A stretch of 64,000 bases of DNA, taken from contig DATNEW010000050.1 in the NCBI GenBank assembly GCA_035606695.1, positions 124,001 to 188,000 on the forward strand, read 5' to 3'. The translations under genes and the position numbers were made by a program. Shown here piece after piece: positions 1 through 64,000 of the stretch. The notes below the pieces were generated by a model. That model did no database searches. It was not told the DNA's origin and saw only the letters and a program-made list of their open reading frames with translations. Each line of letters opens with the position of its first letter. Positions within the stretch are counted from its first letter, which is position 1. The DNA is from Gemmatimonadaceae bacterium (lineage in GTDB: Bacteria; Gemmatimonadota; Gemmatimonadetes; Gemmatimonadales; Gemmatimonadaceae).

Positions 1-432
1 TTCGTTCGCCTGGAGTCCGTGCCGTCACAGCCGCGCCTGCACGAATTGAACGCGCACTTCGCTCCGCTGAGCGCGATGATCGACGCGGCGGGCGACGATC
101 TCGCCAAGTGGTGGCAGATCGTGCTGCTGATGTGGAAGGAAGGCGATCTGCTGCGCGAAGCGATCGCTCTCGCGCGCGATCGGTATCTCTATTGGCGCAA
201 CGTCGTGCTCGACGTGCTCAGTCGCGACGCGCAGAAGCCGGAGTTCGTCGTCACGCGCACCGCCGCGGGCACGGAAGCGGACCGCGTGTTTCCGCTACCG
301 CAGTCGTGGGACGAAGATTGGTATGCGGGCGAGCCGGCAAATCAGTCGTGGGGACACGATCACGATTCAGACGCGGCAGGCGGGGCACCGCATCCCAACA
401 CCGGCATTCCGCAACCGACTGACCAGGCGTAA
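1..432 (+). CDS. Hypothetical protein, C-terminal fragment
   Basis: The reading frame is open to the left edge, so this is the 3' end of a longer gene; the first in-window start-like codon is GTG at 19. The visible 143 residues hold a Trp-rich helical stretch (KWWQIVLLMW near residue 36) followed by an Arg-rich helix, then a charged, low-complexity tail ending in TAA at 430-432. I do not recognise the family. Its last 66 bases overlap the convergent oxidoreductase gene, so either this tail or that gene's C-terminus could be slightly misjudged. Confidence 0.45.
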   Translation, partial: FVRLESVPSQPRLHELNAHFAPLSAMIDAAGDDLAKWWQIVLLMWKEGDLLREAIALARDRYLYWRNVVLDVLSRDAQKPEFVVTRTAAGTEADRVFPLPQSWDEDWYAGEPANQSWGHDHDSDAAGGAPHPNTGIPQPTDQA

Positions 433-1581
433 GCCGAGCGCGGTCGCGGGTGTGAGAATGCCGGCGCGCCGCGTGCTCGTGCGATCCGCGCCATCATCGG
501 CGAGCGCGAGCGCGGCTTCGGAGACGATCTTCGCGGTGACGTCCGTCGCGGGATCGCCCCGATCGGCCACCTCGGCCCACGTGCTCGTGCCATCGTCGTA
601 CTTGCCGACGAACTGCGCGCGGAAATACGGATTGGCGGGGCGCATGGCGTCGGGAAAGGCCCCGCGCGCGAACGGCGCAATCCAATCGGCCGCGCCCGGC
701 TGACGGGCCATCAGCTGATACGCCGCCATTCCCATCGACGCGGCCGATGCCGCGACGAATCCGAGCGGCGAATTCGTGTCCCAGTATTCCTGATACCGGA
801 ATCCGGCGCCGTACGGTTCCCCCCACTCGCGAAACAGCGCGGCGCTGCGGCGAACCACGCGCGTATTGATCGGCGCCATGAAGAAGGGGGCGACCCATCG
901 GCCGAGGTCCTGATCGGCGATCGGGCCTGCCGGATCGGCGTTCCCCGCCCGCTCGGCATCCGTTTGTGTTTCATGAGGATTCAATAATATCGGATCTCTC
1001 ATAGCCTGAAGATCGGCTGGCCGGCGCCACAGCTCGCGCGTCGAGGCCGCGGTGCCGGCGTTGTAGCCGCCCGCATACTGGAAATAGCCTTTCACCTGTC
1101 GCAACTCGGCGCCGCGTGCCCGACCGTGCTCCGCGAGCAGGAACGCGCCAAGGTCCGACGGAACGGAGTCGAAGCCGCAGAGCGGGACGATGCGTGCGCC
1201 CGAGTGTTCGGCGCGCGCGTGGTAGCGGTCGATCATTCGGCGGACGTGCGCCGTCTCGCCGGTGATGTCGACGTAGTCCACGCCCGCTTCCGCGCACGCG
1301 CGAAGCGCCGGCTCGCCGTAGAGGACAAACGGACCGAGCGCGGCGAGGAGGACGCGAGTCTCGCCGACCATGCGGCGGACGGCGGCGTCGTCGAGCGCAT
1401 CAGCGACGATGGCGCCGGGCTTCGTGCGCAGCGAGCGACGGAGCGCGTCGAGCGCGGATGCGTTCCTTCCCGCGACCGCCCAACGAATTCCGTTCGCGGC
1501 CGCAACGCGGTCGAGATACGAAGCGATGGCGCGCCCCGCGGAGCCCGTCGCTCCGAAGACGACGATGTCGTACCGACTCAT
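367..1581 (-). CDS. Saccharopine-dehydrogenase-like / trans-acting enoyl reductase family protein
   Basis: A 404-residue NAD(P)-dependent Rossmann protein. The N-terminus carries a dinucleotide motif (VVFGATGSAGR, residues ~7-17), followed by AGR and, near residues 75-110, the GPF..YGEP and DYVDITGE segments typical of the family that includes mycobacterial trans-acting enoyl reductases and saccharopine reductase-like proteins. SVPSDLG follows near residue 140, and the C-terminal GILTPATALG block is also family-like. The ATG at 1579-1581 is chosen because the Rossmann motif begins directly after it; longer starts only add sequence overlapping the cyclase gene. Substrate is unknown. The cyclase-ATPase gene lies 31 bp upstream on the same strand. 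Confidence 0.8.
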   Translation of the reverse strand: MSRYDIVVFGATGSAGRAIASYLDRVAAANGIRWAVAGRNASALDALRRSLRTKPGAIVADALDDAAVRRMVGETRVLLAALGPFVLYGEPALRACAEAGVDYVDITGETAHVRRMIDRYHARAEHSGARIVPLCGFDSVPSDLGAFLLAEHGRARGAELRQVKGYFQYAGGYNAGTAASTRELWRRPADLQAMRDPILLNPHETQTDAERAGNADPAGPIADQDLGRWVAPFFMAPINTRVVRRSAALFREWGEPYGAGFRYQEYWDTNSPLGFVAASAASMGMAAYQLMARQPGAADWIAPFARGAFPDAMRPANPYFRAQFVGKYDDGTSTWAEVADRGDPATDVTAKIVSEAALALADDGADRTSTRRAGILTPATALGLRLVSRLRNAGVGMRCPACRV

Positions 1582-1612
1582 CGTGCGCCGGCCGCCATCG
1601 TCGCCGTCACCG

Positions 1613-4600
1613 TCAGGCGGGCATGGAGACGGAGTCGCCGGCGACCAACGCGTCCAGCGTCGTGCGCAGGTCGCGCAGCTCCGGACTGTCGCGGCCTTCG
1701 GTGAACCACGCGTCGAGCGGCTCGAGCAACGCACGGGCTTCGTCGCGCTCGCCGGCGTTGGCCAGCATGCGAGCGAGCAGCAGCGCCGCACGCAACTCGA
1801 GCAATCGGGCGCCCTGTCCGCGCGCGATGTCGATCGCCGCGCGGAAGCTCCGTTCGGCGTGCTCCGTGTTGCCGAGCCCCAGCTCGATCTCACCAATGTT
1901 GCGGTGGAATTCGGCGGTGTAGTAGAGCTCGTCCTGCTCGCCCGCGATACGGAGCGCGGTCCGCAGAGAATCCAACGCGGCTTCGGGGTCGCCGGCGGCG
2001 CGCAGCGCGTCGGCGACCATCATGTACATCGTCGGCACGTAGATGCCCGACTCGTTGTTGACGAAGTCGTCGATCGCCGAGCGAATGCGCGGCACGGCGG
2101 CGGACGCGTCGCCCTGCATCGCCTCGGCCCAGCCGCTGTACACGCGCATGGTGTCGGCCCAGAACGCAAATCCCTTCTGCACTGACAGCGAATAGCCTTG
2201 ATCCGCTTTCGCGGCCACCGTCGGAACGTCGCGTGTGTCCAGGTAGAAATACATCGCGATGCCGAGGCCCACGCTGGTGCACGCGGGATTGGCCAGCGCC
2301 TGCACCAGGTCCTCGAGCTCGCGCAGCCGCTTCGCCGCTTGATCGATGTGGCCCGTCAGCCGCAGGCTCATCGTCAGAAATGCCAGACAGCAGACGGTCG
2401 ACGGAATCTGGAACACCCGCACGAGCTCCTTCTCCTGCTCCAGATCAAAGATCTCTAACGCCTTCTCGGCGTGAAAGCGCGCTTCCTCGAACTCGCCGCG
2501 GAAGAAGTGCGTGTAGCCGATGCCGTGGCGCGCCGCGACGTGCAAGATCTTCACGTCGGTCGCCAGCGCGATGTCCAGCACCGTCTTCGCCTCGGCCAGC
2601 GCGCGCCCGTGCTCGCCGCGAACGAAGAGCACCGTCCACAAGCCCCACAGCGCGGCGAGCAAACCCTGGCCGTTGTTCGCGCGCTCGCACAAGTCGCGCG
2701 CGCGATTGCACGCGATCTCGACTTCGCGCGCGCCCCAGCCGCGCGTGGCCATCAGTGCCGGCGCGAGCGCGAGCTGCGCGTTCATTTCCTTTTGAATACG
2801 ATCGGGATCGTCTTCCGGGAGCGTCGAGAGCAGGGCGATCGCTTTGCGCAGGTGGCCCACGCACTCCTCGACCGCCGAACGCTCCTGCGCCTGGAAACCC
2901 GCCTTCATCCAGTAGTCGATTGCGTCCGAGGTGTGCCCCGCGCCCTCGAAGTGCCGAGCCAGCAATTCCGGCTTCGTCTCCGCCGTCTCGGGGAAATGCT
3001 CGAGCAACGCGGTCGCGATGCGCCCGTGGTATTCCTGTCTGGTCTTGCGCAGCAGCGACTCGTACGCTGCGTCCTGCATGAGCGCGTGCTTGAACGTGTA
3101 CGTCGCGCGCGGCGGAATCCCCACCCGTGAGATCAGATCGAGCTCCGTGATGTGCTCGAGCGCGCGGCGCAGCGACTCTTCGTCGCGTCCCGAGACGTGC
3201 TGGAGAAGCTCGAAAGTGAACTCGCGGCCGATCGTCGACGCGAGCTGCGCGACCGATTTATCCGCGCGAAGTCGGTCGATGCGGGCCATGAGAGAATCGT
3301 GAACCGTGGCCGGAATGAGTCCGGCCGGCATCGGTCCGATCAGCTCGTAGCGATCCTCGAGCTCGCGCAGCACGCCCGACTCGACGATCGTGCGCACGAC
3401 CGCTTCGACGAAGAGCGGGACACCCGCCGTGCGATCGACGATCTCGCGCGTCAGCGCCTGTGGCAGCGGCTTCCGTCCGACGACGCCCGCGATGAGCGCC
3501 TGCGTATCCTGTCGCGCCAGCGCCTGCAGCACGATCTCGGTGACGTTCGGCGCCGAGCTTCGCGCCACGACACCTTCAGGGCGCGTGGTGCAGACCACCA
3601 TCGCGCGCGACATCGCCTGGCGCGAGATCACGAGGCCGAGCAGTTCCATCGTCGACGGATCTGCCCAGTGCAGATCCTCGATCAGCACCAGCACGGGATC
3701 CGCCGATCCCGAGCGCAGCAATAGGTCGGCGAGCATGTCGAGCGTGCGTTTGCGGTGTCTCTCCGCCGGCAGATCACTCGGCGCGTAGCGTCCTTCGGTC
3801 TGCAACCCGAACAGCGGAGCAACGAGTGGCATCGCTTCGGCCGTATTGATGCGCCGGCCGGCCAGGAACGCGTCGAGCGCCGCAAGCTTCGCCTCGGGCG
3901 AGCCCGCGCTCTCGAACAGCAGCCGGCGCGCAAGCATGTCGACGATTGGATACAGCGCACTGCCGGCGTGATACGGCGAACACTGCGCCTCGAACAGCTC
4001 GTGCGGACCCGTCGCGGCAAACTCTTTCGCGGCACCGGCAAGGCGCGATTTCCCCATGCCGGCTTCGGCGCGCAGAATCAGCGTTTGGCCCGCGCCATTT
4101 TTCGACTGCTGCCACCGCGAGCGAACGCTCTCGAGCTCGTGCTCGCGGCCGACGAAGGGCGCCATGCCGCCGGCGGAAACGGCCGCGAAGCGCGTGGTGC
4201 TGTCGTTCGCGCGGATGACGCGGAAGACGCGCATCGGCTTCGTGATGCCCTTGAGAGCGCGCTCGCCCAGGTCCTCGACCTTGAAGTGGCCGGAGATCAG
4301 GCGGCGCGTCGGCTCGCTCACGAACACCGTGTCGGGCTGCGCTTCGCCCTGAATGCGCGCCGCGATGTTCGGTGTCTCGCCCAATGCGAGCTGCTCGCGC
4401 TTCTCGCCGCTGCCAACGTCGCCGACGACGACCAGGCCCGTGTGAATCCCGACGCGGACGTGCGGCCGCTGCCCGTTGACGTCGACCTTCGACATCGCCT
4501 CGAGAATCTCGAGGCCCGAGTGCACGGCCCGAGCAGCGTTGTCTTCGCGCGCGATCGGGTAGCCAAAGTAGGCCAGGATCCCGTCGCCCAGGTACTGCGC

Positions 4601-4846
4601 GACATGGCCGTCGTAGCGCCGAATGATCCGGGCGCACTCCGACTGATAATTAGTGTACAGGTCACGCAATTCTTCGGGGTCGAGCGACTCCGAGAGCGCG
4701 GTCGATCCGACGAGGTCGACGAACACGACGGTGAGCTGCCGCCGTTCCGCGGAGGAGTCGGACGACTCCTGCGGCAGGGCGGCGCCACAGTTTCCGCAGA
4801 ACTTCATGCCGGCGGGCATTTCCGCGCGGCAGGCAGGGCACTGCAT
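1613..4846 (-). CDS. Class III adenylate/guanylate cyclase with zinc ribbon, AAA ATPase and TPR-like region
   Basis: A 1077-residue soluble regulator. The N-terminus is a zinc ribbon (C3, C6, C17, C20). Next comes a class III nucleotide cyclase domain (residues ~36-210) with metal-binding aspartates D44 (VFVDLVGST) and D88 (YLGDGILAYFG). An AAA/STAND-type ATPase follows, with FVGRE, a Walker A (EAGMGKSR) and a Walker B-like LVLIEDLHWAD. The remaining ~500 residues are helical and TPR-like. The architecture matches bacterial cyclases in which the ATPase/TPR part gates a cyclase thought to make cAMP. ATG at 4844-4846 is chosen because the ribbon starts immediately and a 7-bp repeat array lies just upstream. 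It is divergent from a Ser/Thr kinase. Confidence 0.9.
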   Translation of the reverse strand: MQCPACRAEMPAGMKFCGNCGAALPQESSDSSAERRQLTVVFVDLVGSTALSESLDPEELRDLYTNYQSECARIIRRYDGHVAQYLGDGILAYFGYPIAREDNAARAVHSGLEILEAMSKVDVNGQRPHVRVGIHTGLVVVGDVGSGEKREQLALGETPNIAARIQGEAQPDTVFVSEPTRRLISGHFKVEDLGERALKGITKPMRVFRVIRANDSTTRFAAVSAGGMAPFVGREHELESVRSRWQQSKNGAGQTLILRAEAGMGKSRLAGAAKEFAATGPHELFEAQCSPYHAGSALYPIVDMLARRLLFESAGSPEAKLAALDAFLAGRRINTAEAMPLVAPLFGLQTEGRYAPSDLPAERHRKRTLDMLADLLLRSGSADPVLVLIEDLHWADPSTMELLGLVISRQAMSRAMVVCTTRPEGVVARSSAPNVTEIVLQALARQDTQALIAGVVGRKPLPQALTREIVDRTAGVPLFVEAVVRTIVESGVLRELEDRYELIGPMPAGLIPATVHDSLMARIDRLRADKSVAQLASTIGREFTFELLQHVSGRDEESLRRALEHITELDLISRVGIPPRATYTFKHALMQDAAYESLLRKTRQEYHGRIATALLEHFPETAETKPELLARHFEGAGHTSDAIDYWMKAGFQAQERSAVEECVGHLRKAIALLSTLPEDDPDRIQKEMNAQLALAPALMATRGWGAREVEIACNRARDLCERANNGQGLLAALWGLWTVLFVRGEHGRALAEAKTVLDIALATDVKILHVAARHGIGYTHFFRGEFEEARFHAEKALEIFDLEQEKELVRVFQIPSTVCCLAFLTMSLRLTGHIDQAAKRLRELEDLVQALANPACTSVGLGIAMYFYLDTRDVPTVAAKADQGYSLSVQKGFAFWADTMRVYSGWAEAMQGDASAAVPRIRSAIDDFVNNESGIYVPTMYMMVADALRAAGDPEAALDSLRTALRIAGEQDELYYTAEFHRNIGEIELGLGNTEHAERSFRAAIDIARGQGARLLELRAALLLARMLANAGERDEARALLEPLDAWFTEGRDSPELRDLRTTLDALVAGDSVSMPA

Positions 4847-4849
4847 TGG

Positions 4850-4880
4850 CGATGGGCGGTGGGCGTTGGGCGATGGGCGG
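4850..4880. repeat. 7-bp minisatellite (CGNTGGG), four copies
   Basis: Four consecutive 7-mers, CGATGGG, CGGTGGG, CGTTGGG and CGATGGG, followed by CGG, end three bases before the cyclase start codon. Read on the cyclase strand this is CCCANCG repeated up to the ATG. A matching array in inverted orientation precedes the divergent kinase start. Confidence 0.85.
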
Positions 4881-4951
4881 ACGGCGGAAGCCCTCGCCGC
4901 CGCGTGACGCCCGATGCTGCGAACATATCCCCTCGCGCACACGCGCGCGAG

Positions 4952-4961
4952 TGTCGCGACA
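4952..4961. promoter_or_regulatory. 10-bp palindrome in divergent intergenic region
   Basis: TGTCGCGACA is a perfect palindrome near the centre of the 229-bp divergent gap between the cyclase gene and the Ser/Thr kinase gene. It could be an operator serving both genes. I see no convincing -35/-10 pair, and short palindromes are common in GC-rich DNA. The rest of the gap holds the two 7-bp arrays and otherwise nothing I can name. Confidence 0.25.
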
Positions 4962-5040
4962 TACATTGCGCTCGTGGTAGACGGGCGAGAACTTCGTAGG
5001 GCGCTGAGGTTCGGACACCCTGCGTCCAACGCGCAACCGC

Positions 5041-5075
5041 CCAGCGCCCACCGCCCATCGCCCATCGCCCATCGC
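5041..5075. repeat. 7-bp minisatellite (CCANCGC), five copies
   Basis: Five perfect-length units CCAGCGC, CCACCGC and CCATCGC x3 run directly into the probable TTG start of the kinase at 5076. The array is inverted relative to the one at 4850-4880, so each divergent gene has a copy in the same orientation just before its start. Seven is not a multiple of three, so gain or loss of a unit shifts any frame that reads through it. Confidence 0.9.
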
Positions 5076-7349
5076 TTGATTCACACATTCGACGAATACC
5101 GCGACGCGCTCGCCGAAACGTACGCGCTGGAACGGGAGATCGGTGAAGGTGGCATGGCCACCGTCTATCTCGCGCTCGACCACAAGCACAAGCGGCACGT
5201 TGCGCTCAAGCTGCTGCGGTCGGCATTCGCCGAGCATGGTGTTGCCGAGCGGTTCGTGCGTGAGATTCGCCTGACGGCGCGTCTGTCGCATCCGCACATT
5301 CTGCCCCTGCTCGATTCGGGCAACGTGCTCGACACACCGTTCTACGTCATGCCGCTGGTCGTCGGCGAATCACTGGGCGATCGCCTCGACCGCGAGGGCC
5401 GGCTGCCGATCGAGGACGCGGTGCGCATCGCGACCCAGGTATCGGATGCGCTGGGATATGCGCACGCCCAAGGCATCATTCATCGCGACGTGAAGCCGGC
5501 GAACATCATGCTCGCCGGCCGTCATGCGTTCGTCGCGGACTTCGGCGTCGCCAAGGCCATCTCGTCGTCGACCACCGAGGACGATCGCACGCAAACCGGC
5601 ATGGCGATCGGTACCATCGCGTACATGAGCCCCGAGCAGGCGCTCGGCGAACAGTTCATCGACGCCCGCAGCGACATCTTCAGTCTGGGCGCGGTGCTCT
5701 ACGAGATGCTGACCGGCGAGCGCGCATTCGGCGGAACGAATGCGCAAGCGGTGTTGGCCCGACGCTTTTCGGGCGTTCCGCCGCTGGCGCGCGACAAGCG
5801 ACCCGACGTTCCCGAGGAGCTCGAGCGCGTCATCACGCAGTCGCTGTCGCTCGAGCCCGACGATCGCTTCGCGACGGCCGCCGACTTCGAGGAAGCATTG
5901 CAGGGCGCCATGCGCGCCAGCGCGTTCGCGACCAGCGCACCGCGCTCCGTCGAGGAGACGGAGGTCCTTCCGTCGCTCGCCGTGCTGCCGTTCGACAATC
6001 TCAGCGGCGATCCCGACAACGAGTATCTCTCCGACGGCATCACCGAAGAGATCCTGACGTTGCTCTCGCGCCGCCGCACCATTCGCGTGTGCGCGCGCGC
6101 ATCAGCATTCTCATTCAAGAAGCATCAAGACGACGTGCGTCTGATCGGCAGCCGGCTCGGCGTGCTGAACGTGCTGCTCGGCAGCGTGCGGCGGGCGACC
6201 GATCGATTGCGTGTCACCGCGCGCCTGGTGGATACGCGCGACGGATTCCAGATCTGGTCCGAGCGCTACGATCGGACGCTCGCCGACGTGTTCGCGATTC
6301 AGGACGAGATCGGCGAGTCGATCGCGACGGCGCTCAACGCCACGCTCGTCGGCGATACGCCCGCTCCGGCGCCGACACCGGCGGCGACCCGCATCGATGC
6401 CTACGACATTTTCCTGCGCGGACGCGCGTTCTGGAATCAGCGGACGAGCACCAGCATGCGGAAGGCGCTCGACTGCTTCGAGCAGGTGATCGCCGCCGAT
6501 CCGACGTATGCACCGGCGCACGCCGCGATTGCCGACGTCTGGGTGTCGCTCGCCGTATACGGCGCGGCGGCGCCGGGCGAGGCCATGCCCAAGGCACGCG
6601 TCGCCGCCGAGGCGGCGCTCGCGATCGATCCCGCACTGGCCGAAGCGCGGGTGGCGCTCGGCCACGTGCTCGCGCATTACGACTGGAACTTCACCGCGGC
6701 GGGTCAGGCCTTTCGCCAGGCGATCTCGCTCAATCCTCAGCTGCCGTCGGCGCACCAGGGTTTGGCGACGGCGGTGCTCACGCCCCGGCACAAGTTCGCG
6801 GATGCGGTGAGCGCCATTCGCACGGCGCTCAAGATGGATCCGCTGTCGCCGGTGTTGCGCGTGACGCTGAGCAGCGTGCTGCTCTATGCGCGCGAGTACA
6901 AGGAGGCGGTGGAGGCGGCGAAGTCGGCGCTGGAGCTCGATCCGGCGTTCGCGCCCGCGTACTTCTTCCTCGGACGCGCCTACACGCATCTGCTCGACTT
7001 CGACGCGGCCCGCATGAATGCCGAGCGCTCGGTGGAATTGTCGGGCGCCAGCACGGAGACGTTGGCGTCATTCGGCTACATGCTCGCGCTCGCGGGCGAG
7101 CACGATCGCGCGCGCGGCATTCAGACTGGGCTCGAGCGTCGCGCCGCGGAGACGTACACCTCGCCGACGCACCTTGCGCCGATTCCCGTCGCACTCGGCG
7201 AGTTCGATCGTGCGCTCGGGTTCCTCGAGGCCGCGGCCGACGTTCGCGCCAGTGATCTGATCTGGGCGAACGTGCGGTCGAGTTTCGATCCGCTCAGGAA
7301 GGAGCCGCGGTTCGCGGAGTTGATGAAGCGGATGGGGCTGTTCGTTTAG
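5076..7349 (+). CDS. Ser/Thr protein kinase with TolB-like domain and TPR repeats
   Basis: A PknB-type kinase of ~757 residues if started at TTG 5076. The kinase domain (residues ~17-285) has the glycine loop (GEGGMATVY), K45, HRD with D138, DFG with D155 and the MSPEQ activation segment. It has no transmembrane helix. A TolB/FlgO-like segment follows (SLAVLPFDNLSGDPDNEYLSDG, read from two adjacent blocks), then tandem TPRs (APAHAAIADVWV, PAFAPAYFFLGRAY). An upstream in-frame ATG at 4914 would add 54 residues encoded largely by the 7-bp array. TTG 5076 is preferred because related kinases begin about 20 residues before the glycine loop. The gene is divergent from the cyclase gene and probably signals in the cytoplasm. 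Confidence 0.88.
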   Translation: MIHTFDEYRDALAETYALEREIGEGGMATVYLALDHKHKRHVALKLLRSAFAEHGVAERFVREIRLTARLSHPHILPLLDSGNVLDTPFYVMPLVVGESLGDRLDREGRLPIEDAVRIATQVSDALGYAHAQGIIHRDVKPANIMLAGRHAFVADFGVAKAISSSTTEDDRTQTGMAIGTIAYMSPEQALGEQFIDARSDIFSLGAVLYEMLTGERAFGGTNAQAVLARRFSGVPPLARDKRPDVPEELERVITQSLSLEPDDRFATAADFEEALQGAMRASAFATSAPRSVEETEVLPSLAVLPFDNLSGDPDNEYLSDGITEEILTLLSRRRTIRVCARASAFSFKKHQDDVRLIGSRLGVLNVLLGSVRRATDRLRVTARLVDTRDGFQIWSERYDRTLADVFAIQDEIGESIATALNATLVGDTPAPAPTPAATRIDAYDIFLRGRAFWNQRTSTSMRKALDCFEQVIAADPTYAPAHAAIADVWVSLAVYGAAAPGEAMPKARVAAEAALAIDPALAEARVALGHVLAHYDWNFTAAGQAFRQAISLNPQLPSAHQGLATAVLTPRHKFADAVSAIRTALKMDPLSPVLRVTLSSVLLYAREYKEAVEAAKSALELDPAFAPAYFFLGRAYTHLLDFDAARMNAERSVELSGASTETLASFGYMLALAGEHDRARGIQTGLERRAAETYTSPTHLAPIPVALGEFDRALGFLEAAADVRASDLIWANVRSSFDPLRKEPRFAELMKRMGLFV

Positions 7350-7421
7350 AAGGTTGACGTAGCTCCGTGCCGGTCCGTGTCCGTCCGAAGTCACGTCCGT
7401 GGCAAGGTTTGACTTACGTGT

Positions 7422-8741
7422 TTACGGCAGCACCGGCGTCACTGAGCTGCTCTTGTACACGTACCCGTTCTTCATGACGAACGACGGCTTCTCCATCACG
7501 TGAATGTCCTGGAGCGGATCGCCGGGGACCGCGACGACGTCGGCCAGCTTGCCGCTCGCGAGCGTGCCGATGCGATCGCTCCAGCCGAGCAGCTTGGCAC
7601 CGTTCGACGTGCCGGCGACGATCGATTGCATCGGCGTCATCCCGCCCCACTCGACCATCAGCGTAAACTCGTGACCGTTCGTGCCGTGCGAGCCGACACC
7701 GGCGTCGGTCCCGAGCGCGATGGGAACGCCGTCGCGCACCGCGATCTTGACCGCGTTCCGCATCGCTGACGCCGCGGCGAGCGCCTTCTGCGCGCGCAAG
7801 CCGGTGAGTACGCCGCTGTGCGCGGCCTTCTCCACTGTTTCGCCCGCGCTGAGTGTGGGCACGAGGAACGTGCCGCGCTGCGCCATCATCTTCGCGCCTT
7901 CGTCGTCGAGAAAGGAGCCGTGCTCGATCGACGCGACGCCCGCGCGCACCGCCGTCTTGATGCCTTCGGTACCGTGCGCGTGCGCGGCGACTTTGCGCTC
8001 CAGCTTCGTCGCTTCGTCGACGAGCGCTTTCATCTCCTCGTAGGTGTACTGCTGGACGCCGACCGCGTCGCCCTCGGAGAGCACGCCGCCTGTCGCGCAC
8101 ATCTTGATCACGTCGGCGCCGTACTTCGCCTGATAGCGCACGGCGGCGCGAATCTGGTCGACACCGTCGGCGACGCCGATTTGTGGATTGCCGTCCATGA
8201 GGCCGGGCTTGTAGCCGTTCTCGTCGCAATGTCCGCCGGTGATGCCGATGGCGTGCCCGGCGTTTTCCATGCGGGGACCGATGACGAATCCTTCGCCGAT
8301 CACTTTGCGCAGCGCCATGTCGTCGAAGTTCGGCGCGCCGACGTTGCGAATCGTCGTGAAGCCGGCCATCAACGTCTTCTGCGCGTTGGCGACGCCGATG
8401 ATCGCGCCGGTGCCGTCGTAGTCGCGCACCGGTGCGTCGTTCGACTCGGGGTCCTTGAGCTCGCGCCCGATGATGTGCGTGTGCGCGTCGATGAAGCCGG
8501 GCAGCAGTGTCGCGTCGCCAAGCTCGATGGTGCGCGCGCCGGCGGGAATGGTGACCGCCCCTTGCCGCCCGACCGCGACGATCTTGTCGTCGGTGACGAC
8601 CACGACGCCATTGGCGATCGGTGCCGCTCCGCTGCCGTCGATGACGCGAGCGGCGTGAAGGACGACGGTGCCCGAGCCTTTGAGTTCCTGGGCTGGTGAG
8701 GTGGACGCGGCAAGCAGAGCCAGGAGAACAAATTTTCGCAT
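7422..8741 (-). CDS. Secreted amidohydrolase (imidazolonepropionase-like)
   Basis: A 439-residue metal-dependent hydrolase with a short signal peptide (MRKFVLLALLAASTSPAQ). The amidohydrolase fold is shown by the HxH metal motif (FIDAHTHI, residues ~84-91), an internal HAHG, SIEHGS and the metal Asp in LGTDAGVG. The C-terminal LASGKLADVVAVPGDPLQD block closes the composite beta-sandwich. Family members include secreted peptidases/prolidases and cyclic amide hydrolases, and the substrate cannot be read here. ATG 8741 is preferred over ATG 8747, because the latter lies inside the adjacent GTCATTCC repeat. It is convergent with the upstream kinase. Confidence 0.87.
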   Translation of the reverse strand: MRKFVLLALLAASTSPAQELKGSGTVVLHAARVIDGSGAAPIANGVVVVTDDKIVAVGRQGAVTIPAGARTIELGDATLLPGFIDAHTHIIGRELKDPESNDAPVRDYDGTGAIIGVANAQKTLMAGFTTIRNVGAPNFDDMALRKVIGEGFVIGPRMENAGHAIGITGGHCDENGYKPGLMDGNPQIGVADGVDQIRAAVRYQAKYGADVIKMCATGGVLSEGDAVGVQQYTYEEMKALVDEATKLERKVAAHAHGTEGIKTAVRAGVASIEHGSFLDDEGAKMMAQRGTFLVPTLSAGETVEKAAHSGVLTGLRAQKALAAASAMRNAVKIAVRDGVPIALGTDAGVGSHGTNGHEFTLMVEWGGMTPMQSIVAGTSNGAKLLGWSDRIGTLASGKLADVVAVPGDPLQDIHVMEKPSFVMKNGYVYKSSSVTPVLP

Positions 8742-8742
8742 A

Positions 8743-8834
8743 GTCATTCCGAGCGAAGCGAGGAATCTTGCGTGGGGGTAGAGCGGCCAGTCTCTCTACC
8801 GGGACAGAAGATTCCTCGCTGCGCTCGGAATGAC
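8743..8834. repeat. GTCATTCC-type palindromic element
   Basis: A 92-bp element with inverted arms: GTCATTCCGAGCGAAGCGAG at the left and CTCGCTGCGCTCGGAATGAC at the right, with GAATCT/AGATTC pairing inside. It sits between the amidohydrolase start and the 3' end of the next gene, and its left end overlaps the amidohydrolase's alternative ATG. Related copies lie at 24828, 34418 and 41856. Confidence 0.9.
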
Positions 8835-8888
8835 AAGCAGGCTCGGAATGACAAGCAGGCTCGGAATGACAAGCGCGCTCGGAATGAC
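8835..8888. repeat. 18-bp tandem repeat, three copies
   Basis: AAGCAGGCTCGGAATGAC occurs twice exactly (8835-8852, 8853-8870) and once with two changes (8871-8888). It copies the right arm of the adjacent palindrome, so the array probably grew by slippage or arm duplication. A degenerate end (AGGCACGCTC) runs into the histidine kinase stop codon at 8898-8900. Confidence 0.92.
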
Positions 8889-8897
8889 AGGCACGCT

Positions 8898-10199
8898 CTA
8901 CCCCAGATCACCCACCGCCGGCAAATACACCGTAAACACCGTCCCCACTTCCGGCGTGCTCTGCACGTCGATGTGCCCCTCCGACTGCTTCACGATGCCG
9001 TACACCGTGGAGAGTCCCAGCCCCGTTCCTCGTCCCGGCTCTTTCGTCGTGAAAAAGGGCTCGAAGATCTGCGCGATCGTCTGTGCGCTCATGCCGTGGC
9101 CCGTGTCGCCGACCTCGATCGTCGCATAGAGACCCGGCTTCACTTCCGCGTGCCGGCGCAGCACCTCCTCGGGCATCGCACGGCTGTCCGTCACGATGCC
9201 GAGCGTGCCGCCGTCCGGCATGGCGTCCGCGGCATTGATCGCGAGGTTCATCACAACCTGCTCGAGCTGACCCGGGTCGACGCGAATGAGCGGCGTCTCG
9301 GGCGACAGATCCGTGACCATCGTGATGTTGCCGTCGATCAAACGCCGCAACAGCACCTCGACGCCGCGCAGCACATCGTTCGGATTGACGATGCGCGGCT
9401 CCATCGCCTGCCGCCGGCTGAACGCCAGCAGCTGCCGCGTGAGCTTGGCCGCCCGCGCCGCGGCGCCGCGAATCTCTTCGATCTCCTCGCGCCCCTTCGA
9501 CATCTCGGGGTCGAACAGAATCAGCTCGGCGTAGCTGTTGATGACGGTGAGGAGGTTGTTGAAGTCATGCGCGACACCGCCGGCCAGCCGGCCAACGGCC
9601 TCCATCTTCTGCGCCTGTACCAGCTGCTCCTCGAGCTTCTTCACTTCGGTGAGATCGGTGACCGCGACGCCGACGCCGAACAGCTCACCGTTGTCCGTCA
9701 TGATCGGGTAGTAGCTCGACAGCCAGTTGCGCATCTCGCCAGGCGCGCCGGGGGTGGTCGCGGCGAATTCCACGTTGGTCACGGGCTTCCGCGTGGCGAG
9801 CACGCGGCGCAACTGCGGCTCGACCTTTTCGGCGAGTCGCGGATCGATCTCGCGGATGGTCGCGCCGATGTGATCCTCGATCGCGCGGCCGTTGATCTCG
9901 GCGAGCGTGCGATTGACGCGCAGAAAGCGGAGCTGCCGGTCGAAGAAGCCCAGGCCGATGGGCGCGCTCGTGAGCGCGGCGTCGAGCAGCGCGGCCAGAC
10001 GGGCCTTGTGGCCTGCCTCTGCTTCAGCGCGCGCGCGGCTGACCTCGGCCGCGCTGACAGCTTCCGCGAGCTCGATGTTGGCGCGCTCGAGCTCGACGGA
10101 TTGGCGGATGATTTTGCGGACGAACATCGCCAGTGTCGCGGCGACGACCGCCAGCCCGACCGCGATCAACGCGATCGCCTGCACGTTCCCAGTCGGCAT
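8898..10199 (-). CDS. PAS-domain sensor histidine kinase
   Basis: A 433-residue kinase with one N-terminal transmembrane helix (residues ~7-26), a coiled linker, a PAS domain (~68-190, LGFFDRQLRFLRVNRTLAEI), and a HisKA block (GRLAGGVAHDFNNLLTVI) carrying the phospho-His. The HATPase domain has N-box NLAINAADAM, G1 DTGHGM and G2 GRGTGLGLS. It is an NtrB/hybrid-like soluble-catalysis type with no receiver of its own. No partner regulator is adjacent; the nearest is the OmpR-type regulator upstream. Its stop codon falls at the edge of the 18-bp repeat array. ATG 10199 has no clear ribosome binding site. Confidence 0.9.
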   Translation of the reverse strand: MPTGNVQAIALIAVGLAVVAATLAMFVRKIIRQSVELERANIELAEAVSAAEVSRARAEAEAGHKARLAALLDAALTSAPIGLGFFDRQLRFLRVNRTLAEINGRAIEDHIGATIREIDPRLAEKVEPQLRRVLATRKPVTNVEFAATTPGAPGEMRNWLSSYYPIMTDNGELFGVGVAVTDLTEVKKLEEQLVQAQKMEAVGRLAGGVAHDFNNLLTVINSYAELILFDPEMSKGREEIEEIRGAAARAAKLTRQLLAFSRRQAMEPRIVNPNDVLRGVEVLLRRLIDGNITMVTDLSPETPLIRVDPGQLEQVVMNLAINAADAMPDGGTLGIVTDSRAMPEEVLRRHAEVKPGLYATIEVGDTGHGMSAQTIAQIFEPFFTTKEPGRGTGLGLSTVYGIVKQSEGHIDVQSTPEVGTVFTVYLPAVGDLG

Positions 10200-10212
10200 T
10201 CAGCGAAGTGTA

Positions 10213-10222
10213 ATACCGGTAT
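10213..10222. promoter_or_regulatory. 10-bp palindrome upstream of PAS kinase
   Basis: ATACCGGTAT is a perfect palindrome 13 bases upstream of the kinase start. A second short palindrome, AGTATACT (10283-10290), lies at the other end of the 91-bp gap; on the minus strand it contains TATACT, which could act as a -10. Neither is proven. Confidence 0.25.
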
Positions 10223-10290
10223 CCTGACGCGCGGGCAAGGGCAGCGTCACGCCGCGCAAACAGATGGGTGGCGCAGAGTATTAGAGTATA

Positions 10291-11139
10291 CTAATTAACG
10301 CGCGATCCGCCCCCCGAACGCGGCGCCGTCGCCCAGGAGCGCGGCTCGAACAAGGCGTCCGGCAGCGGCTCGCCCACGCGGACGTTCGAGTACTCCTCCA
10401 GCAGCCGCCGCTTGCCGTTGACGATCTGCTCCACCCGCTCGGCAATCCAACCGTTTCCGATCGGCCGGTACTCCTCGAAACGAATGTCGTTGCGGCCCAG
10501 CGCCGAGTTCTCGATCAGACGCAGGAAGACCAGACGCTCGGCGTCCACCCAGAACTGCTTCGACGTCGTGTCGCCGCGCATCGCCCCGACGACGTAGATC
10601 CGTTTCCCGTCCCAAGTTCCCTCGTGAAAGCGCGAGAGATCGAAGCCGCGCGACCTGAGCTGGGCCTCCGTACGCGACGCCGGCTGTGTGTAGACGTCGA
10701 AGCCGAGCACCAGCAGCTCGTTCAGATCGGCGGATGTCCGCGTGAGTTTGCCCGACGAGAAGGAGTACACGCTGTCGCCCGCGAACAGCGTTCCGCTCTT
10801 CGACGCCGCGTCGGTATCGATGCGAAGCCGGCCCGGCAGCTTCGCCGCCTCGTACCACGACTGCACGATCTCGCCGCCGCTCGGCGGATTGATCGTCGTT
10901 TTTTGCGAGAAGCTCACCGTCCGATACCACGACGGATACTTCTCGCGCATCGCTTGAATGAGCGACGACGCGCTCGCGATTCCCGGCACCGGTTCGCGCT
11001 TCGGTGTCGGCTTGGCCGGCGCCGGCACCGGCGCCGACGGCTGGTGATGACACGCGGTGAAAAACAGCAACCCCACAACGAGAAGTCGCGGGGTTGCCAG
11101 AATGTGCGATCGCAGGCTGCGGGATTCGTTCATAGTCAT
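10291..11139 (-). CDS. Outer-membrane lipoprotein, LolA/LolB-like fold suspected
   Basis: A 282-residue lipoprotein. The signal sequence ends in a lipobox (LFFTAC, Cys30), followed by a Pro-rich tether. The mature part (YPSWYRTVSFSQKT, LPGRLRID, FAGDSVYSF) has the pattern of beta-strands with substrate-like statements on carrier fitting seen in LolA/outer-membrane lipoprotein-sorting folds, but I cannot name the exact family. The ATG at 11137-11139 overlaps the stop of the response regulator gene (ATGA), so the lipoprotein is probably made together with the two-component system and may be an accessory sensor or an envelope target of it. Confidence 0.72.
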   Translation of the reverse strand: MTMNESRSLRSHILATPRLLVVGLLFFTACHHQPSAPVPAPAKPTPKREPVPGIASASSLIQAMREKYPSWYRTVSFSQKTTINPPSGGEIVQSWYEAAKLPGRLRIDTDAASKSGTLFAGDSVYSFSSGKLTRTSADLNELLVLGFDVYTQPASRTEAQLRSRGFDLSRFHEGTWDGKRIYVVGAMRGDTTSKQFWVDAERLVFLRLIENSALGRNDIRFEEYRPIGNGWIAERVEQIVNGKRRLLEEYSNVRVGEPLPDALFEPRSWATAPRSGGGSRVN

Positions 11140-11888
11140 GGTTCCAATCGATAGCCCGCCTTCCACACGGTCAGGATGTGCCGCGGTTGAGACGGATCGT
11201 CCTCCAACTTGCGCCGCAGCTCGGCGATGTGGATGTCCACCGTTCGCGTCATCACCTCGACGCGATGTCCCCACACCTCTCGCAGCAGCTCGACGCGTGA
11301 CGCCACGGCACCACGGCGCCGCACCAGCGCCAATAATAGATCGAACTCTTTAGGGCTCAGTGCAACTGGAGTGCCCTCTTTCGTGACAGTGCGCGATGCC
11401 GGATTGATTTCCACGCTTCCGAATCGCTCCAATGTGTCCGGCGTCACATTTCGCTGGTCGGCGAGACGCGAGCGACGCAGCAGTGCGCCCACGCGTGCGA
11501 GCAATTCGAGCACTCCACAGGGCTTGGTGACGTAATCATCTGCTCCCAGACGGAAGCCAAGGACCTTGTCGGCCTCTTCGCCGCGGGCGGTCAGAATGAG
11601 GACCGGCATATCTGCTCCGCCTTCGCGCAGCGTCTTGAGCACGCGATAGCCGTCCATCCCCGGCAGCATCAGGTCGAGCATCATCAGGTCCGGCCGCCAC
11701 GACCGCGCACGCTCGAGTCCGGTTTCGCCGTCCTCCGCGATCTGGACGTCGTAGCCTTCGATCTCGAGTCCGGTGCGTAGTCCGTATGCCAGGTCTGGGT
11801 TGTCTTCGACGATGAGAATGCGGGCCATGGTCAGGGGAAGAGTGTCGGTCGCGGAATACTGGGAGTTGGCAAGAGTCGAGTACGTCAT
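11136..11888 (-). CDS. OmpR/PhoB-family response regulator
   Basis: A receiver domain (acidic pair in VEDNPD, phospho-Asp in LMMLDLMLPGMDG, Lys in VTKPCG) is followed by a winged-helix DNA-binding domain (ALSPKEFDLLLAL, TVDIHIAELRRKLEDDP, GYRLEP). The start at 11888 gives 250 residues, overlaps the histidine kinase stop (ATGA) and has an AAGGCGG-like ribosome site about 7 bases upstream. The shorter start at 11828 (MARILIVEDN, 230 residues) is the usual beginning of the domain but has no visible ribosome site. It is the partner of the kinase upstream. Confidence 0.93.
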   Translation of the reverse strand: MTYSTLANSQYSATDTLPLTMARILIVEDNPDLAYGLRTGLEIEGYDVQIAEDGETGLERARSWRPDLMMLDLMLPGMDGYRVLKTLREGGADMPVLILTARGEEADKVLGFRLGADDYVTKPCGVLELLARVGALLRRSRLADQRNVTPDTLERFGSVEINPASRTVTKEGTPVALSPKEFDLLLALVRRRGAVASRVELLREVWGHRVEVMTRTVDIHIAELRRKLEDDPSQPRHILTVWKAGYRLEP

Positions 11889-13666
11889 GGGACCGCCTTG
11901 AGTTGCACGGGAGACTCGGGATTGGGCGATGCGTCGCCCGGGGGAGTTGAAGACGTTGAGCCGTCGGTTTGCGCCAGCGGCAGCTCGATGACGATGCGTG
12001 CACCACCGCCAGGCGCTCCTTCCACGCGCGTGCGGCCGCCGTGGAGCGATACCAATTCTCGAACAACGGACAGACCGATGCCGCTTCCGCCCGTCGTGGC
12101 TTCGGCTTCGCGCGTGAGACGCACGTACGGCTCCCACACCTGGTGCCGGTGCTCGTGCGGAATGCCGGGGCCCTGATCCTCGACCCAAATCCGCACGCGA
12201 TCGCCGGAGATCGTCGAACCAACGACGATCGTCTGGCCGGACGGGCCGTACTTCACGGCGTTGTCGAGCAGGTTGAGAAGCACCTGGCGCAGCGCATCGC
12301 GATCGAGCATGACCACCGCGCTCGCGTCGAGACGCGGCTCGACGGTCATCTTTCGCGCACGCGCGAGCGGCGCGAACAACTCGAGCGCCTCGCTGATTTC
12401 GTGATCGAGATCCGCCGGCGCCAGCGACACGCGATTCGTGCCCTTCTCCGCGCGCGAGAAGTTGAGCACGTTCTCGACGAGATACGTCAGGCGCCGCGCT
12501 TCCTGATCGATGATGCCCGCGGATCGCGCCCGCTCTTCCTCGGTCCGCAGCTTGTTCATGTGCAGCAGCTCGGCGAACCACCGAATCTGCGCGAGCGGTG
12601 TGCGCAGCTCGTGCGACACGCCCGACACGAACTCCGTGCGCAGGCGCGCCAGCTCCTGCTGCCGGCGCAGCTGCAGCAGCGACATCGTCAACAGACCCGC
12701 GGCGATCACGAACAGTGTGATCAGCAGCGGAAGGCGCGTCCCCGGCATACCGCCGACCAGCAGCTGGCCGGCGAACTTCGGGTTCACGCTGACGCGCATG
12801 ATCAAGCGGCCGTAGTTCGCCTCGATCGTGTCGAGCGCGCTGTAGCGTGGCGCGCCCCAGCCCGATTTGTAGATCTCTTTGCCGCTAAGGCTCGTGACAG
12901 AGATGGCGAGAATCGAATCGGCCTGGAGTCCGTGCACCACCGATTCGGCGAGCAGCGTGCTGCGGCCGCCGTTGGTGCCGCGAATCGTGTCGAGGAGCGG
13001 CGCGATGAACGACCACGGATCGGTGGCGTAGCCGTACAGCACCACCGGTTGCTCGCTGTCCGCGTCGCGCACGACGACGAACACCAGCAGTACCTGTTTG
13101 CCGTTTCGTTCGCCCACGACCATCGCGTACGAGTCGTTCGTGAGGATGACCGCCAGGTTCTTGATCGGACCGCTGCGGCCGTCGGGCGAGCCAAACGTCA
13201 TGATGCCGCGATCCGGCGGCGGCATCGTCTTCACGAACGAGACGATCGTATCGCGCGCCCAGCCCAGGTCGGCGTCGGACAGGTCGGTGTCGGTCGTGCG
13301 CAGCGTGCCGTCGCGCCAGTCGTAGCGAAAGAAGTACCGAACGCCCGACAGGCACGTGCAGAATCCGGCGATGCGATGCGCCGCGTCCTCCACCTGCGCG
13401 GGCGACACCACCGTCTCGGGGAGCGAGTCGGGGTTCACGCGCGAGGCGGGGGAGAAAAGCGAGACGATGATCTGGCTCTCGAGCGCGTACTTCGACTGCT
13501 GAACCAGCTGCCAATCGGCAATCTTCGCGTAGTCCCGGATCGCGCTGTCCGCCGTGCGCTGCTGAGACCGGCCGGCATCCCACGCCTGATACGCCAATAC
13601 CGCGCACACGACCAGTGCGAGTATCAGCAGGGCGACCGTACCAACGAGCCGGGGAGAGCGGCGCAT
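11885..13666 (-). CDS. Membrane sensor histidine kinase (two-component partner)
   Basis: A 593-residue sensor kinase with transmembrane helices at ~8-28 and ~311-331 enclosing a ~280-residue extracytoplasmic sensor. The sensor contains a CTC pair (C103, C105), unusual in such domains and possibly redox- or metal-related. There is no HAMP: TM2 leads straight to HisKA with H352 (VSHELRTPL), then the N-box LLNLLDNAVKYG, G1 EDQGPGIP and G2 GGSGIGLS. A 40-residue Pro/Ser-rich tail ends the protein. It heads the kinase-regulator-lipoprotein operon and is divergent from the acyl-CoA dehydrogenase gene. Confidence 0.92.
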   Translation of the reverse strand: MRRSPRLVGTVALLILALVVCAVLAYQAWDAGRSQQRTADSAIRDYAKIADWQLVQQSKYALESQIIVSLFSPASRVNPDSLPETVVSPAQVEDAAHRIAGFCTCLSGVRYFFRYDWRDGTLRTTDTDLSDADLGWARDTIVSFVKTMPPPDRGIMTFGSPDGRSGPIKNLAVILTNDSYAMVVGERNGKQVLLVFVVVRDADSEQPVVLYGYATDPWSFIAPLLDTIRGTNGGRSTLLAESVVHGLQADSILAISVTSLSGKEIYKSGWGAPRYSALDTIEANYGRLIMRVSVNPKFAGQLLVGGMPGTRLPLLITLFVIAAGLLTMSLLQLRRQQELARLRTEFVSGVSHELRTPLAQIRWFAELLHMNKLRTEEERARSAGIIDQEARRLTYLVENVLNFSRAEKGTNRVSLAPADLDHEISEALELFAPLARARKMTVEPRLDASAVVMLDRDALRQVLLNLLDNAVKYGPSGQTIVVGSTISGDRVRIWVEDQGPGIPHEHRHQVWEPYVRLTREAEATTGGSGIGLSVVRELVSLHGGRTRVEGAPGGGARIVIELPLAQTDGSTSSTPPGDASPNPESPVQLKAVP

Positions 13667-13681
13667 ACTGTCTAATACAGT
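13667..13681. promoter_or_regulatory. Inverted repeat abutting the sensor kinase start
   Basis: ACTGT-CTAAT-ACAGT lies directly upstream of the kinase ATG in the 97-bp divergent gap. On the kinase strand it contains TATTAG, a possible -10-like hexamer of a very short leader. It could be an operator or an mRNA hairpin at the start codon. The rest of the gap shows no clear promoter. Confidence 0.3.
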
Positions 13682-13763
13682 CAGTTGTAAGGACGGGGGC
13701 CAGAGCCAAAATGGGGCTTTACTGATTCCTTTCGAGGCGCCCGGGACCCGGTAGGTTTGACAA

Positions 13764-15521
13764 ATGCCCTCATTTGTCCGTGGCGTCTTTTCCGGTGCCC
13801 TGCACGACGAGCTGCTCTTCCCCTACCCCCCGGCACTGGACGTCTCCAACCGATTCGAGGCGCAGACCGTTCGACGGCTGATCCGCGCGCTCCACCAAAT
13901 GCGCGCCGAGGGCTTGATCGATTCGGCCCGGTTCGACGAAGAAGAGACTATTCCGGAACCGACCATTCACGCACTCGCCGAGCACGGGCTGCTGGGCTTG
14001 ACGATCCCTACCGAATTCGGCGGGGTAGGGCTCTCGTCGACCGGCTACGCGCGTGTGTTCGGCGAGGTGTCGCGCCTCGATCCGTCGCTCGCCGTGCTGA
14101 TCGGCGTGCACTGCGGGCTCGGCTCCAAGGCGATCGTGCTGTTTGGATCGCCGGCGCAAAAGGAGCGATACCTGCCGATGCTCGCGCGGGGCGAGACGCT
14201 CGCCGCGTACGCGCTGACGGAGCCCGACATCGGTTCGGACGCGCAGAACATCAAGACGACCGCGCATCTCAGTGACGACGGCTCGCACTGGATTCTGAAC
14301 GGCCGGAAACAGTGGATTGGCAACGGGCATCGCGCGGGCGTGATCACGACGTTCGCGCAAACGCCGGCCGAACGCCGCGGCGAGCACGTGCAGCGGCCGA
14401 CGGCGTTCATCATTCGCCCGGACATGCCGGGCTTCGAGGTCGTCAGCACCGTACGAAAGCTCGGCATTCGCGGTTCGACGCAGGCGGAGCTGCAATACAC
14501 CGATCTCCAGGTGCCGGGCGATCACGTTCTCGGAACCGTGGGAAAAGGCTTCGCTGTCGCCGTGCACGTGCTGAACGGCGGACGGCTGACGCTCGCCGCC
14601 GGCTGCACCGCCGGCACGAAAGAGCTGCTTGGTGAGATGGCCAGGTTCACCGAATCGCGCGTGCAGTTCGGCAAGCCGATCGTGGAATTCGAGATTACTC
14701 AACGCAAGCTCGCGCGCACCGCGTCCGACGTGTACGCGTCGGACGCAATGCTCGGCGAGCTCGCGGATCTTGCGTCCAGGCCGGACAGCGACTTCGCGCT
14801 CGAGGCGGCGTGCTGCAAGGTGTTCGCGAGCGAAATGCTGTGGCGGGCCGCGGATGAAATGGTGCAATTGGCCGGGGGCCGCGGTTTCGTGAAGCCGTAT
14901 CCGTACGAGCGACTCCTGCGCGACGCGCGCATCAATCGCATCTTCGAAGGCACGAACGAGATTCTGCGGCTCTTCATCGCGCTCAACGGCATTCAGGGCC
15001 CCGCCGAGCAGTTGAAGGAAGTCGGCTCGGCGCTCAGGCGGCCGCTAAAGAATCTTGGCTTGATCAGCGGCTTCGCGGCCTCACGTTTGCGCAGCGCACT
15101 CGGCGCGACGCCAACGCTCGACGTTCACCTGCACGAGCGGTTGGCGAAGCACAAGGAATTCCTCGAGAAGCACGTCGCCGACCTGCAGGCGGCGACGCAA
15201 CGCATCATTCGCGAGTACCGGCGCGACGTCGTCGACCGGCAGCAGGAGCTGGAGCGGTTGTCGGACATGGCGATCGAGCTCTTCGCCACGGCGTGCGTGC
15301 TCGCGCGAACGCAGAAGTTGATCGACGAGATCGGCGCCCCGCGCGCGGACGCGGAGCTCGACCTGTGCGATCTGTTCGTGGTGGAGTCGGGCCGGCGCTT
15401 CCGTGCGGCGCGCGTATCGCTGCAATCGCCGCAAGACGAGACGCGGCGCCGGGTGGCGCAATGCGTCCGCGACAATGTGGGCTATGGAATTCCGGACGCT
15501 ATTCTGGAGACACGAGGCTGA
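13764..15521 (+). CDS. Acyl-CoA dehydrogenase, VLCAD/ACAD9-like
   Basis: A 585-residue FAD enzyme catalysing alpha,beta-dehydrogenation of acyl-CoA. The core (residues ~40-420) has the family signatures YALTEPDIGSDAQN (flavin/substrate region), FGKPIVEFEITQRKLA and IFEGTNEILR, whose Glu is the expected catalytic base. About 150 extra C-terminal residues (from ~440), including a helical bundle, resemble the VLCAD/ACAD9 membrane-associated extension and make it longer than the ~380-residue short/medium-chain forms. ATG 13764. Its TGA overlaps the next ATG (TGATG at 15519-15523), so it is likely the first gene of a five-gene rightward unit. Confidence 0.93.
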   Translation: MPSFVRGVFSGALHDELLFPYPPALDVSNRFEAQTVRRLIRALHQMRAEGLIDSARFDEEETIPEPTIHALAEHGLLGLTIPTEFGGVGLSSTGYARVFGEVSRLDPSLAVLIGVHCGLGSKAIVLFGSPAQKERYLPMLARGETLAAYALTEPDIGSDAQNIKTTAHLSDDGSHWILNGRKQWIGNGHRAGVITTFAQTPAERRGEHVQRPTAFIIRPDMPGFEVVSTVRKLGIRGSTQAELQYTDLQVPGDHVLGTVGKGFAVAVHVLNGGRLTLAAGCTAGTKELLGEMARFTESRVQFGKPIVEFEITQRKLARTASDVYASDAMLGELADLASRPDSDFALEAACCKVFASEMLWRAADEMVQLAGGRGFVKPYPYERLLRDARINRIFEGTNEILRLFIALNGIQGPAEQLKEVGSALRRPLKNLGLISGFAASRLRSALGATPTLDVHLHERLAKHKEFLEKHVADLQAATQRIIREYRRDVVDRQQELERLSDMAIELFATACVLARTQKLIDEIGAPRADAELDLCDLFVVESGRRFRAARVSLQSPQDETRRRVAQCVRDNVGYGIPDAILETRG

Positions 15522-16150
15522 TGGCTACGATCTATGACATCTCGGTGCCGATCGCGACGGGCGGCGCTGTGTATCCCGGCAATCCCGAAATCCGCATCGA
15601 ACCGCAGCAGTCGATCGCGAAGGGCGACAGCTCGAACGTGTCGTCGCTCTCGTTCGGCTCGCACACCGGGACGCACGTCGATGCGCCGAAGCACATGTTC
15701 GAGAACGGCGCCACCATCGATCAATTGCCGCTCGACGCGATGATGGGCCCCGCCGTCGTCATCGCGATGGAAGCCGACGTCATGTCGGTGGGTGAAGCCG
15801 AGCTGCGGCGCCACGAGCTCAAGGGACACACACGCGTGCTCATCAAGACGCGCAACTCGCAATTCGTTCGCGGCCGCGAATTCGTGAAAGACTACACGTA
15901 CCTCGCGCCTGACGGCGCGGCGTATCTCGTGTCGCTTGGCGTCAAGCTCGTGGGCGTGGACTATTTCTCGGTCGAGCAATTTCATTCGGGACATCATCGC
16001 ACGCATCACACGCTCCTCGAGAAAGGCGTCGTGATCATCGAAGGGCTGGACCTGTCCGGCCCGGCCATGGGCCCGTACGAGCTTCGCGTGTTGCCAATCC
16101 GGCTCGCGGGGCTCGACGGAGCGCCCGCGCGGGCGGTGCTGATCGGATGA
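15521..16150 (+). CDS. Cyclase-family metal hydrolase (kynurenine formamidase-like)
   Basis: A 209-residue protein of the cyclase/arylformamidase superfamily. It has the metal-binding motif HTGTHVDAPKH (residues ~48-58) and a family-like N-terminus (YDISVPIATGGAVYPGNP). Family members hydrolyse N-formylkynurenine, isatin or related amides, and no kynurenine genes lie nearby, so the substrate is open. It is translationally coupled on both sides: its ATG overlaps the dehydrogenase stop and its stop overlaps the HAD start. Confidence 0.87.
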   Translation: MATIYDISVPIATGGAVYPGNPEIRIEPQQSIAKGDSSNVSSLSFGSHTGTHVDAPKHMFENGATIDQLPLDAMMGPAVVIAMEADVMSVGEAELRRHELKGHTRVLIKTRNSQFVRGREFVKDYTYLAPDGAAYLVSLGVKLVGVDYFSVEQFHSGHHRTHHTLLEKGVVIIEGLDLSGPAMGPYELRVLPIRLAGLDGAPARAVLIG

Positions 16151-16767
16151 CGGCTCCCATCGAGCTGGTGCTGTTCGACATCGGCGGCGTCCTCGGCAGC
16201 AACGGCTGGGATCGCGAGCAGCGATCGGCGGCGCTGGAGCGTTTCGGGATGACGTCCGAGGAGGACGAATTTCAGTACCGCCACGAGGAAACCGTCGGCG
16301 CGCTCGAAGCCGGGGAGATCTCGCTCGACGAGTATCTCGACGTGACGGTCTTCTGCGAGGGTCGGAATTTTTCGCGCGAGGAGTTCAAGGCGTTCATGTT
16401 CGCGCAGAGCGAGCCGTGGCCGCAAAGCATCGCCGTGGCGCGCGAGCTCGCGCAGGCGGGCAACGCACGTCTCGCGACGCTCAACAACGAGAGCGAGGCG
16501 CTGAACGTGCATCGCATCGACGAATTCGGCCTGCGCGACATTTTTCCGGTCTTCTTTTCGTCCTGCTGGCTCGGCGTTCGGAAACCGACGCTCGAGATTT
16601 ATTCACGCGCCGTGTCGATGGCACAGGCCGATCCGCGGCGCGTGGTGTTCGTGGACGACCGAAAGCAGAATTTGAATCCCGCCGCGGCGATGGGCATGCA
16701 CACCATCCAGTTTCAGTCGGCGGAGCAGTTGCGCGTGAACCTGCAGGCGCTGGGATTGTTGAGCTGA
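16147..16767 (+). CDS. HAD-superfamily hydrolase
   Basis: A 206-residue HAD protein of the IA type. Motif I is LFDIGGVLG, where the usual second Asp of DxD is Gly, as in YihX-like and epoxide-hydrolase-type HADs. Motif II is TLNNES, motif III involves the Lys of GVRKPTLEIY, and motif IV is VVFVDDRKQN. A helical cap lies between motifs I and II. It may be a phosphatase for a sugar phosphate or nucleotide, which the gnd-zwf neighbours would fit, but that is inference. ATG 16147 overlaps the previous TGA (ATGA). Confidence 0.88.
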   Translation: MTAPIELVLFDIGGVLGSNGWDREQRSAALERFGMTSEEDEFQYRHEETVGALEAGEISLDEYLDVTVFCEGRNFSREEFKAFMFAQSEPWPQSIAVARELAQAGNARLATLNNESEALNVHRIDEFGLRDIFPVFFSSCWLGVRKPTLEIYSRAVSMAQADPRRVVFVDDRKQNLNPAAAMGMHTIQFQSAEQLRVNLQALGLLS

Positions 16768-16802
16768 GACCTGAGACGTACGACGACAAACGAGGAACGA
16801 GA

Positions 16803-17705
16803 ATGAAGCTCGCGATGATCGGACTGGGGCGAATGGGCGGCAACATGGTCGAGCGGCTGATGCGCAACGGGCATCAGCTCGTGGTCTACGATCGAAGCGC
16901 CGAGGCGATGGGCAAGTATCAGAAGCTCGGGGCGTCGCCGGCGGACGACTTGAAGAAGGTCGTCGCGCAGCTCGAAACCCCGCGCGTCGTGTGGATCATG
17001 GTGCCGGCCGGCGATCCGACGCAGCAGACGATCGACGCGCTCGCGCCGCTCCTGTCGAACGGCGACATCATCATCGACGGCGGCAATTCGAACTTTCACG
17101 ACACGATTCGCCGCGGCGACGAGCTCGCGAAGTCCGGCATCGCGTTCGTCGATTCGGGAACGAGCGGCGGCGTGTGGGGCCTCGAGAACGGCTACTGCCT
17201 GATGGTCGGCGGCACTGACACGGCGGTGAAGCATTGCGAGCCGATCTTCACGGCGCTCGCGCCGGCGAACGGCTACGCGCACGTTGGCCCCACCGGCGCC
17301 GGACATTACGTGAAGATGGTGCACAACGGCATCGAGTACGGTTTGCTGCAAGCGTACGCCGAGGGATATGAGATCTTGAATGCGTCGAAGCTCTTTCCCA
17401 ATCTCGACCTGACGCAGATCGCCAACGTGTGGCAGTACGGCAGCGTCGTGCGGTCATGGTTGAACGAGCTCGCCGCAAGTGCGTTCGCGCACGACGCCAA
17501 GCTTTCCGACATCAAAGGCTGGGTCGCCGACTCCGGTGAGGGTCGCTGGACGGTGCAGGAGGCGATCGACCTCGACGTGCCGGCGCCGGTCATCACCCTG
17601 TCGCTCCAGGCCCGCTTCCGCTCGCGGCAGACCGACTCGTTCGGCGCAAAGGTGATCGCCGCGCTGCGCAACGAATTCGGCGGCCACGCCGTGAAGAAAT
17701 CATGA
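16803..17705 (+). CDS. gnd: 6-phosphogluconate dehydrogenase, decarboxylating (short type)
   Basis: A 300-residue enzyme oxidising 6-phosphogluconate to ribulose 5-phosphate and CO2 in the oxidative pentose phosphate pathway. The N-terminal Rossmann motif is IGLGRMGGNM. Substrate and catalytic blocks are IIDGGNSNFHDT, DSGTSGGVWGLENGYCLMVGG, and GAGHYVKMVHNGIEYG with the catalytic Lys. The length matches the short YqeC-type form, often NAD-preferring, not the ~470-residue form. A GAGG ribosome site precedes ATG 16803. Its stop overlaps the zwf start (ATGA). Confidence 0.95.
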   Translation: MKLAMIGLGRMGGNMVERLMRNGHQLVVYDRSAEAMGKYQKLGASPADDLKKVVAQLETPRVVWIMVPAGDPTQQTIDALAPLLSNGDIIIDGGNSNFHDTIRRGDELAKSGIAFVDSGTSGGVWGLENGYCLMVGGTDTAVKHCEPIFTALAPANGYAHVGPTGAGHYVKMVHNGIEYGLLQAYAEGYEILNASKLFPNLDLTQIANVWQYGSVVRSWLNELAASAFAHDAKLSDIKGWVADSGEGRWTVQEAIDLDVPAPVITLSLQARFRSRQTDSFGAKVIAALRNEFGGHAVKKS

Positions 17706-19312
17706 CGGGACCGACCATCGCGGCGCGTCCCACGACGCAAGCACAGCCGGCATCGGCGTCGGCGTCGGTGCGCGACAAGGCCGACCCGTGCACGATGGTG
17801 ATCTTCGGCGCGCTCGGCGACTTGAGCCGCCGCAAGCTGTTGCCGGCGATCTATTCGCTCATGAAGGAGCATCTCGTCGACGAGCATTTTTGCGTGCTCG
17901 GCGTCGGTCGCGACCCGCGCGAAGCCGGCTGCACCACCGATGATGATTTTCGAAAGTACATGCGCGACGCGCTCGCGCAGTCCGACGAGTTGCACGGCGT
18001 CGACGAAGGGCTGTGGCAGGATCTCTGCGCGCGGCTCCGCTTCGTGTCGGCGGATCTCACGAAGCCCGACGACTACGGATTGATCGCCAAGAAGCTCGAG
18101 GACATCGAGAAAGGCCGTCCGCGCGAGGATTGCAACCGCCTGTTCTACCTCGCCGTGCCGCCGAGCATCTTCGAGCCGATCGTGCGCAGCCTGTCGGCGT
18201 CGGGGTTGGCGCCGCGCTCGCGCACGGCCGACGCACGCCCATGGATTCGCGTCGTCATCGAGAAGCCGTTCGGCCGCAGCCTCGAGAGCGCGCAGCGGCT
18301 CAACGATCTCGTGCTGGGCCTGTTCGCCGAGCATCAGACATTTCGCATCGACCACTATCTCGGCAAGGAGACGGTGCAGAACGTGTTGGTGCTGCGCTTC
18401 GCGAACTCGATCTTCGAGCCGGTGTGGAATCGGCAGTGGGTGCATCACGTGCAGATCACGGCGGCGGAGGATGTCGGCGTGGGCACGCGCGGCAAGTATT
18501 ACGAGGAAGCAGGCGTCGTCCGCGACATGTTTCAGAACCATCTCCTGCAGCTGCTCGCGCTCACCGCGATGGAACCGCCCGCGCAGATGTCGGCTAACTC
18601 GGTGCGCGACGAAAAGGTGAAGGTGCTCAAATCAATCCGGTGGATGACTCCGGAGGCCATTCCCGAAAACACCGTGCGCGCGCAGTACACGGCGGGTACG
18701 ATGGATGGCCAGAATGTCCCGGGGTATGCGCAGGAAAGCGACGTCGCGAAAGATTCGATCGTGCCCACGTTCGCGGCGGTGCGGCTGTTCATCGACAACT
18801 GGCGATGGAACGGCGTGCCGTTCTATCTGCGCTCGGGTAAACGGCTGGCCAAGCGCGTGTCGGAGATCGCGGTGCAGTTTCGCACGCCGCCGCATTTGAT
18901 GTTCGGCCACCAGACGAGCGAAACGATGCGCCCGAACACGCTCGTGATGCGCGTGCAGCCGAACGAAGGCGTCGCGCTGAATTTCGAGGTGAAGGTGCCC
19001 GGCGCGGCGGTGGCGTTGACGTCGAACATCGAGATCGCCCCGGTGGACATGGAGTTCAACTACACCGAGGCGTTCGGCGAGACGACCGCGCCGGCGTACG
19101 AGACGCTGCTGCTCGACGTGATGATCGGCGAGGCGACGTTGTTCACGCGGAGTGATGAGGTCGAGGCGGCGTGGCGGGTGGTCGATCCCTTGATCAAGTA
19201 TTGGGAGGAGCACAAGCCGAAGCGCATGCCGACCTATGCGGCGGGAAGTTGGGGGCCGCGTGAGGCGGATGAGTTGATCGAGGAAGACTCCGTGGAGTGG
19301 AGGGAGCCGTGA
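17702..19312 (+). CDS. zwf: Glucose-6-phosphate 1-dehydrogenase
   Basis: A 536-residue NADP enzyme starting the oxidative pentose phosphate pathway. Seen are the nucleotide motif IFGALGDLSRRKLLPA (residues ~34-49), the conserved EKPFG block, the substrate/catalytic motif RIDHYLGKE, and conserved C-terminal segments (FYLRSGKRL, EAWRVVDP-like EAAWRVVDP). The first ~28 residues are Ala/Ser-rich and lie before the fold. The ATG overlaps the gnd stop, so both are probably made together for NADPH supply. Its TGA ends at 19312, and the inverted repeat of the toxin-antitoxin cassette begins at the next base. Confidence 0.97.
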   Translation: MTGPTIAARPTTQAQPASASASVRDKADPCTMVIFGALGDLSRRKLLPAIYSLMKEHLVDEHFCVLGVGRDPREAGCTTDDDFRKYMRDALAQSDELHGVDEGLWQDLCARLRFVSADLTKPDDYGLIAKKLEDIEKGRPREDCNRLFYLAVPPSIFEPIVRSLSASGLAPRSRTADARPWIRVVIEKPFGRSLESAQRLNDLVLGLFAEHQTFRIDHYLGKETVQNVLVLRFANSIFEPVWNRQWVHHVQITAAEDVGVGTRGKYYEEAGVVRDMFQNHLLQLLALTAMEPPAQMSANSVRDEKVKVLKSIRWMTPEAIPENTVRAQYTAGTMDGQNVPGYAQESDVAKDSIVPTFAAVRLFIDNWRWNGVPFYLRSGKRLAKRVSEIAVQFRTPPHLMFGHQTSETMRPNTLVMRVQPNEGVALNFEVKVPGAAVALTSNIEIAPVDMEFNYTEAFGETTAPAYETLLLDVMIGEATLFTRSDEVEAAWRVVDPLIKYWEEHKPKRMPTYAAGSWGPREADELIEEDSVEWREP

Positions 19313-19361
19313 CTCGGCCGCGCTGCGCTCGAGGGGCTGGCGCGCCTGCGGCGCAGGGGAT
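19313..19361. repeat. Left 49-bp inverted repeat of toxin-antitoxin cassette
   Basis: This segment is the exact reverse complement of 20249-20297. It starts with CTCGGCCGCG, immediately after the zwf stop, and ends with GCGCAGGGGAT. It is itself rich in short GC palindromes, and beyond the 49 bp the match continues with mismatches. Confidence 0.93.
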
Positions 19362-19471
19362 GGCGCGCCTGCGGCGCAAGCAATGGCGCGCTACGCGCAG
19401 GGAATGGCGCGCTACGCGCAGGGAATGGCGCGCTGCGCGCGGGGAATGGCGCGCTGCGCGCGGGGGGCAGC
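19362..19471. repeat. Array of ~20-22-bp GC-palindrome units
   Basis: About five further units of the type AATGGCGCGCTACGCGCAGG follow the left inverted repeat; the inner ones are two exact pairs (TACGCGCA and TGCGCGCG versions). Each unit is a small hairpin (GCGCGC/GCGCGC). The array ends just before the toxin stop codon at 19483 and may also act as a transcription end for zwf. Confidence 0.85.
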
Positions 19472-19482
19472 AGCCCGCGCTA

Positions 19483-19926
19483 TCAAAGCGACACGAAGCT
19501 GAACTTCAGCACGTTTTGAATTCGCTCAAAGTCGGCGACATTGTCGGTCATCAACACGACACCGGCTTCACGGCAGCTCGCCGCGAGCAGGACGTCGTTG
19601 AGAAAGCTTCGCGAAACGTGACGCCAGTCCACGATCTTCTCGGCGACGAGTGACGCGAGCACTTCGCCGGCTTGCTTCCACGTGTCGTATGACGGCGCGA
19701 AGAAGCGGCCGGGGCGCTCGAACGGCTCGAGCACATGACGCTGAAGCTCGCGCGCGTGGTGCGGCGTGGCACCGGCGCGGAGCTCCTGCGCCACGATGGC
19801 GCTCATGTACTCGAAGGGCGCATTCGCGGCGTGAAAGGCCTGCAGCCTCGCGTTGGCGTTCTCGTCGCGAAAGGCGCGAATGAAGATGTTCGTATCGAGC
19901 GCATACTTCCGGCCCGGTCGTGCCAT
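19483..19926 (-). CDS. vapC: PIN-domain ribonuclease toxin (VapC-like)
   Basis: A 147-residue PIN domain. The acidic metal-binding residues are visible: the Asp in ALDTNIFI (D11), the Glu in AQELRAG, the Asp in SFLNDVLLAAS and the Asp in LMTDNVADF. Known VapC toxins cut tRNA or rRNA and are held inactive by a cognate antitoxin. The start at 19926 lies 9 bases after the antitoxin stop on the same strand, a typical antitoxin-first operon. It lies inside the inverted-repeat cassette. Confidence 0.87.
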   Translation of the reverse strand: MARPGRKYALDTNIFIRAFRDENANARLQAFHAANAPFEYMSAIVAQELRAGATPHHARELQRHVLEPFERPGRFFAPSYDTWKQAGEVLASLVAEKIVDWRHVSRSFLNDVLLAASCREAGVVLMTDNVADFERIQNVLKFSFVSL

Positions 19927-19935
19927 GCTCGAACG

Positions 19936-20160
19936 CTAGCCGTCGAACGGCGCGTCGATCTCGACGCCGAGCATGGCCGCCGTCCCGTTCATCAGCTCTT
20001 TGCGGAACACGACCATGTCCAGCGCCATCTCAATGGCGGCCGTATCGGTGGGCGCGCCGAGTGCGCTGCGCGCCGCCGCGATCTTGCCGGGCTCCAGGCG
20101 GTAGCTTTTGGCGACCTTCGCTTCGCCGACCCTGTTCGACTTCGCGTGTTTTTTGGTCAT
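19936..20160 (-). CDS. Antitoxin partner of PIN toxin
   Basis: A 74-residue basic-then-acidic small protein (start MTKKHAKSNR at 20160; longer starts run into the promoter). A Lys/Arg-rich N-terminus is followed by SYRLEPGKIAAARSALG and a helix (DTAAIEMALDMVVFRKEL), a ribbon-helix-helix-like pattern often found in VapB antitoxins, with an acidic C-terminus that could bind the toxin. Identification rests on size, position directly before the toxin and this pattern. Confidence 0.78.
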   Translation of the reverse strand: MTKKHAKSNRVGEAKVAKSYRLEPGKIAAARSALGAPTDTAAIEMALDMVVFRKELMNGTAAMLGVEIDAPFDG

Positions 20161-20164
20161 GGGC

Positions 20165-20212
20165 GCACTCAGTGTAAATACGTCACCATAAAATGTATGT
20201 ACACGTGCCAGG
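20165..20212 (-). promoter_or_regulatory. Probable promoter/operator of the toxin-antitoxin operon
   Basis: An AT-rich island within very GC-rich DNA directly upstream of the antitoxin start. It holds an inverted pair GTGTA (20172-20176) / TACAC (20200-20204) and a nested TGTA..TACA. Such elements commonly bind the antitoxin for autoregulation. On the minus strand TATTTA is a possible -10. Confidence 0.45.
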
Positions 20213-20248
20213 AAACGCAACCGCGCAGCTGCCCGCGCGAAGCGCGTC

Positions 20249-20297
20249 ATCCCCTGCGCCGCAGGCGCGCCAGCCCCTCGAGCGCAGCGCGGCCGAG
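20249..20297. repeat. Right 49-bp inverted repeat of toxin-antitoxin cassette
   Basis: Exact reverse complement of 19313-19361, starting ATCCCCTGCG and ending GCGGCCGAG. The next base (20298) is already the stop codon of the RNB gene on the minus strand. Degenerate palindromes (GCGCGAAGCGCG, ~20235-20247) lie just inside it. Confidence 0.93.
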
Positions 20298-21788
20298 CTA
20301 CCGCTGCCCCTCCCCCGCGAAATCGATGTACCCCCTGTCCGGATCAGTCGACACCAACTTCACCCGCACCTTGTCGCCGACGTCAAACCCCGCGTGGTTG
20401 CTCACCACCATCCCCTCTGCCGGCGGCTTGATCGTCCGCACGAACGTGCCCTTCTGATTCGCGCCCGTGACGATCGCGTCGAACGTCTGGCCGACGTCGT
20501 CGCTCAACAGCACCGCCGCTGCCGTCTTGCGCACCGTCCGCTCGACCTTGTTCTCCGCATCCTCGCGCTCGGTGCAGTGCTCGGCGACCGTTGCCAGCTC
20601 GTCGTTCGAGTACGGCGCCGGTGCGTTCGCGAGCGCCGCCTTCACCAGGCGCTGCGTGACGAGATCCGCATAGCGGCGATTGGGCGCCGTCGCGTGCGAG
20701 TAGTCGTGCGTCGCCAGGCCGAAGTGGCCGCCCGGATCCTTGCCCGGCAAATCGAGCGCGTAGATTCCCGGGCCCATCAATTTAACGATTGATAATGAGA
20801 GATCCGGAAATGTGTCCGGGTCGGCCTGGCGGCGCGCCGCCAGAAACTTCGCCAGCGCCAGCGAGTCCGGCTCGGCCGGCAGCGTCGTCCCAAGGCCCTT
20901 CGCCAGCTCGACGATGCGCCCCCACCGCTCGGGCTCGCGCACCACGCGCCGAATCCCCGAACGGCCCTGGCGCTCGAGAAACTTCGCGATCGCCACGTTG
21001 CTCGCGATCATGAAATCCTCGATGAGGTCGCGCGCCATGTTCTTGTGCACCACCTTGAGGTCGACGATCCGCCCGTCCTTCGCGACCGGTGTCGCCTCGA
21101 TCGTGTCGAGCTCCAACGCGCCGTTGCGGAGTCGCTCGGCCTTGAGCCGCTTCGACGCCTCGTGCTGCAGGCGAAGCTGGTCGATCAGCGTCGTGTTGTT
21201 CGCGACTTTCTTCGGCGGCGCGCCACCCGCGAGAAACTCTCCGACGTCGTCATAGGCGAGCTGCGCCGTGTTGCGCGTCATCGCCCGGTAGACGTCGAAC
21301 GAGGTGACGTCGCCGTCGCCGTTCACCACCGTCTCGATCGCGAGCGACAGCCGATCCTCGTTCTCGTTCAGCGACGTGAGATCGGTGGACAACTTCTCCG
21401 GCAGCATCGGGAACACCGCGACGCCCGTGTACACCGACGTGCAGTTGGCGTACGCGTGCTGATCGAGCGGCGTGCCCTTGCCGACGAGCGCGTCGACGTC
21501 CGCGATGCCGACGATCAACCGGATGTCGCCGCTCGGCAGCGACTCGGCGACTTCGACCTGGTCGAGATCGCGCGACTCCGTGTTGTCGATCGACGACCAC
21601 GGCAGCGAACGCAGATCCTTCACGCCGCCAGGCGCCGGCGCGGGCGCCGTGAGCGAATCGAGCTGCCGCTTGGCGGCGTCATCGAGGTCGGGCTCGAAGC
21701 CCGCGGTCGTGACGACGCGACGCACCGCGGCCGCCATGTTGAAATCGCCGTGCGTGCCCTTCTTCGAGCTGTTGCCGTGACGACTCAT
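20298..21788 (-). CDS. RNB-domain 3'-5' exoribonuclease (RNase II/R-like)
   Basis: A 496-residue ribonuclease lacking the two N-terminal cold-shock domains of RNase II/R. The RNB catalytic region (~residues 60-410) has the Asp cluster as SIDNTESRDLDQVE, where the position of the usual last Asp is Gln; ADVDALV follows, and the conserved Arg motif is HATAPNRRYADLVTQR. A C-terminal S1/OB-like segment (ending DPDRGYIDFAG) follows. It probably degrades RNA processively, with altered metal coordination possible. The ATG at 21788 gives a Lys/Ser-rich start. It is convergent with zwf across the toxin-antitoxin cassette. Confidence 0.88.
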   Translation of the reverse strand: MSRHGNSSKKGTHGDFNMAAAVRRVVTTAGFEPDLDDAAKRQLDSLTAPAPAPGGVKDLRSLPWSSIDNTESRDLDQVEVAESLPSGDIRLIVGIADVDALVGKGTPLDQHAYANCTSVYTGVAVFPMLPEKLSTDLTSLNENEDRLSLAIETVVNGDGDVTSFDVYRAMTRNTAQLAYDDVGEFLAGGAPPKKVANNTTLIDQLRLQHEASKRLKAERLRNGALELDTIEATPVAKDGRIVDLKVVHKNMARDLIEDFMIASNVAIAKFLERQGRSGIRRVVREPERWGRIVELAKGLGTTLPAEPDSLALAKFLAARRQADPDTFPDLSLSIVKLMGPGIYALDLPGKDPGGHFGLATHDYSHATAPNRRYADLVTQRLVKAALANAPAPYSNDELATVAEHCTEREDAENKVERTVRKTAAAVLLSDDVGQTFDAIVTGANQKGTFVRTIKPPAEGMVVSNHAGFDVGDKVRVKLVSTDPDRGYIDFAGEGQR

Positions 21789-21884
21789 CGCGCTGCCGGG
21801 TTGAAGTCGAAAGGAGACTAGTCGCGCCCTCGACCGCGGTCAAACGCTCTTGTTTTTCTCGGGGGGCATCGCCTTTTTCTCACC

Positions 21885-22085
21885 ATGCCGCCATGCCATA
21901 CCAAACCGTTCGTGCAACCCGGCGTCGCCATTCAGCGCGACTCACGCGACACAGGCCAGGCGCCGGAGTCGACGCAGATCGCCGAATGCTGCGACTACTG
22001 CGGCTCGGCCCGGCTGGAATGGCGCAAATGCAAGCTGGTCTGCGCCGATTGCCGCCAGATCAACAAGAGCTGCGCGGACCTCTGA
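21885..22085 (+). CDS. Small zinc-ribbon protein
   Basis: A 66-residue protein whose C-terminal half is a compact zinc ribbon: CxxC pairs C36-C39 and C53-C56, with extra Cys at 35, 49 and 63. The block CDYCGSARLEWRKCKLVC gives a strongly constrained look, so I call it a real gene although it is short. ATG 21885 or the in-frame sites after it could start it; ribosome-site evidence is weak. It ends one base before the Clp-N gene start (22087), so the two are probably co-translated. Function unknown. Confidence 0.65.
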   Translation: MPPCHTKPFVQPGVAIQRDSRDTGQAPESTQIAECCDYCGSARLEWRKCKLVCADCRQINKSCADL

Positions 22086-22086
22086 C

Positions 22087-22701
22087 ATGAACGGCTTCAA
22101 CTTTTCCATGCGCGTTCGCTCCGCCCTCGCCGTGGCGCGCGAAGAGGCCGTGCGCTTGAAGTACGACTACGTTGGCACCGAGCACATTCTGCTGGGACTC
22201 GTTGCGGATCCCGACAGTGTCGCGTCGGACATGCTGCGGCAACAGAACGTGTCGGTGAAGGACATTCGCGCCCAGGTGGAGCGTCGTGCGACGCCGGAGC
22301 CCGACGCGGCGGGCGGCGACCATCTGCCGTACTCCAACCGCAGCAAGCGCGTCCTCGAGCAGGCGATGTCCGAGGCGAGAAACCTGGGCGACACGTATGT
22401 CGACACCGGGCACTTGCTGCTCGGCCTCGTGCGCGAGAAGCGCGATCTCGGCGCCAGTGTGCTCAATGATCTCGGATTTTCGCGCGATGTGGCGCGCGAT
22501 GCGTTGCGGGAGCTGCACGCGGCGGGACGAGAAGATCCCGGCGTGGCGGCACATCCGGCAACGCAGGATCTGCCGCCCGCTGCCGCGGCCGCCATGCTCC
22601 AGCGCATCGCGACGTCCCAGCGCTATGCGCCGATCTTCGCGGCGCACAAGATCGACGTCGAGAAGCTGCTCGCCGACATCCGTGGCGTGGCGAACACATG
22701 A
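22087..22701 (+). CDS. Stand-alone Clp N-domain protein (ClpC N-terminal-like)
   Basis: A 204-residue protein with two Clp-N repeats and no AAA ATPase module. Repeat one is VRSALAVAREEAVRLKYD..YVGTEHILLGLV (read in two pieces) and repeat two is SNRSKRVLEQAMSEA then YVDTGHLLLGLVREK. This matches the N-domain of ClpC/ClpA, which binds substrates and adaptors; stand-alone forms (ClpS-independent, ClpC-like adaptors) are known but their roles vary. A C-terminal helical tail of ~50 residues has no ATPase motif. It sits one base after the zinc-ribbon gene. Confidence 0.88.
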   Translation: MNGFNFSMRVRSALAVAREEAVRLKYDYVGTEHILLGLVADPDSVASDMLRQQNVSVKDIRAQVERRATPEPDAAGGDHLPYSNRSKRVLEQAMSEARNLGDTYVDTGHLLLGLVREKRDLGASVLNDLGFSRDVARDALRELHAAGREDPGVAAHPATQDLPPAAAAAMLQRIATSQRYAPIFAAHKIDVEKLLADIRGVANT

Positions 22702-22789
22702 AGACCGCCTAACTGTTCACTACGCCGTCGTCCGCCGGAAAAATCGCCGTACGGATTTGTTAGTGTTTACTAATAAACGTGTCCGGCGT

Positions 22790-23731
22790 TTACTCGAAGT
22801 CGAGCCCGATGTCCATCGATGGCGCGGAATGCGTCAAGGCGCCGACGGAGATCCAGTCCACACCGGTTTCCGCGATCGACCGCACCGTGCTCAGGCTCAC
22901 GCCGCCCGATGCCTCGAGAATCGCGCGCCCGTTCACGAGCGTCACCGCCTCCACCAGGGTCGCGAGCGGCATGTTGTCGAGCAGAATGATGTCCGCTCCC
23001 GCCTCGAGCGCGCGCTCGACCTGCTCCATGCGATCGCACTCGACTTCGACCTTCGTACCTTTCGGCGCCAGGTCGCGGGCGCGCGTCACCGCTTTCACGA
23101 CGTCGCCGTCCAGCGCGGCGAGGTGATTGTCCTTGATCAGGACCGCGGACTCGAGATTCATCCGGTGATTCGTCCCACCGCCGGCGCGCACCGCGTACTT
23201 CTCCAACGCGCGCCAGCCCGGCGTCGTCTTGCGCGTGTCAAGAATCTTTGCCTTGGTGCCTTTTACCAGATCGACATACTTGCACGTGAGCGTGGCAATG
23301 CCCGCCAGCCGCTGCATGTAATTGAGCGCGACACGCTCCGCCGAGAGGAGCGCGCGGGCGTGGCCGGTGACGAAAAGAACGGGCTCGCCGGCCTTCACGC
23401 GCGCGCCGTCCTCGTGATCGACGCGAATCGAGACTTTCGCGTCGAGCAGACGAAATGCCTCGAGCGCCAGTGGAATGCCGCAGATCACGCCATTCTCGCG
23501 CGCCACGAGCGTGGCGCGCATTCGGCGATCGGAGACCACGGTCGCGATCGTCGTGATGTCGTCGAACGCGGCGTCCTCCTCGAGCGCCCACCGCACTTCT
23601 TCCTCGAGCTCGCTCTGCCGAAGCGGGAACTTGAGCAAACTCATCTCGACGGCCGGCACGCCGGACAGCGGCGTGATCGTGCGCGGCACGGAGCGACGCT
23701 CGTTCGCGTGGCGACCCTCAGACATTTCCAT
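22790..23731 (-). CDS. nadC: Nicotinate-nucleotide pyrophosphorylase (carboxylating)
   Basis: A 313-residue quinolinate phosphoribosyltransferase making nicotinate mononucleotide from quinolinate and PRPP. Family blocks seen: EEDAAFDDITT, LNYMQRLAGIAT, ILDTRKTTPGWRALEKYAV, GGGTNHRMNL, IKDNHL, VEVECD, DIILLDNM, EASGGVSL and the C-terminal ISVGALTHS. The start at 23731 is chosen for a strong ribosome site (AAGGGGGGT about 7 bases before ATG); an internal ATG at 23644 would give the more usual ~284 residues. It is 17 bp after nadA in the nadB-nadA-nadC order. Confidence 0.96.
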   Translation of the reverse strand: MEMSEGRHANERRSVPRTITPLSGVPAVEMSLLKFPLRQSELEEEVRWALEEDAAFDDITTIATVVSDRRMRATLVARENGVICGIPLALEAFRLLDAKVSIRVDHEDGARVKAGEPVLFVTGHARALLSAERVALNYMQRLAGIATLTCKYVDLVKGTKAKILDTRKTTPGWRALEKYAVRAGGGTNHRMNLESAVLIKDNHLAALDGDVVKAVTRARDLAPKGTKVEVECDRMEQVERALEAGADIILLDNMPLATLVEAVTLVNGRAILEASGGVSLSTVRSIAETGVDWISVGALTHSAPSMDIGLDFE

Positions 23732-23748
23732 GCAACGACCCCCCTTCG

Positions 23749-24783
23749 TTACTCGCCTGGATCTACACCTTCGGGCACCGGCGACAAGGGCTGCTGAGCG
23801 CCGCCGCCGATCGCGACCATCCGCTCGATGGCGCGCCGTGCCTTGTCCGCCACCGCACGCGGAACGGTGATGCGATGCTGATTGTGAATCAACGCATCAC
23901 GAACCTTGGGCAGCGTCGTGACCTTCATGTATGCGCAGGACGCGCGCTCGTTCGCGGCGAAGAATCGCTTGCTCGGATTGTCGCGCCGCAGGCGGTGAAG
24001 AATACCAACCTCCGTCGCGACGATGAACTCGTCGGCCTTCGACAGCGCGGGCCGCTTGATCATCCCCTCGGTCGACAGGATCTGCACGCCCTCGGGGTCG
24101 ACGTCGCCGGCCGAAATCGCTTCGAGCACGCTCGTCGAGCAACCACATTCGGGATGAATCAAGAACTCCGCTTCCGGATGCATGCTGCGCTGCAGGCGGA
24201 TGTTCTCGGGATCGATCCCCGCGTGCACGTGACATTCGCCGAGCCACACGTGAATGTTCGGGCGGCCGGTCATGCGCCGCACGTGCGCGCCAAGAAACAT
24301 GTCGGGGAGGAAGAGAATCTCCTTCTCCGGATCGATCGAGTTCACGACTTCGACAGCGTTGCCCGACGTGCAGCAATAGTCGCTCTCGGCCTTCACGTCC
24401 GCGGTCGTGTTCACGTACGCGACGACGACGGCTCCGGGATGCTCGGCCTTCCATTGCCGCAGCGCGTCGCCGTCGATCGTCGACGCAAGCGAGCAGCCGG
24501 CGGCGAGATCCGGCAACAGCACCGTTTTCTCGGGCGAGAGAATCGCCGCGGTCTCGGCCATGAAGTGCACGCCGCAGAACACGATGACGCCGGCGCTGGT
24601 CTTCGCGGCTTCGCGCGAGAGCCCGAGCGAGTCGCCGACGAAATCCGCGGCGTCCTGTACTTCGGCCCGTTCGTAATTGTGGGCGAGAACGACGGCATTC
24701 CGCTCGCGCGCGAGTTGCTTGATCTCCGACTGCAGCTCGGCGATTGCCGCGTCGTGCGAGCGTGGGATGCTGCTGGTGGCCAT
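23749..24783 (-). CDS. nadA: Quinolinate synthase
   Basis: A 344-residue [4Fe-4S] enzyme condensing iminoaspartate with dihydroxyacetone phosphate to quinolinate. The three expected cluster cysteines appear in VIVFCGVHFM, HPECGCS and ERASCAYMK. Other family blocks are LAHNYERAEVQD, LLPDLAAGCSLA, YVNTTADVKAESD, CTSGNA and FLPDMFLG. The C-terminus ends in a variable Pro/Gly-rich tail. It lies between nadB and nadC on the same strand; a 27-bp palindrome separates it from nadB. Confidence 0.97.
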   Translation of the reverse strand: MATSSIPRSHDAAIAELQSEIKQLARERNAVVLAHNYERAEVQDAADFVGDSLGLSREAAKTSAGVIVFCGVHFMAETAAILSPEKTVLLPDLAAGCSLASTIDGDALRQWKAEHPGAVVVAYVNTTADVKAESDYCCTSGNAVEVVNSIDPEKEILFLPDMFLGAHVRRMTGRPNIHVWLGECHVHAGIDPENIRLQRSMHPEAEFLIHPECGCSTSVLEAISAGDVDPEGVQILSTEGMIKRPALSKADEFIVATEVGILHRLRRDNPSKRFFAANERASCAYMKVTTLPKVRDALIHNQHRITVPRAVADKARRAIERMVAIGGGAQQPLSPVPEGVDPGE

Positions 24784-24827
24784 CGTGGAAAGGTACCATG
24801 GCCGGGGATGCCGGGCGTAGCGCGTGT

Positions 24828-24854
24828 GTCATCCTGAGCGAAGCGAAGGATGAC
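24828..24854. repeat. 27-bp GTCATCCT palindrome between nadB and nadA
   Basis: GTCATCCT and AGGATGAC form perfect 8-bp arms around an 11-base loop (GAGCGAAGCGA). This is the minimal form of the family found at 8743, 34418 and 41856. It lies between two co-directional genes of one pathway, so it could lower or tune nadA expression through mRNA structure. Confidence 0.9.
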
Positions 24855-24859
24855 GACGA

Positions 24860-26365
24860 TTAGAGCTCTATGTGCCGCCCCCGCCAATCCCGCTTCGCGC
24901 GCGGAAAATCGGCCCGATAGTGCCCGCCGCGCGACTCGCGCCGCCGGAGCGCGGCCTCGACGACGAGCTGAGCGGTTTGCAGCATGTTCACTTCTTCCGT
25001 CGCGCCCTCGGGCAATCGCGTACCGATCTCCTCGAGACGCTCGGCTGCCGTGTTCAACCCACGCGCCGTCCGCGCGATGCCGGCGAAATCCCACATCACC
25101 GCGCGAATCGCATCCGCCGCGACCTGCGCCGCACCGCGATCCGCGAGCGGCGGCACCTTCCACTTCCCAGGTTTGGGGACGCTCCGGAGTCGCTGATTCT
25201 TCTCGACGTCCCGCGCGACACGCTCGGCGAACACCAGACCCTCGAGCAGTGAGTTCGATGCCAGGCGATTCGCGCCGTGCACGCCGGTGCGCGCAACTTC
25301 GCCAACGGCGTACAATCGCGGCGCGCTCGATTGGCCGCAGAGATCGGTGACGACGCCGCCCATCATGTAGTGCGCGGCCGGCGTCACCGGAATGAGATCC
25401 TTGCGTGGATCGATGCCGCGCGCCTCACACAGCGCGAAGATGCCCGGGAAGCGATCGACGAATCCCTGGCCAAGCTTTCGTGCATCGAGATACACCGGGC
25501 CGCTCCGCTTCTCGCGAAAGATCGCGCGCGCCACCACGTCGCGCGGCGCCAGCTCGGCGAGACGATGCCGGCCTTTCATGAAACGCACGCCGCGCGAGTT
25601 CACGAGCACCGCGCCTTCGCCGCGCACGGCCTCGGAGATGAGCGCGAGCGGATTTTCCCGCGTATCGAGCGCCGTCGGATGAAACTGTACGAACTCCATG
25701 TCGGCGAGCGTCGCGCCGGCACGATGCGCGATCGCGTAGCCGTCGCCTGTGGCGACGACCGGATTCGTCGTGTAGCGATAGATCTGCCCGCAACCGCCGG
25801 TCGCGAGGACAGTCGCGTCGGCAATGATCTCGGTCGCGCGGCCGGCGATGCTCGCGCGCACGCCGATACACGCGCCGCGCCGCATGATGAGATCGAGCAC
25901 GCGCGCCTTCTCGAGCACGCGAATGCGCTTCGTCTCACGCACGCGCGCCACGAGCGTTCGCGCCACCTCGGCACCCGTCTGATCGCCATGCGCGTGGACG
26001 ATGCGGTTCTTCGAGTGTGCCGCTTCGCGTCCAAGCTGAAGACGACCCTTGGGATCGAGGTCGAAATCAGCGCCGGCGGTCTGCAACTCTCTCACGCGCG
26101 CCGGCCCCTCCTCGACGAGCACCTGGACCGCGGCGGCATCACAGAGCGCCGCGCCGGCGGCCAGCGTGTCCTGCCGATGCAGCGAGGGCGAATCACCGGC
26201 GCCGAGTGCGGCGGCGATTCCACCCTGAGCATAGGCGGTGGCGCTGTCGAACAGCGAACGCTTCGTCAGCAGCAACACGTCGCCGTGCTCCGAGGCACGC
26301 CACGCGGTATGAAGACCGGCGACGCCGCTGCCGACGACGAGGAAGCGCGTTCTGATCTGGTCCAT
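24860..26365 (-). CDS. nadB: L-aspartate oxidase
   Basis: A 501-residue FAD enzyme oxidising aspartate to iminoaspartate, the first step of de novo NAD synthesis. FAD-binding motif VVGSGVAGLHTA near residue 11, SATAYAQGGIAAA, AHGDQTGAEVARTL, VLATGGCGQIYRYTTNP, VQFHPTAL and GGVVTDL with GVHGANRLASNSLLEGLVFAERV are all family signatures. ATG 26365 (MDQIRTRF) is chosen because the FAD motif follows at once; an earlier start at 26383 adds six residues. The divergent BMP gene starts 26 bp upstream, so their promoters must overlap or lie in each other's coding ends. Confidence 0.96.
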   Translation of the reverse strand: MDQIRTRFLVVGSGVAGLHTAWRASEHGDVLLLTKRSLFDSATAYAQGGIAAALGAGDSPSLHRQDTLAAGAALCDAAAVQVLVEEGPARVRELQTAGADFDLDPKGRLQLGREAAHSKNRIVHAHGDQTGAEVARTLVARVRETKRIRVLEKARVLDLIMRRGACIGVRASIAGRATEIIADATVLATGGCGQIYRYTTNPVVATGDGYAIAHRAGATLADMEFVQFHPTALDTRENPLALISEAVRGEGAVLVNSRGVRFMKGRHRLAELAPRDVVARAIFREKRSGPVYLDARKLGQGFVDRFPGIFALCEARGIDPRKDLIPVTPAAHYMMGGVVTDLCGQSSAPRLYAVGEVARTGVHGANRLASNSLLEGLVFAERVARDVEKNQRLRSVPKPGKWKVPPLADRGAAQVAADAIRAVMWDFAGIARTARGLNTAAERLEEIGTRLPEGATEEVNMLQTAQLVVEAALRRRESRGGHYRADFPRAKRDWRGRHIEL

Positions 26366-26391
26366 TTGGGCTAAACATACCAAGTTGGATC

Positions 26392-27429
26392 ATGCGAAAG
26401 CTGCTCATCCTCGTGGGCGTGCTGGTCGTCGTCCACGTGGCCCTCCTTTTCGTGCATCCCGCCCAGAGCGCGCAGGCCGCGTCGGACAATGCCGTGAACG
26501 TCGGCATCGTGCTCGACGTGGGCGGCCTGGGCGACAAGTCCTTCAACGACGGCGCGTATCGCGGCGCCGTGCTGGCCGAGAAACAGCTCGGCGCCAAGAT
26601 CCGTCTCATCGAGCCGGGCGAAGGCAGCGATCGCGAAGCGGGACTGCGGTTGCTGGCCGCGGAGCACATGGATCTCGTCATCGGCGTCGGCTTCATCTTC
26701 ACCGACGACGCCACGCAGCTCGCCAAGGAATATCCCAACGTCAACTTCGCGGTCGTCGATTACGCGATCGCCACCGACACGGCGGGCAAACCGATCCCGC
26801 CGCCGCCGAACCTGGCCGCGCTCAAGTTCAAGGAAGAGGAAGGCTCCTTCCTCGTCGGTGCGATGGCGGCGCTCGTCGGCAACTCGAAGAAAGTCGGATT
26901 CGTCGGCGGCATGGACGTACCGCTCATTCAGAAGTTTGAAGCAGGCTATCGCGCCGGTGTGAAGTACGTCTGTCCGAGTTGCACCGTCATCGCGCAATAC
27001 GCGGGTGTCACGCCCGAAGCATTTCGCAATCCGGGCAAGGGCAAGGAGCTCGCGCTCAATCAGTACAACCAGGGCGTGAACATCATCTATCATGCGTCGG
27101 GCTCGACCGGCCTCGGCGTCTTCGAGGCGGCGCGGCAGGCCGGCAAGTACGCGATCGGTGTGGATGCGGATCAGTACAGCGAAGCCCCGGGCCGCGTGCT
27201 GACCTCGATGGTGAAAGGCATCGACGTGTCGGTATTCGACATGATCAAGCGCGTGAAAGATCACACGTTCAAAGGCGGGATTTACACGTACGGCCTCGCG
27301 CAGAACGGCGTTGGCTACGTGTACGACGAGCACAATCGCGCGCTGATCCCCGACAGCGTACACACGCGTCTCGAGCAGATCAAAGCCGACATCATCTCGG
27401 GCAAGATCACCGTCCCCTCCACACGATGA
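26392..27429 (+). CDS. BMP-family nucleoside ABC transporter, substrate-binding protein
   Basis: A 345-residue periplasmic binding protein of the BMP/Med type. A signal peptide (hydrophobic residues 4-22, AQSAQA cleavage region) has no lipobox Cys, so a soluble periplasmic protein is expected. Family blocks are VGIVLDVGGLGDKSFNDGA, YPNVNFAVVDY, EEGSFLVGAMAAL, KVGFVGGMDVPLI, and the ligand-loop IYHASGSTGLGVFEAA with GVDADQYSEAPG. Such proteins bind purine nucleosides in known systems. It is the first gene of a complete importer operon, and its stop overlaps the ATPase start (ATGA). Confidence 0.94.
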   Translation: MRKLLILVGVLVVVHVALLFVHPAQSAQAASDNAVNVGIVLDVGGLGDKSFNDGAYRGAVLAEKQLGAKIRLIEPGEGSDREAGLRLLAAEHMDLVIGVGFIFTDDATQLAKEYPNVNFAVVDYAIATDTAGKPIPPPPNLAALKFKEEEGSFLVGAMAALVGNSKKVGFVGGMDVPLIQKFEAGYRAGVKYVCPSCTVIAQYAGVTPEAFRNPGKGKELALNQYNQGVNIIYHASGSTGLGVFEAARQAGKYAIGVDADQYSEAPGRVLTSMVKGIDVSVFDMIKRVKDHTFKGGIYTYGLAQNGVGYVYDEHNRALIPDSVHTRLEQIKADIISGKITVPSTR

Positions 27430-28997
27430 GTATGGCGGAACCGACACTCCCCTTCGCCATCCGCCTCACCGACATCGAGAAGAACTTCGGGCCCGTTCAG
27501 GCCAATCGCGGAGCGTCGCTCGAGGTCGCGCCGGGCGAGATTCACGCGCTCGTTGGCGAGAACGGCGCGGGCAAGTCGACGCTGATGCGCGTGCTGAGCG
27601 GCATGTATTCGCCCGACGGCGGTCGTATGGAAGTCAACGGCCGCGATGTCACAGGTTGGAGCACGGCCGACGCGATCGACGCCGGCGTGGGCATGGTGCA
27701 CCAGCACTTCATGCTCGTGCCGACGCTCACCGTCGCGGAAAACGTCATGCTCGGCCGCGAGCTGACGCGCGGCGGACAGCTCGATACGCGGCGCGCCGAA
27801 CGTGAAGTCATGCAGCTTGGCACGTCGACGGGCCTGACGGTGCAAGCCGATCGCCTCGTGTCGGATCTCTCGGTCGGCGAAGCGCAACGTGTCGAGATTC
27901 TGAAAACGCTCTATCGCGGCGCCAGGATCTTGATTCTCGACGAGCCGACCGCGGTGCTCTCGCCGCCCGAGATCGACGAGCTGTGGCAAGTACTGCGGCA
28001 GATGCGCGCGCGCGGCGAAACGATCGTGCTCATCACGCACAAGCTCGATGAAGTGATGGAGATCTCCGACACGATCACCGTCATGCGCCACGGTAAAACC
28101 GTCGGCCGCCTTCGCACCGCGGACACGACGCCCGAGGAAATCGCGCGAACGATGGTTGGCCGAGATGTGTCGCTGGCGATGAACTACGTCGCGGACGAAC
28201 GTGGCATCACATCGAGAACATCGCCCAACGCGTCGGCGGAGCCGCTGCTCGTGGTGAAGAACCTCGTCGTTGAAAGCGCGCGGCGGCTGGTCGCGGTGAA
28301 CGACGTCAGCTTCTCCATCGCACCGGGCGAGATCCTGGGCGTCGCCGGCGTCGAAGGCAACGGACAGACCGAGTTGCTCGAGGCACTCGCTGGACTGCGC
28401 CCGGCAAAGCGCGGCGAGATTCGTATTGGCACTCGCGACGTGACATCGCTCTCCGTGAAAGCGCGCGGTGACGCCGGACTGTCGCACATTCCGGAAGATC
28501 GCCATCTGCGCGGCTTGATCCTCGACTATTCGGTCGCCGAGAATCTCGTGCTCGGCCAGCAGCATCATTTCACGAGGGGCGCGCGGCTCGATCAGCCGCG
28601 GATCGCCGGCAACGCGCGCGAGCAGATCGAGCGCTTCGACATTCGTCCGGCGGACGCGGCGCTTCCCGCTCGCGCGCTCTCCGGTGGCAACCAGCAGAAG
28701 ATCGTCATCGCGCGCGAGATGGGACGCGCGTTTCAAGTGCTGCTCGCCGCGCAGCCCACGCGCGGCGTGGACGTCGGCGCCATCGAGTTCATTCACGCGC
28801 GGCTTCGCGAAGCGCGCGACGCCGGCAAGGCGATTCTCCTGGTGTCCGCGGACCTCGCGGAGATTCTCGCGCTCTCTGATCGAATCGCCGTGATGTACGG
28901 CGGCCGATTCGTGACCGTGATGCCACGCGGCCAGGCGAGCGAAGAAGTGCTCGGACCGTACATGACCGGCGCCTCGAAGACCGGAGACGCCGCGTGA
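27426..28997 (+). CDS. ABC transporter ATPase, BMP/nucleoside type (two ATPase domains)
   Basis: A 523-residue ATPase with two fused nucleotide-binding domains. The first has Walker A GENGAGKST, a signature LSVGEAQRVEI and Walker B ILILDEPTAVLSPPE. The second has a GVEGNGQTELLEALAG P-loop, signature LSGGNQQKIVIARE and the degenerate Walker B LLAAQPTRGVDVGA. The degenerate second site is normal for this family. Start ATG 27426 overlaps the binding-protein stop. It drives uptake through the two permeases encoded next. Confidence 0.95.
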   Translation: MSMAEPTLPFAIRLTDIEKNFGPVQANRGASLEVAPGEIHALVGENGAGKSTLMRVLSGMYSPDGGRMEVNGRDVTGWSTADAIDAGVGMVHQHFMLVPTLTVAENVMLGRELTRGGQLDTRRAEREVMQLGTSTGLTVQADRLVSDLSVGEAQRVEILKTLYRGARILILDEPTAVLSPPEIDELWQVLRQMRARGETIVLITHKLDEVMEISDTITVMRHGKTVGRLRTADTTPEEIARTMVGRDVSLAMNYVADERGITSRTSPNASAEPLLVVKNLVVESARRLVAVNDVSFSIAPGEILGVAGVEGNGQTELLEALAGLRPAKRGEIRIGTRDVTSLSVKARGDAGLSHIPEDRHLRGLILDYSVAENLVLGQQHHFTRGARLDQPRIAGNAREQIERFDIRPADAALPARALSGGNQQKIVIAREMGRAFQVLLAAQPTRGVDVGAIEFIHARLREARDAGKAILLVSADLAEILALSDRIAVMYGGRFVTVMPRGQASEEVLGPYMTGASKTGDAA

Positions 28998-29013
28998 GAC
29001 AACTGAGAGAACA

Positions 29014-30057
29014 ATGAGAGAGCAACTCGAGGAGGCGGTACTTCCGGCGATCGTCGCGTTGCTCGTCGCGGCGATCGTCGGCGATATTCTAATTCTCTCA
29101 TTTGGCCAGAACCCGGGCACAGTCTATCGCCTGCTGATCGAGGGTACCTGGGGCAACGCGTACGGATTCGGCCAGGTGTTGTACAAGGCGACCACGCTGA
29201 CGTTCACGGGCCTTGCCGTTGCGATCGGCCTGCGCGCCGGGCTGTTCAACATCGGCGCCGAGAGTCAGCTCGCGGCCGGTGGATTCCTTGCCGCGCTGCT
29301 CGGTCTCGTGCTTCCGGCAAGCCTCCCGTCGATTGTCGCGCTCCCGCTCTTCATCGTCGCCGCGGCGCTCGGCGGCGGGATCGTCGGCGGCGTGCCGGGT
29401 GTGCTCAAGGCAAGATTCGGCGCGCACGAAGTCATTACGACGATCATGCTCAACTTCATCGTGCTCGCACTGCTGAACTATTTCGTCGTCGCGCATCTCA
29501 AGGTCGAAGGTACGTTGCACACGAGCGACATCCACACGGGCGCGATCTCGCGGTTGTCGGATTTCATCGGTGCGTTCCATGGGTCGGCGGCGAATCTCGT
29601 GATCGTGCTCGCCGTGCTCACGGTGATCGGCGCCTGGTGGTTCTTGTTTCGTACGCGCCGCGGTTTCGAGTTGCGCGCCACGGGCCTGCAGCCCGAGGCG
29701 GCGGAGTACGGCGGCGTCGACGTGCGCGCCGTGTGGTGGCGCGCGATGGCGCTCTCCGGTGCACTCGCCGGCCTAGGCGGATTGAATTTTGTGCTCGGAT
29801 ACAAGCACTACTACGAGGAGGCCTTCGCGTCGGGCGCCGGATTTCTTGGCATCGCGGTCGCGATCGTGGGACGCAACCATCCGATTGGTGTGGCGCTTGC
29901 GGCGCTCGTGTTCGCGACGCTCTCGCAAGGCGGCCTGGCGGTGAACGCCGCGGTGCCGAAGCAGATTGTCGACGTGTTGCAGGCCGTCGTGATCATCGCC
30001 GTCGCGGCGTCGGTGCCCGAGGTGCGGCGTATGTTGCGTGTCGGGAGGCGCGCGTGA
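29014..30057 (+). CDS. ABC transporter permease, nucleoside importer subunit 1
   Basis: A 347-residue inner-membrane permease of the branched-chain/BMP type with about eight to ten hydrophobic helices (for example residues 9-30, 64-82, 98-118). Conserved blocks are FTGLAVAIGLRAGLFNIGAESQ, FGAHEVITTIMLNFI, EYGGVDV and GAGFLGIAVAIVGRNHP. ATG 29014 follows the ATPase stop by 16 bp. Its stop overlaps the GTG start of the second permease. Together they form the translocation channel. Confidence 0.94.
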   Translation: MREQLEEAVLPAIVALLVAAIVGDILILSFGQNPGTVYRLLIEGTWGNAYGFGQVLYKATTLTFTGLAVAIGLRAGLFNIGAESQLAAGGFLAALLGLVLPASLPSIVALPLFIVAAALGGGIVGGVPGVLKARFGAHEVITTIMLNFIVLALLNYFVVAHLKVEGTLHTSDIHTGAISRLSDFIGAFHGSAANLVIVLAVLTVIGAWWFLFRTRRGFELRATGLQPEAAEYGGVDVRAVWWRAMALSGALAGLGGLNFVLGYKHYYEEAFASGAGFLGIAVAIVGRNHPIGVALAALVFATLSQGGLAVNAAVPKQIVDVLQAVVIIAVAASVPEVRRMLRVGRRA

Positions 30058-30935
30058 TTCTTTTCGCCTTTCTCGCCCAGACACTTCGCATCGCCATACC
30101 GTACCTCTTCGCGGCGAGCGGCGGTGTGATCTCCGAGCGTGCGGGTCTCATCGGCCTGGGGCTCGAGGGCTACATGCTCGGCGGCGCGTTCTGCGGCGCG
30201 ATCGCCGGGTATTACTCGGGCAATCCCTGGATAGGACTGATTGGTGCATTGGCCGGCGGTGCCGCGCTCGCGCTGCTGTATGCCGTGACGGCCATTCGCT
30301 TTCGCGCCGATCAAGTCGTTGTCGGCATCGCGATCAATCTGCTCGTGACCGGCGCGACGCGATTCTTCCTGCGGTTGTTCTTTCACAGTTCTGCAAACTC
30401 GCCGCGCATTCCCGGTTTCGGCGGTGAACGAACCGGCACGGGCATCGCGGCGCTCGCCGGCAACCCGATGATCTGGTTGGGGCTCATCGCCGTCGCGTAT
30501 GTCGGGTGGCTGTTGTATCACACGCCGTTCGGATTGCGCGTGCGCGCCGCCGGCGAGCATCCGGCGGCCGCCGTCACGCTCGGCGTGCCGCTCAATCGCG
30601 TGCGGTATCTCGCGGCGGCGTTGTCTGGCATGCTCGCCGCGCTCGGGGGCGCATACCTCGCGCTCGACCAGCACCAGTTCAGCGCGGAGATGACCGCGGG
30701 ACGCGGGTTCATCGCGTTGGCCGCGACGATCTTCGGTCGATGGGATCCCTGGCGTGCCGCGCTCGCGTGCCTGCTCTTCGCCGCCGCTGAAACATTGCAG
30801 ATTCAATTGCAGGGCGCGCAGGCGATTCCGTCGCAGTTCGTCGAGATGATCCCGTATGCGCTGACGATCATTGCGCTGGCGGGCGTCGTCGGACGCGCCG
30901 TACCGCCGGCCGCGCTGGGCAAGGTCACCGAGTAG
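30054..30935 (+). CDS. ABC transporter permease, nucleoside importer subunit 2
   Basis: A 293-residue membrane permease, partner of the previous one. Conserved blocks are SGGVISERAGLIGLGLEGYMLGGA, RADQVVVGIAINLLVTG, GLRVRAAGEHPAAA, GGAYLALDQHQFSAEMTAGRGFIALAATIFGRWDP (read in two pieces) and QFVEMIPYALTI. The start is GTG 30054 within GTGA, with a strong GGGAGG ribosome site 7 bases before. The importer operon is complete: binding protein, ATPase and two permeases. Confidence 0.94.
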   Translation: MILFAFLAQTLRIAIPYLFAASGGVISERAGLIGLGLEGYMLGGAFCGAIAGYYSGNPWIGLIGALAGGAALALLYAVTAIRFRADQVVVGIAINLLVTGATRFFLRLFFHSSANSPRIPGFGGERTGTGIAALAGNPMIWLGLIAVAYVGWLLYHTPFGLRVRAAGEHPAAAVTLGVPLNRVRYLAAALSGMLAALGGAYLALDQHQFSAEMTAGRGFIALAATIFGRWDPWRAALACLLFAAAETLQIQLQGAQAIPSQFVEMIPYALTIIALAGVVGRAVPPAALGKVTE

Positions 30936-30963
30936 GATTCGGCGACCGGCCTACCTTTATTCG

Positions 30964-32301
30964 ATGCCGCAATCTCTATCCCCGAATCCCGCCTCCACCG
31001 AACGGGGAGCCCAAGCCAAGAAGACCGACGTCGGCAAGCTGACCGTGTTGATGATCACCGCGTTCATCGACATGGTCGGCGTGCTGATGATCATTCCGCT
31101 CATGCCGTTCTACGCGAAGAATTTCGGCGCGAACGGACTCATGGTCGGATTGCTCGTGTCCGCGTTTTCCGTCGCGCAGCTGCTCAGCGCGCCAATCTGG
31201 GGGCGCTTCTCGGATCGATACGGACGGCGCCCCGCGCTGATCGTCGGCATTACCGGTTCGATGATCGCATATGTCGTATTCGCATATGCGAATTCATTGT
31301 GGCTGCTGTTTCTCTCGCGGCTGATTCAAGGGTCGGGCGGCGGAACGGTCGGCGTGATTCAAGCGTACGTCGCCGACGCCGTGGCGCCCGAACAGCGTGC
31401 GAAAGGCTTGGGCTGGCTGTCCGCGGCGACGAACGCCGGCGTCGCCCTCGGCCCCGTGGTTGGTGGGCAGGCGTTGCATTTCGGAGGCGCTCACGGACCA
31501 GGCTTGGCCGCGGCTGTTCTCTGTTTCCTGAACATCATTTTCGCGTTCCATTTTCTGGCCGAATCGCGCGACATGGTCGAAGCGCGTTCGAGTGTCCATG
31601 TTCCTGGACGCTCGACAAAGGCGGTGTTGCGCGTCGTAACACACTCGAACGAGGCCGCCCCGAGACTGATCTGGATCTATGCCATCGGCATTGGTGCATT
31701 TCAGGGCTTGAATGCGATTCTGGCGTTGTTTCTGGCGGCGCGGTTTGGTGTGACGACGGACACAATTCAGTATTTCTACGCGTACATCGGTGTCATCTCG
31801 ATGCTGACGCGCGCGTTCCTGCTGGGACGAGCCGTCGACAGATTCGGCGAGGTGCGGCTGTCGAGGATCGGCCAGGCGCTGTTGGCGCTTGGCCTTGCGG
31901 CGATGCCGCTCACGCACCGTCTGAGCGATCCTGGCGCGTTGGCGGCCAAGCTGGGCGGACTGTTGCCGGTGTCGGCCGTGACGATACTTCCATTCGTGCC
32001 GCTCGCCCTCGCCGTTGCGCTATTGCCCTTAGGGACGGCATTCACGTTTCCGTGTGTTACCGCGATGTTGTCGCGGGTGATTCCCAGTCGTGAGCGCGGG
32101 CTTTACATGGGCGTACAACAGACGTTCGGCGGGATTGCTCGCGTCGTGTTTCCAATTCTGGCAGGCTGGGCCTTCGACCGCTTCCCGGAGCTTCCGTTCT
32201 TTGCATCGGCCACGCTCGTGGCTGGCACGATTCTGCTAGGGCTGGGTATGGAAGAATTCACTCGTCCCAAGCGCGAACCCGAAGCCGCTCCGGCGGCTTA
32301 A
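30964..32301 (+). CDS. MFS transporter (TetA-like drug/proton antiporter family)
   Basis: A 445-residue major facilitator with ~12 hydrophobic segments. The first loop has the MFS motif GRFSDRYGRRPALI (residues ~80-93), and motif C-like GLGWLSAATNAGVALGPVVGG is in helix 5, typical of the antiporter branch that includes TetA and Bmr. Substrate is unknown. It lies 28 bp after the nucleoside importer and might be read through from it, but no functional link is shown. ATG 30964 is chosen; earlier codons extend into the gap. Confidence 0.88.
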   Translation: MPQSLSPNPASTERGAQAKKTDVGKLTVLMITAFIDMVGVLMIIPLMPFYAKNFGANGLMVGLLVSAFSVAQLLSAPIWGRFSDRYGRRPALIVGITGSMIAYVVFAYANSLWLLFLSRLIQGSGGGTVGVIQAYVADAVAPEQRAKGLGWLSAATNAGVALGPVVGGQALHFGGAHGPGLAAAVLCFLNIIFAFHFLAESRDMVEARSSVHVPGRSTKAVLRVVTHSNEAAPRLIWIYAIGIGAFQGLNAILALFLAARFGVTTDTIQYFYAYIGVISMLTRAFLLGRAVDRFGEVRLSRIGQALLALGLAAMPLTHRLSDPGALAAKLGGLLPVSAVTILPFVPLALAVALLPLGTAFTFPCVTAMLSRVIPSRERGLYMGVQQTFGGIARVVFPILAGWAFDRFPELPFFASATLVAGTILLGLGMEEFTRPKREPEAAPAA

Positions 32302-32347
32302 TTCACGCCGCAAGGCAATAGTCCTGATGATCTTCGGAGGTCGTCGC

Positions 32348-34414
32348 ATGTTCGCTCCTCAGGTGCGTGGAGCGTTGATCCTTGGCTCGGTGCTGGTATT
32401 TGCGTCCGCGTGTGGCGGCAGCGGCTCCGAGCCAACTGGTACAACGAACGGTACGAACGCGGCCGCCGTTGCCGTCGTTTCCGGGAATGGACAGACGGGC
32501 CTCATTGGCACCGCGTTGTCGTTGCCGCTCGTCGTGAAGGTGACGACGACCGCCGGCACGGTGGTGCCCGGCGCGACGGTGAACTTCGTCGTCACGGTCG
32601 GCGCGGCGAGCGTATCACCCGCAAGCGCGATCACCGACGCTGCCGGTCAGGCGAGAACGGTGGTGACGTTCGGATCGTCGGCGGGCGGCGTCGTGGTGAC
32701 GGCGACCGTCGCGGGCACGTCGCTGTCGACGACGTTCAATCTCGTCGCCGGGACATCGACAACGGCCAGTGCGTGCAGCACCGGCGGCGCCGTGCAATCG
32801 CCGGCCGCCGGCACCGTGCTTCCCGGTGTGAGCGGCACCGGCATTTGCTTGAGCGGTGGAACGTCCGGCGCGGACTACGCGCTGGTTGCCTTCAACAGCA
32901 ATCCCGACTCGAGCCTCGCCGTGACCAACTTCTCGGTGCGGTCCGCCGGGATCGTACCGTTGACCACGGCCGACGTGGCGCCATCGGCGAACGTCGTGCC
33001 CACGTCGTCGGCGCTTCGTTTGGGACGGAACGCGCAGCAGCGCTTCGACATGCAGTTGCGTGAAACGGCGAGGCGCGAATTGGCGGCCCGCATTCCCGCC
33101 GCACGTGCATGGCGGAATCAGCGCACCTCCTCCGGCGCGTCGTTCAACGCGATTCCGTCGTCGCTGAGCATTGGACAGACCATCACGCTCAACGCGAACG
33201 GCAATCAGGCGTGCGATGCACCCATCAACGTTCGCGCGCGTGTCGTTGCAACTTCGAACACGGCGATCATCGTCGCCGACAGCGCCAATCCGACGGGTGG
33301 GTTCACCGACGCCGAGTACGCATCGTTCGCCACGACGTTCGATACGCTCATCAATCCGCTCGACGTCAACGCCTTCGGCCAGCCCACCGATATCGACAGG
33401 AATGGCAAGATTCTCATCCTGTTCACGAAGGAAGTGAACAAGCTCACGCCGCGCGGCAGCGATGGCGTGATCGGCGGCTTCACCTTCGAGCGCGATCTCT
33501 TCCCGATCAAGGACACCGTCATCGCCGGTACGACCGTTCGCGGCTGCGCCGGAAGCAACCAGGGCGAGATGTTCTACATGCTGGTGCCCGATCCCGCCGG
33601 CGTGTTCAGCGATTCGCGCAGCAAAAGCGGCGTGTCCAATCTGACCGCCGGCACGCTGGCCCACGAGTACCAGCACTTGATCAACGCCGCCCGCCGCATC
33701 TACATCAACGATGCGGATGATTTCGAGACGGTGTGGCTCAACGAAGGCTTGAGCCACATTGCCGAGGAGTTGCTGTATTACCGTCTGAGCGGCAAGTCGC
33801 CGCGCCAGAACATCGGCGTCAACGACATCATCAACGATCAGGCGACGTACTTCAACAATCAGGGCGACAATCTCAGCCGCTTCCAGATTTTCCTAGGGAT
33901 GCCGTCACAGACCGGCGTGTATGCAGCCAACGATTCGCTCGAGACGCGCGGCGCCGACTGGAATCTTCTGCGGTACCTCGCCGACCATCGCGGATCGTCG
34001 GATGCCGATACGTGGCAGCTGCTCGACAACTCCAAGGTCGAGGGACTGAACAACCTCGCCGGTGTGTTCGGCACGAACATCATGACACAGATTCGCGACT
34101 GGGCTACGTCGGTCTATAGCGACGACGTCGCGGGGGTTACGGACCCGCGGTTCCTCGAGCCAAGCTGGAACCACCGCTCGATCTTTCCGCACTTGTGCAT
34201 CGATTCGAACACGAATTGCACGACGCTCAACAAATATCCGTTGCAGCTCACGCCACTTTCGGATCAATCGCCGGCGACGGTGCCGCTCGTGGCCGGCGGC
34301 GCGGCGTACTTCCGGTTCACGGTGCCGGCCGGTACACAGGCGTCGATCGACTGGACGTCGGGTGGGTTGCCCGTGTCGCCGTTGGTGCAATTCACCGTCG
34401 TGCGAAGCAAGTAG
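32348..34414 (+). CDS. Secreted lipoprotein with Ig-like domain and HEYQH metalloprotease-like region
   Basis: A 688-residue lipoprotein: signal peptide with lipobox Cys22 (FASACGG), then a Big-1/Ig-like domain (residues ~40-145, GLIGTALSLPLVVKV, GATVNFVV), a linker, and a C-terminal region with zinc motif H439-E-Y-Q-H443 followed by E466 in NEGLSHIAEE, spacing expected of a gluzincin peptidase. A beta-rich tail ends it. ATG 32348 has a GGAGG ribosome site about 8 bases upstream. It is probably an envelope-anchored peptidase; activity is inferred only from the metal motif. A GTCATCCC palindrome follows its stop. Confidence 0.82.
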   Translation: MFAPQVRGALILGSVLVFASACGGSGSEPTGTTNGTNAAAVAVVSGNGQTGLIGTALSLPLVVKVTTTAGTVVPGATVNFVVTVGAASVSPASAITDAAGQARTVVTFGSSAGGVVVTATVAGTSLSTTFNLVAGTSTTASACSTGGAVQSPAAGTVLPGVSGTGICLSGGTSGADYALVAFNSNPDSSLAVTNFSVRSAGIVPLTTADVAPSANVVPTSSALRLGRNAQQRFDMQLRETARRELAARIPAARAWRNQRTSSGASFNAIPSSLSIGQTITLNANGNQACDAPINVRARVVATSNTAIIVADSANPTGGFTDAEYASFATTFDTLINPLDVNAFGQPTDIDRNGKILILFTKEVNKLTPRGSDGVIGGFTFERDLFPIKDTVIAGTTVRGCAGSNQGEMFYMLVPDPAGVFSDSRSKSGVSNLTAGTLAHEYQHLINAARRIYINDADDFETVWLNEGLSHIAEELLYYRLSGKSPRQNIGVNDIINDQATYFNNQGDNLSRFQIFLGMPSQTGVYAANDSLETRGADWNLLRYLADHRGSSDADTWQLLDNSKVEGLNNLAGVFGTNIMTQIRDWATSVYSDDVAGVTDPRFLEPSWNHRSIFPHLCIDSNTNCTTLNKYPLQLTPLSDQSPATVPLVAGGAAYFRFTVPAGTQASIDWTSGGLPVSPLVQFTVVRSK

Positions 34415-34417
34415 CGA

Positions 34418-34518
34418 GTCATCCCGACCGGAGTGAAACGACCGAGGGATCTAACATCTCGATAGAGGGCTGAGCCCTCATACCGGGACGCTAGATCCCT
34501 CGCTACGCTCGGGATGAC
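34418..34518. repeat. 101-bp GTCATCCC palindromic element
   Basis: Ends GTCATCCCGA and TCGGGATGAC; an inner pair GAGGGATCT/AGATCCCTC encloses a variable core with its own small hairpin (GAGGGCTGAGCCCTC). It lies in the convergent gap between the lipoprotein and the ANTAR regulator gene, so it may also serve as a terminator for either. Confidence 0.92.
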
Positions 34519-34536
34519 AACCTTCGCGTGTCGCGC

Positions 34537-35163
34537 CTAGCGAGTTTCTTTCGCCGCCGTCTCCTGAAACCCCGGCTCACTCGCCAGCACCGCTCGCGCG
34601 ATCTCGACCATCGGTACGCTGCGATCCTGACTCGTGCGCTGCAGAATGCGATACGCCTCCTGCTCCGACGAACCGGTACGGCGCATGAGAATGCCCTTCG
34701 CGCGCTCGATCGTCTTGCGATTCTCGAGCGCCGTGCGCGCCGACTCGGCATCCTGGCGCGCGGCCATCAACTCCTTGGCGCGCGTCGCGGCCAAGCGAAT
34801 CGTTGAATCGAGCACGCGCGGCGGCGCCGGCTTGGGAAGGAAGGCAATCGCGGCCGTCGCGGTGACGTCGCGATCGCTCAACGTCAGCGTGTGATCGCCG
34901 CTGAACAGTACGACGGCGACACCCGGCACCGTCTGCGTGATGCGCTCCGCCGCCTCGATGCCTGATCCATCCGGCATGTGCACGTCCAGCAGCACCACGT
35001 CCGGCACGACATCCTTGGCGCGCTCGAACGCTTCGCGGCCCGTCGACACTTCCGCGACGATCGTGTGGCCGAGCGTGCTGAGCAGATCGATGAGCAACGA
35101 GCGCGCGTTGTCATCGTCTTCGGCCACGAGTACGCGGATGCGTGAAACTTGGTCTGTCATCAT
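34537..35163 (-). CDS. ANTAR-domain response regulator
   Basis: A 208-residue protein with an N-terminal receiver (acidic pair in VAEDDDN, phospho-Asp in VVLLDVHMPDGSG, Lys in LPKPAPP) and a C-terminal ANTAR domain (ENRKTIERAKGILMRRTG..EAYRILQRTSQD, read in two blocks), an RNA-binding antiterminator domain. Phosphorylation probably promotes readthrough of target terminators. Start ATG 35163 or 35160. It follows the hybrid kinase by 59 bp on the same strand, so the kinase is its likely partner. Confidence 0.94.
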   Translation of the reverse strand: MMTDQVSRIRVLVAEDDDNARSLLIDLLSTLGHTIVAEVSTGREAFERAKDVVPDVVLLDVHMPDGSGIEAAERITQTVPGVAVVLFSGDHTLTLSDRDVTATAAIAFLPKPAPPRVLDSTIRLAATRAKELMAARQDAESARTALENRKTIERAKGILMRRTGSSEQEAYRILQRTSQDRSVPMVEIARAVLASEPGFQETAAKETR

Positions 35164-35222
35164 ACGGAATCTGTCCCCGCGCGGCGCACAATGCCAGCGG
35201 TGAAGGCGGATCGTTCCCGCGG

Positions 35223-37232
35223 TCAGCCTTCGCCGGCGACCTGCGCGAGTAACTCTGAAGTTCTTACAGGTTTACGGAGAATGAAATCTCCGTCCGCGCC
35301 GGCGCCGACGCGTGGTTCCCATCCCGTGACGATGCCGATCCGCATCGACGGCCATCGGCCACGGGCGAGTGCGGTGAGATCCCAACCGCTGCCGTCGGAC
35401 AACCCGATGTCGGTGACGAGCACCTCGTACGGGGGATCCGCCTTCTCCAACAACGCCGTCGCGTCCGATACCCCCATCGCGGTGTCGACCTGATGGCCGT
35501 CGGACTCGAGCAGCGCCTGCATGAACTCGCGGCTGTCCGGATGATCTTCTACTAAGAGCACGCGCCGCGCAACCCGTTTCTTTGGCGGAATCACTTCTGT
35601 AGGCTCCGAAACAGGCGTCGCCGCGGCCGTTGGGAAAACCAGCCGAATCGTCGTCCCCACGCCCGGTGTCGACTCGATTTCCGCGTGCCCGCGATGCCGC
35701 TTCACGATGCCATACACCTCGGCCAGGCCGAGTCCGGTGCCCATCCGGCCCTTCGTGGTGAAGAACGGCTCGAACGCGCGCTCGCGAACCTCGGCCGACA
35801 TGCCGATCCCGGAATCGCGAATCTCCAGCTTGACCTCGCCATCGGACACCAGCGTCTTCATGCCGAGCGTACCGCCGCCCGCCATGGCGTCGAGCGCGTT
35901 TTGCACGAGGTTGAGCAACGCCTCGCGGAGCTCGCCGGTGATGCCGCGAATCATCGCCGTGCCGGGCTCGACGAGATCGCGCTCGAAGTGCACCTGGCCA
36001 CCGCGTGCGCGCTCGGCCCAGAGCGGACGCGTCATTGCCACGACTTCGTCGCACACGACGGACAGATCGACGAGCTCCTCGCGCTCGGCCTGGAGCGGTT
36101 CCTGGCGGATGAATCGCCCGACGCGTGCGGCCGTCGCGGCGCCAGTCTCCGCGGCTTTGCCGATGCGCTGCGCGTAGTCGCGCACCGCGTCAGGATTCTC
36201 CGCGTTGGCCTCGAGCAGATAGGCCGCCGCCATGATCGGATTCAGCGCGTTGTTGACGTCGTGCATGACGCCCGCCGCAAGCTGGCCGACGGCGGCAAGG
36301 CGACGCTCGCGCGACCGCGCTTCCTGAAGCGCCAGCAGCTCGGCGGTGCGTTCCTGCACCATTCGCTCGAGACGTTCCGCTTCCGTCGACACCCGCTCAT
36401 AGAGCTCGGCGGTTCGTTTCGCTTCAGCTTCGAGCGCTTTCGCGAGCTGCGTCTTCACCGTCACGTCGCGTTCGACGGTCACGGCACCGCGAATTTTCCC
36501 GTGCTCGTCGTAGAGCGGATTCGAGTTGACTTCGATGATCAGCTGCGTGCCATCGACCCCGCGGCGGACCGCGAGCGTCTCTCCGCGCACGCGCTCGCCG
36601 CGCAACGCGCGCGCGGTGGGATGCTCGTGCATGAAGAGACTCGTGCCGTCGATCGTGCGCGGGCGATCGAGCTGCCACAGCTCGCGCAGCGTCGAAGGCT
36701 GGCCGCCCGGATGATCCTGCAGCGCCTGCGTGTTCGAGCGAACCGTGCGCCCTTCGGTGTCGAAGACGCGCACCGAGTCGGGAATAACGTCGAAGATCGA
36801 CTCGAGCTGCGCGACGTTTCGGCTGAGGGTTTCACGCAGCTCTTCTCGCTCGCTGACGTCGTTGCCGGCGAAGAGAACGCCGCGGCTCCCCGATTCTTCG
36901 CTGAGCGGCGCGAACGTCGTCTCGATGAGGCGACGTCCGCCGCGATGCTGAAACGGCACGCGCAGGGGCGCGGCGACCGCGCCGCCGCGCAGCGCGGAAT
37001 CAATCTGATCGGTGAGGTCGGCGAGCGCGTTCGGAAACGCGTCGTAGATCGAGACCTTCACCGGCGTTCCATTGACGCCGGTCAGCTCCCGATAGCGGGC
37101 ATTCGCGTTCACGAGCCGCTGTTCGCCGTCGAAAATGGCGATGGCCAGCGGGACCGCTTCGAACAGCGCCTCGAAGCGAACACCGGTAATGCCGATGCGC
37201 GCGAAATCGAGGCCGGCGGAGGGCTGCGTCAC
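35223..37232 (-). CDS. PAS-PAS hybrid histidine kinase with C-terminal receiver
   Basis: A soluble 669-residue kinase, starting at GTG 37232. Two PAS-like domains (residues ~20-130 and ~140-260), a coiled linker, a HisKA-type block (AAVGQLAAGVMHDVNNALNP with the phospho-His), a HATPase with LVQNALDAM, RDSGIGM and GRMGTGLGLAEV, and a receiver (LLVEDHPDSREF, phospho-Asp in EVLVTDIGLSDGSG). It has no transmembrane helix, so it senses a cytoplasmic signal. The ANTAR regulator encoded next is the probable output. Confidence 0.92.
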   Translation of the reverse strand: MTQPSAGLDFARIGITGVRFEALFEAVPLAIAIFDGEQRLVNANARYRELTGVNGTPVKVSIYDAFPNALADLTDQIDSALRGGAVAAPLRVPFQHRGGRRLIETTFAPLSEESGSRGVLFAGNDVSEREELRETLSRNVAQLESIFDVIPDSVRVFDTEGRTVRSNTQALQDHPGGQPSTLRELWQLDRPRTIDGTSLFMHEHPTARALRGERVRGETLAVRRGVDGTQLIIEVNSNPLYDEHGKIRGAVTVERDVTVKTQLAKALEAEAKRTAELYERVSTEAERLERMVQERTAELLALQEARSRERRLAAVGQLAAGVMHDVNNALNPIMAAAYLLEANAENPDAVRDYAQRIGKAAETGAATAARVGRFIRQEPLQAEREELVDLSVVCDEVVAMTRPLWAERARGGQVHFERDLVEPGTAMIRGITGELREALLNLVQNALDAMAGGGTLGMKTLVSDGEVKLEIRDSGIGMSAEVRERAFEPFFTTKGRMGTGLGLAEVYGIVKRHRGHAEIESTPGVGTTIRLVFPTAAATPVSEPTEVIPPKKRVARRVLLVEDHPDSREFMQALLESDGHQVDTAMGVSDATALLEKADPPYEVLVTDIGLSDGSGWDLTALARGRWPSMRIGIVTGWEPRVGAGADGDFILRKPVRTSELLAQVAGEG

Positions 37233-37264
37233 GAAAAAGCTCTGGTGGTGCCGGGTGGGGGGCC

Positions 37265-37286
37265 AAAAAACAGGGCTACGGGGCCC
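37265..37286 (-). terminator. Possible rho-independent terminator after NDH-2 gene
   Basis: On the minus strand GGGC-CCCGTA-GCCC is followed by TG and six T. The stem is only four pairs of G/C, so the call is weak, but it stands in the 154-bp gap between the NDH-2 gene and the hybrid kinase and would end the leftward sucA-to-NDH-2 run. Confidence 0.35.
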
Positions 37287-37386
37287 ATTTCTAGACGGCT
37301 TCGCGGGGAATTCCGCAACATCGCGCGGCGAGTGGCCGCAGGTCGCTGCCCCTGGGCCGATGACCTACCACGTCGCTACCGCGTTG

Positions 37387-38679
37387 CTACCACGCCGGAG
37401 GTAACGTGCCTCGAGCGGCCGGCGCCGGCGAACCCGTCGTGATGAGGCGCGCGCCGCGCTGATAGGTGAAGAACGAGTATCCCCACTCGATGAGAACACT
37501 TATGCGATTTCGAAAGCCCGCCAGATACATGATGTGCACGAGCAGCCACGTCCACCAGGCGACCGGCCCGGAGAGATTTCGTCCGGCGAGCACGCCGACC
37601 GCGCGGTAGCGGCCGATCGTCGCAAGATCGCCTTTGTTGCGATAGCGAAACGACTCGCGCGGCTCGCGACGAATGGCGTGGACGACGTTGCGCGCCGCGG
37701 TGCGCCCGCTCTGCATCGCCGCCGGCGCGACTCCCGGCACGGGCTTTCCCCGGCTCGTCATGGCCGCGAGATCGCCGACGACGAAAATCTCCGGATGGCC
37801 AGGCACGCTCAAATCGGCATTCACGAGCACGCGTCCGGCGCGATCGCACGGCGCGCCGAGTGAGGCGCCGAGTGCCGCGGCGGCGTTGCCGGCGGCCCAG
37901 AAGATGGTGTGGGAGTCGAGCCGCTCGTCGCCCATTTTCACGAAGCCGTCGCCGACGTCGGTGACGAGTGTGTTGGTGCGCACCTCGACGCCGAGCTCGA
38001 CGAGATCGCGCCGCGCGGCTTCGGAGAGCTCTTCCGGCATGGCGGGCAGGATGCGCGGCCCACCCTCGACGAGCACGATGCGCGCGGACGCCGTGTCGAT
38101 GCGCCGGAAATCGCGCGGCAGCGCCTGGCGCGCGATGGTGGGCAGCATGCCCGCCAGCTCGACGCCGGTTGGCCCGCCGCCGATGATGACGAACGTGAGG
38201 TTCGCCGCGCGCTCGGCGGCATCGTCGGTTCGTTCAGCCCGCTCAAAGGCCATGAGCCAGCGCCGGCGCAGCTCGGTGGCGTCGTCGATGCTCTTGAGGC
38301 CGGGCGCAAGGCGCTCCCAGTCGTCGTGGCCGAAGTACGAGTGGCGTGCGCCGGCGGCGATGATTAGATAATCGTAGTTATATTTCTTTGAATCACCCGT
38401 CGCGATCGCGTGCGCCGCCGGATCGACCGCGGTCACGTCACCGAGCAGAACCTCGGTATTTGCTTGGTTGCGCAGCAGCCAGCGGATGGGCGCCGCGATG
38501 TCGGCCGGCGACAGCATGGCCGTCGCGACCTGATAGAGGAGCGGCTGAAAGACGTGATGATTGGTGCGGTCGATGACCGTCACGTCGACTGGAGCATGCT
38601 TCAGTTGGCGAGCGGCATACAGGCCGCCGAAGCCGCCACCGATGATGATGACGCGTGGGCGGGTGGGGTTCGGTGCCAT
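37387..38679 (-). CDS. NDH-2-type NADH dehydrogenase
   Basis: A 430-residue single-subunit flavoenzyme likely passing electrons from NADH to quinone without proton pumping. FAD motif IIIGGGFGGLYAAR (near residue 12), conserved HHVFQPLLYQVAT, NAD-binding VIIGGGPTGVELAG and the C-terminal FAD block IFVVGDLAAM, then APAAMQSGR. The C-terminal ~60 residues carry an aromatic amphipathic stretch (AWWTWLLVHIMYLAGFRNR) as in membrane-bound NDH-2. ATG 38679 is preferred over GTG 38718. The flavoprotein gene lies 48 bp upstream. Confidence 0.93.
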   Translation of the reverse strand: MAPNPTRPRVIIIGGGFGGLYAARQLKHAPVDVTVIDRTNHHVFQPLLYQVATAMLSPADIAAPIRWLLRNQANTEVLLGDVTAVDPAAHAIATGDSKKYNYDYLIIAAGARHSYFGHDDWERLAPGLKSIDDATELRRRWLMAFERAERTDDAAERAANLTFVIIGGGPTGVELAGMLPTIARQALPRDFRRIDTASARIVLVEGGPRILPAMPEELSEAARRDLVELGVEVRTNTLVTDVGDGFVKMGDERLDSHTIFWAAGNAAAALGASLGAPCDRAGRVLVNADLSVPGHPEIFVVGDLAAMTSRGKPVPGVAPAAMQSGRTAARNVVHAIRREPRESFRYRNKGDLATIGRYRAVGVLAGRNLSGPVAWWTWLLVHIMYLAGFRNRISVLIEWGYSFFTYQRGARLITTGSPAPAARGTLPPAW

Positions 38680-38727
38680 GCTCGAAAGGTACGGACTCTT
38701 TAGGCGGCCGAAATCCACGGCCGACGA

Positions 38728-39834
38728 TCACTTCGGCCGTGGATCCTTCAGATCGCGCCCAGGTTCGTCATAGCGGCCGTCCCGCTGCGCCTTGACCGTC
38801 GCCACCACCTCGCGCGCGACGTTGCGCATTTCCTCCTGCACCGCTTCGTCGGCGTCGAGTGCGTCGTGGCTGCGCGCGTACTCGTCCATGTAGCCGACGT
38901 ATCGATCGATGACCGCCCGCCCCGCCTGCACGAGATGCATATCGAGCATCCAGTCGGTAAGCGAGCGACGCAGCGTCTCGGCGCCGGCCGCGTCTCCGTG
39001 CACGAAGACGCCGAAGGCGCGGCCGGCGAGATGCCGTGGATAATCCCACCCTTTCACTTCGATGGCCTTCGCCTCGTCCGGATGCTTGCCGTGCGTCGTC
39101 GTCGGATCCGGGTTGCCGCCGTCCGCGCACACGAGCCGATCGATCATGAGCTTGAGCACGGCCGGCGCCTGATACCAATACACCGGCGTCACGACGATGA
39201 CGCCGTGCGCCGCGACCCAGCGCGAATAGATCTCGTTCATCCAATCATTCACCTGGCCAATTGCATGATTGGGGTAGCACGAGCACGGCCAGTGGCAGAG
39301 CGGCATCGCCGTCGACACACATCCCTTGCAGGGATAGATCACACGCCCATACTCGGCAGTCAGCGCACTCAGGTCGAGAAAGTCGCACTCGCACTCGGCA
39401 TCCGCGCCCACGATCTCCTTTGCCAGATTCGCGAAGCGAAACGTCTTCGACATCTCGCCCGGGCAGGTTTGATCGGTACGCGCGCTCGCGCAGATCACGA
39501 GAATGCGGCGCTTCGCTCCTGGTGCATCGTGCGCCTGCTGCGCGTCGTGAATGGCGCGGCGCGCGGCGAGCCATTCGATCGGCAGCGGGTGCTCCGGATC
39601 GGCGAAGCCGGGTCCGGCCTTTTCGGTGCGCGGACTCTTTCGATATTCGTGATACGACTCCCACGCGACGTCGCGCGCGCGGGCGATCTCATCACTGACT
39701 GCTTCGAACGCGGGATCGTAGAACCGTTCGTCGAAGCGCTTGTCGAACTCTTTCTTGCTGAGCGCTACGTCGGTTTGGCCTTTGCGAACCGTCGGTACAT
39801 CCGGCAGGGCCGGCACTTCGCGGTCGTCGCTCAT
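38728..39834 (-). CDS. Flavodoxin-family oxidoreductase with Cys-rich insert
   Basis: A 368-residue protein. After ~110 charged residues, an FMN-reductase/flavodoxin fold starts (RRILVICASARTDQTCPGEM). A Cys-rich insert CKGCVSTAMPLCHWPCSCYP holds five Cys (CX2CX8CX3CXC) and could bind an Fe-S cluster or other metal, reminiscent of iron-sulfur flavoproteins but with a different spacing. VVVTPVYWYQAPAVLKLMIDR follows as the substrate/dimer loop. The start ATG 39834 has a GGAG ribosome site 8 bases upstream. It probably works with NDH-2 nearby in electron transfer, by inference from position only. Confidence 0.82.
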   Translation of the reverse strand: MSDDREVPALPDVPTVRKGQTDVALSKKEFDKRFDERFYDPAFEAVSDEIARARDVAWESYHEYRKSPRTEKAGPGFADPEHPLPIEWLAARRAIHDAQQAHDAPGAKRRILVICASARTDQTCPGEMSKTFRFANLAKEIVGADAECECDFLDLSALTAEYGRVIYPCKGCVSTAMPLCHWPCSCYPNHAIGQVNDWMNEIYSRWVAAHGVIVVTPVYWYQAPAVLKLMIDRLVCADGGNPDPTTTHGKHPDEAKAIEVKGWDYPRHLAGRAFGVFVHGDAAGAETLRRSLTDWMLDMHLVQAGRAVIDRYVGYMDEYARSHDALDADEAVQEEMRNVAREVVATVKAQRDGRYDEPGRDLKDPRPK

Positions 39835-39851
39835 CGGGAGCTCCGTGCGGT

Positions 39852-41459
39852 TTATCGAGTAGCGGCGGCGCGCAGCGCGGCGCGCGATCCCGTGACTGAA
39901 CTGACCAGCATGCCGACGATCACCACCGTCACGGCGCCGACGACGTTGTGCCAGAGAAACGACACCGACGGCGCGCCGAAGTTCACGGCGGCGACAGCAC
40001 ACATGCCCGAGATCAAGCCGATGAAGGCGCCGGTCGCGTTCGCGCGCGCGATCATGCTCAGCAGGAAGACGCCGAGGATCGATCCGTAAAAGAACGATCC
40101 AAACCGGTTCACGACCTCGATCAGCGAGCCGAGGTTCACCGCATACGTCGCGACGATGCAGGCCAGGAGGCCCCAAAGCGCCGTCGCGGTCCGCGACACC
40201 TTGAGGAAATGTGAATCGGGGCCGTCGCTCCGCACCCATCGCTTGTAGAAGTCGACGACGCTCGCCGTCGAGAGCGACATCAGCTCGCCGGAGATGGCGT
40301 TCATCGCCGCGGCGATTACCGCCGCGATGAAGATGCCGGCGAGGCCGATCGGCAGATGGTCGATCACGAAGCGCGGGATGATGTAGTTCACGTCCTTGGC
40401 CGGCTGCCCGGTAACCTTGCTCGCCAGGTCGAGCGCGCGCGTCCGCACGGAATCGCGCGCGGCGGGCGTGGACGCGGCGGCGAACTGCTGCTCGAGCTGG
40501 CCATACAGCACGGGTTGCGCGTGTCTCACCGCGCGCTCGTGCGCGGGATTGAACAACAACGGCTGTTGATGATATTGATAGAATACGAATACCAATACTC
40601 CAACAAGCAGCACCAGGGCCTGGAGGGGAATCTTCCAGTAGGCGCTGATCAGGAGCGAGCTCCGCGCTTCGTCCACCGACTTCGCCGACAGATAGCGCTG
40701 CACCTGGCTCTGATCCGTGCCGAAATACGAGAGTTGCAGGAACGTTCCGCCGATCAGGCCCGACCAGAACGTGTAGGTGTTCGTGAGGCTGAACGAGAAA
40801 TCGAACACCTTGAGCCGCCCCGCCGACCCCGCGAGATGCAGCGCCGCACTCGGCGTCACGGGAATCTGCACCAGCAGCACGACGACCATCGCGATCAACG
40901 CACCGACGATCAGGAACATCTGCTTGACGTCAACCCACGTCAGCGCCTGCACGCCGCCGATCATGGTGTAGAGAATCGCCGGCACGCCGATCAATGCCAC
41001 CGACCACGCGACGGGCCAGCCGAAAATCGCCGAGAAGACCACGGCAGGCGCGGAGATGATCGTCCCGCACGACATGGCGCGCGAGATCAGAAACAGAAAC
41101 GCGGTGAGGGAGCGCGTCTTCGCGTCGAAGCGGCGCTCGAGAAACTCGTACGCGGTGTACACGCGTGCACCGTGCAGAAACGGCACGAGCGTCACGCCGA
41201 GAATGACCATCGCCAGCGGCAGCCCGAAATAGAACTGAATGAAGCGCATGCCGTCGGTCGCGCCCTGGCCGGTCGTGCCGATCATCGTGACGGCCGAGAG
41301 TTGCGTCGCCATCACGGACAATCCAACCGCCCACCACGGCAAGCTGCGGTTGGCGAGGAAGTAGCCTTCGATCTCTTTCGTCCCGCGCGAGCGGCGGATG
41401 CCGTCGATCACGATGTACGTGATCCAGCCGACGACGATCACCCAGTTGAGTGGATTCAC
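39852..41459 (-). CDS. Sodium:solute symporter (SSS family)
   Basis: A 535-residue membrane symporter with ~13 hydrophobic segments. Family blocks: EIEGYFLANRSLPWW, LSVMATQLSAVTMIG, ARVYTAYEFLERRFD, LISRAMSCGTIISAPAVVF, YTMIGGVQALTWVDV, and FGTDQSQVQRYLSAKS with AAAMNAISGELMSLSTASVVDFYKRW (read in two pieces). Substrate is unknown; relatives take up sugars, carboxylates or amino acids. It starts at GTG 41459, one base after the stop of the 31-residue membrane peptide, and belongs to the leftward run from sucA. Confidence 0.93.
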   Translation of the reverse strand: MNPLNWVIVVGWITYIVIDGIRRSRGTKEIEGYFLANRSLPWWAVGLSVMATQLSAVTMIGTTGQGATDGMRFIQFYFGLPLAMVILGVTLVPFLHGARVYTAYEFLERRFDAKTRSLTAFLFLISRAMSCGTIISAPAVVFSAIFGWPVAWSVALIGVPAILYTMIGGVQALTWVDVKQMFLIVGALIAMVVVLLVQIPVTPSAALHLAGSAGRLKVFDFSFSLTNTYTFWSGLIGGTFLQLSYFGTDQSQVQRYLSAKSVDEARSSLLISAYWKIPLQALVLLVGVLVFVFYQYHQQPLLFNPAHERAVRHAQPVLYGQLEQQFAAASTPAARDSVRTRALDLASKVTGQPAKDVNYIIPRFVIDHLPIGLAGIFIAAVIAAAMNAISGELMSLSTASVVDFYKRWVRSDGPDSHFLKVSRTATALWGLLACIVATYAVNLGSLIEVVNRFGSFFYGSILGVFLLSMIARANATGAFIGLISGMCAVAAVNFGAPSVSFLWHNVVGAVTVVIVGMLVSSVTGSRAALRAAATR

Positions 41460-41460
41460 G

Positions 41461-41556
41461 TTACGGCGTGTACACGCGCTGAAGAATCCAGAGGAGCACG
41501 AGCGTGATCACCTGCACGCCGAGCACGCGAGCGAGATTGCGTTGAAAGCGACTCAT
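41461..41556 (-). CDS. 31-residue single-helix membrane peptide
   Basis: A tiny ORF: MSRFQRNLAR, then a hydrophobic helix (VLGVQVITLVLLWILQ, residues 11-26) and RVYTP. Its ATG overlaps the LysE stop (ATGA) and its TAA ends one base before the symporter GTG, so it is fully embedded in the operon. The basic N-terminus suggests an N-in membrane helix. It may be a small accessory subunit of the symporter or the LysE exporter, as some transporters have small one-helix partners. It could also be non-functional leader coding; function is unknown. Confidence 0.5.
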   Translation of the reverse strand: MSRFQRNLARVLGVQVITLVLLWILQRVYTP

Positions 41557-42257
41557 CGCCGGTCCCACGCGAGTCGCGCACCGAGCGCGATGAGCAGGCC
41601 GCCGGTGAGACGCTCCAACGTGGCGCGCACACGCGGCCGCGTGAGCACGACGCCGAGACGATCGACGAACCACGCGTATGCGGTGAGCCACACGAGGCCC
41701 ATCGGGATGTGAATGCTCGCCAGCAGTAAACTGCGGCGCAGTACGCTCTCGCCGGGCGAGATGAATTGCGGGAGGAAGGTGAGATAAAAAATCGCCACCT
41801 TCGGGTTGAGAATGTTGGTGAGGAAGCCCTGGAGGAAGGGTTTGAGCAGAGGCATGTCATCCCGAGCGAGCGGAGCGAGTCGAGGGACCCCCTTCTCAGC
41901 GGAGCGCTGCTCGTCCGCCAGGACGGGAGTCCCTCGACTCCGGCGCTGCGCGCCTCCGCTCGGGATGACCACACTTTCCCGTATCGCCTGCACCCCGATC
42001 CACACCAGATACGCCGCCCCCACGGTCTTCACCACATTGTACGCCGTCGCCGAGGTCGCGAGGATCGCCGACAGCCCAAGCGCAGAGAACGTCGCGTGCA
42101 CCACGCAGCCGAGACAGATGCCGACGATCGTCAGCATCGTACGACGCCGGCCGTAGGCCAGCACGTTGCGCGTCACCAGCGCCATGTCCGCGCCGGGCAG
42201 AATCGTCAACACCGCGGCGACGCCAATGAATGCGAACAGCCGCGGATCGATCGACAT
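41553..42257 (-). CDS. LysE/RhtB-family exporter with in-frame repeat insertion
   Basis: A 234-residue exporter of the LysE/RhtB type (amino-acid or metabolite efflux). Helices 1-3 (LTILPGADMALVTRNVLAYG near residues 18-35, then AAYLVWIGVQAIRES) and helices 4-6 (FLQGFLTNILNPKVAIFYLTF) are intact and in register. Between them, residues ~97-134 are encoded by a 114-bp GTCATCCC palindrome (41856-41969), a hydrophilic loop absent from normal family members. Without it the protein would be 196 residues. The insert is a multiple of three and has no stop, so the exporter may still work. Confidence 0.88.
   Translation of the reverse strand: MSIDPRLFAFIGVAAVLTILPGADMALVTRNVLAYGRRRTMLTIVGICLGCVVHATFSALGLSAILATSATAYNVVKTVGAAYLVWIGVQAIRESVVIPSGGAQRRSRGTPVLADEQRSAEKGVPRLAPLARDDMPLLKPFLQGFLTNILNPKVAIFYLTFLPQFISPGESVLRRSLLLASIHIPMGLVWLTAYAWFVDRLGVVLTRPRVRATLERLTGGLLIALGARLAWDRR
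41856..41969. repeat. 114-bp GTCATCCC palindrome inserted within the LysE gene
   Basis: Ends are GTCATCCCGAGCG and CGCTCGGGATGAC (13-bp perfect inverted ends); an inner GAGGGAC/GTCCCTC pair also matches. Length 114 bp is divisible by three. It is the same family as the elements at 8743, 24828 and 34418, but here inside a coding sequence. Confidence 0.93.
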
Positions 42258-42274
42258 GAGTGAAGTTGTATAGC

Positions 42275-44905
42275 CTAGGGTTTCGGCTGCTCGGACCGCC
42301 GCACCGCGGGACGCGTCGCGGCCTTCTGATTCGCCGACAGCAGATTGATGAACAACCGCGCTGCTCCCGGATTCCCCGCGGGCAGCTGCCGGAAAAATGC
42401 GAACGTCGTATAGATGTACGTACCCTTGCCGACCGGCGCCACCAGGACCGCCGCATCGTTCGGCGGCTCACCCGGATCGTTGATCGAGAACACCGTGCGA
42501 TAGCGCGCGTCGAACGAACGCGGCATGTACGACGAACGTTCCTGCACCCAATTCGAGAAATCGCGCTCGGTAATCCGATTCGGCAGCGTCACGATCGGCG
42601 AGCCCGGGTCGATCACACGCACCGGCGCGGTCTCGTCGGTGACTCGATCCGCCGCCGGACGACTCAACGTGATCGGATACGGCAGAATCCCCGGCTGCTG
42701 ATACGGAAACTGGCCGTACTGGACCACCATCGTGCCGCCATTGCGCACGAACTGCATGAGCAGCGGATTGTTCGTGACGAGCGCCTTGTTCGCTTCGTAC
42801 GCGCGCGGTCCGACGACGATCGTCGAGAACCCCGACAGCTTCGCCTGCGCCAACGTCGCCGGATCGAGCTCGACGACGGGGAGGCCAAGCTCCTCGAGCA
42901 TCGGCATGACGTTGTCGCCAACGCCGCGGATGTAGCCGACGCGAAGATTCGCGAACGTCGCATCCACCGCCTCGACTTGGACGGTCGAGCGCCGATAATA
43001 GCGCAGCGGCCGAATGTGCTCGTACTCGATCGGCACGAAACCGAGCGCGAACGTGCGGCCTGGGCTTGCACTCGTCGTTGCCACGGCGCGAATCGAATCG
43101 CGGCCAGGCGCCATGCGGCCGTGCACTCGAAAGTGCAACGTCGCATCGCCAAAGGCCGGCAAGGTCACGTGACGATGCGAACTGTCGGCGCTCAATCCGG
43201 CCGGCAGCGCGAGCGACACCTCGACGTCGCGCGGCGCCGTGGCGGCCGAGTGCACGTACACGAGCAGCGTGCGGTCGAGGGGCGCGTTGGCGCGCGCGTA
43301 TTCGATCTCGTGCTCCAGCAACACCGAAATCTCCGGCACCGTAGCAACGGGGCGCCGCACTTCGCCGCGCGCGGGGTCAGCGAACCGATACACGATCGGC
43401 GCCTCCGTGACAGGCACCGACACACCGCCCATCCGCAGCACGACTTCCACGCCGGAGCTCTGCAAATGATCCTCGCCCGCGATCATCTCCGACAACGGCT
43501 GATTGAACATGTCGCCGCGCATCGGGCGGCGCAGCCACCATGGAATGGTCGGTGAATCGGCGCCGACGAAATGCAACATCTGGCGTCCGACGCTGTCGGG
43601 CAGAATTGGAGGTACGCGCTTTGACGCAACGCCGAGCTGGCCGATCAGCGACGCGCTCTCGAGCGCGATCGGCGACGAACCTCGGTTGTATACCGAAACC
43701 GTGACGGGCATGGTGTCGCGCACGGCGATCAACTCGCGCGGCGCCGTTGCTTCGACGATCACACCGGCGGCATCGAGCAGCGCGTTGACGGCTCTCTCAC
43801 GCGTCGCACTGAGCGCCAGCGCCAGGTCTCCTTCCTCTCCCCGGCAACTCGGCGTATCCGGATCGATCACATCGCGTGTCGTGCACGTGATTCCGGCATC
43901 CGCACGCGACGCAAGCCGCACGTACGATTCCAGCGGGGCGACCACTTTCTGCGGTTGCGTCAGATCGAGCGATGCGCGAACCTGTCCTTCGACGATCGGC
44001 AGCGAGTCGATCGCCGTGCGCACCGAGTCGGCGGTCCGAAGCGAGTGGAATCGCGCCCAGCTCGTGTCGATTCCGTCGAACAACCCTTTCTCGCGCGCGT
44101 TGACATCGGAGACGCGCGACACCTCGAGCACCACACCGCTGAATCGCGGTCCGTGCTGCGGCAGCGCACCCTGGCCCTGCGAGCGATGCTGCGACCGGCT
44201 CGCCGTCGCGACCTCGGAGTACGACGTGCCGAGCAATGGGTCGTACTGGCCGACGTTGAACGACAACGATCCGCCTCCGCCGCGACGCAGTCGATAGAAC
44301 TTGAGCGGCGTCCACGGCGCGAGCCCGCCCAGCTTCGAGGGCGGGAAGCGCACCGAATCCGCCGCGGCGTCGAACACCTCGCGCGCGATCACGCCCGAGA
44401 ACTGGTGCTGCCCATGTCCATCGGCCGGCGTTCCGGTGAATACCGCGATGATCACCTGCGGCCGGAACGCGCGGACGATCGCCACGGCATCCGAGAGGAT
44501 GGAATCCTTCGGCCAATGCTGAAGCGCGTCGTCCAGCGTTTTAGAGAATCCGAAATCGTACGCGCGCGCGAAGTACTGGTGTCCGCCGTCGATGCGCCGC
44601 GCCGCGAGCAGCTCTTCGGTGCGGATCATGCCTAGTACAGGGCCGAGCTCGTTGCCGATGAGGTTCTGGCCGCCGTCGCCGCGCGTCAGCGAGAGATAGG
44701 CCGTCTCGACGTGCTTCGCTTTCGCGAGGTACGCAATGAGCTGCGTGTCTTCATCATCGGGATGCGCGCCGATCATCAGCACGCGCGTCGTGGTGCCGAG
44801 TCCGGCTGCGAGCTCGCCCAATGCAGCGGCGCCGCGTCCCTGCGCGTGGAGACGCGGCGCAACGAGCGCGGCGATCAGCGACAGCAATACCGTACGCTTC
44901 ATCAT
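42275..44905 (-). CDS. Secreted PIG-L family deacetylase-like protein
   Basis: An 876-residue exported protein (signal peptide ending near LHAQ). The N-terminal PIG-L/LmbE domain (residues ~40-280) has the zinc motif AHPDDEDTQLI and SLTRGDGGQNLIG, with GHGQHQFSG as a probable later metal/catalytic segment. The remaining ~600 residues contain beta-rich regions and a Rossmann/glutamine-amidotransferase-like part near the end (VVELDPATLAQ, RNGGTMVVQYGQFPYQ). It may remove N-acetyl groups from an envelope sugar. Start ATG 44905 overlaps the sucA stop (ATGA), an unexpected partner. Confidence 0.87.
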   Translation of the reverse strand: MMKRTVLLSLIAALVAPRLHAQGRGAAALGELAAGLGTTTRVLMIGAHPDDEDTQLIAYLAKAKHVETAYLSLTRGDGGQNLIGNELGPVLGMIRTEELLAARRIDGGHQYFARAYDFGFSKTLDDALQHWPKDSILSDAVAIVRAFRPQVIIAVFTGTPADGHGQHQFSGVIAREVFDAAADSVRFPPSKLGGLAPWTPLKFYRLRRGGGGSLSFNVGQYDPLLGTSYSEVATASRSQHRSQGQGALPQHGPRFSGVVLEVSRVSDVNAREKGLFDGIDTSWARFHSLRTADSVRTAIDSLPIVEGQVRASLDLTQPQKVVAPLESYVRLASRADAGITCTTRDVIDPDTPSCRGEEGDLALALSATRERAVNALLDAAGVIVEATAPRELIAVRDTMPVTVSVYNRGSSPIALESASLIGQLGVASKRVPPILPDSVGRQMLHFVGADSPTIPWWLRRPMRGDMFNQPLSEMIAGEDHLQSSGVEVVLRMGGVSVPVTEAPIVYRFADPARGEVRRPVATVPEISVLLEHEIEYARANAPLDRTLLVYVHSAATAPRDVEVSLALPAGLSADSSHRHVTLPAFGDATLHFRVHGRMAPGRDSIRAVATTSASPGRTFALGFVPIEYEHIRPLRYYRRSTVQVEAVDATFANLRVGYIRGVGDNVMPMLEELGLPVVELDPATLAQAKLSGFSTIVVGPRAYEANKALVTNNPLLMQFVRNGGTMVVQYGQFPYQQPGILPYPITLSRPAADRVTDETAPVRVIDPGSPIVTLPNRITERDFSNWVQERSSYMPRSFDARYRTVFSINDPGEPPNDAAVLVAPVGKGTYIYTTFAFFRQLPAGNPGAARLFINLLSANQKAATRPAVRRSEQPKP

Positions 44906-47652
44906 CCCCGCGCAACACCAGCTTTCTTGCGCGACGAAGCCGACGGGGTGTAGGTCCGCGCCTCTTTGACGATGCGCGCCTGCTCCTCGTCGTGCGACGC
45001 CTTGTAGCCTTCCGCGGGGCTCGATCGCTCCGGCCGGCCGACGTAGCGCAGCGTCGTCACCGTGCCGATCGACGCGCGCAGCCGCGGCTGCACGTACGTC
45101 CACGCGCCCATGTTCTTCGGCTCTTCCTGCGCCCACACCACTTCTTCGACGTTTGGATACTGGTCGACGAGATCGCCGATCTCGCGCGGCCACGGCGCAA
45201 GCTCTTCGACACGCACGATCGCGACGTTCGGCGGCCGATCGCCGCCCGACGTCAGATCGTAGTAGATCTTGCCGGTGCAGAACACCATGCGCTGCACGGC
45301 ATCACGGTTCTGTGAAGCGATTGGGTCGTCGATGACCGGACGGAAGCTTCCGTTCGTGAGATCTTCGAGCTTCGACGCCGCCTCGGGCATGCGCAGCAGC
45401 GATTTCGGCTGCATGAGCACGAGCGGTTTGCGCGGCCGCCGCATGGCCTGACGTCGCAGCATGTGAAAGTACTGCGCGGGCGTCGATGGATACGCCACGG
45501 TCATGTTGTCTTCGGCCGACAGTTGCAGATAGCGCTCCAGCCGTGCGCTCGAATGCTCCGGCCCCTGCCCTTCGTAGCCGTGTGGCAGCAGCATCGCGAG
45601 CCCTGACTCCTGCCGCCACTTGGCGCGGCCCGCCGAGATGAACTGATCGACGATCGGCTGCGCGACGTTCGCGAAATCGCCGTACTGCGCTTCCCACAGC
45701 ACCAGCTCATCCGGCGCGGCGATGCTGAAGCCGTACTCGAAGCCGAGGACCGCGGTCTCCGACAGCGGGCTATTATAGACTTCGAATGCCCCGCTCGCCT
45801 GCGGCAAATTCTGGAGCGGCGTAACGAGCTCGCCCGTGTTCACGTCGTGCAGCACCGCCTGCCGATGCGAAAACGTTCCACGCTCGGCATCCTGGCCGGT
45901 GATGCGCACGCTCACGCCGTCGGTGAGCAGCGATGCGAACGCCAGCGCTTCGGCATGCCCCCAGTCGATGCCGCCCTTGCTGATCGCATCGCGCCGGCGC
46001 GGCAGCGTGCGCTGCATGGTCGGGTGCAGCTTGAACGTCGAGGGCCAGCTCAGGAGCTGCTCGTTCAGCGCCACCAATTTCTCGGCGCGCACGGCCGTCT
46101 CGACGTTGGGCATCGACGGCGACGGGGCCTGCTCGTCGTTGTGCGTGTCCGCCGCGTCGGCCTTCTTCATCTCCTGGTAGATGGCCTGGAAACGATCCTT
46201 GAGCGCCTTGTCGGCGCCGCTGACGTCGTCTTCCGTGACGATGCGTTCGCGCACCAGGCGCGCCCCGAATACCTCGCGCGGCGTCGGATGCTCGGAGATC
46301 AGCTTGTACATCAGCGGCTGCGTGAACGCCGGCTGATCGGCCTCGTTGTGCCCGTGACGGCGGTAGCCGACCAGGTCGATGAGGAAGTCCTTATTAAAGC
46401 GATGGCGATAGGCTACGGCCAATCGCACCGCTTGCACACAGGATTCCGCGTCGTCGCCGTTGACGTGCACGACGGGAATCTCGAAACCCTTGGCCAGATC
46501 GCTGGCGTAGTGCGTGGAGCGCGCGTCGATCGGATCGGTGGTGAAGCCGACCTGATTGTTCGCGATGACGTGCAGCGTGCCGCCGACGCGATAGCCGCGC
46601 AGCAGCGACATGTTGAGTGTTTCCGCAACGACGCCCTCGCCGGGGAATGACGCGTCGCCGTGCACGACGATCGGCAGGACGCTCGCCTCGTCGCGCGCGT
46701 TTGGCGCGCCGCCCTCGACGCGCTGCCGTGCCCGCGCGACGCCACCGACCACGGGATTCACAACTTCCAAATGGCTGGGGTTGGGCACCAGCTCGATCGA
46801 GATCGTTCCCGCACCCTGCACCTCGCGGGCCCCGCGATATCCCTTGTGATACTTCACGTCGCCCGTGTCGCTCTCGGCGTTCGTTGCCGGATGCCGTCCC
46901 TCGAACTCCTCGAACAGCGCGCGGTACGTCTTGCCCATGACGTTCGTGAGCACGTTGAGACGACCGCGATGCGCCATGCCGATCACGATGTGCCGCGCGC
47001 CCTTCTGCGCGCCCTGCGCGATCGCCTCGTCGAGCATCGGTACGAGCGCGTCCACGCCCTCGATCGAGAACCGCTTCACGCTCACGTAGGCGAGACCGAG
47101 GAAGCGCTCGAGCCCGTCGACTTCGGTGAGGCGCTGAAGGAGCGTCTTCTTCTCGTCGGGTGAGAGCGGCTCGGTCGCGGCGCCCGACTCGATCGTCGAG
47201 CGGAACCACTCGCGCTCCGCTTCTTCGCTCAGGTGCTCGAACTCGAAGCCGATGGCGCCGCAGTACAGATCGCGCATACGCTGCACGACGTCGGCCGCCG
47301 TCCCCGTGTCATAGCCGAGTGCCGTCGCCGGAATGTCCTGCAAATCGGCTTCGGTGATGCCGTGGAATTCTGGCTTGAGCTCGGCCGCGCCGGGCGGCGG
47401 CGATCCGAGCGGATCGATCTGCACGGCGAGGTGGCCGAAGCTCTTGATGGCACTGATCAACGACGCCGCGGCGGCCGCTTTCCGCAGCAGTGATCCGTCG
47501 ACGCCCGTCGCCGCACCGCCGCGTCCGCCGATCTGCTCGGCGAAGCGGAAGAACTGGCGCCAGGACTCATCGACGGAGTTGGGATCGCGTCGGTACGCGT
47601 CATACTGCTCGGCGATGTAGCCGTCGTTGTAGACGCTGGAGATGGGCAACAT
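44902..47652 (-). CDS. sucA: 2-oxoglutarate dehydrogenase E1 component
   Basis: A 916-residue thiamine-diphosphate enzyme of the TCA cycle, close to the usual ~930 residues. The N-terminal E2-interaction segment (NDGYIAEQYDAYRRDP) is present. ThDP and active-site blocks are HIVIGMAHRGRLNVL, GDASFPGEGVVAETLNMS, ANNQVGFTT, VNGDDAESC, DLVGYRRHGHNEAD, and in the C-terminal part FEYGFSIAAPDELVLWEAQYGDF and GYEGQGPEHSSARLERYLQL. The E2 and E3 genes are not in the window. Its 3' end is coupled to the PIG-L gene. The 215-bp upstream region holds GC palindromes and no clear promoter. Confidence 0.97.
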   Translation of the reverse strand: MLPISSVYNDGYIAEQYDAYRRDPNSVDESWRQFFRFAEQIGGRGGAATGVDGSLLRKAAAAASLISAIKSFGHLAVQIDPLGSPPPGAAELKPEFHGITEADLQDIPATALGYDTGTAADVVQRMRDLYCGAIGFEFEHLSEEAEREWFRSTIESGAATEPLSPDEKKTLLQRLTEVDGLERFLGLAYVSVKRFSIEGVDALVPMLDEAIAQGAQKGARHIVIGMAHRGRLNVLTNVMGKTYRALFEEFEGRHPATNAESDTGDVKYHKGYRGAREVQGAGTISIELVPNPSHLEVVNPVVGGVARARQRVEGGAPNARDEASVLPIVVHGDASFPGEGVVAETLNMSLLRGYRVGGTLHVIANNQVGFTTDPIDARSTHYASDLAKGFEIPVVHVNGDDAESCVQAVRLAVAYRHRFNKDFLIDLVGYRRHGHNEADQPAFTQPLMYKLISEHPTPREVFGARLVRERIVTEDDVSGADKALKDRFQAIYQEMKKADAADTHNDEQAPSPSMPNVETAVRAEKLVALNEQLLSWPSTFKLHPTMQRTLPRRRDAISKGGIDWGHAEALAFASLLTDGVSVRITGQDAERGTFSHRQAVLHDVNTGELVTPLQNLPQASGAFEVYNSPLSETAVLGFEYGFSIAAPDELVLWEAQYGDFANVAQPIVDQFISAGRAKWRQESGLAMLLPHGYEGQGPEHSSARLERYLQLSAEDNMTVAYPSTPAQYFHMLRRQAMRRPRKPLVLMQPKSLLRMPEAASKLEDLTNGSFRPVIDDPIASQNRDAVQRMVFCTGKIYYDLTSGGDRPPNVAIVRVEELAPWPREIGDLVDQYPNVEEVVWAQEEPKNMGAWTYVQPRLRASIGTVTTLRYVGRPERSSPAEGYKASHDEEQARIVKEARTYTPSASSRKKAGVARG

Positions 47653-47867
47653 ATAGACGAGAAATGTAACGGCGCTCTGCGCCTGCGGCGCGGAGCGCGG
47701 GTGTGTCGCGGCTGCGCCGCGGGGGGTGTCGGCGCGAAGCGCCGGGGGATGTCCGCGCGCTACGCGCGCGAGGCACTACCTCGGGACGCAGCGTTGCGCA
47801 TTTGCCGCCGCTGCACGCGGCCATGCCCGCGCGCAAAGCGCGCCATTCCCTGCGGCAACGCCGCGCC
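47653..47867. repeat. Cluster of short GC hairpins between sucA and GAF kinase
   Basis: At least four small palindromes occur in 215 bp: GGCTGCGCCGCGG-type, GGCGCGAAGCGCC, CGCGCGCTACGCGCGCG and GCGCGCAAAGCGCGC. They resemble the units around the toxin-antitoxin cassette (19313-19471, 20235-20297). No coding sequence is supported here. They may end the kinase transcript and leave a sucA promoter near 47653-47700, which I cannot see. Confidence 0.75.
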
Positions 47868-49184
47868 TCAGTCTATCGGCAGCACCAGCGTGAACGCCGA
47901 CCCCTTTCCCGGCTCCGAATCGACCTCGATCCGCCCGCCGAGCAACTCGGCCAAGCCGCGCGAGATGTACAGTCCGAGCCCCGTCCCGCCGTGCCGCCGG
48001 GTGAGTCCCGTGTCGAGCTGCGCGAACGGCTTGAACAGCCGTTCGAGGTCGCGGTTCGCGATGCCGATACCCGTATCACGCACGATGAAGCACACGTCGC
48101 CGTTGCGCCGCGCCAGCTCGAGATGCACCGAGCCCGCGTCGGTGAACTTCACCGCGTTGCCGGCGAGATTGACGAGGATCTGCCGGATCTTGTCCACGTC
48201 GCTCGTCATGCGGATGGGTTTCGCCGGCAGCGAGCAGGAAAACTCGAGATGCTTCTGCCGCGCGAGCGGCTCGACGACGGCGACCGCGGCGCGCACGAGA
48301 TCCGCGGCCAGAAAATCCGTGGGCCGAACCGTTTCGCGGCCCTCGTCGAGACTCGAGAACGCGAGTACCTCTTCGATCACCGCGGCGAGATGCTGCGTGA
48401 CCGATCGCATGCGCTCGAGCACGTCCAGCTGACTTTCGGTGAGCGGACCCAGCACCTGGTCGACTAGCAGCTCCTCGTAACCCGCGAGCGCGGTCAGAGG
48501 CGTGCGCAGCTCGTGCGAAACCGTCGCGAGAAAGCGGCTCTTCGCGCGATCCGCCGCTTGCGCCCGATCGAACAGCTCCGACTTCCATAATGCGAGCGCG
48601 GCGTAGTCGGCGATCACACGCAGCCGATGAGCCTGCCACGGCGCGAACGGTTCCGCGCCGATGTCCCGCGTCACGGCGATGACGCCCAGAATGTTGTTGT
48701 GGGCGATCAGCGGCGCGAGCAGCATCGGCCCCACGGCGACTTCGGGAACGACTTTCGTCAGCGGGCGTGATGATTCGCTGAAGTTGTCGACCGACACGAC
48801 GTCGCGGGTGCGCAGCACCTCGCGCGCGAGCGAGCCCGGAAGCGAAAAGCGCCTCGTACGCGCGACGATCAGCGCTCCGATCGCCGCGACGACTTCTCCT
48901 TCGCTGCCGGCGGCCTTCATCACCGCCGCGCCGTTTCCCTCGCACTGCTCGGCGCCCGCTCGGCAGAGCGTCTCGAGCATGGCGGGCGTTTCGGTCACGG
49001 CGGCGAGCTGATGCGCAAGGACGCGCAGTGCTTCGCCGTCCTCAGATGCGCGTTGGTCGCCGTCCGGTGTCAGCGGAGCTGAGCGAGGGGTCTCGTGCCC
49101 GACCACGTCAGGACTGGAGGCAGATTGATCGAGCTCCGCTTGCGGTGAATGGCCGAGAGCAGGCGATGCGCATCTTTCGGTCAC
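47868..49184 (-). CDS. GAF-domain sensor histidine kinase
   Basis: A soluble 438-residue kinase from GTG 49184. A variable N-terminus (~55 residues), a GAF domain (~57-205, LLAPLIAHNNILGVIAVTRD), HisKA ([23 protein letters not shown]) and HATPase (QILVNLAGNAVKFT, DTGIGIANRD, HGGTGLGLYISR). No receiver is attached or adjacent. A degenerate 7-bp repeat array (49202-49230) lies 18 bases upstream of its start, in the same relative orientation as for the cyclase and Ser/Thr kinase genes. Confidence 0.92.
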   Translation of the reverse strand: MTERCASPALGHSPQAELDQSASSPDVVGHETPRSAPLTPDGDQRASEDGEALRVLAHQLAAVTETPAMLETLCRAGAEQCEGNGAAVMKAAGSEGEVVAAIGALIVARTRRFSLPGSLAREVLRTRDVVSVDNFSESSRPLTKVVPEVAVGPMLLAPLIAHNNILGVIAVTRDIGAEPFAPWQAHRLRVIADYAALALWKSELFDRAQAADRAKSRFLATVSHELRTPLTALAGYEELLVDQVLGPLTESQLDVLERMRSVTQHLAAVIEEVLAFSSLDEGRETVRPTDFLAADLVRAAVAVVEPLARQKHLEFSCSLPAKPIRMTSDVDKIRQILVNLAGNAVKFTDAGSVHLELARRNGDVCFIVRDTGIGIANRDLERLFKPFAQLDTGLTRRHGGTGLGLYISRGLAELLGGRIEVDSEPGKGSAFTLVLPID

Positions 49185-49201
49185 GCATGTGGGGAATATA
49201 G

Positions 49202-49230
49202 CGATGGGCGTTCGCGACGGGCGATGGGCG
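49202..49230. repeat. Degenerate 7-bp minisatellite upstream of GAF kinase
   Basis: CGATGGG, CGTTCG, CGACGGG and CGATGGG, followed by CG. Oriented like the arrays at 4850 and 5041 with respect to the downstream gene. It fills most of the 55-bp gap between the kinase gene and the Ser/Thr kinase gene. Confidence 0.7.
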
Positions 49231-49239
49231 TGACCGTCG

Positions 49240-51432
49240 TCACACGCTCGCTGTTCGTCGCGCGTCGGTCGTCGCGGCGCTCTCCAGCCAATCGTGCAGC
49301 TCGCTCGCGCCGCGGGGGCGCTGCTCGCGATTCTTTGAGAGAACTCGCATTACAATATCAGAAATCGCCACCGGGACGTCCGGCTCCAGCTCGTGCGGCG
49401 ACTGCGGGCGCTCCTCGATGACTTTCGTGATGAGCGTGATCGGCGTGTCGGCTTCGTGCGGCAGCCGCCCGGTGAGACACTCGTAGATCACCACGCCCGC
49501 GGCATAGAGATCGGCGCGCTCGTCGATCTCTTCGCCGAACAGCTGCTCGGGCGCCATGTACTCCGGCGTGCCGACGACCATTCCGGCCTGCGTGTGGCCG
49601 GAGGTGCGCTGCGTCAGCCGGGCGATCCCGAAGTCCATCACCTTCAGCACGCCGTCCGGCTGCACGACCATGTTCTGCGGCTTGATGTCGCGATGGATGA
49701 CGCCCTCTTCGTGCGCGACCTGGAGCGCGCGGCACAGCTGCTTGGCGATCGGTAACGTCACCGACGCCGGCAGTCGTCCGCGAGACAGAATCAGATCCTT
49801 CAGCGACTTGCCTTCGACGAATTCCATCGTGATGAAGTAGACGCCGCCCACTTCGCCCAGGTCGTACGTGCGCACCACGTTCCGGTGCGCGATGCGCCGC
49901 GCGAGCCTGATCTCGCTCTTGAAACGGTCGAGCGCGGATGGATCCTGCTGCACGAGCTCCGGTTTGAGCGTTTTCACCGCCACGACTTCGCCGAGCTCGC
50001 GATCGGTGGCTTTGTAGACCATGCCCATGCCGCCGACACCCAGCACTGTCGTGATCTCGTAGCGAACGGCGAGCGTCTGTCCCGGCTCGAGCACCGCCGC
50101 AGGAGTCCCCATGGCCTGCGCGGCCATCGTGGGCGTGACGGCGTGAATCGGCAGGGTGCGTCCACCCCCCGGGCTCTGGAGAAACTCGACGAGTGCCTGC
50201 TTGTCGCGCAGATCGGCGAGCAGACGCCGGAACGCGTCGGCCAGTGTTCCGATCTCGTCGCGGCTCGTGACGGGAATGTCCGCGTCGTAGTCGCCGTCCG
50301 CGGCGCGCTGCGTCGCGCCGACGAGGGCGCGCACCGGCCGCACGATCTGCCGGGCGATCGCCAGCGACAACAGGAACGCCACCAGCAGGCCGCCCGCGCC
50401 TGTTAAGAGAAGTGTATTTCTTAATTTATAATAACCGGCGAGCTCGCGGTCGCGATCGCGCAGCGCGATGAACCCGCCGACCTCCGTGCCCGCGGCGCTC
50501 AGCAGCTCGACGTGCTGGCCGACGTAGCGGCGATCGCCCAGGTCGATCTCGCGCCGCTCGCCGCTCATCATCATCATGTGGTGCGCATCCATCCGCCATC
50601 CGGTGTCCGCCTCGGTCAACGCACCCTCCAGACCGCGCTGCACCTCCGCAAGGCCGCCGAATTTCGGTGGACTGATGATGATCGCCGGCTTCTTCTCCCG
50701 CGTCATGGCGTAAAACACGATGTCGCTGCCGGTCTGCCGGCCGATCCCGGCGGCGACCGTATCGGTGATCATTCGCGCGGCCATGAGCACGGGCGCCAAC
50801 GCGCCGTTTCCGATGCGCACCGCGACGGCGTCGAACAGCATCGTGTCGGACACGACGCCGAATCCGGCGGTCGGCTTGCCTTCGAGCGCGCCGCTCACGA
50901 GCGCCGACTGATTCAGATCGGCGTGCTCCGCGCCCGGCTCGTCACTCTTCGCGAGACGAATACCGTCGGCGCCGATGATCTGCGTCCAGTTCGCGCCGAC
51001 TTCATCCGCCGCGGTGGATGCCTGGTCGAACAGCGTCGCCGAATCGTTCGCGACGATCGCGCCGCCGACGGTCGAGGCGAAGCTCGGCTGCGCCGCATAA
51101 AGTTGGGCGAGCCGAGTGAGGCGGTCACGCTGCTGCGTGAGAATGTCGCTGACGCGCTGGCCCGTTTGCTCGAGGCCCACGCGCACCGCTTCATCGGCGG
51201 CATTGGAAGCGACGGTCGACGCAACCGCGAGCGTCACGACGAGGACGACGGCGACCACCACCGCGGTCCCGATGAAGATGCGCCACGCCAATCCGACTCT
51301 TGGAGCCAGGGTGGCGCGCGATGGCGCAGCCGGCGGCGGCGTGGGTTGTGGCGGCGAGAGCGGAACTGTCGGTTCCCCGCCGCGCCGCGCGACGCTCAGC
51401 GGCTGCGTGCGATCAGTAGATGTCTCCGCCAT
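49240..51432 (-). CDS. Transmembrane HAMP-coupled Ser/Thr kinase, candidate metal sensor
   Basis: A 730-residue receptor kinase with the layout of a chemoreceptor joined to a Ser/Thr kinase: TM1 (~50-72), an extracytoplasmic Cache-like sensor (~75-338), TM2 (~339-360), HAMP (~361-412) and a PknB-type kinase (~458-720; GVGGMGMVY, K487, HRD D582, DFG D600, MAPEQ). The sensor carries H284-H285 followed by four Met (HHMMMM), a plausible soft-metal site. It starts inside the 3' end of the upstream cupredoxin gene (20-bp overlap), so both are likely co-expressed. Signal identity is inferred. Confidence 0.9.
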   Translation of the reverse strand: MAETSTDRTQPLSVARRGGEPTVPLSPPQPTPPPAAPSRATLAPRVGLAWRIFIGTAVVVAVVLVVTLAVASTVASNAADEAVRVGLEQTGQRVSDILTQQRDRLTRLAQLYAAQPSFASTVGGAIVANDSATLFDQASTAADEVGANWTQIIGADGIRLAKSDEPGAEHADLNQSALVSGALEGKPTAGFGVVSDTMLFDAVAVRIGNGALAPVLMAARMITDTVAAGIGRQTGSDIVFYAMTREKKPAIIISPPKFGGLAEVQRGLEGALTEADTGWRMDAHHMMMMSGERREIDLGDRRYVGQHVELLSAAGTEVGGFIALRDRDRELAGYYKLRNTLLLTGAGGLLVAFLLSLAIARQIVRPVRALVGATQRAADGDYDADIPVTSRDEIGTLADAFRRLLADLRDKQALVEFLQSPGGGRTLPIHAVTPTMAAQAMGTPAAVLEPGQTLAVRYEITTVLGVGGMGMVYKATDRELGEVVAVKTLKPELVQQDPSALDRFKSEIRLARRIAHRNVVRTYDLGEVGGVYFITMEFVEGKSLKDLILSRGRLPASVTLPIAKQLCRALQVAHEEGVIHRDIKPQNMVVQPDGVLKVMDFGIARLTQRTSGHTQAGMVVGTPEYMAPEQLFGEEIDERADLYAAGVVIYECLTGRLPHEADTPITLITKVIEERPQSPHELEPDVPVAISDIVMRVLSKNREQRPRGASELHDWLESAATTDARRTASV

Positions 51433-52099
51433 TGGCGTAGTCTTTTCCGAATTTGTTCTTGTGCTGGACGTATTTGTATCCGCGTGCGTCCAGTTGATAC
51501 TTGAGATCCTTGAGTCCCGTCGCGGGAACCACGAGCGTGTCCACGCGTTCGCCGCCGCGGTCGTGCCACACATGAATGGCGTACTTGCCGGCCGGGACCT
51601 TCTCGATGTTGAATCGTCCATCGTTGCCGGCCTGCGTGAAGTACGGCGTCTTCACCGCGATGACGAAGGCCGTCATCTTCGGATGCACGTTGCAGTAGAT
51701 GGGATACACGCCCGCGGCCTTGAACACGTTGTCGCGCGTCTTGCCCTTGCCATACGCCTCCGTATCGAACGGACCTTGCGGCGCTTTCGAAAAGGCGTTG
51801 TGTGTAAATGGATCCTGGTTGGGAAATTCGATCTTGCTGCCTTCGGTGATCACGCGCACGCGCGGCGCGAATTGGCGCGCCTGCAACGCGATCGACGTAT
51901 TCGTCGGCGCGAGTCGTCCTTTGACGCCGCCGGTTGGTTCCAGATAGATGACCGTGTTGCTCAAATCCTCGGTCGGATCGTTCGCCTTTTCCTGAATCGC
52001 GACCTGGCCGCTGACGGCACTCTGCGCTCGAACGGTTGACGTGGCCCCGCCAGCGAGCGCGGCGCCGATGAACAGCGTGAATAGTGTTCGGTACGACAT
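51413..52099 (-). CDS. Secreted cupredoxin/plastocyanin-like protein
   Basis: A 228-residue exported protein (signal peptide MSYRTLFTLFIGAALAG..VRAQ). The cupredoxin-like core has a His in PFTHNAFS and the C-terminal ligand cluster YPIYCNVHPKM (Cys, His, Met), as in blue copper proteins, and a carboxypeptidase-regulatory-like beta-sandwich follows (GRFNIEKVPAGKYAIHVWHD). It is likely to bind copper in the periplasm. Its stop lies 20 bp inside the start of the HAMP-Ser/Thr kinase gene. It is divergent from the porin gene with only 18 bp between starts. Confidence 0.86.
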   Translation of the reverse strand: MSYRTLFTLFIGAALAGGATSTVRAQSAVSGQVAIQEKANDPTEDLSNTVIYLEPTGGVKGRLAPTNTSIALQARQFAPRVRVITEGSKIEFPNQDPFTHNAFSKAPQGPFDTEAYGKGKTRDNVFKAAGVYPIYCNVHPKMTAFVIAVKTPYFTQAGNDGRFNIEKVPAGKYAIHVWHDRGGERVDTLVVPATGLKDLKYQLDARGYKYVQHKNKFGKDYANGGDIY

Positions 52100-52117
52100 A
52101 TGATCGGAGGGCGAAGG

Positions 52118-53500
52118 ATGCGTGAACGAGACTCGCGGTCGGCGCCGGACCCAATCGAGCACTCCTACTCTTGGGGACCGATTGCCCTACCGTCAAGGAC
52201 GATCTTCTCTCTCCGCTGCATCACGGCGTGTCTCGCATCGCTGGGCGCGGCACCCACGTTCGCGCACGCGCAGGATACGTCGCGAGTGACGCCGCCGGAT
52301 TCACTCATCGCGCGCATCCGGGCGCTCGAATCCGCCGTCGAGGTGCTGCAAAAGCAGGTGAACGAGCAGGCAGCAAGCGCGGTGCAAACGCATAGCCGCG
52401 CGCAGTTCGAGATCACGGGCCGCGTCGTCATGAACGCCTTCAGCAACGAACGCGCGGTGAACAATGTCGATGATCCGCAGTTCGTTCGCCCCGACTCCGC
52501 CTCGCCGCGTTCAGCGCACGGCTTCGGCATGGCGGTTCGCCAAACGATGCTCGGCGCGCGCCTGACGGTGCCGGATGTTGCCGGCGCAACGTTCTCGGGC
52601 GTCATGGACGTCGACTTCTATGGCGGCCAACAACCGTCGAGCGGTGGACGAGCGTTTCCTCTGCTGCGTATTCGAACGGCGCACGGAACGCTGCGTTGGT
52701 CGCGCGCCGAGGTGCTCGCCGGACAGGAGGTTCCGCTCTTCTCGCCTCTGAATCCGATCAGTCCCGCGGCGTTTGGAACACCCGGCTTCGTCGGGGCAGG
52801 CAATCTTTGGTTGTGGCTTCCGCAGCTGCGTGTCACGGGCGAAACCGGGTCGCACATCAAGCTCGCGCTGCAAGGCGCCGTACTCGCGCCGGCAAGCGGT
52901 GATGCGCAAACGCCCTTCGACACGGACTTCGACCCCGCCGAGCGTTCGCGTCGTCCGTCGTTCGAGACACGGATTCGCGTTCGATGGGGCGAGGATGAAC
53001 TCGCTGGAGAAGGCGGCTGCGCCTTCCACGTCGGTTGGCTCGCCGTTCCTGGCACCGCGACGACGCTCGGCGATTCGCTGCTGGCGAGCCGCGGCGCCGG
53101 TTGCGACCTGCGTCTGCCACTCCAGCGCTGGCTCGAGTTCCGCGGCGAATTCTACGGCGGGCAGCTCATGCGCGGACTGGGCGCCGGAGCGATCGGTCAG
53201 GGCGTCAATTCGTTTGGACAGCCCATTCGCAATGTCGCGGGATGGGGGCAGTTGAACGCCCGGCCTGTTGGACGCATCTGGTCCGGTGGTATCGGCTGTG
53301 GCTTCGATGCGCCTCGACAGGCGGACGTCGCGCGCGACGCGAACAGCCGTCACGAGAACAACGCGTGCTCGGTGTATAGCATAGTACATCCGACGGGACC
53401 CGCCTTCGTCGGGTTCGAGTGGCGGCGCCTGTCCACCGAGTACGCACGCGGTACGTTCAGGAACAATCATCTGAACCTTGCAACAGGTTTCGAGTTTTGA
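52118..53500 (+). CDS. Outer-membrane porin-like beta-barrel protein
   Basis: A 460-residue exported protein. A long N-region leads to a signal sequence (TACLASLGAAPTFAHAQ); then a short coiled-coil (SLIARIRALESAVEVLQKQV) as in trimeric porins, and alternating beta-strands with aromatic girdle residues to a terminal Phe (TGFEF), typical of outer-membrane barrels. ATG 52118 has a GGAGG ribosome site 7 bases before it; the ATG at 52100 is rejected. The FtsX-type permease gene follows after 2 bp. It is divergent from the cupredoxin gene. Confidence 0.78.
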   Translation: MRERDSRSAPDPIEHSYSWGPIALPSRTIFSLRCITACLASLGAAPTFAHAQDTSRVTPPDSLIARIRALESAVEVLQKQVNEQAASAVQTHSRAQFEITGRVVMNAFSNERAVNNVDDPQFVRPDSASPRSAHGFGMAVRQTMLGARLTVPDVAGATFSGVMDVDFYGGQQPSSGGRAFPLLRIRTAHGTLRWSRAEVLAGQEVPLFSPLNPISPAAFGTPGFVGAGNLWLWLPQLRVTGETGSHIKLALQGAVLAPASGDAQTPFDTDFDPAERSRRPSFETRIRVRWGEDELAGEGGCAFHVGWLAVPGTATTLGDSLLASRGAGCDLRLPLQRWLEFRGEFYGGQLMRGLGAGAIGQGVNSFGQPIRNVAGWGQLNARPVGRIWSGGIGCGFDAPRQADVARDANSRHENNACSVYSIVHPTGPAFVGFEWRRLSTEYARGTFRNNHLNLATGFEF

Positions 53501-53502
53501 AA

Positions 53503-55908
53503 ATGCCGATGATCAGCGATCGCGTTCGCGTTGCGGCTCGCACGCTTCGTAGGCAAGCGGGATTCTCGACGGTCGTCGTGCTCTCGCTTGCGCTCGCGAT
53601 CGCGCTCAACACGACCATGTACGGCGTGCTCGACGCCCTCGTGCATCCGCGCGTCGACGTCCGCGATCCGGAGTCATTGTTCGCGGTCAGGATGTTCGGC
53701 GATTATCATTTGCGCGTCAGCAACGCGCAGCGCGACTCCCTGGTGCTCTCGGGGACGCACGCGGTGGAGCAGGTAGCGTGGTTCGACGCGGTCTCGTCGT
53801 ATCGCAGCACTCAGCTGGTCGCCGGCGGCCGATACGCCGACGCGTCCGTCGGGCCGGTGAGTGTCGAATACTTTCGCCTGCTCGCTCCTCGCGTTCTTCG
53901 GGGAAGAGTCTTTCTCCAGAGCGACGTCGACGCGGGCACGAAGCCGATGGTACTCGGCGAGCAGCTCGCCGACCAACTGTTTCCGCCCGGAGTCGATCCG
54001 GTCGGCACGGTAATCAAGAGCGGCGACAGCACGTACACCGTGATTGGTGTGCTCTCGCGATACTCGCGCTTTCAGGCCGATGACTACGCCGGAGCGTGGG
54101 TGCTCGGCAAGAGCAAGCCGGCCGAGATGTACTCGCGCATCATGCGCGTCAAGCATGGAACGTCGTTCTCGCAGCTACAGCATGAGCTCGACGTCGTGGC
54201 CGAGCGGATTGCCGCGTTGGCGGGTGAAGAACCGCGCGACGTCGCCTTCCGCATTCATCTGCCAAACAAGAAAGAAGTCGCCATCCGCACGCTCCACTAT
54301 GCGTTGATGGCTGCCGTTATCGCCGTGTTGCTCGTCGCGTGCGCGAACGTGGCGAACATGCAGCTCGCGCGCGGAATTGCCCGCAGCCGTGAGCTCGCGC
54401 TGCGGACGGCGTTGGGTGCGACGCGTGGTCGCATCATCGCGCACCTGCTTATCGAGTCGCTGATGCTCGCGGGGATCGGTCTCGGACTCGGATTGGCGCT
54501 GACGTTCGCCGGCAATGCGTTGCTTCGCGCATCCATCCCGCCCAGTGTCGGTGAATACATCGTCGAGCCGCGCATGAGTTGGCGCGTGCTGCTCTTCGCG
54601 ATCGGCGCAACGATGGCGTGCATTCTCATCGTCGGTGTGCTGCCCGCGATCAAGGTTTCGCACGTCGATCCGAATGAGCTGCTGAAGTCGGGCGCCGGCA
54701 CGGGTGCGACACGACGACATCGGCGCGGATATGGTTTTCTCGTGGTCGCCGAGCTGGCGCTGACTCTCGGATTGTTGAGCGGGGCGACTGTGATGGTTCG
54801 CGGCGCGATCCATTCAGCGAGTGCGTGGCTGGGATACGATCCAATGCGCCTGGCGACCGGATATTTCATTCGTCGGCCGGCGCGAAAGGAATACATTCTT
54901 CAGTCCGAGTGGCTCTCGTCCGTCGCCCAACGCATGCGTGCGCTGCCTGGCATCGTGAACGCCGCGGCCGACATGTCCGGCTCGTATGCAGGCGGCGGCG
55001 CATTGCTCGCGGACTCGAGTGGCGTGCGCGAGTTGATTGTCGCCGGCTATTCATATCACGTCGTTTCACCGTCGTACTTTCGCACGATGGGTCTGCCGAT
55101 CATCGCGGGCCGAGACTTCCGTGACGGCGAGCGCGATCAACCGGCGATCGTCATCGACGAATACACCGCGCGAAAGTTGTGGCCGAACGCCAATCCCGTT
55201 GGTGCGCTCATGAAGCTCGGCAATGCGCGCTCGCAGCGGCCGTTCGTGCGCATCGTCGGCGTCGTGGGTGAGAATGACGAACATGGAAAACCACAGCTGG
55301 TGGATCTGAGCGATTTTGGCGCGACGATCGGGTACGTGTACTATCTTCCCGGCCCCGCCGACACGCTGGCCATGGGTCCGTACGGTGTGGCGGCGAGCGT
55401 GACCCTGCGGACGTCGCGCAACCCGGCGACGGTCCTGCAGGAGATGCGTACCGCCGGCGTCACGCGCGCCCTCACCATGGATGACGCGATGGGCCTGAGT
55501 CGGGGGCGTGAGAGTCGCGGTTTTCTGGCAAAGCTCTTCACGCTGTTCGCCGCGCTTGGTCTGGGACTCGCCGCGTTTGGTGTGTACGGCGTCGTCGCGC
55601 ATTCGGTGGCCGAGCGCCGGCGCGAGATTGGTGTGCGTATCGCGCTCGGCGCCACGGCGCGCGATGTCCTGCACGCGGTGTTGCGTGAGAGCGTCATCAT
55701 CGCGCTGCTCGGCGTCGCGCTCGGACTGCTCTTTACGAAGTATGGCGTGATGTTGGTTGCGCAGTTCTCGGCGAACGAGGACATCTTCAACGCCCCACTC
55801 TTCGCCGGTGTGGCGCTGTTCCTCGCGTCGGCAGCCGCGGCGAGTGCGTTGGTTCCCGCGATGCGTGCGACGCGTGTCGATCCCACCGAATCCCTGCGGA
55901 GCGAATGA
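53503..55908 (+). CDS. FtsX/MacB-type ABC permease (ADOP-like)
   Basis: An 801-residue membrane protein with the ABC permease layout of MacB-like/ADOP families: an N-terminal helix (STVVVLSLALAIALNTTM), a periplasmic MacB-PCD domain, FtsX helices (VIAVLLVACANVANMQLARG), then a second PCD domain and a second FtsX domain (FGVYGVVAHSVAERRREIGVRIALGAT read in pieces). No ATPase gene is adjacent, as is common for this family in this phylum. It follows the porin gene by 2 bp and probably moves or responds to envelope substrates together with it. Confidence 0.9.
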   Translation: MPMISDRVRVAARTLRRQAGFSTVVVLSLALAIALNTTMYGVLDALVHPRVDVRDPESLFAVRMFGDYHLRVSNAQRDSLVLSGTHAVEQVAWFDAVSSYRSTQLVAGGRYADASVGPVSVEYFRLLAPRVLRGRVFLQSDVDAGTKPMVLGEQLADQLFPPGVDPVGTVIKSGDSTYTVIGVLSRYSRFQADDYAGAWVLGKSKPAEMYSRIMRVKHGTSFSQLQHELDVVAERIAALAGEEPRDVAFRIHLPNKKEVAIRTLHYALMAAVIAVLLVACANVANMQLARGIARSRELALRTALGATRGRIIAHLLIESLMLAGIGLGLGLALTFAGNALLRASIPPSVGEYIVEPRMSWRVLLFAIGATMACILIVGVLPAIKVSHVDPNELLKSGAGTGATRRHRRGYGFLVVAELALTLGLLSGATVMVRGAIHSASAWLGYDPMRLATGYFIRRPARKEYILQSEWLSSVAQRMRALPGIVNAAADMSGSYAGGGALLADSSGVRELIVAGYSYHVVSPSYFRTMGLPIIAGRDFRDGERDQPAIVIDEYTARKLWPNANPVGALMKLGNARSQRPFVRIVGVVGENDEHGKPQLVDLSDFGATIGYVYYLPGPADTLAMGPYGVAASVTLRTSRNPATVLQEMRTAGVTRALTMDDAMGLSRGRESRGFLAKLFTLFAALGLGLAAFGVYGVVAHSVAERRREIGVRIALGATARDVLHAVLRESVIIALLGVALGLLFTKYGVMLVAQFSANEDIFNAPLFAGVALFLASAAAASALVPAMRATRVDPTESLRSE

Positions 55909-56116
55909 CGATGGACGATCGCCGGATTGGACGCAAGCTGCAGTCGGGCGCGTCTTCCTGGGTCGAACCGAGTCGAAATCGGTGATGCTCCTGCTTTCCG
56001 ATCCGAAAGGCCGGCCGCGCATCCGACTTGCGGTGGACTCCGCGGGCGTGCCGGCCATCGAATTCTTCGATGATGCCGGCCACGCGACGGCGCGGATTCC
56101 CGAGGTCAAGACATGA
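55905..56116 (+). pseudogene. Small gene fragment, possibly frameshifted
   Basis: An ATG at 55905 overlaps the permease stop (ATGA) and opens a 26-codon frame ending at 55984. The neighbouring frame then codes a well-formed ~50-residue block (RVFLGRTESKSVMLLLSDPKG..RIRLAVDSAGVPAIEFFDD, read in pieces) ending at 56116, where it overlaps the barrel gene start. The two parts would join by one frameshift near 55955. It is either an assembly/natural frameshift or a real 43-residue gene from ATG 55985. Function unknown. Confidence 0.4.
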
Positions 56117-56604
56117 TTCGTCGGATGTTGGCCGGTGTCATCCTGATCGTGGCGGCGAAAGCGTCGGCGGCGCAGCTGCCGATACCATCGTTTGCGGTCG
56201 TTGGTGGAGTGTCGAACTACAACCTGAATGGGTCGGGCAGCGCGCCGATCGGCGCGCTGCGCGTCGACGTTCCACTGATTGCCCTCGTCGCGGAAGGCAG
56301 TCTTGGCGTGTTCCGTCCGACCGTGAACGACACCGCTCGCACGTACGTGATTCCCGAAGTGCAGCTGCAATGGCAGCTGCTGCCGCTCCTGGTGCGGCCC
56401 TATCTCGGCGTGGGCGCCGGCTGGTTTCGGGCGGTCAGCGGTCCCGATCCGCATCGGAACGATCTGACGCTCTCGGCATCCGCCGGCGTGCGATTCTCGA
56501 TTCCGCTGCTCCCGATCGGCCTGCGCGCCGAAGCGCGGGTGCGCGGCATGGGCTCGGGCTTCGGCGACCACGCCACCGAATTGACCGTCGGGGCAAGTTT
56601 TTAG
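56113..56604 (+). CDS. Small outer-membrane beta-barrel protein
   Basis: A 163-residue exported protein: signal peptide (ILIVAAKASAAQ), then eight or so amphipathic beta-strands (VVGGVSNYNLNGSGSAPIG, LRVDVPLIALVAEG, RPYLGVGAGWFRA, GVRFSIPLLPIGLRAEARV) ending in a terminal Phe (VGASF), as in OmpA/OmpW-like barrels. Its ATG overlaps the previous small frame's stop (ATGA). It is convergent with the REC-PAS kinase gene. Exact role unknown. Confidence 0.75.
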   Translation: MIRRMLAGVILIVAAKASAAQLPIPSFAVVGGVSNYNLNGSGSAPIGALRVDVPLIALVAEGSLGVFRPTVNDTARTYVIPEVQLQWQLLPLLVRPYLGVGAGWFRAVSGPDPHRNDLTLSASAGVRFSIPLLPIGLRAEARVRGMGSGFGDHATELTVGASF

Positions 56605-56635
56605 TATTGGTATTCTAAAACAATAACGAGCGCGA

Positions 56636-58426
56636 TCAGCGCGCGAGCTCACCGCTCGCGGCGCGCAGACTCGGCTCGGCGCGCGCCGGCGCTTCGCGCT
56701 CGTCGGCGGCTTCGCGCGGCATCTCCTGGTCGACGAGACGCAGGCCGCCGCGCGCCTCCGCGTTCTGCGGCAGCCGCAGCGTGAAGGTGCTGCCTTTCCC
56801 GACCACGGAATCGACGGTGAGCGATCCGCGCAGTAGCTGCGCCAGGCGGCGCGAGATCGGCAAACCGAGACCGGTGCCGTCCTGCAGCTGGGTTTTGCCG
56901 AGTTGGACGAATTCGTGGAAGATGCGCTCCTGATCTTCCTTCGAGATGCCTTCGCCTTCGTCGTGCACCTCGACGGTGACGCCATCCTCGTCGTTCGACA
57001 CGCACGACACGGCGATCGGCTTGCCGCCGCCGAACTTGATGGCGTTCGAGAGGAGGTTGAGCAGGATCTGCCGCAGGCGGCGCGGATCGGAAATGATCTT
57101 GACCGGCTCTTCGGGCTTGAAGTCGAGCGTCAGCGCCGAGCCGTGTTCGTCGGCCAGCGGGCGGACGGTGACGAAGAGATCCTCGATGAGCGAGGGGAAC
57201 TCGACCGGCTGCAGACGCAGATCGATCTTGCCGGCTTCGATCTTCGACAGATCGAGCACGTCGTTCACCAGCTCGAGCAGGTGCCGCGCCGCCTTCTGCG
57301 TCCGTTCGATGCCCTCGGCCTGCTTGTCGTTCAGCGGGCCATAGATTCTTTCTAATAACAGCGTGCTATAGCCAAGCACGGCATTGATCGGCGTGCGGAG
57401 CTCGTGGCTCATCGACGCGTAGAATCGGCTGCGGGCCGTCATCGCGCGTTCGAGATCGAGCTGCCGGTGATGCAGCTCCTCGTTCAGCTCCTTGAGCTCG
57501 CGCGCCGACTCGGCCAGCGACGTCGCCTGCTCGCGCAGCGCCTGCTCCTGGCGCATGCGCTCGGACACGTCGCGCATGATGACCGTGTACGTGCGCCCCG
57601 TCGCTCCGTCGAGACACGAAATCGAGGCTTCGATCGGGAACGTGTCGCCGTTCGCGCGGCGTGCGGTGAGCGAGTGCGGCTGCACCGCCACCGTGTCGGT
57701 CTGCGTGCGGACGGTATCCGCGGTATGACACAGCGCACCAACCGTGTCGTTCTCGAGCCCTTCGGGGAAGAACCGGCGAATCGGCCCGTTGATCGCGTGG
57801 TCGGTCGTCACGCCGAACATGCGCTCGGCCGCGCCGTTCATCAGCGTGACTTTTCCGTCCGCGTCGAACACGATGATGGCGTCCATCGCCGAGCTGACGA
57901 TCTCGCGGAACCGCGCCTCGGACTGCAGCAGCTCGTTCATGTGCTGCAGCTCGAGCTCCTGCCGCTCGATGTCGCGTATGCGCTGCTCCTGCTCGGCAAT
58001 CCGCCGCTGCTGCACGTACAGGTCGACGAACACCTGAACCTTCGAGCGCAGAATGGCCGGCTGGAACGGCTTGAACATGTAGTCGACCGCGCCGACCGAG
58101 TACCCCTTGTAGACGTACTCGTCTTCCTTGCTGATCGCCGTGAGGAAGATGATCGGCGTGAACTTCGTGCGTTCGCGCGCCTTGATCAGCTCGGCCGTCT
58201 CGAAGCCGTTGAGTCCCGGCATCTGCACGTCGAGCAGGATCACGGCGAACTCGCGCTCGAGCAGGCAGCGCAACGCGTCTTCGCCGCTCGACGCGCGCAC
58301 CAGGCGCTGGCCGAGGGGCTCGAGAATGGCTTCGAGCGCCAGGAGGTTCTCGGCCCGGTCGTCGACGAGCAGAATGTCGACTTGATCGGGCTTGGCCGCG
58401 TGCCTCGCCATCTCGCTCGGTGTCAT
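56636..58426 (-). CDS. REC-PAS hybrid histidine kinase
   Basis: A 596-residue soluble kinase with an N-terminal receiver (DILLVDDRAENL, phospho-Asp in VILLDVQMPGLNG, Lys in MFKPFQP), a coiled linker, a PAS domain (~170-300, DAIIVFDADGKVTLMNGAAERMF read in pieces), HisKA ([20 protein letters not shown]) and HATPase (LLNLLSNAIKFG, DEGEGISKED, DGTGLGLPISRR). The start ATG 58426 overlaps the CheB stop (ATGA), so it is the last gene of the CheR-CheB module. Its receiver may be fed by the upstream hybrid kinase. Confidence 0.93.
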   Translation of the reverse strand: MTPSEMARHAAKPDQVDILLVDDRAENLLALEAILEPLGQRLVRASSGEDALRCLLEREFAVILLDVQMPGLNGFETAELIKARERTKFTPIIFLTAISKEDEYVYKGYSVGAVDYMFKPFQPAILRSKVQVFVDLYVQQRRIAEQEQRIRDIERQELELQHMNELLQSEARFREIVSSAMDAIIVFDADGKVTLMNGAAERMFGVTTDHAINGPIRRFFPEGLENDTVGALCHTADTVRTQTDTVAVQPHSLTARRANGDTFPIEASISCLDGATGRTYTVIMRDVSERMRQEQALREQATSLAESARELKELNEELHHRQLDLERAMTARSRFYASMSHELRTPINAVLGYSTLLLERIYGPLNDKQAEGIERTQKAARHLLELVNDVLDLSKIEAGKIDLRLQPVEFPSLIEDLFVTVRPLADEHGSALTLDFKPEEPVKIISDPRRLRQILLNLLSNAIKFGGGKPIAVSCVSNDEDGVTVEVHDEGEGISKEDQERIFHEFVQLGKTQLQDGTGLGLPISRRLAQLLRGSLTVDSVVGKGSTFTLRLPQNAEARGGLRLVDQEMPREAADEREAPARAEPSLRAASGELAR

Positions 58427-59004
58427 GAGCGCGCCGTGTGTTCGGCGGCCGGCAACGCGGACAGCGCGTGTGCGATCTCGCTGATCGTCAGTTGCCGTGC
58501 CTCGGGCACCGACTCCGCGGCGGACGCCGGCATCATCGGGCTTTCGGCCGTCTGCGGCAGTTGCACGAACGTCAAGCCGCCGCGGTCTTGAATGCGCTTG
58601 AGGCCGCGCGCTCCGTCGGCATTCGCGCCCGTGAGTACGACGCCGACGCTCCGCGCGCCGTACGCATCGGCCACGCTCTCGAATGTGACGTCGATCGACG
58701 GCCGGCTGTAGCGGACCGGTTCGTCGGTGCTCAGCGAGAAATATCCGTCCTCGATCAGCAGGTGATAGTCGGCCGGAGCGACGTGCACGTGCCCGCCGAC
58801 GATCGGCGCCTTGTCTTCGATCTCACACACCGGCAGCGGCGTGCTGTCCTGTAGCAGAGTGCTCAACAGATTATCCGACTGTCGATGGCGATGCTGCACG
58901 ATGACGACAGGCAACGCGAACGTCGCCGGAAGACCGCGAACCAACTCCTTGAGCGCGATGAGGCCGCCCCACGACGTCCCGACCACCACGATTTCGTAGG
59001 CCAC
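58423..59004 (-). CDS. cheB: CheB-type methylesterase domain protein
   Basis: A 193-residue CheB catalytic domain without a receiver. The catalytic triad residues are visible: Ser in VVVGTSWGGL, His in VQHRHRQS and Asp in VVLTGANADGARG. The GTG start at 59004 follows the CheR stop by one base with an AGGT ribosome site; a longer ATG start at 59040 would overlap CheR. Known CheB enzymes remove methyl groups from chemoreceptor glutamates, and no chemoreceptor is encoded here, so the target may be another coiled-coil sensor. Confidence 0.92.
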   Translation of the reverse strand: MAYEIVVVGTSWGGLIALKELVRGLPATFALPVVIVQHRHRQSDNLLSTLLQDSTPLPVCEIEDKAPIVGGHVHVAPADYHLLIEDGYFSLSTDEPVRYSRPSIDVTFESVADAYGARSVGVVLTGANADGARGLKRIQDRGGLTFVQLPQTAESPMMPASAAESVPEARQLTISEIAHALSALPAAEHTARS

Positions 59005-59005
59005 G

Positions 59006-59862
59006 CTACCTGACTTTTCGGTAGATCTTTTCCTTCGCACTCAGCCTTTCGTAGCAAGGCTCGTACTTCGAGAAGCGCAGCGACTCCTTGCTGCCCAGCG
59101 CCAGCACCCCAAACATCACCAGACTCTCGTAGAACAAGGCATGCACCCGGTGTTGCAAGTTCCGGTCGAAATAGATGAGGACGTTGCGGCAGAAGATGAC
59201 GTTGAACTCGCTGAACGACCGGTCGGTCACCAGGTTGTGCTGCGAAAACACCACGTTCCGCGTGAGCGACGGACTGAACAGCGCGCCGTCGTACTTGGCG
59301 GTGTAATACTCCGAGAACGACCGCTTCCCGCCGGCCCGGATGTAATTGTCCGTGTACTCCTGCATCCGGTTGAGCGGAAATATGCCCGAGCGCGCCTGCT
59401 GCAATACCGCATCGTTGATGTCCGTCGCGTAGATGCGCGTCCGGTCCAACAGCCCTTCTTCCTCCAGCATGATCGCCGTGGAATACACTTCCTCGCCCGT
59501 CGAACAGCCCGCGTGCCAGATGCGCACGAACGGGTACGTCCTGAGCAGCGGCACGACCTCGTTCCGGAACGTCTCGTAAAACGCCGGATCGCGAAACATC
59601 GCCGTGACGCTCACCGACAGATCGAGCAGCAGGCGCTCCATCGCGCTCGTGTCGTGCAAGACGACCGCCTGCAGTTCGGAGACCGAGCTCAGCCCTTCGG
59701 CTTCGACGCGCTTCCATAGCCGTCTCCGGATCGACGCATACGCGTACGACCGGAAGTCGAAGCCGTAATGCCGAAAGATCCCCTCCAGCAACAGCTCGAT
59801 CTCGACGCGCTCGAGCTCGGCATCATAACTGACCGGTGGCCCATGCAGCGATCGCGTCGGCC

Positions 59863-59878
<16 letters not shown>
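59006..59878 (-). CDS. cheR: CheR-type SAM-dependent methyltransferase
   Basis: A 290-residue methyltransferase. The N-terminal helical domain ([20 protein letters not shown]) and the SAM-binding core ([46 protein letters not shown]) match CheR. It starts at ATG 59878, overlapping the hybrid kinase stop by 16 bp. CheR methylates glutamates in receptor coiled coils; here the poly-HAMP hybrid kinase encoded just upstream is the obvious local candidate, by inference. Confidence 0.93.

Positions 59879-64000
<4,122 letters not shown>

Follow-up and report, generated by a model that had tools for sequence, protein, structure and literature searches.

A 31-residue, single-helix membrane peptide is encoded directly upstream of a sodium:solute symporter of the SSS/SLC5 family in a Gemmatimonadaceae genome, and probably acts as a dedicated accessory subunit of that symporter, in the way that MAP17 acts on SGLT2. 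The peptide is missed by gene finders. It is kept phylum-wide at the same place, and selection acts on it in one reading frame. The window, i.e. the whole stretch of 64,000 nt that was analysed, comes from a genome assembly of 5.9 Mb in 50 contigs. The features at the locus are as follows.

42275..44905, minus strand: PIG-L family deacetylase (PF02585, E 6.8e-14)
41553..42257, minus strand: LysE-type exporter (PF01810, E 1.8e-32), a flanking gene and no conserved partner
41868..41888, no strand assigned: copy of a dispersed repeat, GAGCGGAGCGAGTCGAGGGAC, inside the LysE gene
41553..41556, minus strand: ATGA overlap of the LysE stop TGA (41555-41553) and the peptide start ATG
41461..41556, minus strand: gene of the 31-residue one-helix peptide (matched by its profile in 171 genomes out of 395, 168 convincing; dN/dS 0.289)
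41556-41554 and 41463-41461, minus strand: start ATG and stop TAA of the peptide gene
39852..41459 with the stop included, minus strand: sodium:solute symporter (SSS/SLC5) of 535 residues with a GTG start (PF00474, TIGR00813)

The peptide, MSRFQRNLARVLGVQVITLVLLWILQRVYTP, is read from 41556 to 41461, and a single base separates its TAA from the GTG of the symporter (41459-41457). It possesses one hydrophobic segment behind a basic N-terminus, with a best 17-residue Kyte-Doolittle mean of 2.15 in the windows starting from residues 8 and 9. Zero matches to Pfam and NCBIfam were obtained for it. A sequence-only reading of this DNA had described a 31-residue membrane-peptide ORF at this position, with its ATG overlapping the LysE stop, its TAA one base before the symporter start, and a lone hydrophobic helix following a basic N-terminus. 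The ORF, both junctions and the single segment are all borne out, on the minus strand, which that reading had left unnamed.

A symporter search was performed in 59 genomes, the host's own included, and returned matches at E<=1e-60 in 26 of them. The DNA upstream of all 26 symporter loci (L001, L006-L030) encodes a small ORF of the same pattern, F+xTLxRVLxVQVxxLxLLWLLQxRY. A profile was built from these 26 peptides and run on 395 genomes sampled from the phylum, where it matched in 171 genomes, 168 of them convincingly. The symporter is found at E<=1e-60 in 198 of the same 395 genomes and at ortholog level (E<=1e-100) in 170, of which 167 also have the peptide. In the three peptide-less genomes (G138, G162 and G173) the contigs end within the symporter N-terminus. 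Three genomes with only the C-terminal half of the ortholog at a contig edge (G147, G189 and G201) were left unjudged. Four peptide matches lie outside the ortholog-level set. One of them (G328, E 1.6e-7) was retained, and the symporter there is split over contig ends. Three weak matches (G353, G386 and G061, all with E near 0.005) were rejected as chance: 16-24 of 32 positions are matched, and two of the three fall inside open frames, one of 496 and one of 755 residues.

A total of 80 more loci were read, from 126 places in further genomes, among at least 150 peptide places listed. All 80, which were picked by peptide match, have the symporter downstream, and the peptide precedes the symporter in 106 of the 106 loci read (26 and 80). 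The distance from peptide stop to symporter start ranges from -256 to +4 nt and is within 20 nt in 94 of the 106, where one symporter start (L248) is a fallback guess. By gene order, the symporter is the fixed partner of the peptide, and it is very likely that the two are partners in function as well. Two other SSS paralogs in the host genome, 24-33% identical, have no such ORF upstream.

Across 106 distinct sequences, compared over a core of 25 codons, sites differ on average by 0.34, 0.22 and 0.52 at the first, second and third codon positions. The true frame gives a dN/dS of 0.289 with zero stops over 45 disjoint pairs of 4-30% divergence, against 0.88-2.54 in the five other frames, in which 1 to 40 pairs were dropped for stops. 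Peptide and symporter share one frame in 42 of the 106 loci, with a stop codon between them each time, and the two chains are thus kept apart. The peptide is near certainly a real, coding protein. The sequence-only reading had proposed a search for the same peptide before SSS symporters in relatives, with substitutions biased to synonymous sites. Both are present at the 106 loci, and its idea of an overlooked symporter subunit is now supported, as the best reading of a candidate, by the conservation and the frame-specific selection.

Seven genomes whose best symporter is 47-51% identical lack the motif and have a coupled one-helix ORF of their own, for example ...GRIGIFPSWNALYATVVVYTLAMIVLLYVFTVLLDYSSP, and an eighth sister case, a fragment of G386 (L085), agrees with them. 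The coupled ORF of this sister group (L068-L074 and L085) follows the pattern GIFPSWxxxYxxVVxYT... A wider set was composed of the best 80 of 573 relatives in named genomes, with an alignment of the sister symporters and the window's symporter as the query. An ORF with a hydrophobic segment is found upstream in 76 of these best 80 of 573, mostly with an ATGA overlap, and 66 of the 76 end within -20..+4. As a control, the same filter was applied to 199 other long ORFs of the wider loci; 65 pass, 37 of them within -20..+4. With a background this high, the 76 of 80 by itself does not prove the case in the wider clade, for which the shared motif and the wider dN/dS carry more weight than the loose-filter count. 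For 24 pairs of the wider set, dN/dS is 0.25 in frame with zero stops, and the other frames give 0.91-2.08 or stops only. Similar ORFs occur in Acidobacteriota, Bacteroidota, Proteobacteria and other phyla. Four of the best 80 loci (L119, L127, L146 and L155) have no such ORF by filter or by eye, so the helper is not universal. On one contig labelled 'Acidobacteria' (L112), which may be misbinned, the symporter shares 76% identity with the Gemmatimonadota sister group.

Three sets of peptides were compared as profiles: the phylum peptides (A1), an acidobacterial set (A6) and a wide set (A5). A1 matches A6 with a score of 39.2 (probability 96.7), and A6 matches A5 with 42.1 (probability 96.9). 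Fifty hydrophobic windows of the symporter served as controls and reached maxima of 12.6 (A1), 10.6 (A6) and 19.5 (A5); the direct score of A1 to A5, 18.5 (33), is no better than the A5 control maximum. Common descent of the A1 and A5 peptides, in two steps via A6, thus appears well supported from these profiles. Searches of the 26 A1 members in Pfam and NCBIfam gave only single weak matches to other families (best E 0.021). None of seven sister and ten distant peptides exceeds the curated cut-offs of the two libraries, the strongest weak match among them being DUF2976 (E 0.0014) with a Mucilaginibacter peptide. A plasmid search for annotated relatives returned five weak records, none useful.

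The symporter itself is firmly assigned, with 156.6 bits to PF00474 (E 1.2e-45; curated cut-off 22.8) and 236.4 bits to TIGR00813 (curated cut-off 184), and a kinase domain is absent from its Pfam result. Its solved relatives include 5nv9 (SiaT, E 3.9e-44), vSGLT, SMCT1, SMVT, NIS and SGLT1/2. The ortholog of locus L024 was modelled chained with its own peptide, and has the LeuT-like SSS fold by comparison with SiaT 5nva (Z 43.9, rmsd 2.4, 468 aligned); its Z score to SGLT2 8hez_A is 36.8. The alignment to SGLT2 chains ends by residue 578, and TM13 of SGLT2 lies beyond that residue. Every SSS structure match begins at residue 35 of the model or further on, and the sole match from residue 1 is the lower-ranked 9f6n (DMT1), a different transporter.

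The chained models were made for loci with peptide and symporter in one frame, with the intervening stop read as glycine. With an alignment of 36 such chained rows, the L024 model is poor over the peptide: its mean pLDDT is 73, and three blocks over residues 1-30 have 60, 60 and 47. An alignment of 88 rows, of which 48 are chained, raises the mean pLDDT to 89 with a pTM of 0.87 and a floppy link, and the same blocks reach 80, 81 and 61. This second fold is of good quality as a whole and weaker towards the C-terminus of the peptide helix, over its last third; docking cannot be read from it.

A physical subunit is the likely role of this candidate. The dedicated linkage, the selection on the helix and the synthesis just before the partner are as expected of a small subunit. 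The N-side of the peptide carries on average 2.5 K+R and 1.3 D+E, and the last six residues 0.92 K+R and 0.02 D+E, a charge distribution by which the N-in orientation is weakly favoured. The peptide would insert with its N-terminus in and its C-terminus out. As it is made first, from the same message, it would meet the N-terminal helix of the nascent symporter, and may then pack on the rim of the transporter through the conserved V11, Q15, L22 and Q26. Packed in this manner, it could stabilise the folding, the membrane level or the activity of the symporter.

The main rival explanation is that the small gene is a translational-coupling leader, for which the delivery of ribosomes to the symporter start matters and the peptide product is secondary. 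The ATGA-type overlaps and the short gaps fit this explanation, and so do two counts at the start codons. In 42 of the 106 loci the chosen peptide start is preceded, at 4-8 nt, by a TANNNT element, where shuffled sequences predict 2.3, and all 42 elements stand before ATG starts (for example in L026, L029 and L030), the choice of starts favouring ATG by construction (88 ATG and 18 GTG). This layout suggests leaderless transcription in Gemmatimonadota; the window copy, which sits inside an operon, is without the element. A Shine-Dalgarno-like 4-mer was found 4-16 nt upstream of only 13 of 105 symporter starts, with 6.7 expected from shuffles, so production of the symporter may rely on the peptide gene being translated. 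A precedent is CbrX, which is essential for the production of the SLC5-domain kinase CbrA (PMC6591292, in extract). However, coupling alone would not call for selection on the protein sequence of the helix (dN/dS 0.25-0.29) or for a residue pattern common to several phyla, and a gap of 256 nt in one locus speaks against it. We consider a mere leader unlikely.

The subunit and the coupling ideas are compatible. As the first cistron of a seemingly leaderless transcript in many relatives, the gene of the proposed subunit may also bring ribosomes to the symporter start. Our judgement is evenly balanced on a broader reading, in which the symporter branch found in Gemmatimonadota, Acidobacteriota, Bacteroidota, Proteobacteria and Ignavibacteriae would be two-component, nearly each member having its own one-helix subunit of some 27-60 residues, a bacterial counterpart of the SGLT2-MAP17 pair that has not been described before. 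As a part of the same reading, the subunit would be encoded in many Gemmatimonadota by a leaderless first cistron, which would thereby also set the translation of the transporter.

A regulatory micropeptide is somewhat less probable than the coupling leader. Such a peptide would bind the symporter to control it and not as a permanent subunit, for instance by targeting it to proteolysis, by shielding it from proteolysis or by inhibition, like MgtR or MgtS on their transporters. Bacterial transporters with small regulators have been described (PMC10710835, in extract), but the peptide is encoded beside the symporter in every locus read, and regulators under separate control would often lie elsewhere.

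That the peptide belongs with the LysE exporter or the PIG-L deacetylase, and not with the symporter, is very improbable, though both genes are close by. LysE overlaps the peptide gene in the window. Within flanks of up to 1.5 kb, just 3 of the 26 loci have a LysE relative upstream (L001, L006 and L007), namely the window and the genomes G001 and G004, which belong to a single genus. The 80 further phylum loci, with about 200 nt of upstream sequence covered, and the 80 wider-clade loci yielded no LysE relative, and LysE was rejected as the peptide partner for its presence in just three loci of one genus. The sequence-only reading had placed the peptide in a LysE-peptide-symporter setting; the symporter flank of this setting is fixed, and the LysE flank is incidental. 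PIG-L, which stands upstream of LysE in the window, is a commoner neighbour of the peptide-symporter pair. Its start is likelier at Met 44905, although the listed ORF runs to 45193. Relatives of the window PIG-L were detected by tblastn in the covered flanks of 10 of the 26, 18 of the 80 phylum and 47 of the 80 wider loci (an earlier, cruder clustering count of PIG-L neighbours was 22), so that the symporter is not the sole candidate partner by context. However, PIG-L relatives are found on either side of the pair and on either strand, or are unseen, whereas the symporter follows the peptide in every one of the 106 loci, and L146 has PIG-L without the peptide.

The recurrence of this large PIG-L deacetylase near the pair in several phyla may point to an amino-sugar-like substrate. 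The repeat GAGCGGAGCGAGTCGAGGGAC inside the LysE gene occurs at 27 genomic places with up to 2 mismatches (0 for the reversed-pattern control); it leaves the LysE frame open and contributes a segment that looks out of place in LysE. By eye, a similar insert may be present in the LysE of G001 (L006). Other repeats in the window are four tandem copies with 276-nt spacing at the window edge (62872-63999), 70-73% identical to the reference, and short tandem repeats at 19374-19478 and 8823-8894 with 21-nt and 18-nt units.

A non-coding spacer that is open by chance, suggested by the mere 31 codons of the ORF, is already refuted for practical purposes by the frame-specific selection and the phylum-wide conservation.

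The common view of SSS transporters is that one polypeptide makes up the whole machine, and the pairing of human SGLT2 with MAP17 had seemed peculiar to eukaryotes. If the subunit reading of the peptide is true, a conserved bacterial one-helix partner would offer simple model pairs for learning what such helices do, and expression of these symporters without the small gene would amount to expressing half the transporter. The peptide-symporter pair also offers a test of leaderless coupling. A short protein family that is absent from the scanned family libraries would be added to many genomes.

Several small membrane proteins are encoded beside sodium symporters, as is the case here. Known pairings are DUF3311 with MctP, DUF485 with ActP, YhdT with PanF, DUF4212 with the VC_2705 family and MetS with MetP, together with the NCBI 'symporter small accessory protein'. 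Several of these SSS- or NSS-associated proteins have two helices, and Pfam and NCBIfam are understood to include models for all of these families. None of DUF3311, DUF485, YhdT/DUF997, DUF4212, MetS and the NCBI small accessory protein was matched by the window peptide, the 26 A1 members, or the seven sister and ten distant peptides. For DUF3311, a location near an SSS symporter has been described (PMC9100948, in extract). AcrZ and other modulators with a single helix likewise lie against a large transporter (PMC10710835, in extract); the partner of AcrZ is from a different transporter family, and AcrZ was unmatched in the scans of the window peptide and the 26 members. An open-licence literature search for a described small SSS subunit retrieved CbrX and a transporter review, and not this peptide family. 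By a term search, a paper on a finder of small membrane proteins makes no mention of symporters (PMC10903887). Unlabelled entries for the peptide family in small-protein catalogues are possible.

CbrX of Pseudomonas putida is also a small ORF directly before an SLC5-domain gene, with which it is co-transcribed and translationally coupled. It has 58 residues, two predicted helices and a 17-nt overlap with its partner, the histidine kinase CbrA (PMC6591292, in extract). In contrast, the peptide here has 31 residues, one hydrophobic segment, a one-base gap and a symporter as partner, and it differs from CbrX on each of these points.

MAP17 (PDZK1IP1) with SGLT2 resembles the present pair in having one helix and a partner of the same SLC5/SSS family. 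Pfam includes MAP17, which is not known to be operon-encoded. The MAP17 family is not among the Pfam matches of the window peptide or the 26 members, and MAP17 is the parallel for how the peptide would work. SGLT2 needs this single-helix protein for its activity or robust surface expression, and MAP17, which touches TM13 of SGLT2, is considered to help in its folding and localisation (PMC10803289, in extract). That docking site lies beyond the aligned part of the symporter studied here; the alignment stops before TM13, and docking identical to that of MAP17 is therefore improbable. The peptide is not claimed to be a MAP17, yet in our reading it would work like one. On the broader two-component reading, since these symporters end before the last helix of SGLT, the peptide may supply a missing outer helix in trans.

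Follow-up and report, generated by a model that had tools for sequence, protein, structure and literature searches.

The window analysed here, a stretch of 64,000 nucleotides (positions 124001-188000 of contig C50), belongs to a draft genome of 5.9 Mb in 50 contigs (G000); the closest relatives that carry a name are Gemmatimonadaceae/Gemmatimonadetes MAGs. On the minus strand, at 41553..42257, it carries a gene for a LysE/RhtB-family exporter of 234 aa, and within this gene, at 41856-41969 on the same strand, lies a 114-bp element. The element is a dimeric, REP-like palindrome that supplies 38 in-frame codons (codons 97-134, VIPSGGAQRRSRGTPVLADEQRSAEKGVPRLAPLARDD). It is bounded by unstranded terminal inverted repeats of 13 bp, GTCATCCCGAGCG on the left (41856..41868, preceded by T, which makes a TGTC tag) and CGCTCGGGATGAC on the right (41957..41969), which are complementary at 13/13 positions; the predicted folding energies of its two strands are -76 and -82 kcal/mol. 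A preliminary description of this DNA had proposed a family member lying in frame within an otherwise normal LysE gene, with 13-bp inverted ends and no stop in the frame used. All of this holds: the Pfam LysE match (112.8 bits) is a single stretch of residues 16-231 that runs through the insert, and the used frame is free of stops over codons 97-134.

We modelled the protein with AlphaFold, using a 50-sequence alignment. The mean pLDDT was 86 and the helices were confident. The insert, with a pLDDT of about 50 and without secondary structure, was placed between helices 70-97 and 138-149, so that the 38 added residues are modelled as an unstructured loop between TM3 and TM4. This prediction agrees with the earlier proposal that an extra loop of 38 residues is apparently tolerated, in the manner of the Rickettsia palindromic elements (RPEs).

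The element is one of many in this genome. Another 39 copies align to it at E <= 1.7e-23, the closest being 88-89% identical, and there are 670 occurrences of the terminus pattern compared with 14 of a reversed control pattern; the element in the LysE gene is therefore real and not a chance resemblance. The 670 termini correspond to roughly 300 elements, or about one per 20 kb. Most copies are two-ended inverted dimers in two main size classes, of about 92-104 and 111-136 bp. Among 252 termini the base preceding GTC was T in 174, C in 45, G in 22 and A in 11 (T or C, 87%), and AT followed GTC in 98-100% of ends, though the pattern searched for already favours AT there. The unit of the 92-bp type spans AT(C/T)CC to GG(A/G)AT; units such as ATCCCGAGCGAAGCGAGGGAT have 5 bp paired, then two mismatches, with CT or CC as what follows, and the long subtype deviates further. 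From the same superfamily the window also holds a 92-bp member of the GTCATTCC type (8743..8834), in which GGAATGAC half-end repeats continue as a tail to 8888, a 101-bp member (34418..34518), both outside called coding frames, and a minimal unit, GTCATCCTGAGCGAAGCGAAGGATGAC, of 27 bp (24828..24854); all are unstranded.

A RAYT/Y1 transposase was considered as the mover and ruled out, as PF01797 had no match in the genome itself, with 5 of 14 control genomes positive. A search of Rfam returned no family at its gathering score. No obvious direct repeat indicating a target-site duplication was seen beside the eight intragenic copies described below, for which there was no closely related empty site to compare. 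In one of these, in a PMT-type glycosyltransferase gene, comparison with relatives suggests a gain of 81 nt and a loss of about 9 nt.

The closest known elements are the CGTC-tagged REPs, mostly dimers without a linked transposase; RPE-4 and RPE-6 of Rickettsia are among them, as is dRS3 of Neisseria (PMC3733652). The Gemmatimonadaceae family shares with them the CGTC/TGTC end tag, a stem starting with AT, the dimeric arrangement, a mostly intergenic location with some units in frame inside genes (DnaE2 among them) and the lack of an associated transposase. It differs in its bulged stem, in its spacer-bearing dimers of mostly 92-136 bp and in its host phylum, Gemmatimonadota; the word Gemmatimonas is absent from that paper. 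CGTC-REP monomers have been defined by a stem of 8-9 bp, a loop of 4-5 nt and a CCA-like 3-nt tail (PMC3733652), and since the monomer stem here does not fall exactly within the 8-9 bp rule we call the family REP-like, of CGTC type; it likely belongs to the CGTC-tagged REP super-family. The resemblance to RPEs noted in the preliminary description, that of palindromes in frame in protein genes, is borne out. Its view that this is "a different type of repeat" is probably mistaken, as tag and architecture fit the CGTC REPs, among which Di Nocera et al. 2013 (PMC3733652) placed RPE-4 as CGTC-4 and RPE-6 as CGTC-1; the link to RPEs rests on that assignment. Like RPEs (about 100-150 bp), these palindromes enter protein genes without shifting the frame and are tolerated there as additional stretches. 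On the other hand, the host is not Rickettsia, about 4% of two-ended copies are intragenic and no coding adaptation is seen. MITEs such as ERIC/RU-1 and NEMIS (Delihas 2007, PMC2229807) have in common with the family their terminal inverted repeats, a size of 100-200 bp, the absence of a transposase gene and reported in-frame fusions, but here no obvious target-site duplication, no TA ends and no cognate transposase were seen.

To count copies within genes we used every terminus site listed for contigs C1 to C17, together with continuous stretches of other contigs, 2.39 Mb in all, which yielded 193 two-ended copies, 124 of them strict. A codon-usage model was applied, and a coding frame was required on both sides of a copy. 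Only ~4% of the two-ended copies lay inside genes, and all eight of these were in frame and open, with no frame-broken case in the 2.39 Mb. For a family copy inserted at random into a gene, the chance of being both in frame and open is about 0.12, and on a 12% expectation the probability of 8/8 is about 5e-8, although the 8/8 figure is somewhat biased because long-decayed frame-broken genes evade the coding-potential filter. Eight frame-broken candidates were discarded, Pfam giving either two different neighbouring genes or a complete domain upstream of the element. The sites L213, L217, L172:6556, L174:671 and L298:3090 were also discarded as ordinary coding sequence, the second end being weakly matched and the protein reading as normal.

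Besides LysE (114 bp, TM3-TM4 loop), at least seven genes of this genome carry such a copy, in most cases in a linker or loop. The cobalamin-dependent MetH (L261) has 112 bp between S-methyl_trans (36-334) and Pterin_bind (411-645), and the lipase maturation factor LMF1 (L222) has 143 bp between the LMF1 and LMF1_C domains. At L245 the error-prone DNA polymerase DnaE2 carries 92 bp inside its HHH_6 match, which the insert lengthens, and the gene directly upstream, with a weak resemblance to Y-family polymerases, carries 100 bp; from its position beside DnaE2 we read this Y-family-like gene as ImuB. The PMT-type glycosyltransferase (L248) has 81 bp, and a DnaQ/DEDD-type exonuclease (L257) has 99 bp just ahead of the exonuclease domain. 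The eighth, in a Vps10/BNR protein (L226), is a palindrome with its tags inside, located in a Gly-rich stretch and accepted by the first coding filter, though not by a stricter one. The scores of MetH and DnaE2 exceed the curated NCBIfam cut-offs. These two are better evidence than LysE for enzymes that would still work with an insert.

The most probable account, in which we have considerable confidence, is that a genome-wide (T/C)GTC REP-like dimer family is at work, of which the LysE copy is a member tolerated in a loop while harmful insertions are purged. A (T/C)GTC-tagged dimer would have entered the TM3-TM4 loop of the exporter, and the copy would have survived because the net length change caused no frameshift, the element is open in the frame that is read and the loop can accommodate 38 disordered residues. 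Copies of the family appear to insert widely; those that break a frame or fall in folded parts would be purged, and those in linkers and loops would remain in the protein at no or slight cost and decay later. The copy number, the in-frame reading, the position in the loop, the 8/8 count and the other subfamilies in the LysE loop of relatives are observed; that purging is the cause, that the insert is translated and that the protein is active is what we infer.

One alternative is that LysE is being lost in this clade, so that the insert was tolerated under relaxed selection and its in-frame state is luck. The LysE gene has an in-frame deletion of ~37 residues in G002 and a frame-shifting deletion in G105. 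In G005 (C22:162782-162976, L038) only the first and last ~33 codons are left, joined in frame, in the same synteny, adjoining deacetylase-like and symporter genes. In three genomes of the same genus (G001, G003 and G004) LysE had no match at the thresholds used. This erosion in G002, G105 and G005 and the failure to find the gene in three others suggest that relaxed constraint may have aided tolerance, and a single in-frame case would arise by chance in about 12% of insertions. Yet the gene is full length in the source genome and in G045, and dN/dS between the source genome and G002 is low on both flanks of the insert (0.17 and 0.08 for the two halves). These values argue for a conserved protein, though purifying selection could pre-date the insertion. 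What is more, in-frame copies are present in MetH and DnaE2, and no frame-broken genes were seen among those examined in the source genome. We therefore regard gene loss as the explanation as rather unlikely, though by no means negligible.

The preliminary description had also suggested that an alignment of LysE homologues would find the insert to be absent from related genomes. This is correct outside the clade: the homologues at L065, L066 and L075 and in G148, which represents another family of the order, are without any element, and the loop is short and element-free in Chloroflexi and Acidobacteria MAGs as it is in G148. Within the clade it is not, since G002, of the same genus, and G045, of the same family, carry different family members in the same loop. 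The element begins one base past the Arg codon of a conserved Ile-Arg in G002 and nine bases past it in the source genome, and the reading phases consequently differ. The G002 insert matches some 45 places in G002, with up to 80% identity over the first 101 bases. The G045 insert, a dimer, has matching copies in both G045 and G105, with identities of up to 91-94%. The elements of the source genome and G002 hardly match each other at all. To judge by these sequences, repeated invasion of one permissive LysE loop is the simplest reading. Its main rival is a single ancestral insertion in the loop of the source genome, G002, G045 and G105 whose sequence was subsequently replaced, through gene conversion, by that of local subfamilies. 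Family sequence is indeed present in the same loop of all four genomes, and the decayed half-element of the G105 loop resembles half of that of G045. However, the differing start distances and phases of the source and G002 copies, the near absence of a match between them and the opposite arrangement of the G045 dimer, which has its tags inside, all speak against gene conversion, and we consider it unlikely. A comparable case is recB of Xanthomonas campestris and X. oryzae, in which different REPs are found near the same site in related species (PMC3733652); here the gene is LysE, and a second example is a relic in the Y-family-like gene of G004.

For LMF1, the Y-family-like gene, DnaE2, PMT and the DnaQ-like protein, orthologues from the same genus are free of an intact element at the corresponding site; the G004 relic just mentioned is a half-element. 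The MetH linkers of 29 family members, 45 to 89 residues long, contain no terminus of this family. In G003 another repeat-like peptide is seen in the linkers of MetH (L189) and of the Y-family-like protein (L314), STLHSPPSTL and STLHSP, so that these linkers may collect whatever repeat a species abounds in. Three of the eight targets (DnaE2, the adjoining Y-family-like gene and the DnaQ-like exonuclease) are of replication or repair type, for which the binomial probability is 4e-4 to 6e-3, assuming that such genes make up 2-5% of all. A broader proposal, that in different Gemmatimonadota REP-like elements settle again and again in the same linkers and loops of the same genes, with an excess in replication and repair genes, could draw on these targets, on the LysE loop, occupied in two genera of the family, and on the Y-family-like gene of the source genome with the G004 relic; we hold it to be improbable. 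If true, such recurrence would imply biased targeting or a selected retention that alters mutation behaviour, beyond the survival of harmless hits.

We also asked whether the element itself is adapted to coding. A length divisible by three, as the preliminary description had it, is true of the LysE copy (114 bp) and fails as a property of the family (17 of 79 copies, and 69 of 193 in the larger set). The in-frame copies of MetH, LMF1, DnaE2 and the Y-family-like gene, of 112, 143, 92 and 100 bp, are not multiples of three either; it is the net length change that counts. The six-frame openness of the elements is 0.363, against 0.519 (s.d. 0.018) in dinucleotide-matched shuffles. Length bias to multiples of three and frames kept open were thus both ruled out, and there is no sign that the element is built for coding. 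This bears on the possibility that the element is selected for, either as a useful protein segment or through regulation of the mRNA by a very stable hairpin. The strength of the hairpin and the 3/8 replication or repair type targets, a pattern that Di Nocera et al. thought difficult to put down to chance, would fit selection. But open frames are rarer than in shuffled DNA, the insert peptides vary between proteins because different frames are used, and relatives manage without the inserts, so that we think selection for the element very improbable. An assembly artefact or chimaera, as might be feared in a repeat-rich draft of 50 contigs, is scarcely credible for the LysE copy, whose sequence is unique, which lies in mid-contig flanked by the two halves of one gene and which, like seven other copies, preserves the frame.

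In-frame REPs within genes, including DnaE2 and other repair genes, have already been described (PMC3733652), as have in-frame REP/RPE insertions and their proposed neutrality in linkers and loops (PMC3733652; PMC2229807). We found no report of palindromic repeats in Gemmatimonas in the open literature, and a literature search with the sequence of the repeat gave none of relevance among the papers listed. As far as the open literature shows, the phylum, the 8/8 count, the apparent repeated invasion of the LysE loop and the 3/8 hits of replication or repair type are new. These observations extend the in-frame invasion of genes by REP/RPE-type palindromes to Gemmatimonadota, and the unexplained tie of intragenic REPs to repair genes such as DnaE2 recurs in another phylum. 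For annotation, stretches like VIPSERSE..., CHPERSEG... and ...SLGMT within proteins from these genomes should be recognised as derived from repeat DNA.

Some elements adjoin gene boundaries. The GGGATGAC element end contains an ATG, in frame with the signal-peptide-like hydrophobic start of a downstream protein and immediately ahead of it (for example MTIAFVVALFATPLALHAQ, MTIALLFGAATARAQ), and the repeat looks as if it supplies the start codon to downstream genes. Such ATG-bearing ends lie at L157:2525-2645, L172:10391-10512, L172:11524-11635, L173:2509-2607, L026:1501-1618 and L155:2523-2615, and the downstream gene is in the ATG frame of the GGGATGAC end in 17 of 36 cases (12 expected). At L138:2437, L264:13872, L281:18721 and L284:15985 an element lies directly behind a gene and provides the stop codon for it (read as SS*), as GTAG REPs have been described to do (Di Nocera 2013, PMC3733652). 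Other repeats in the window are a 276-bp unit in four tandem copies of 70-73% identity (62872-63999), which reaches the window end, and tandem repeats of 21-23 bp, GGGAATGGCGCGCTACGCGCA, at 19341-19481.
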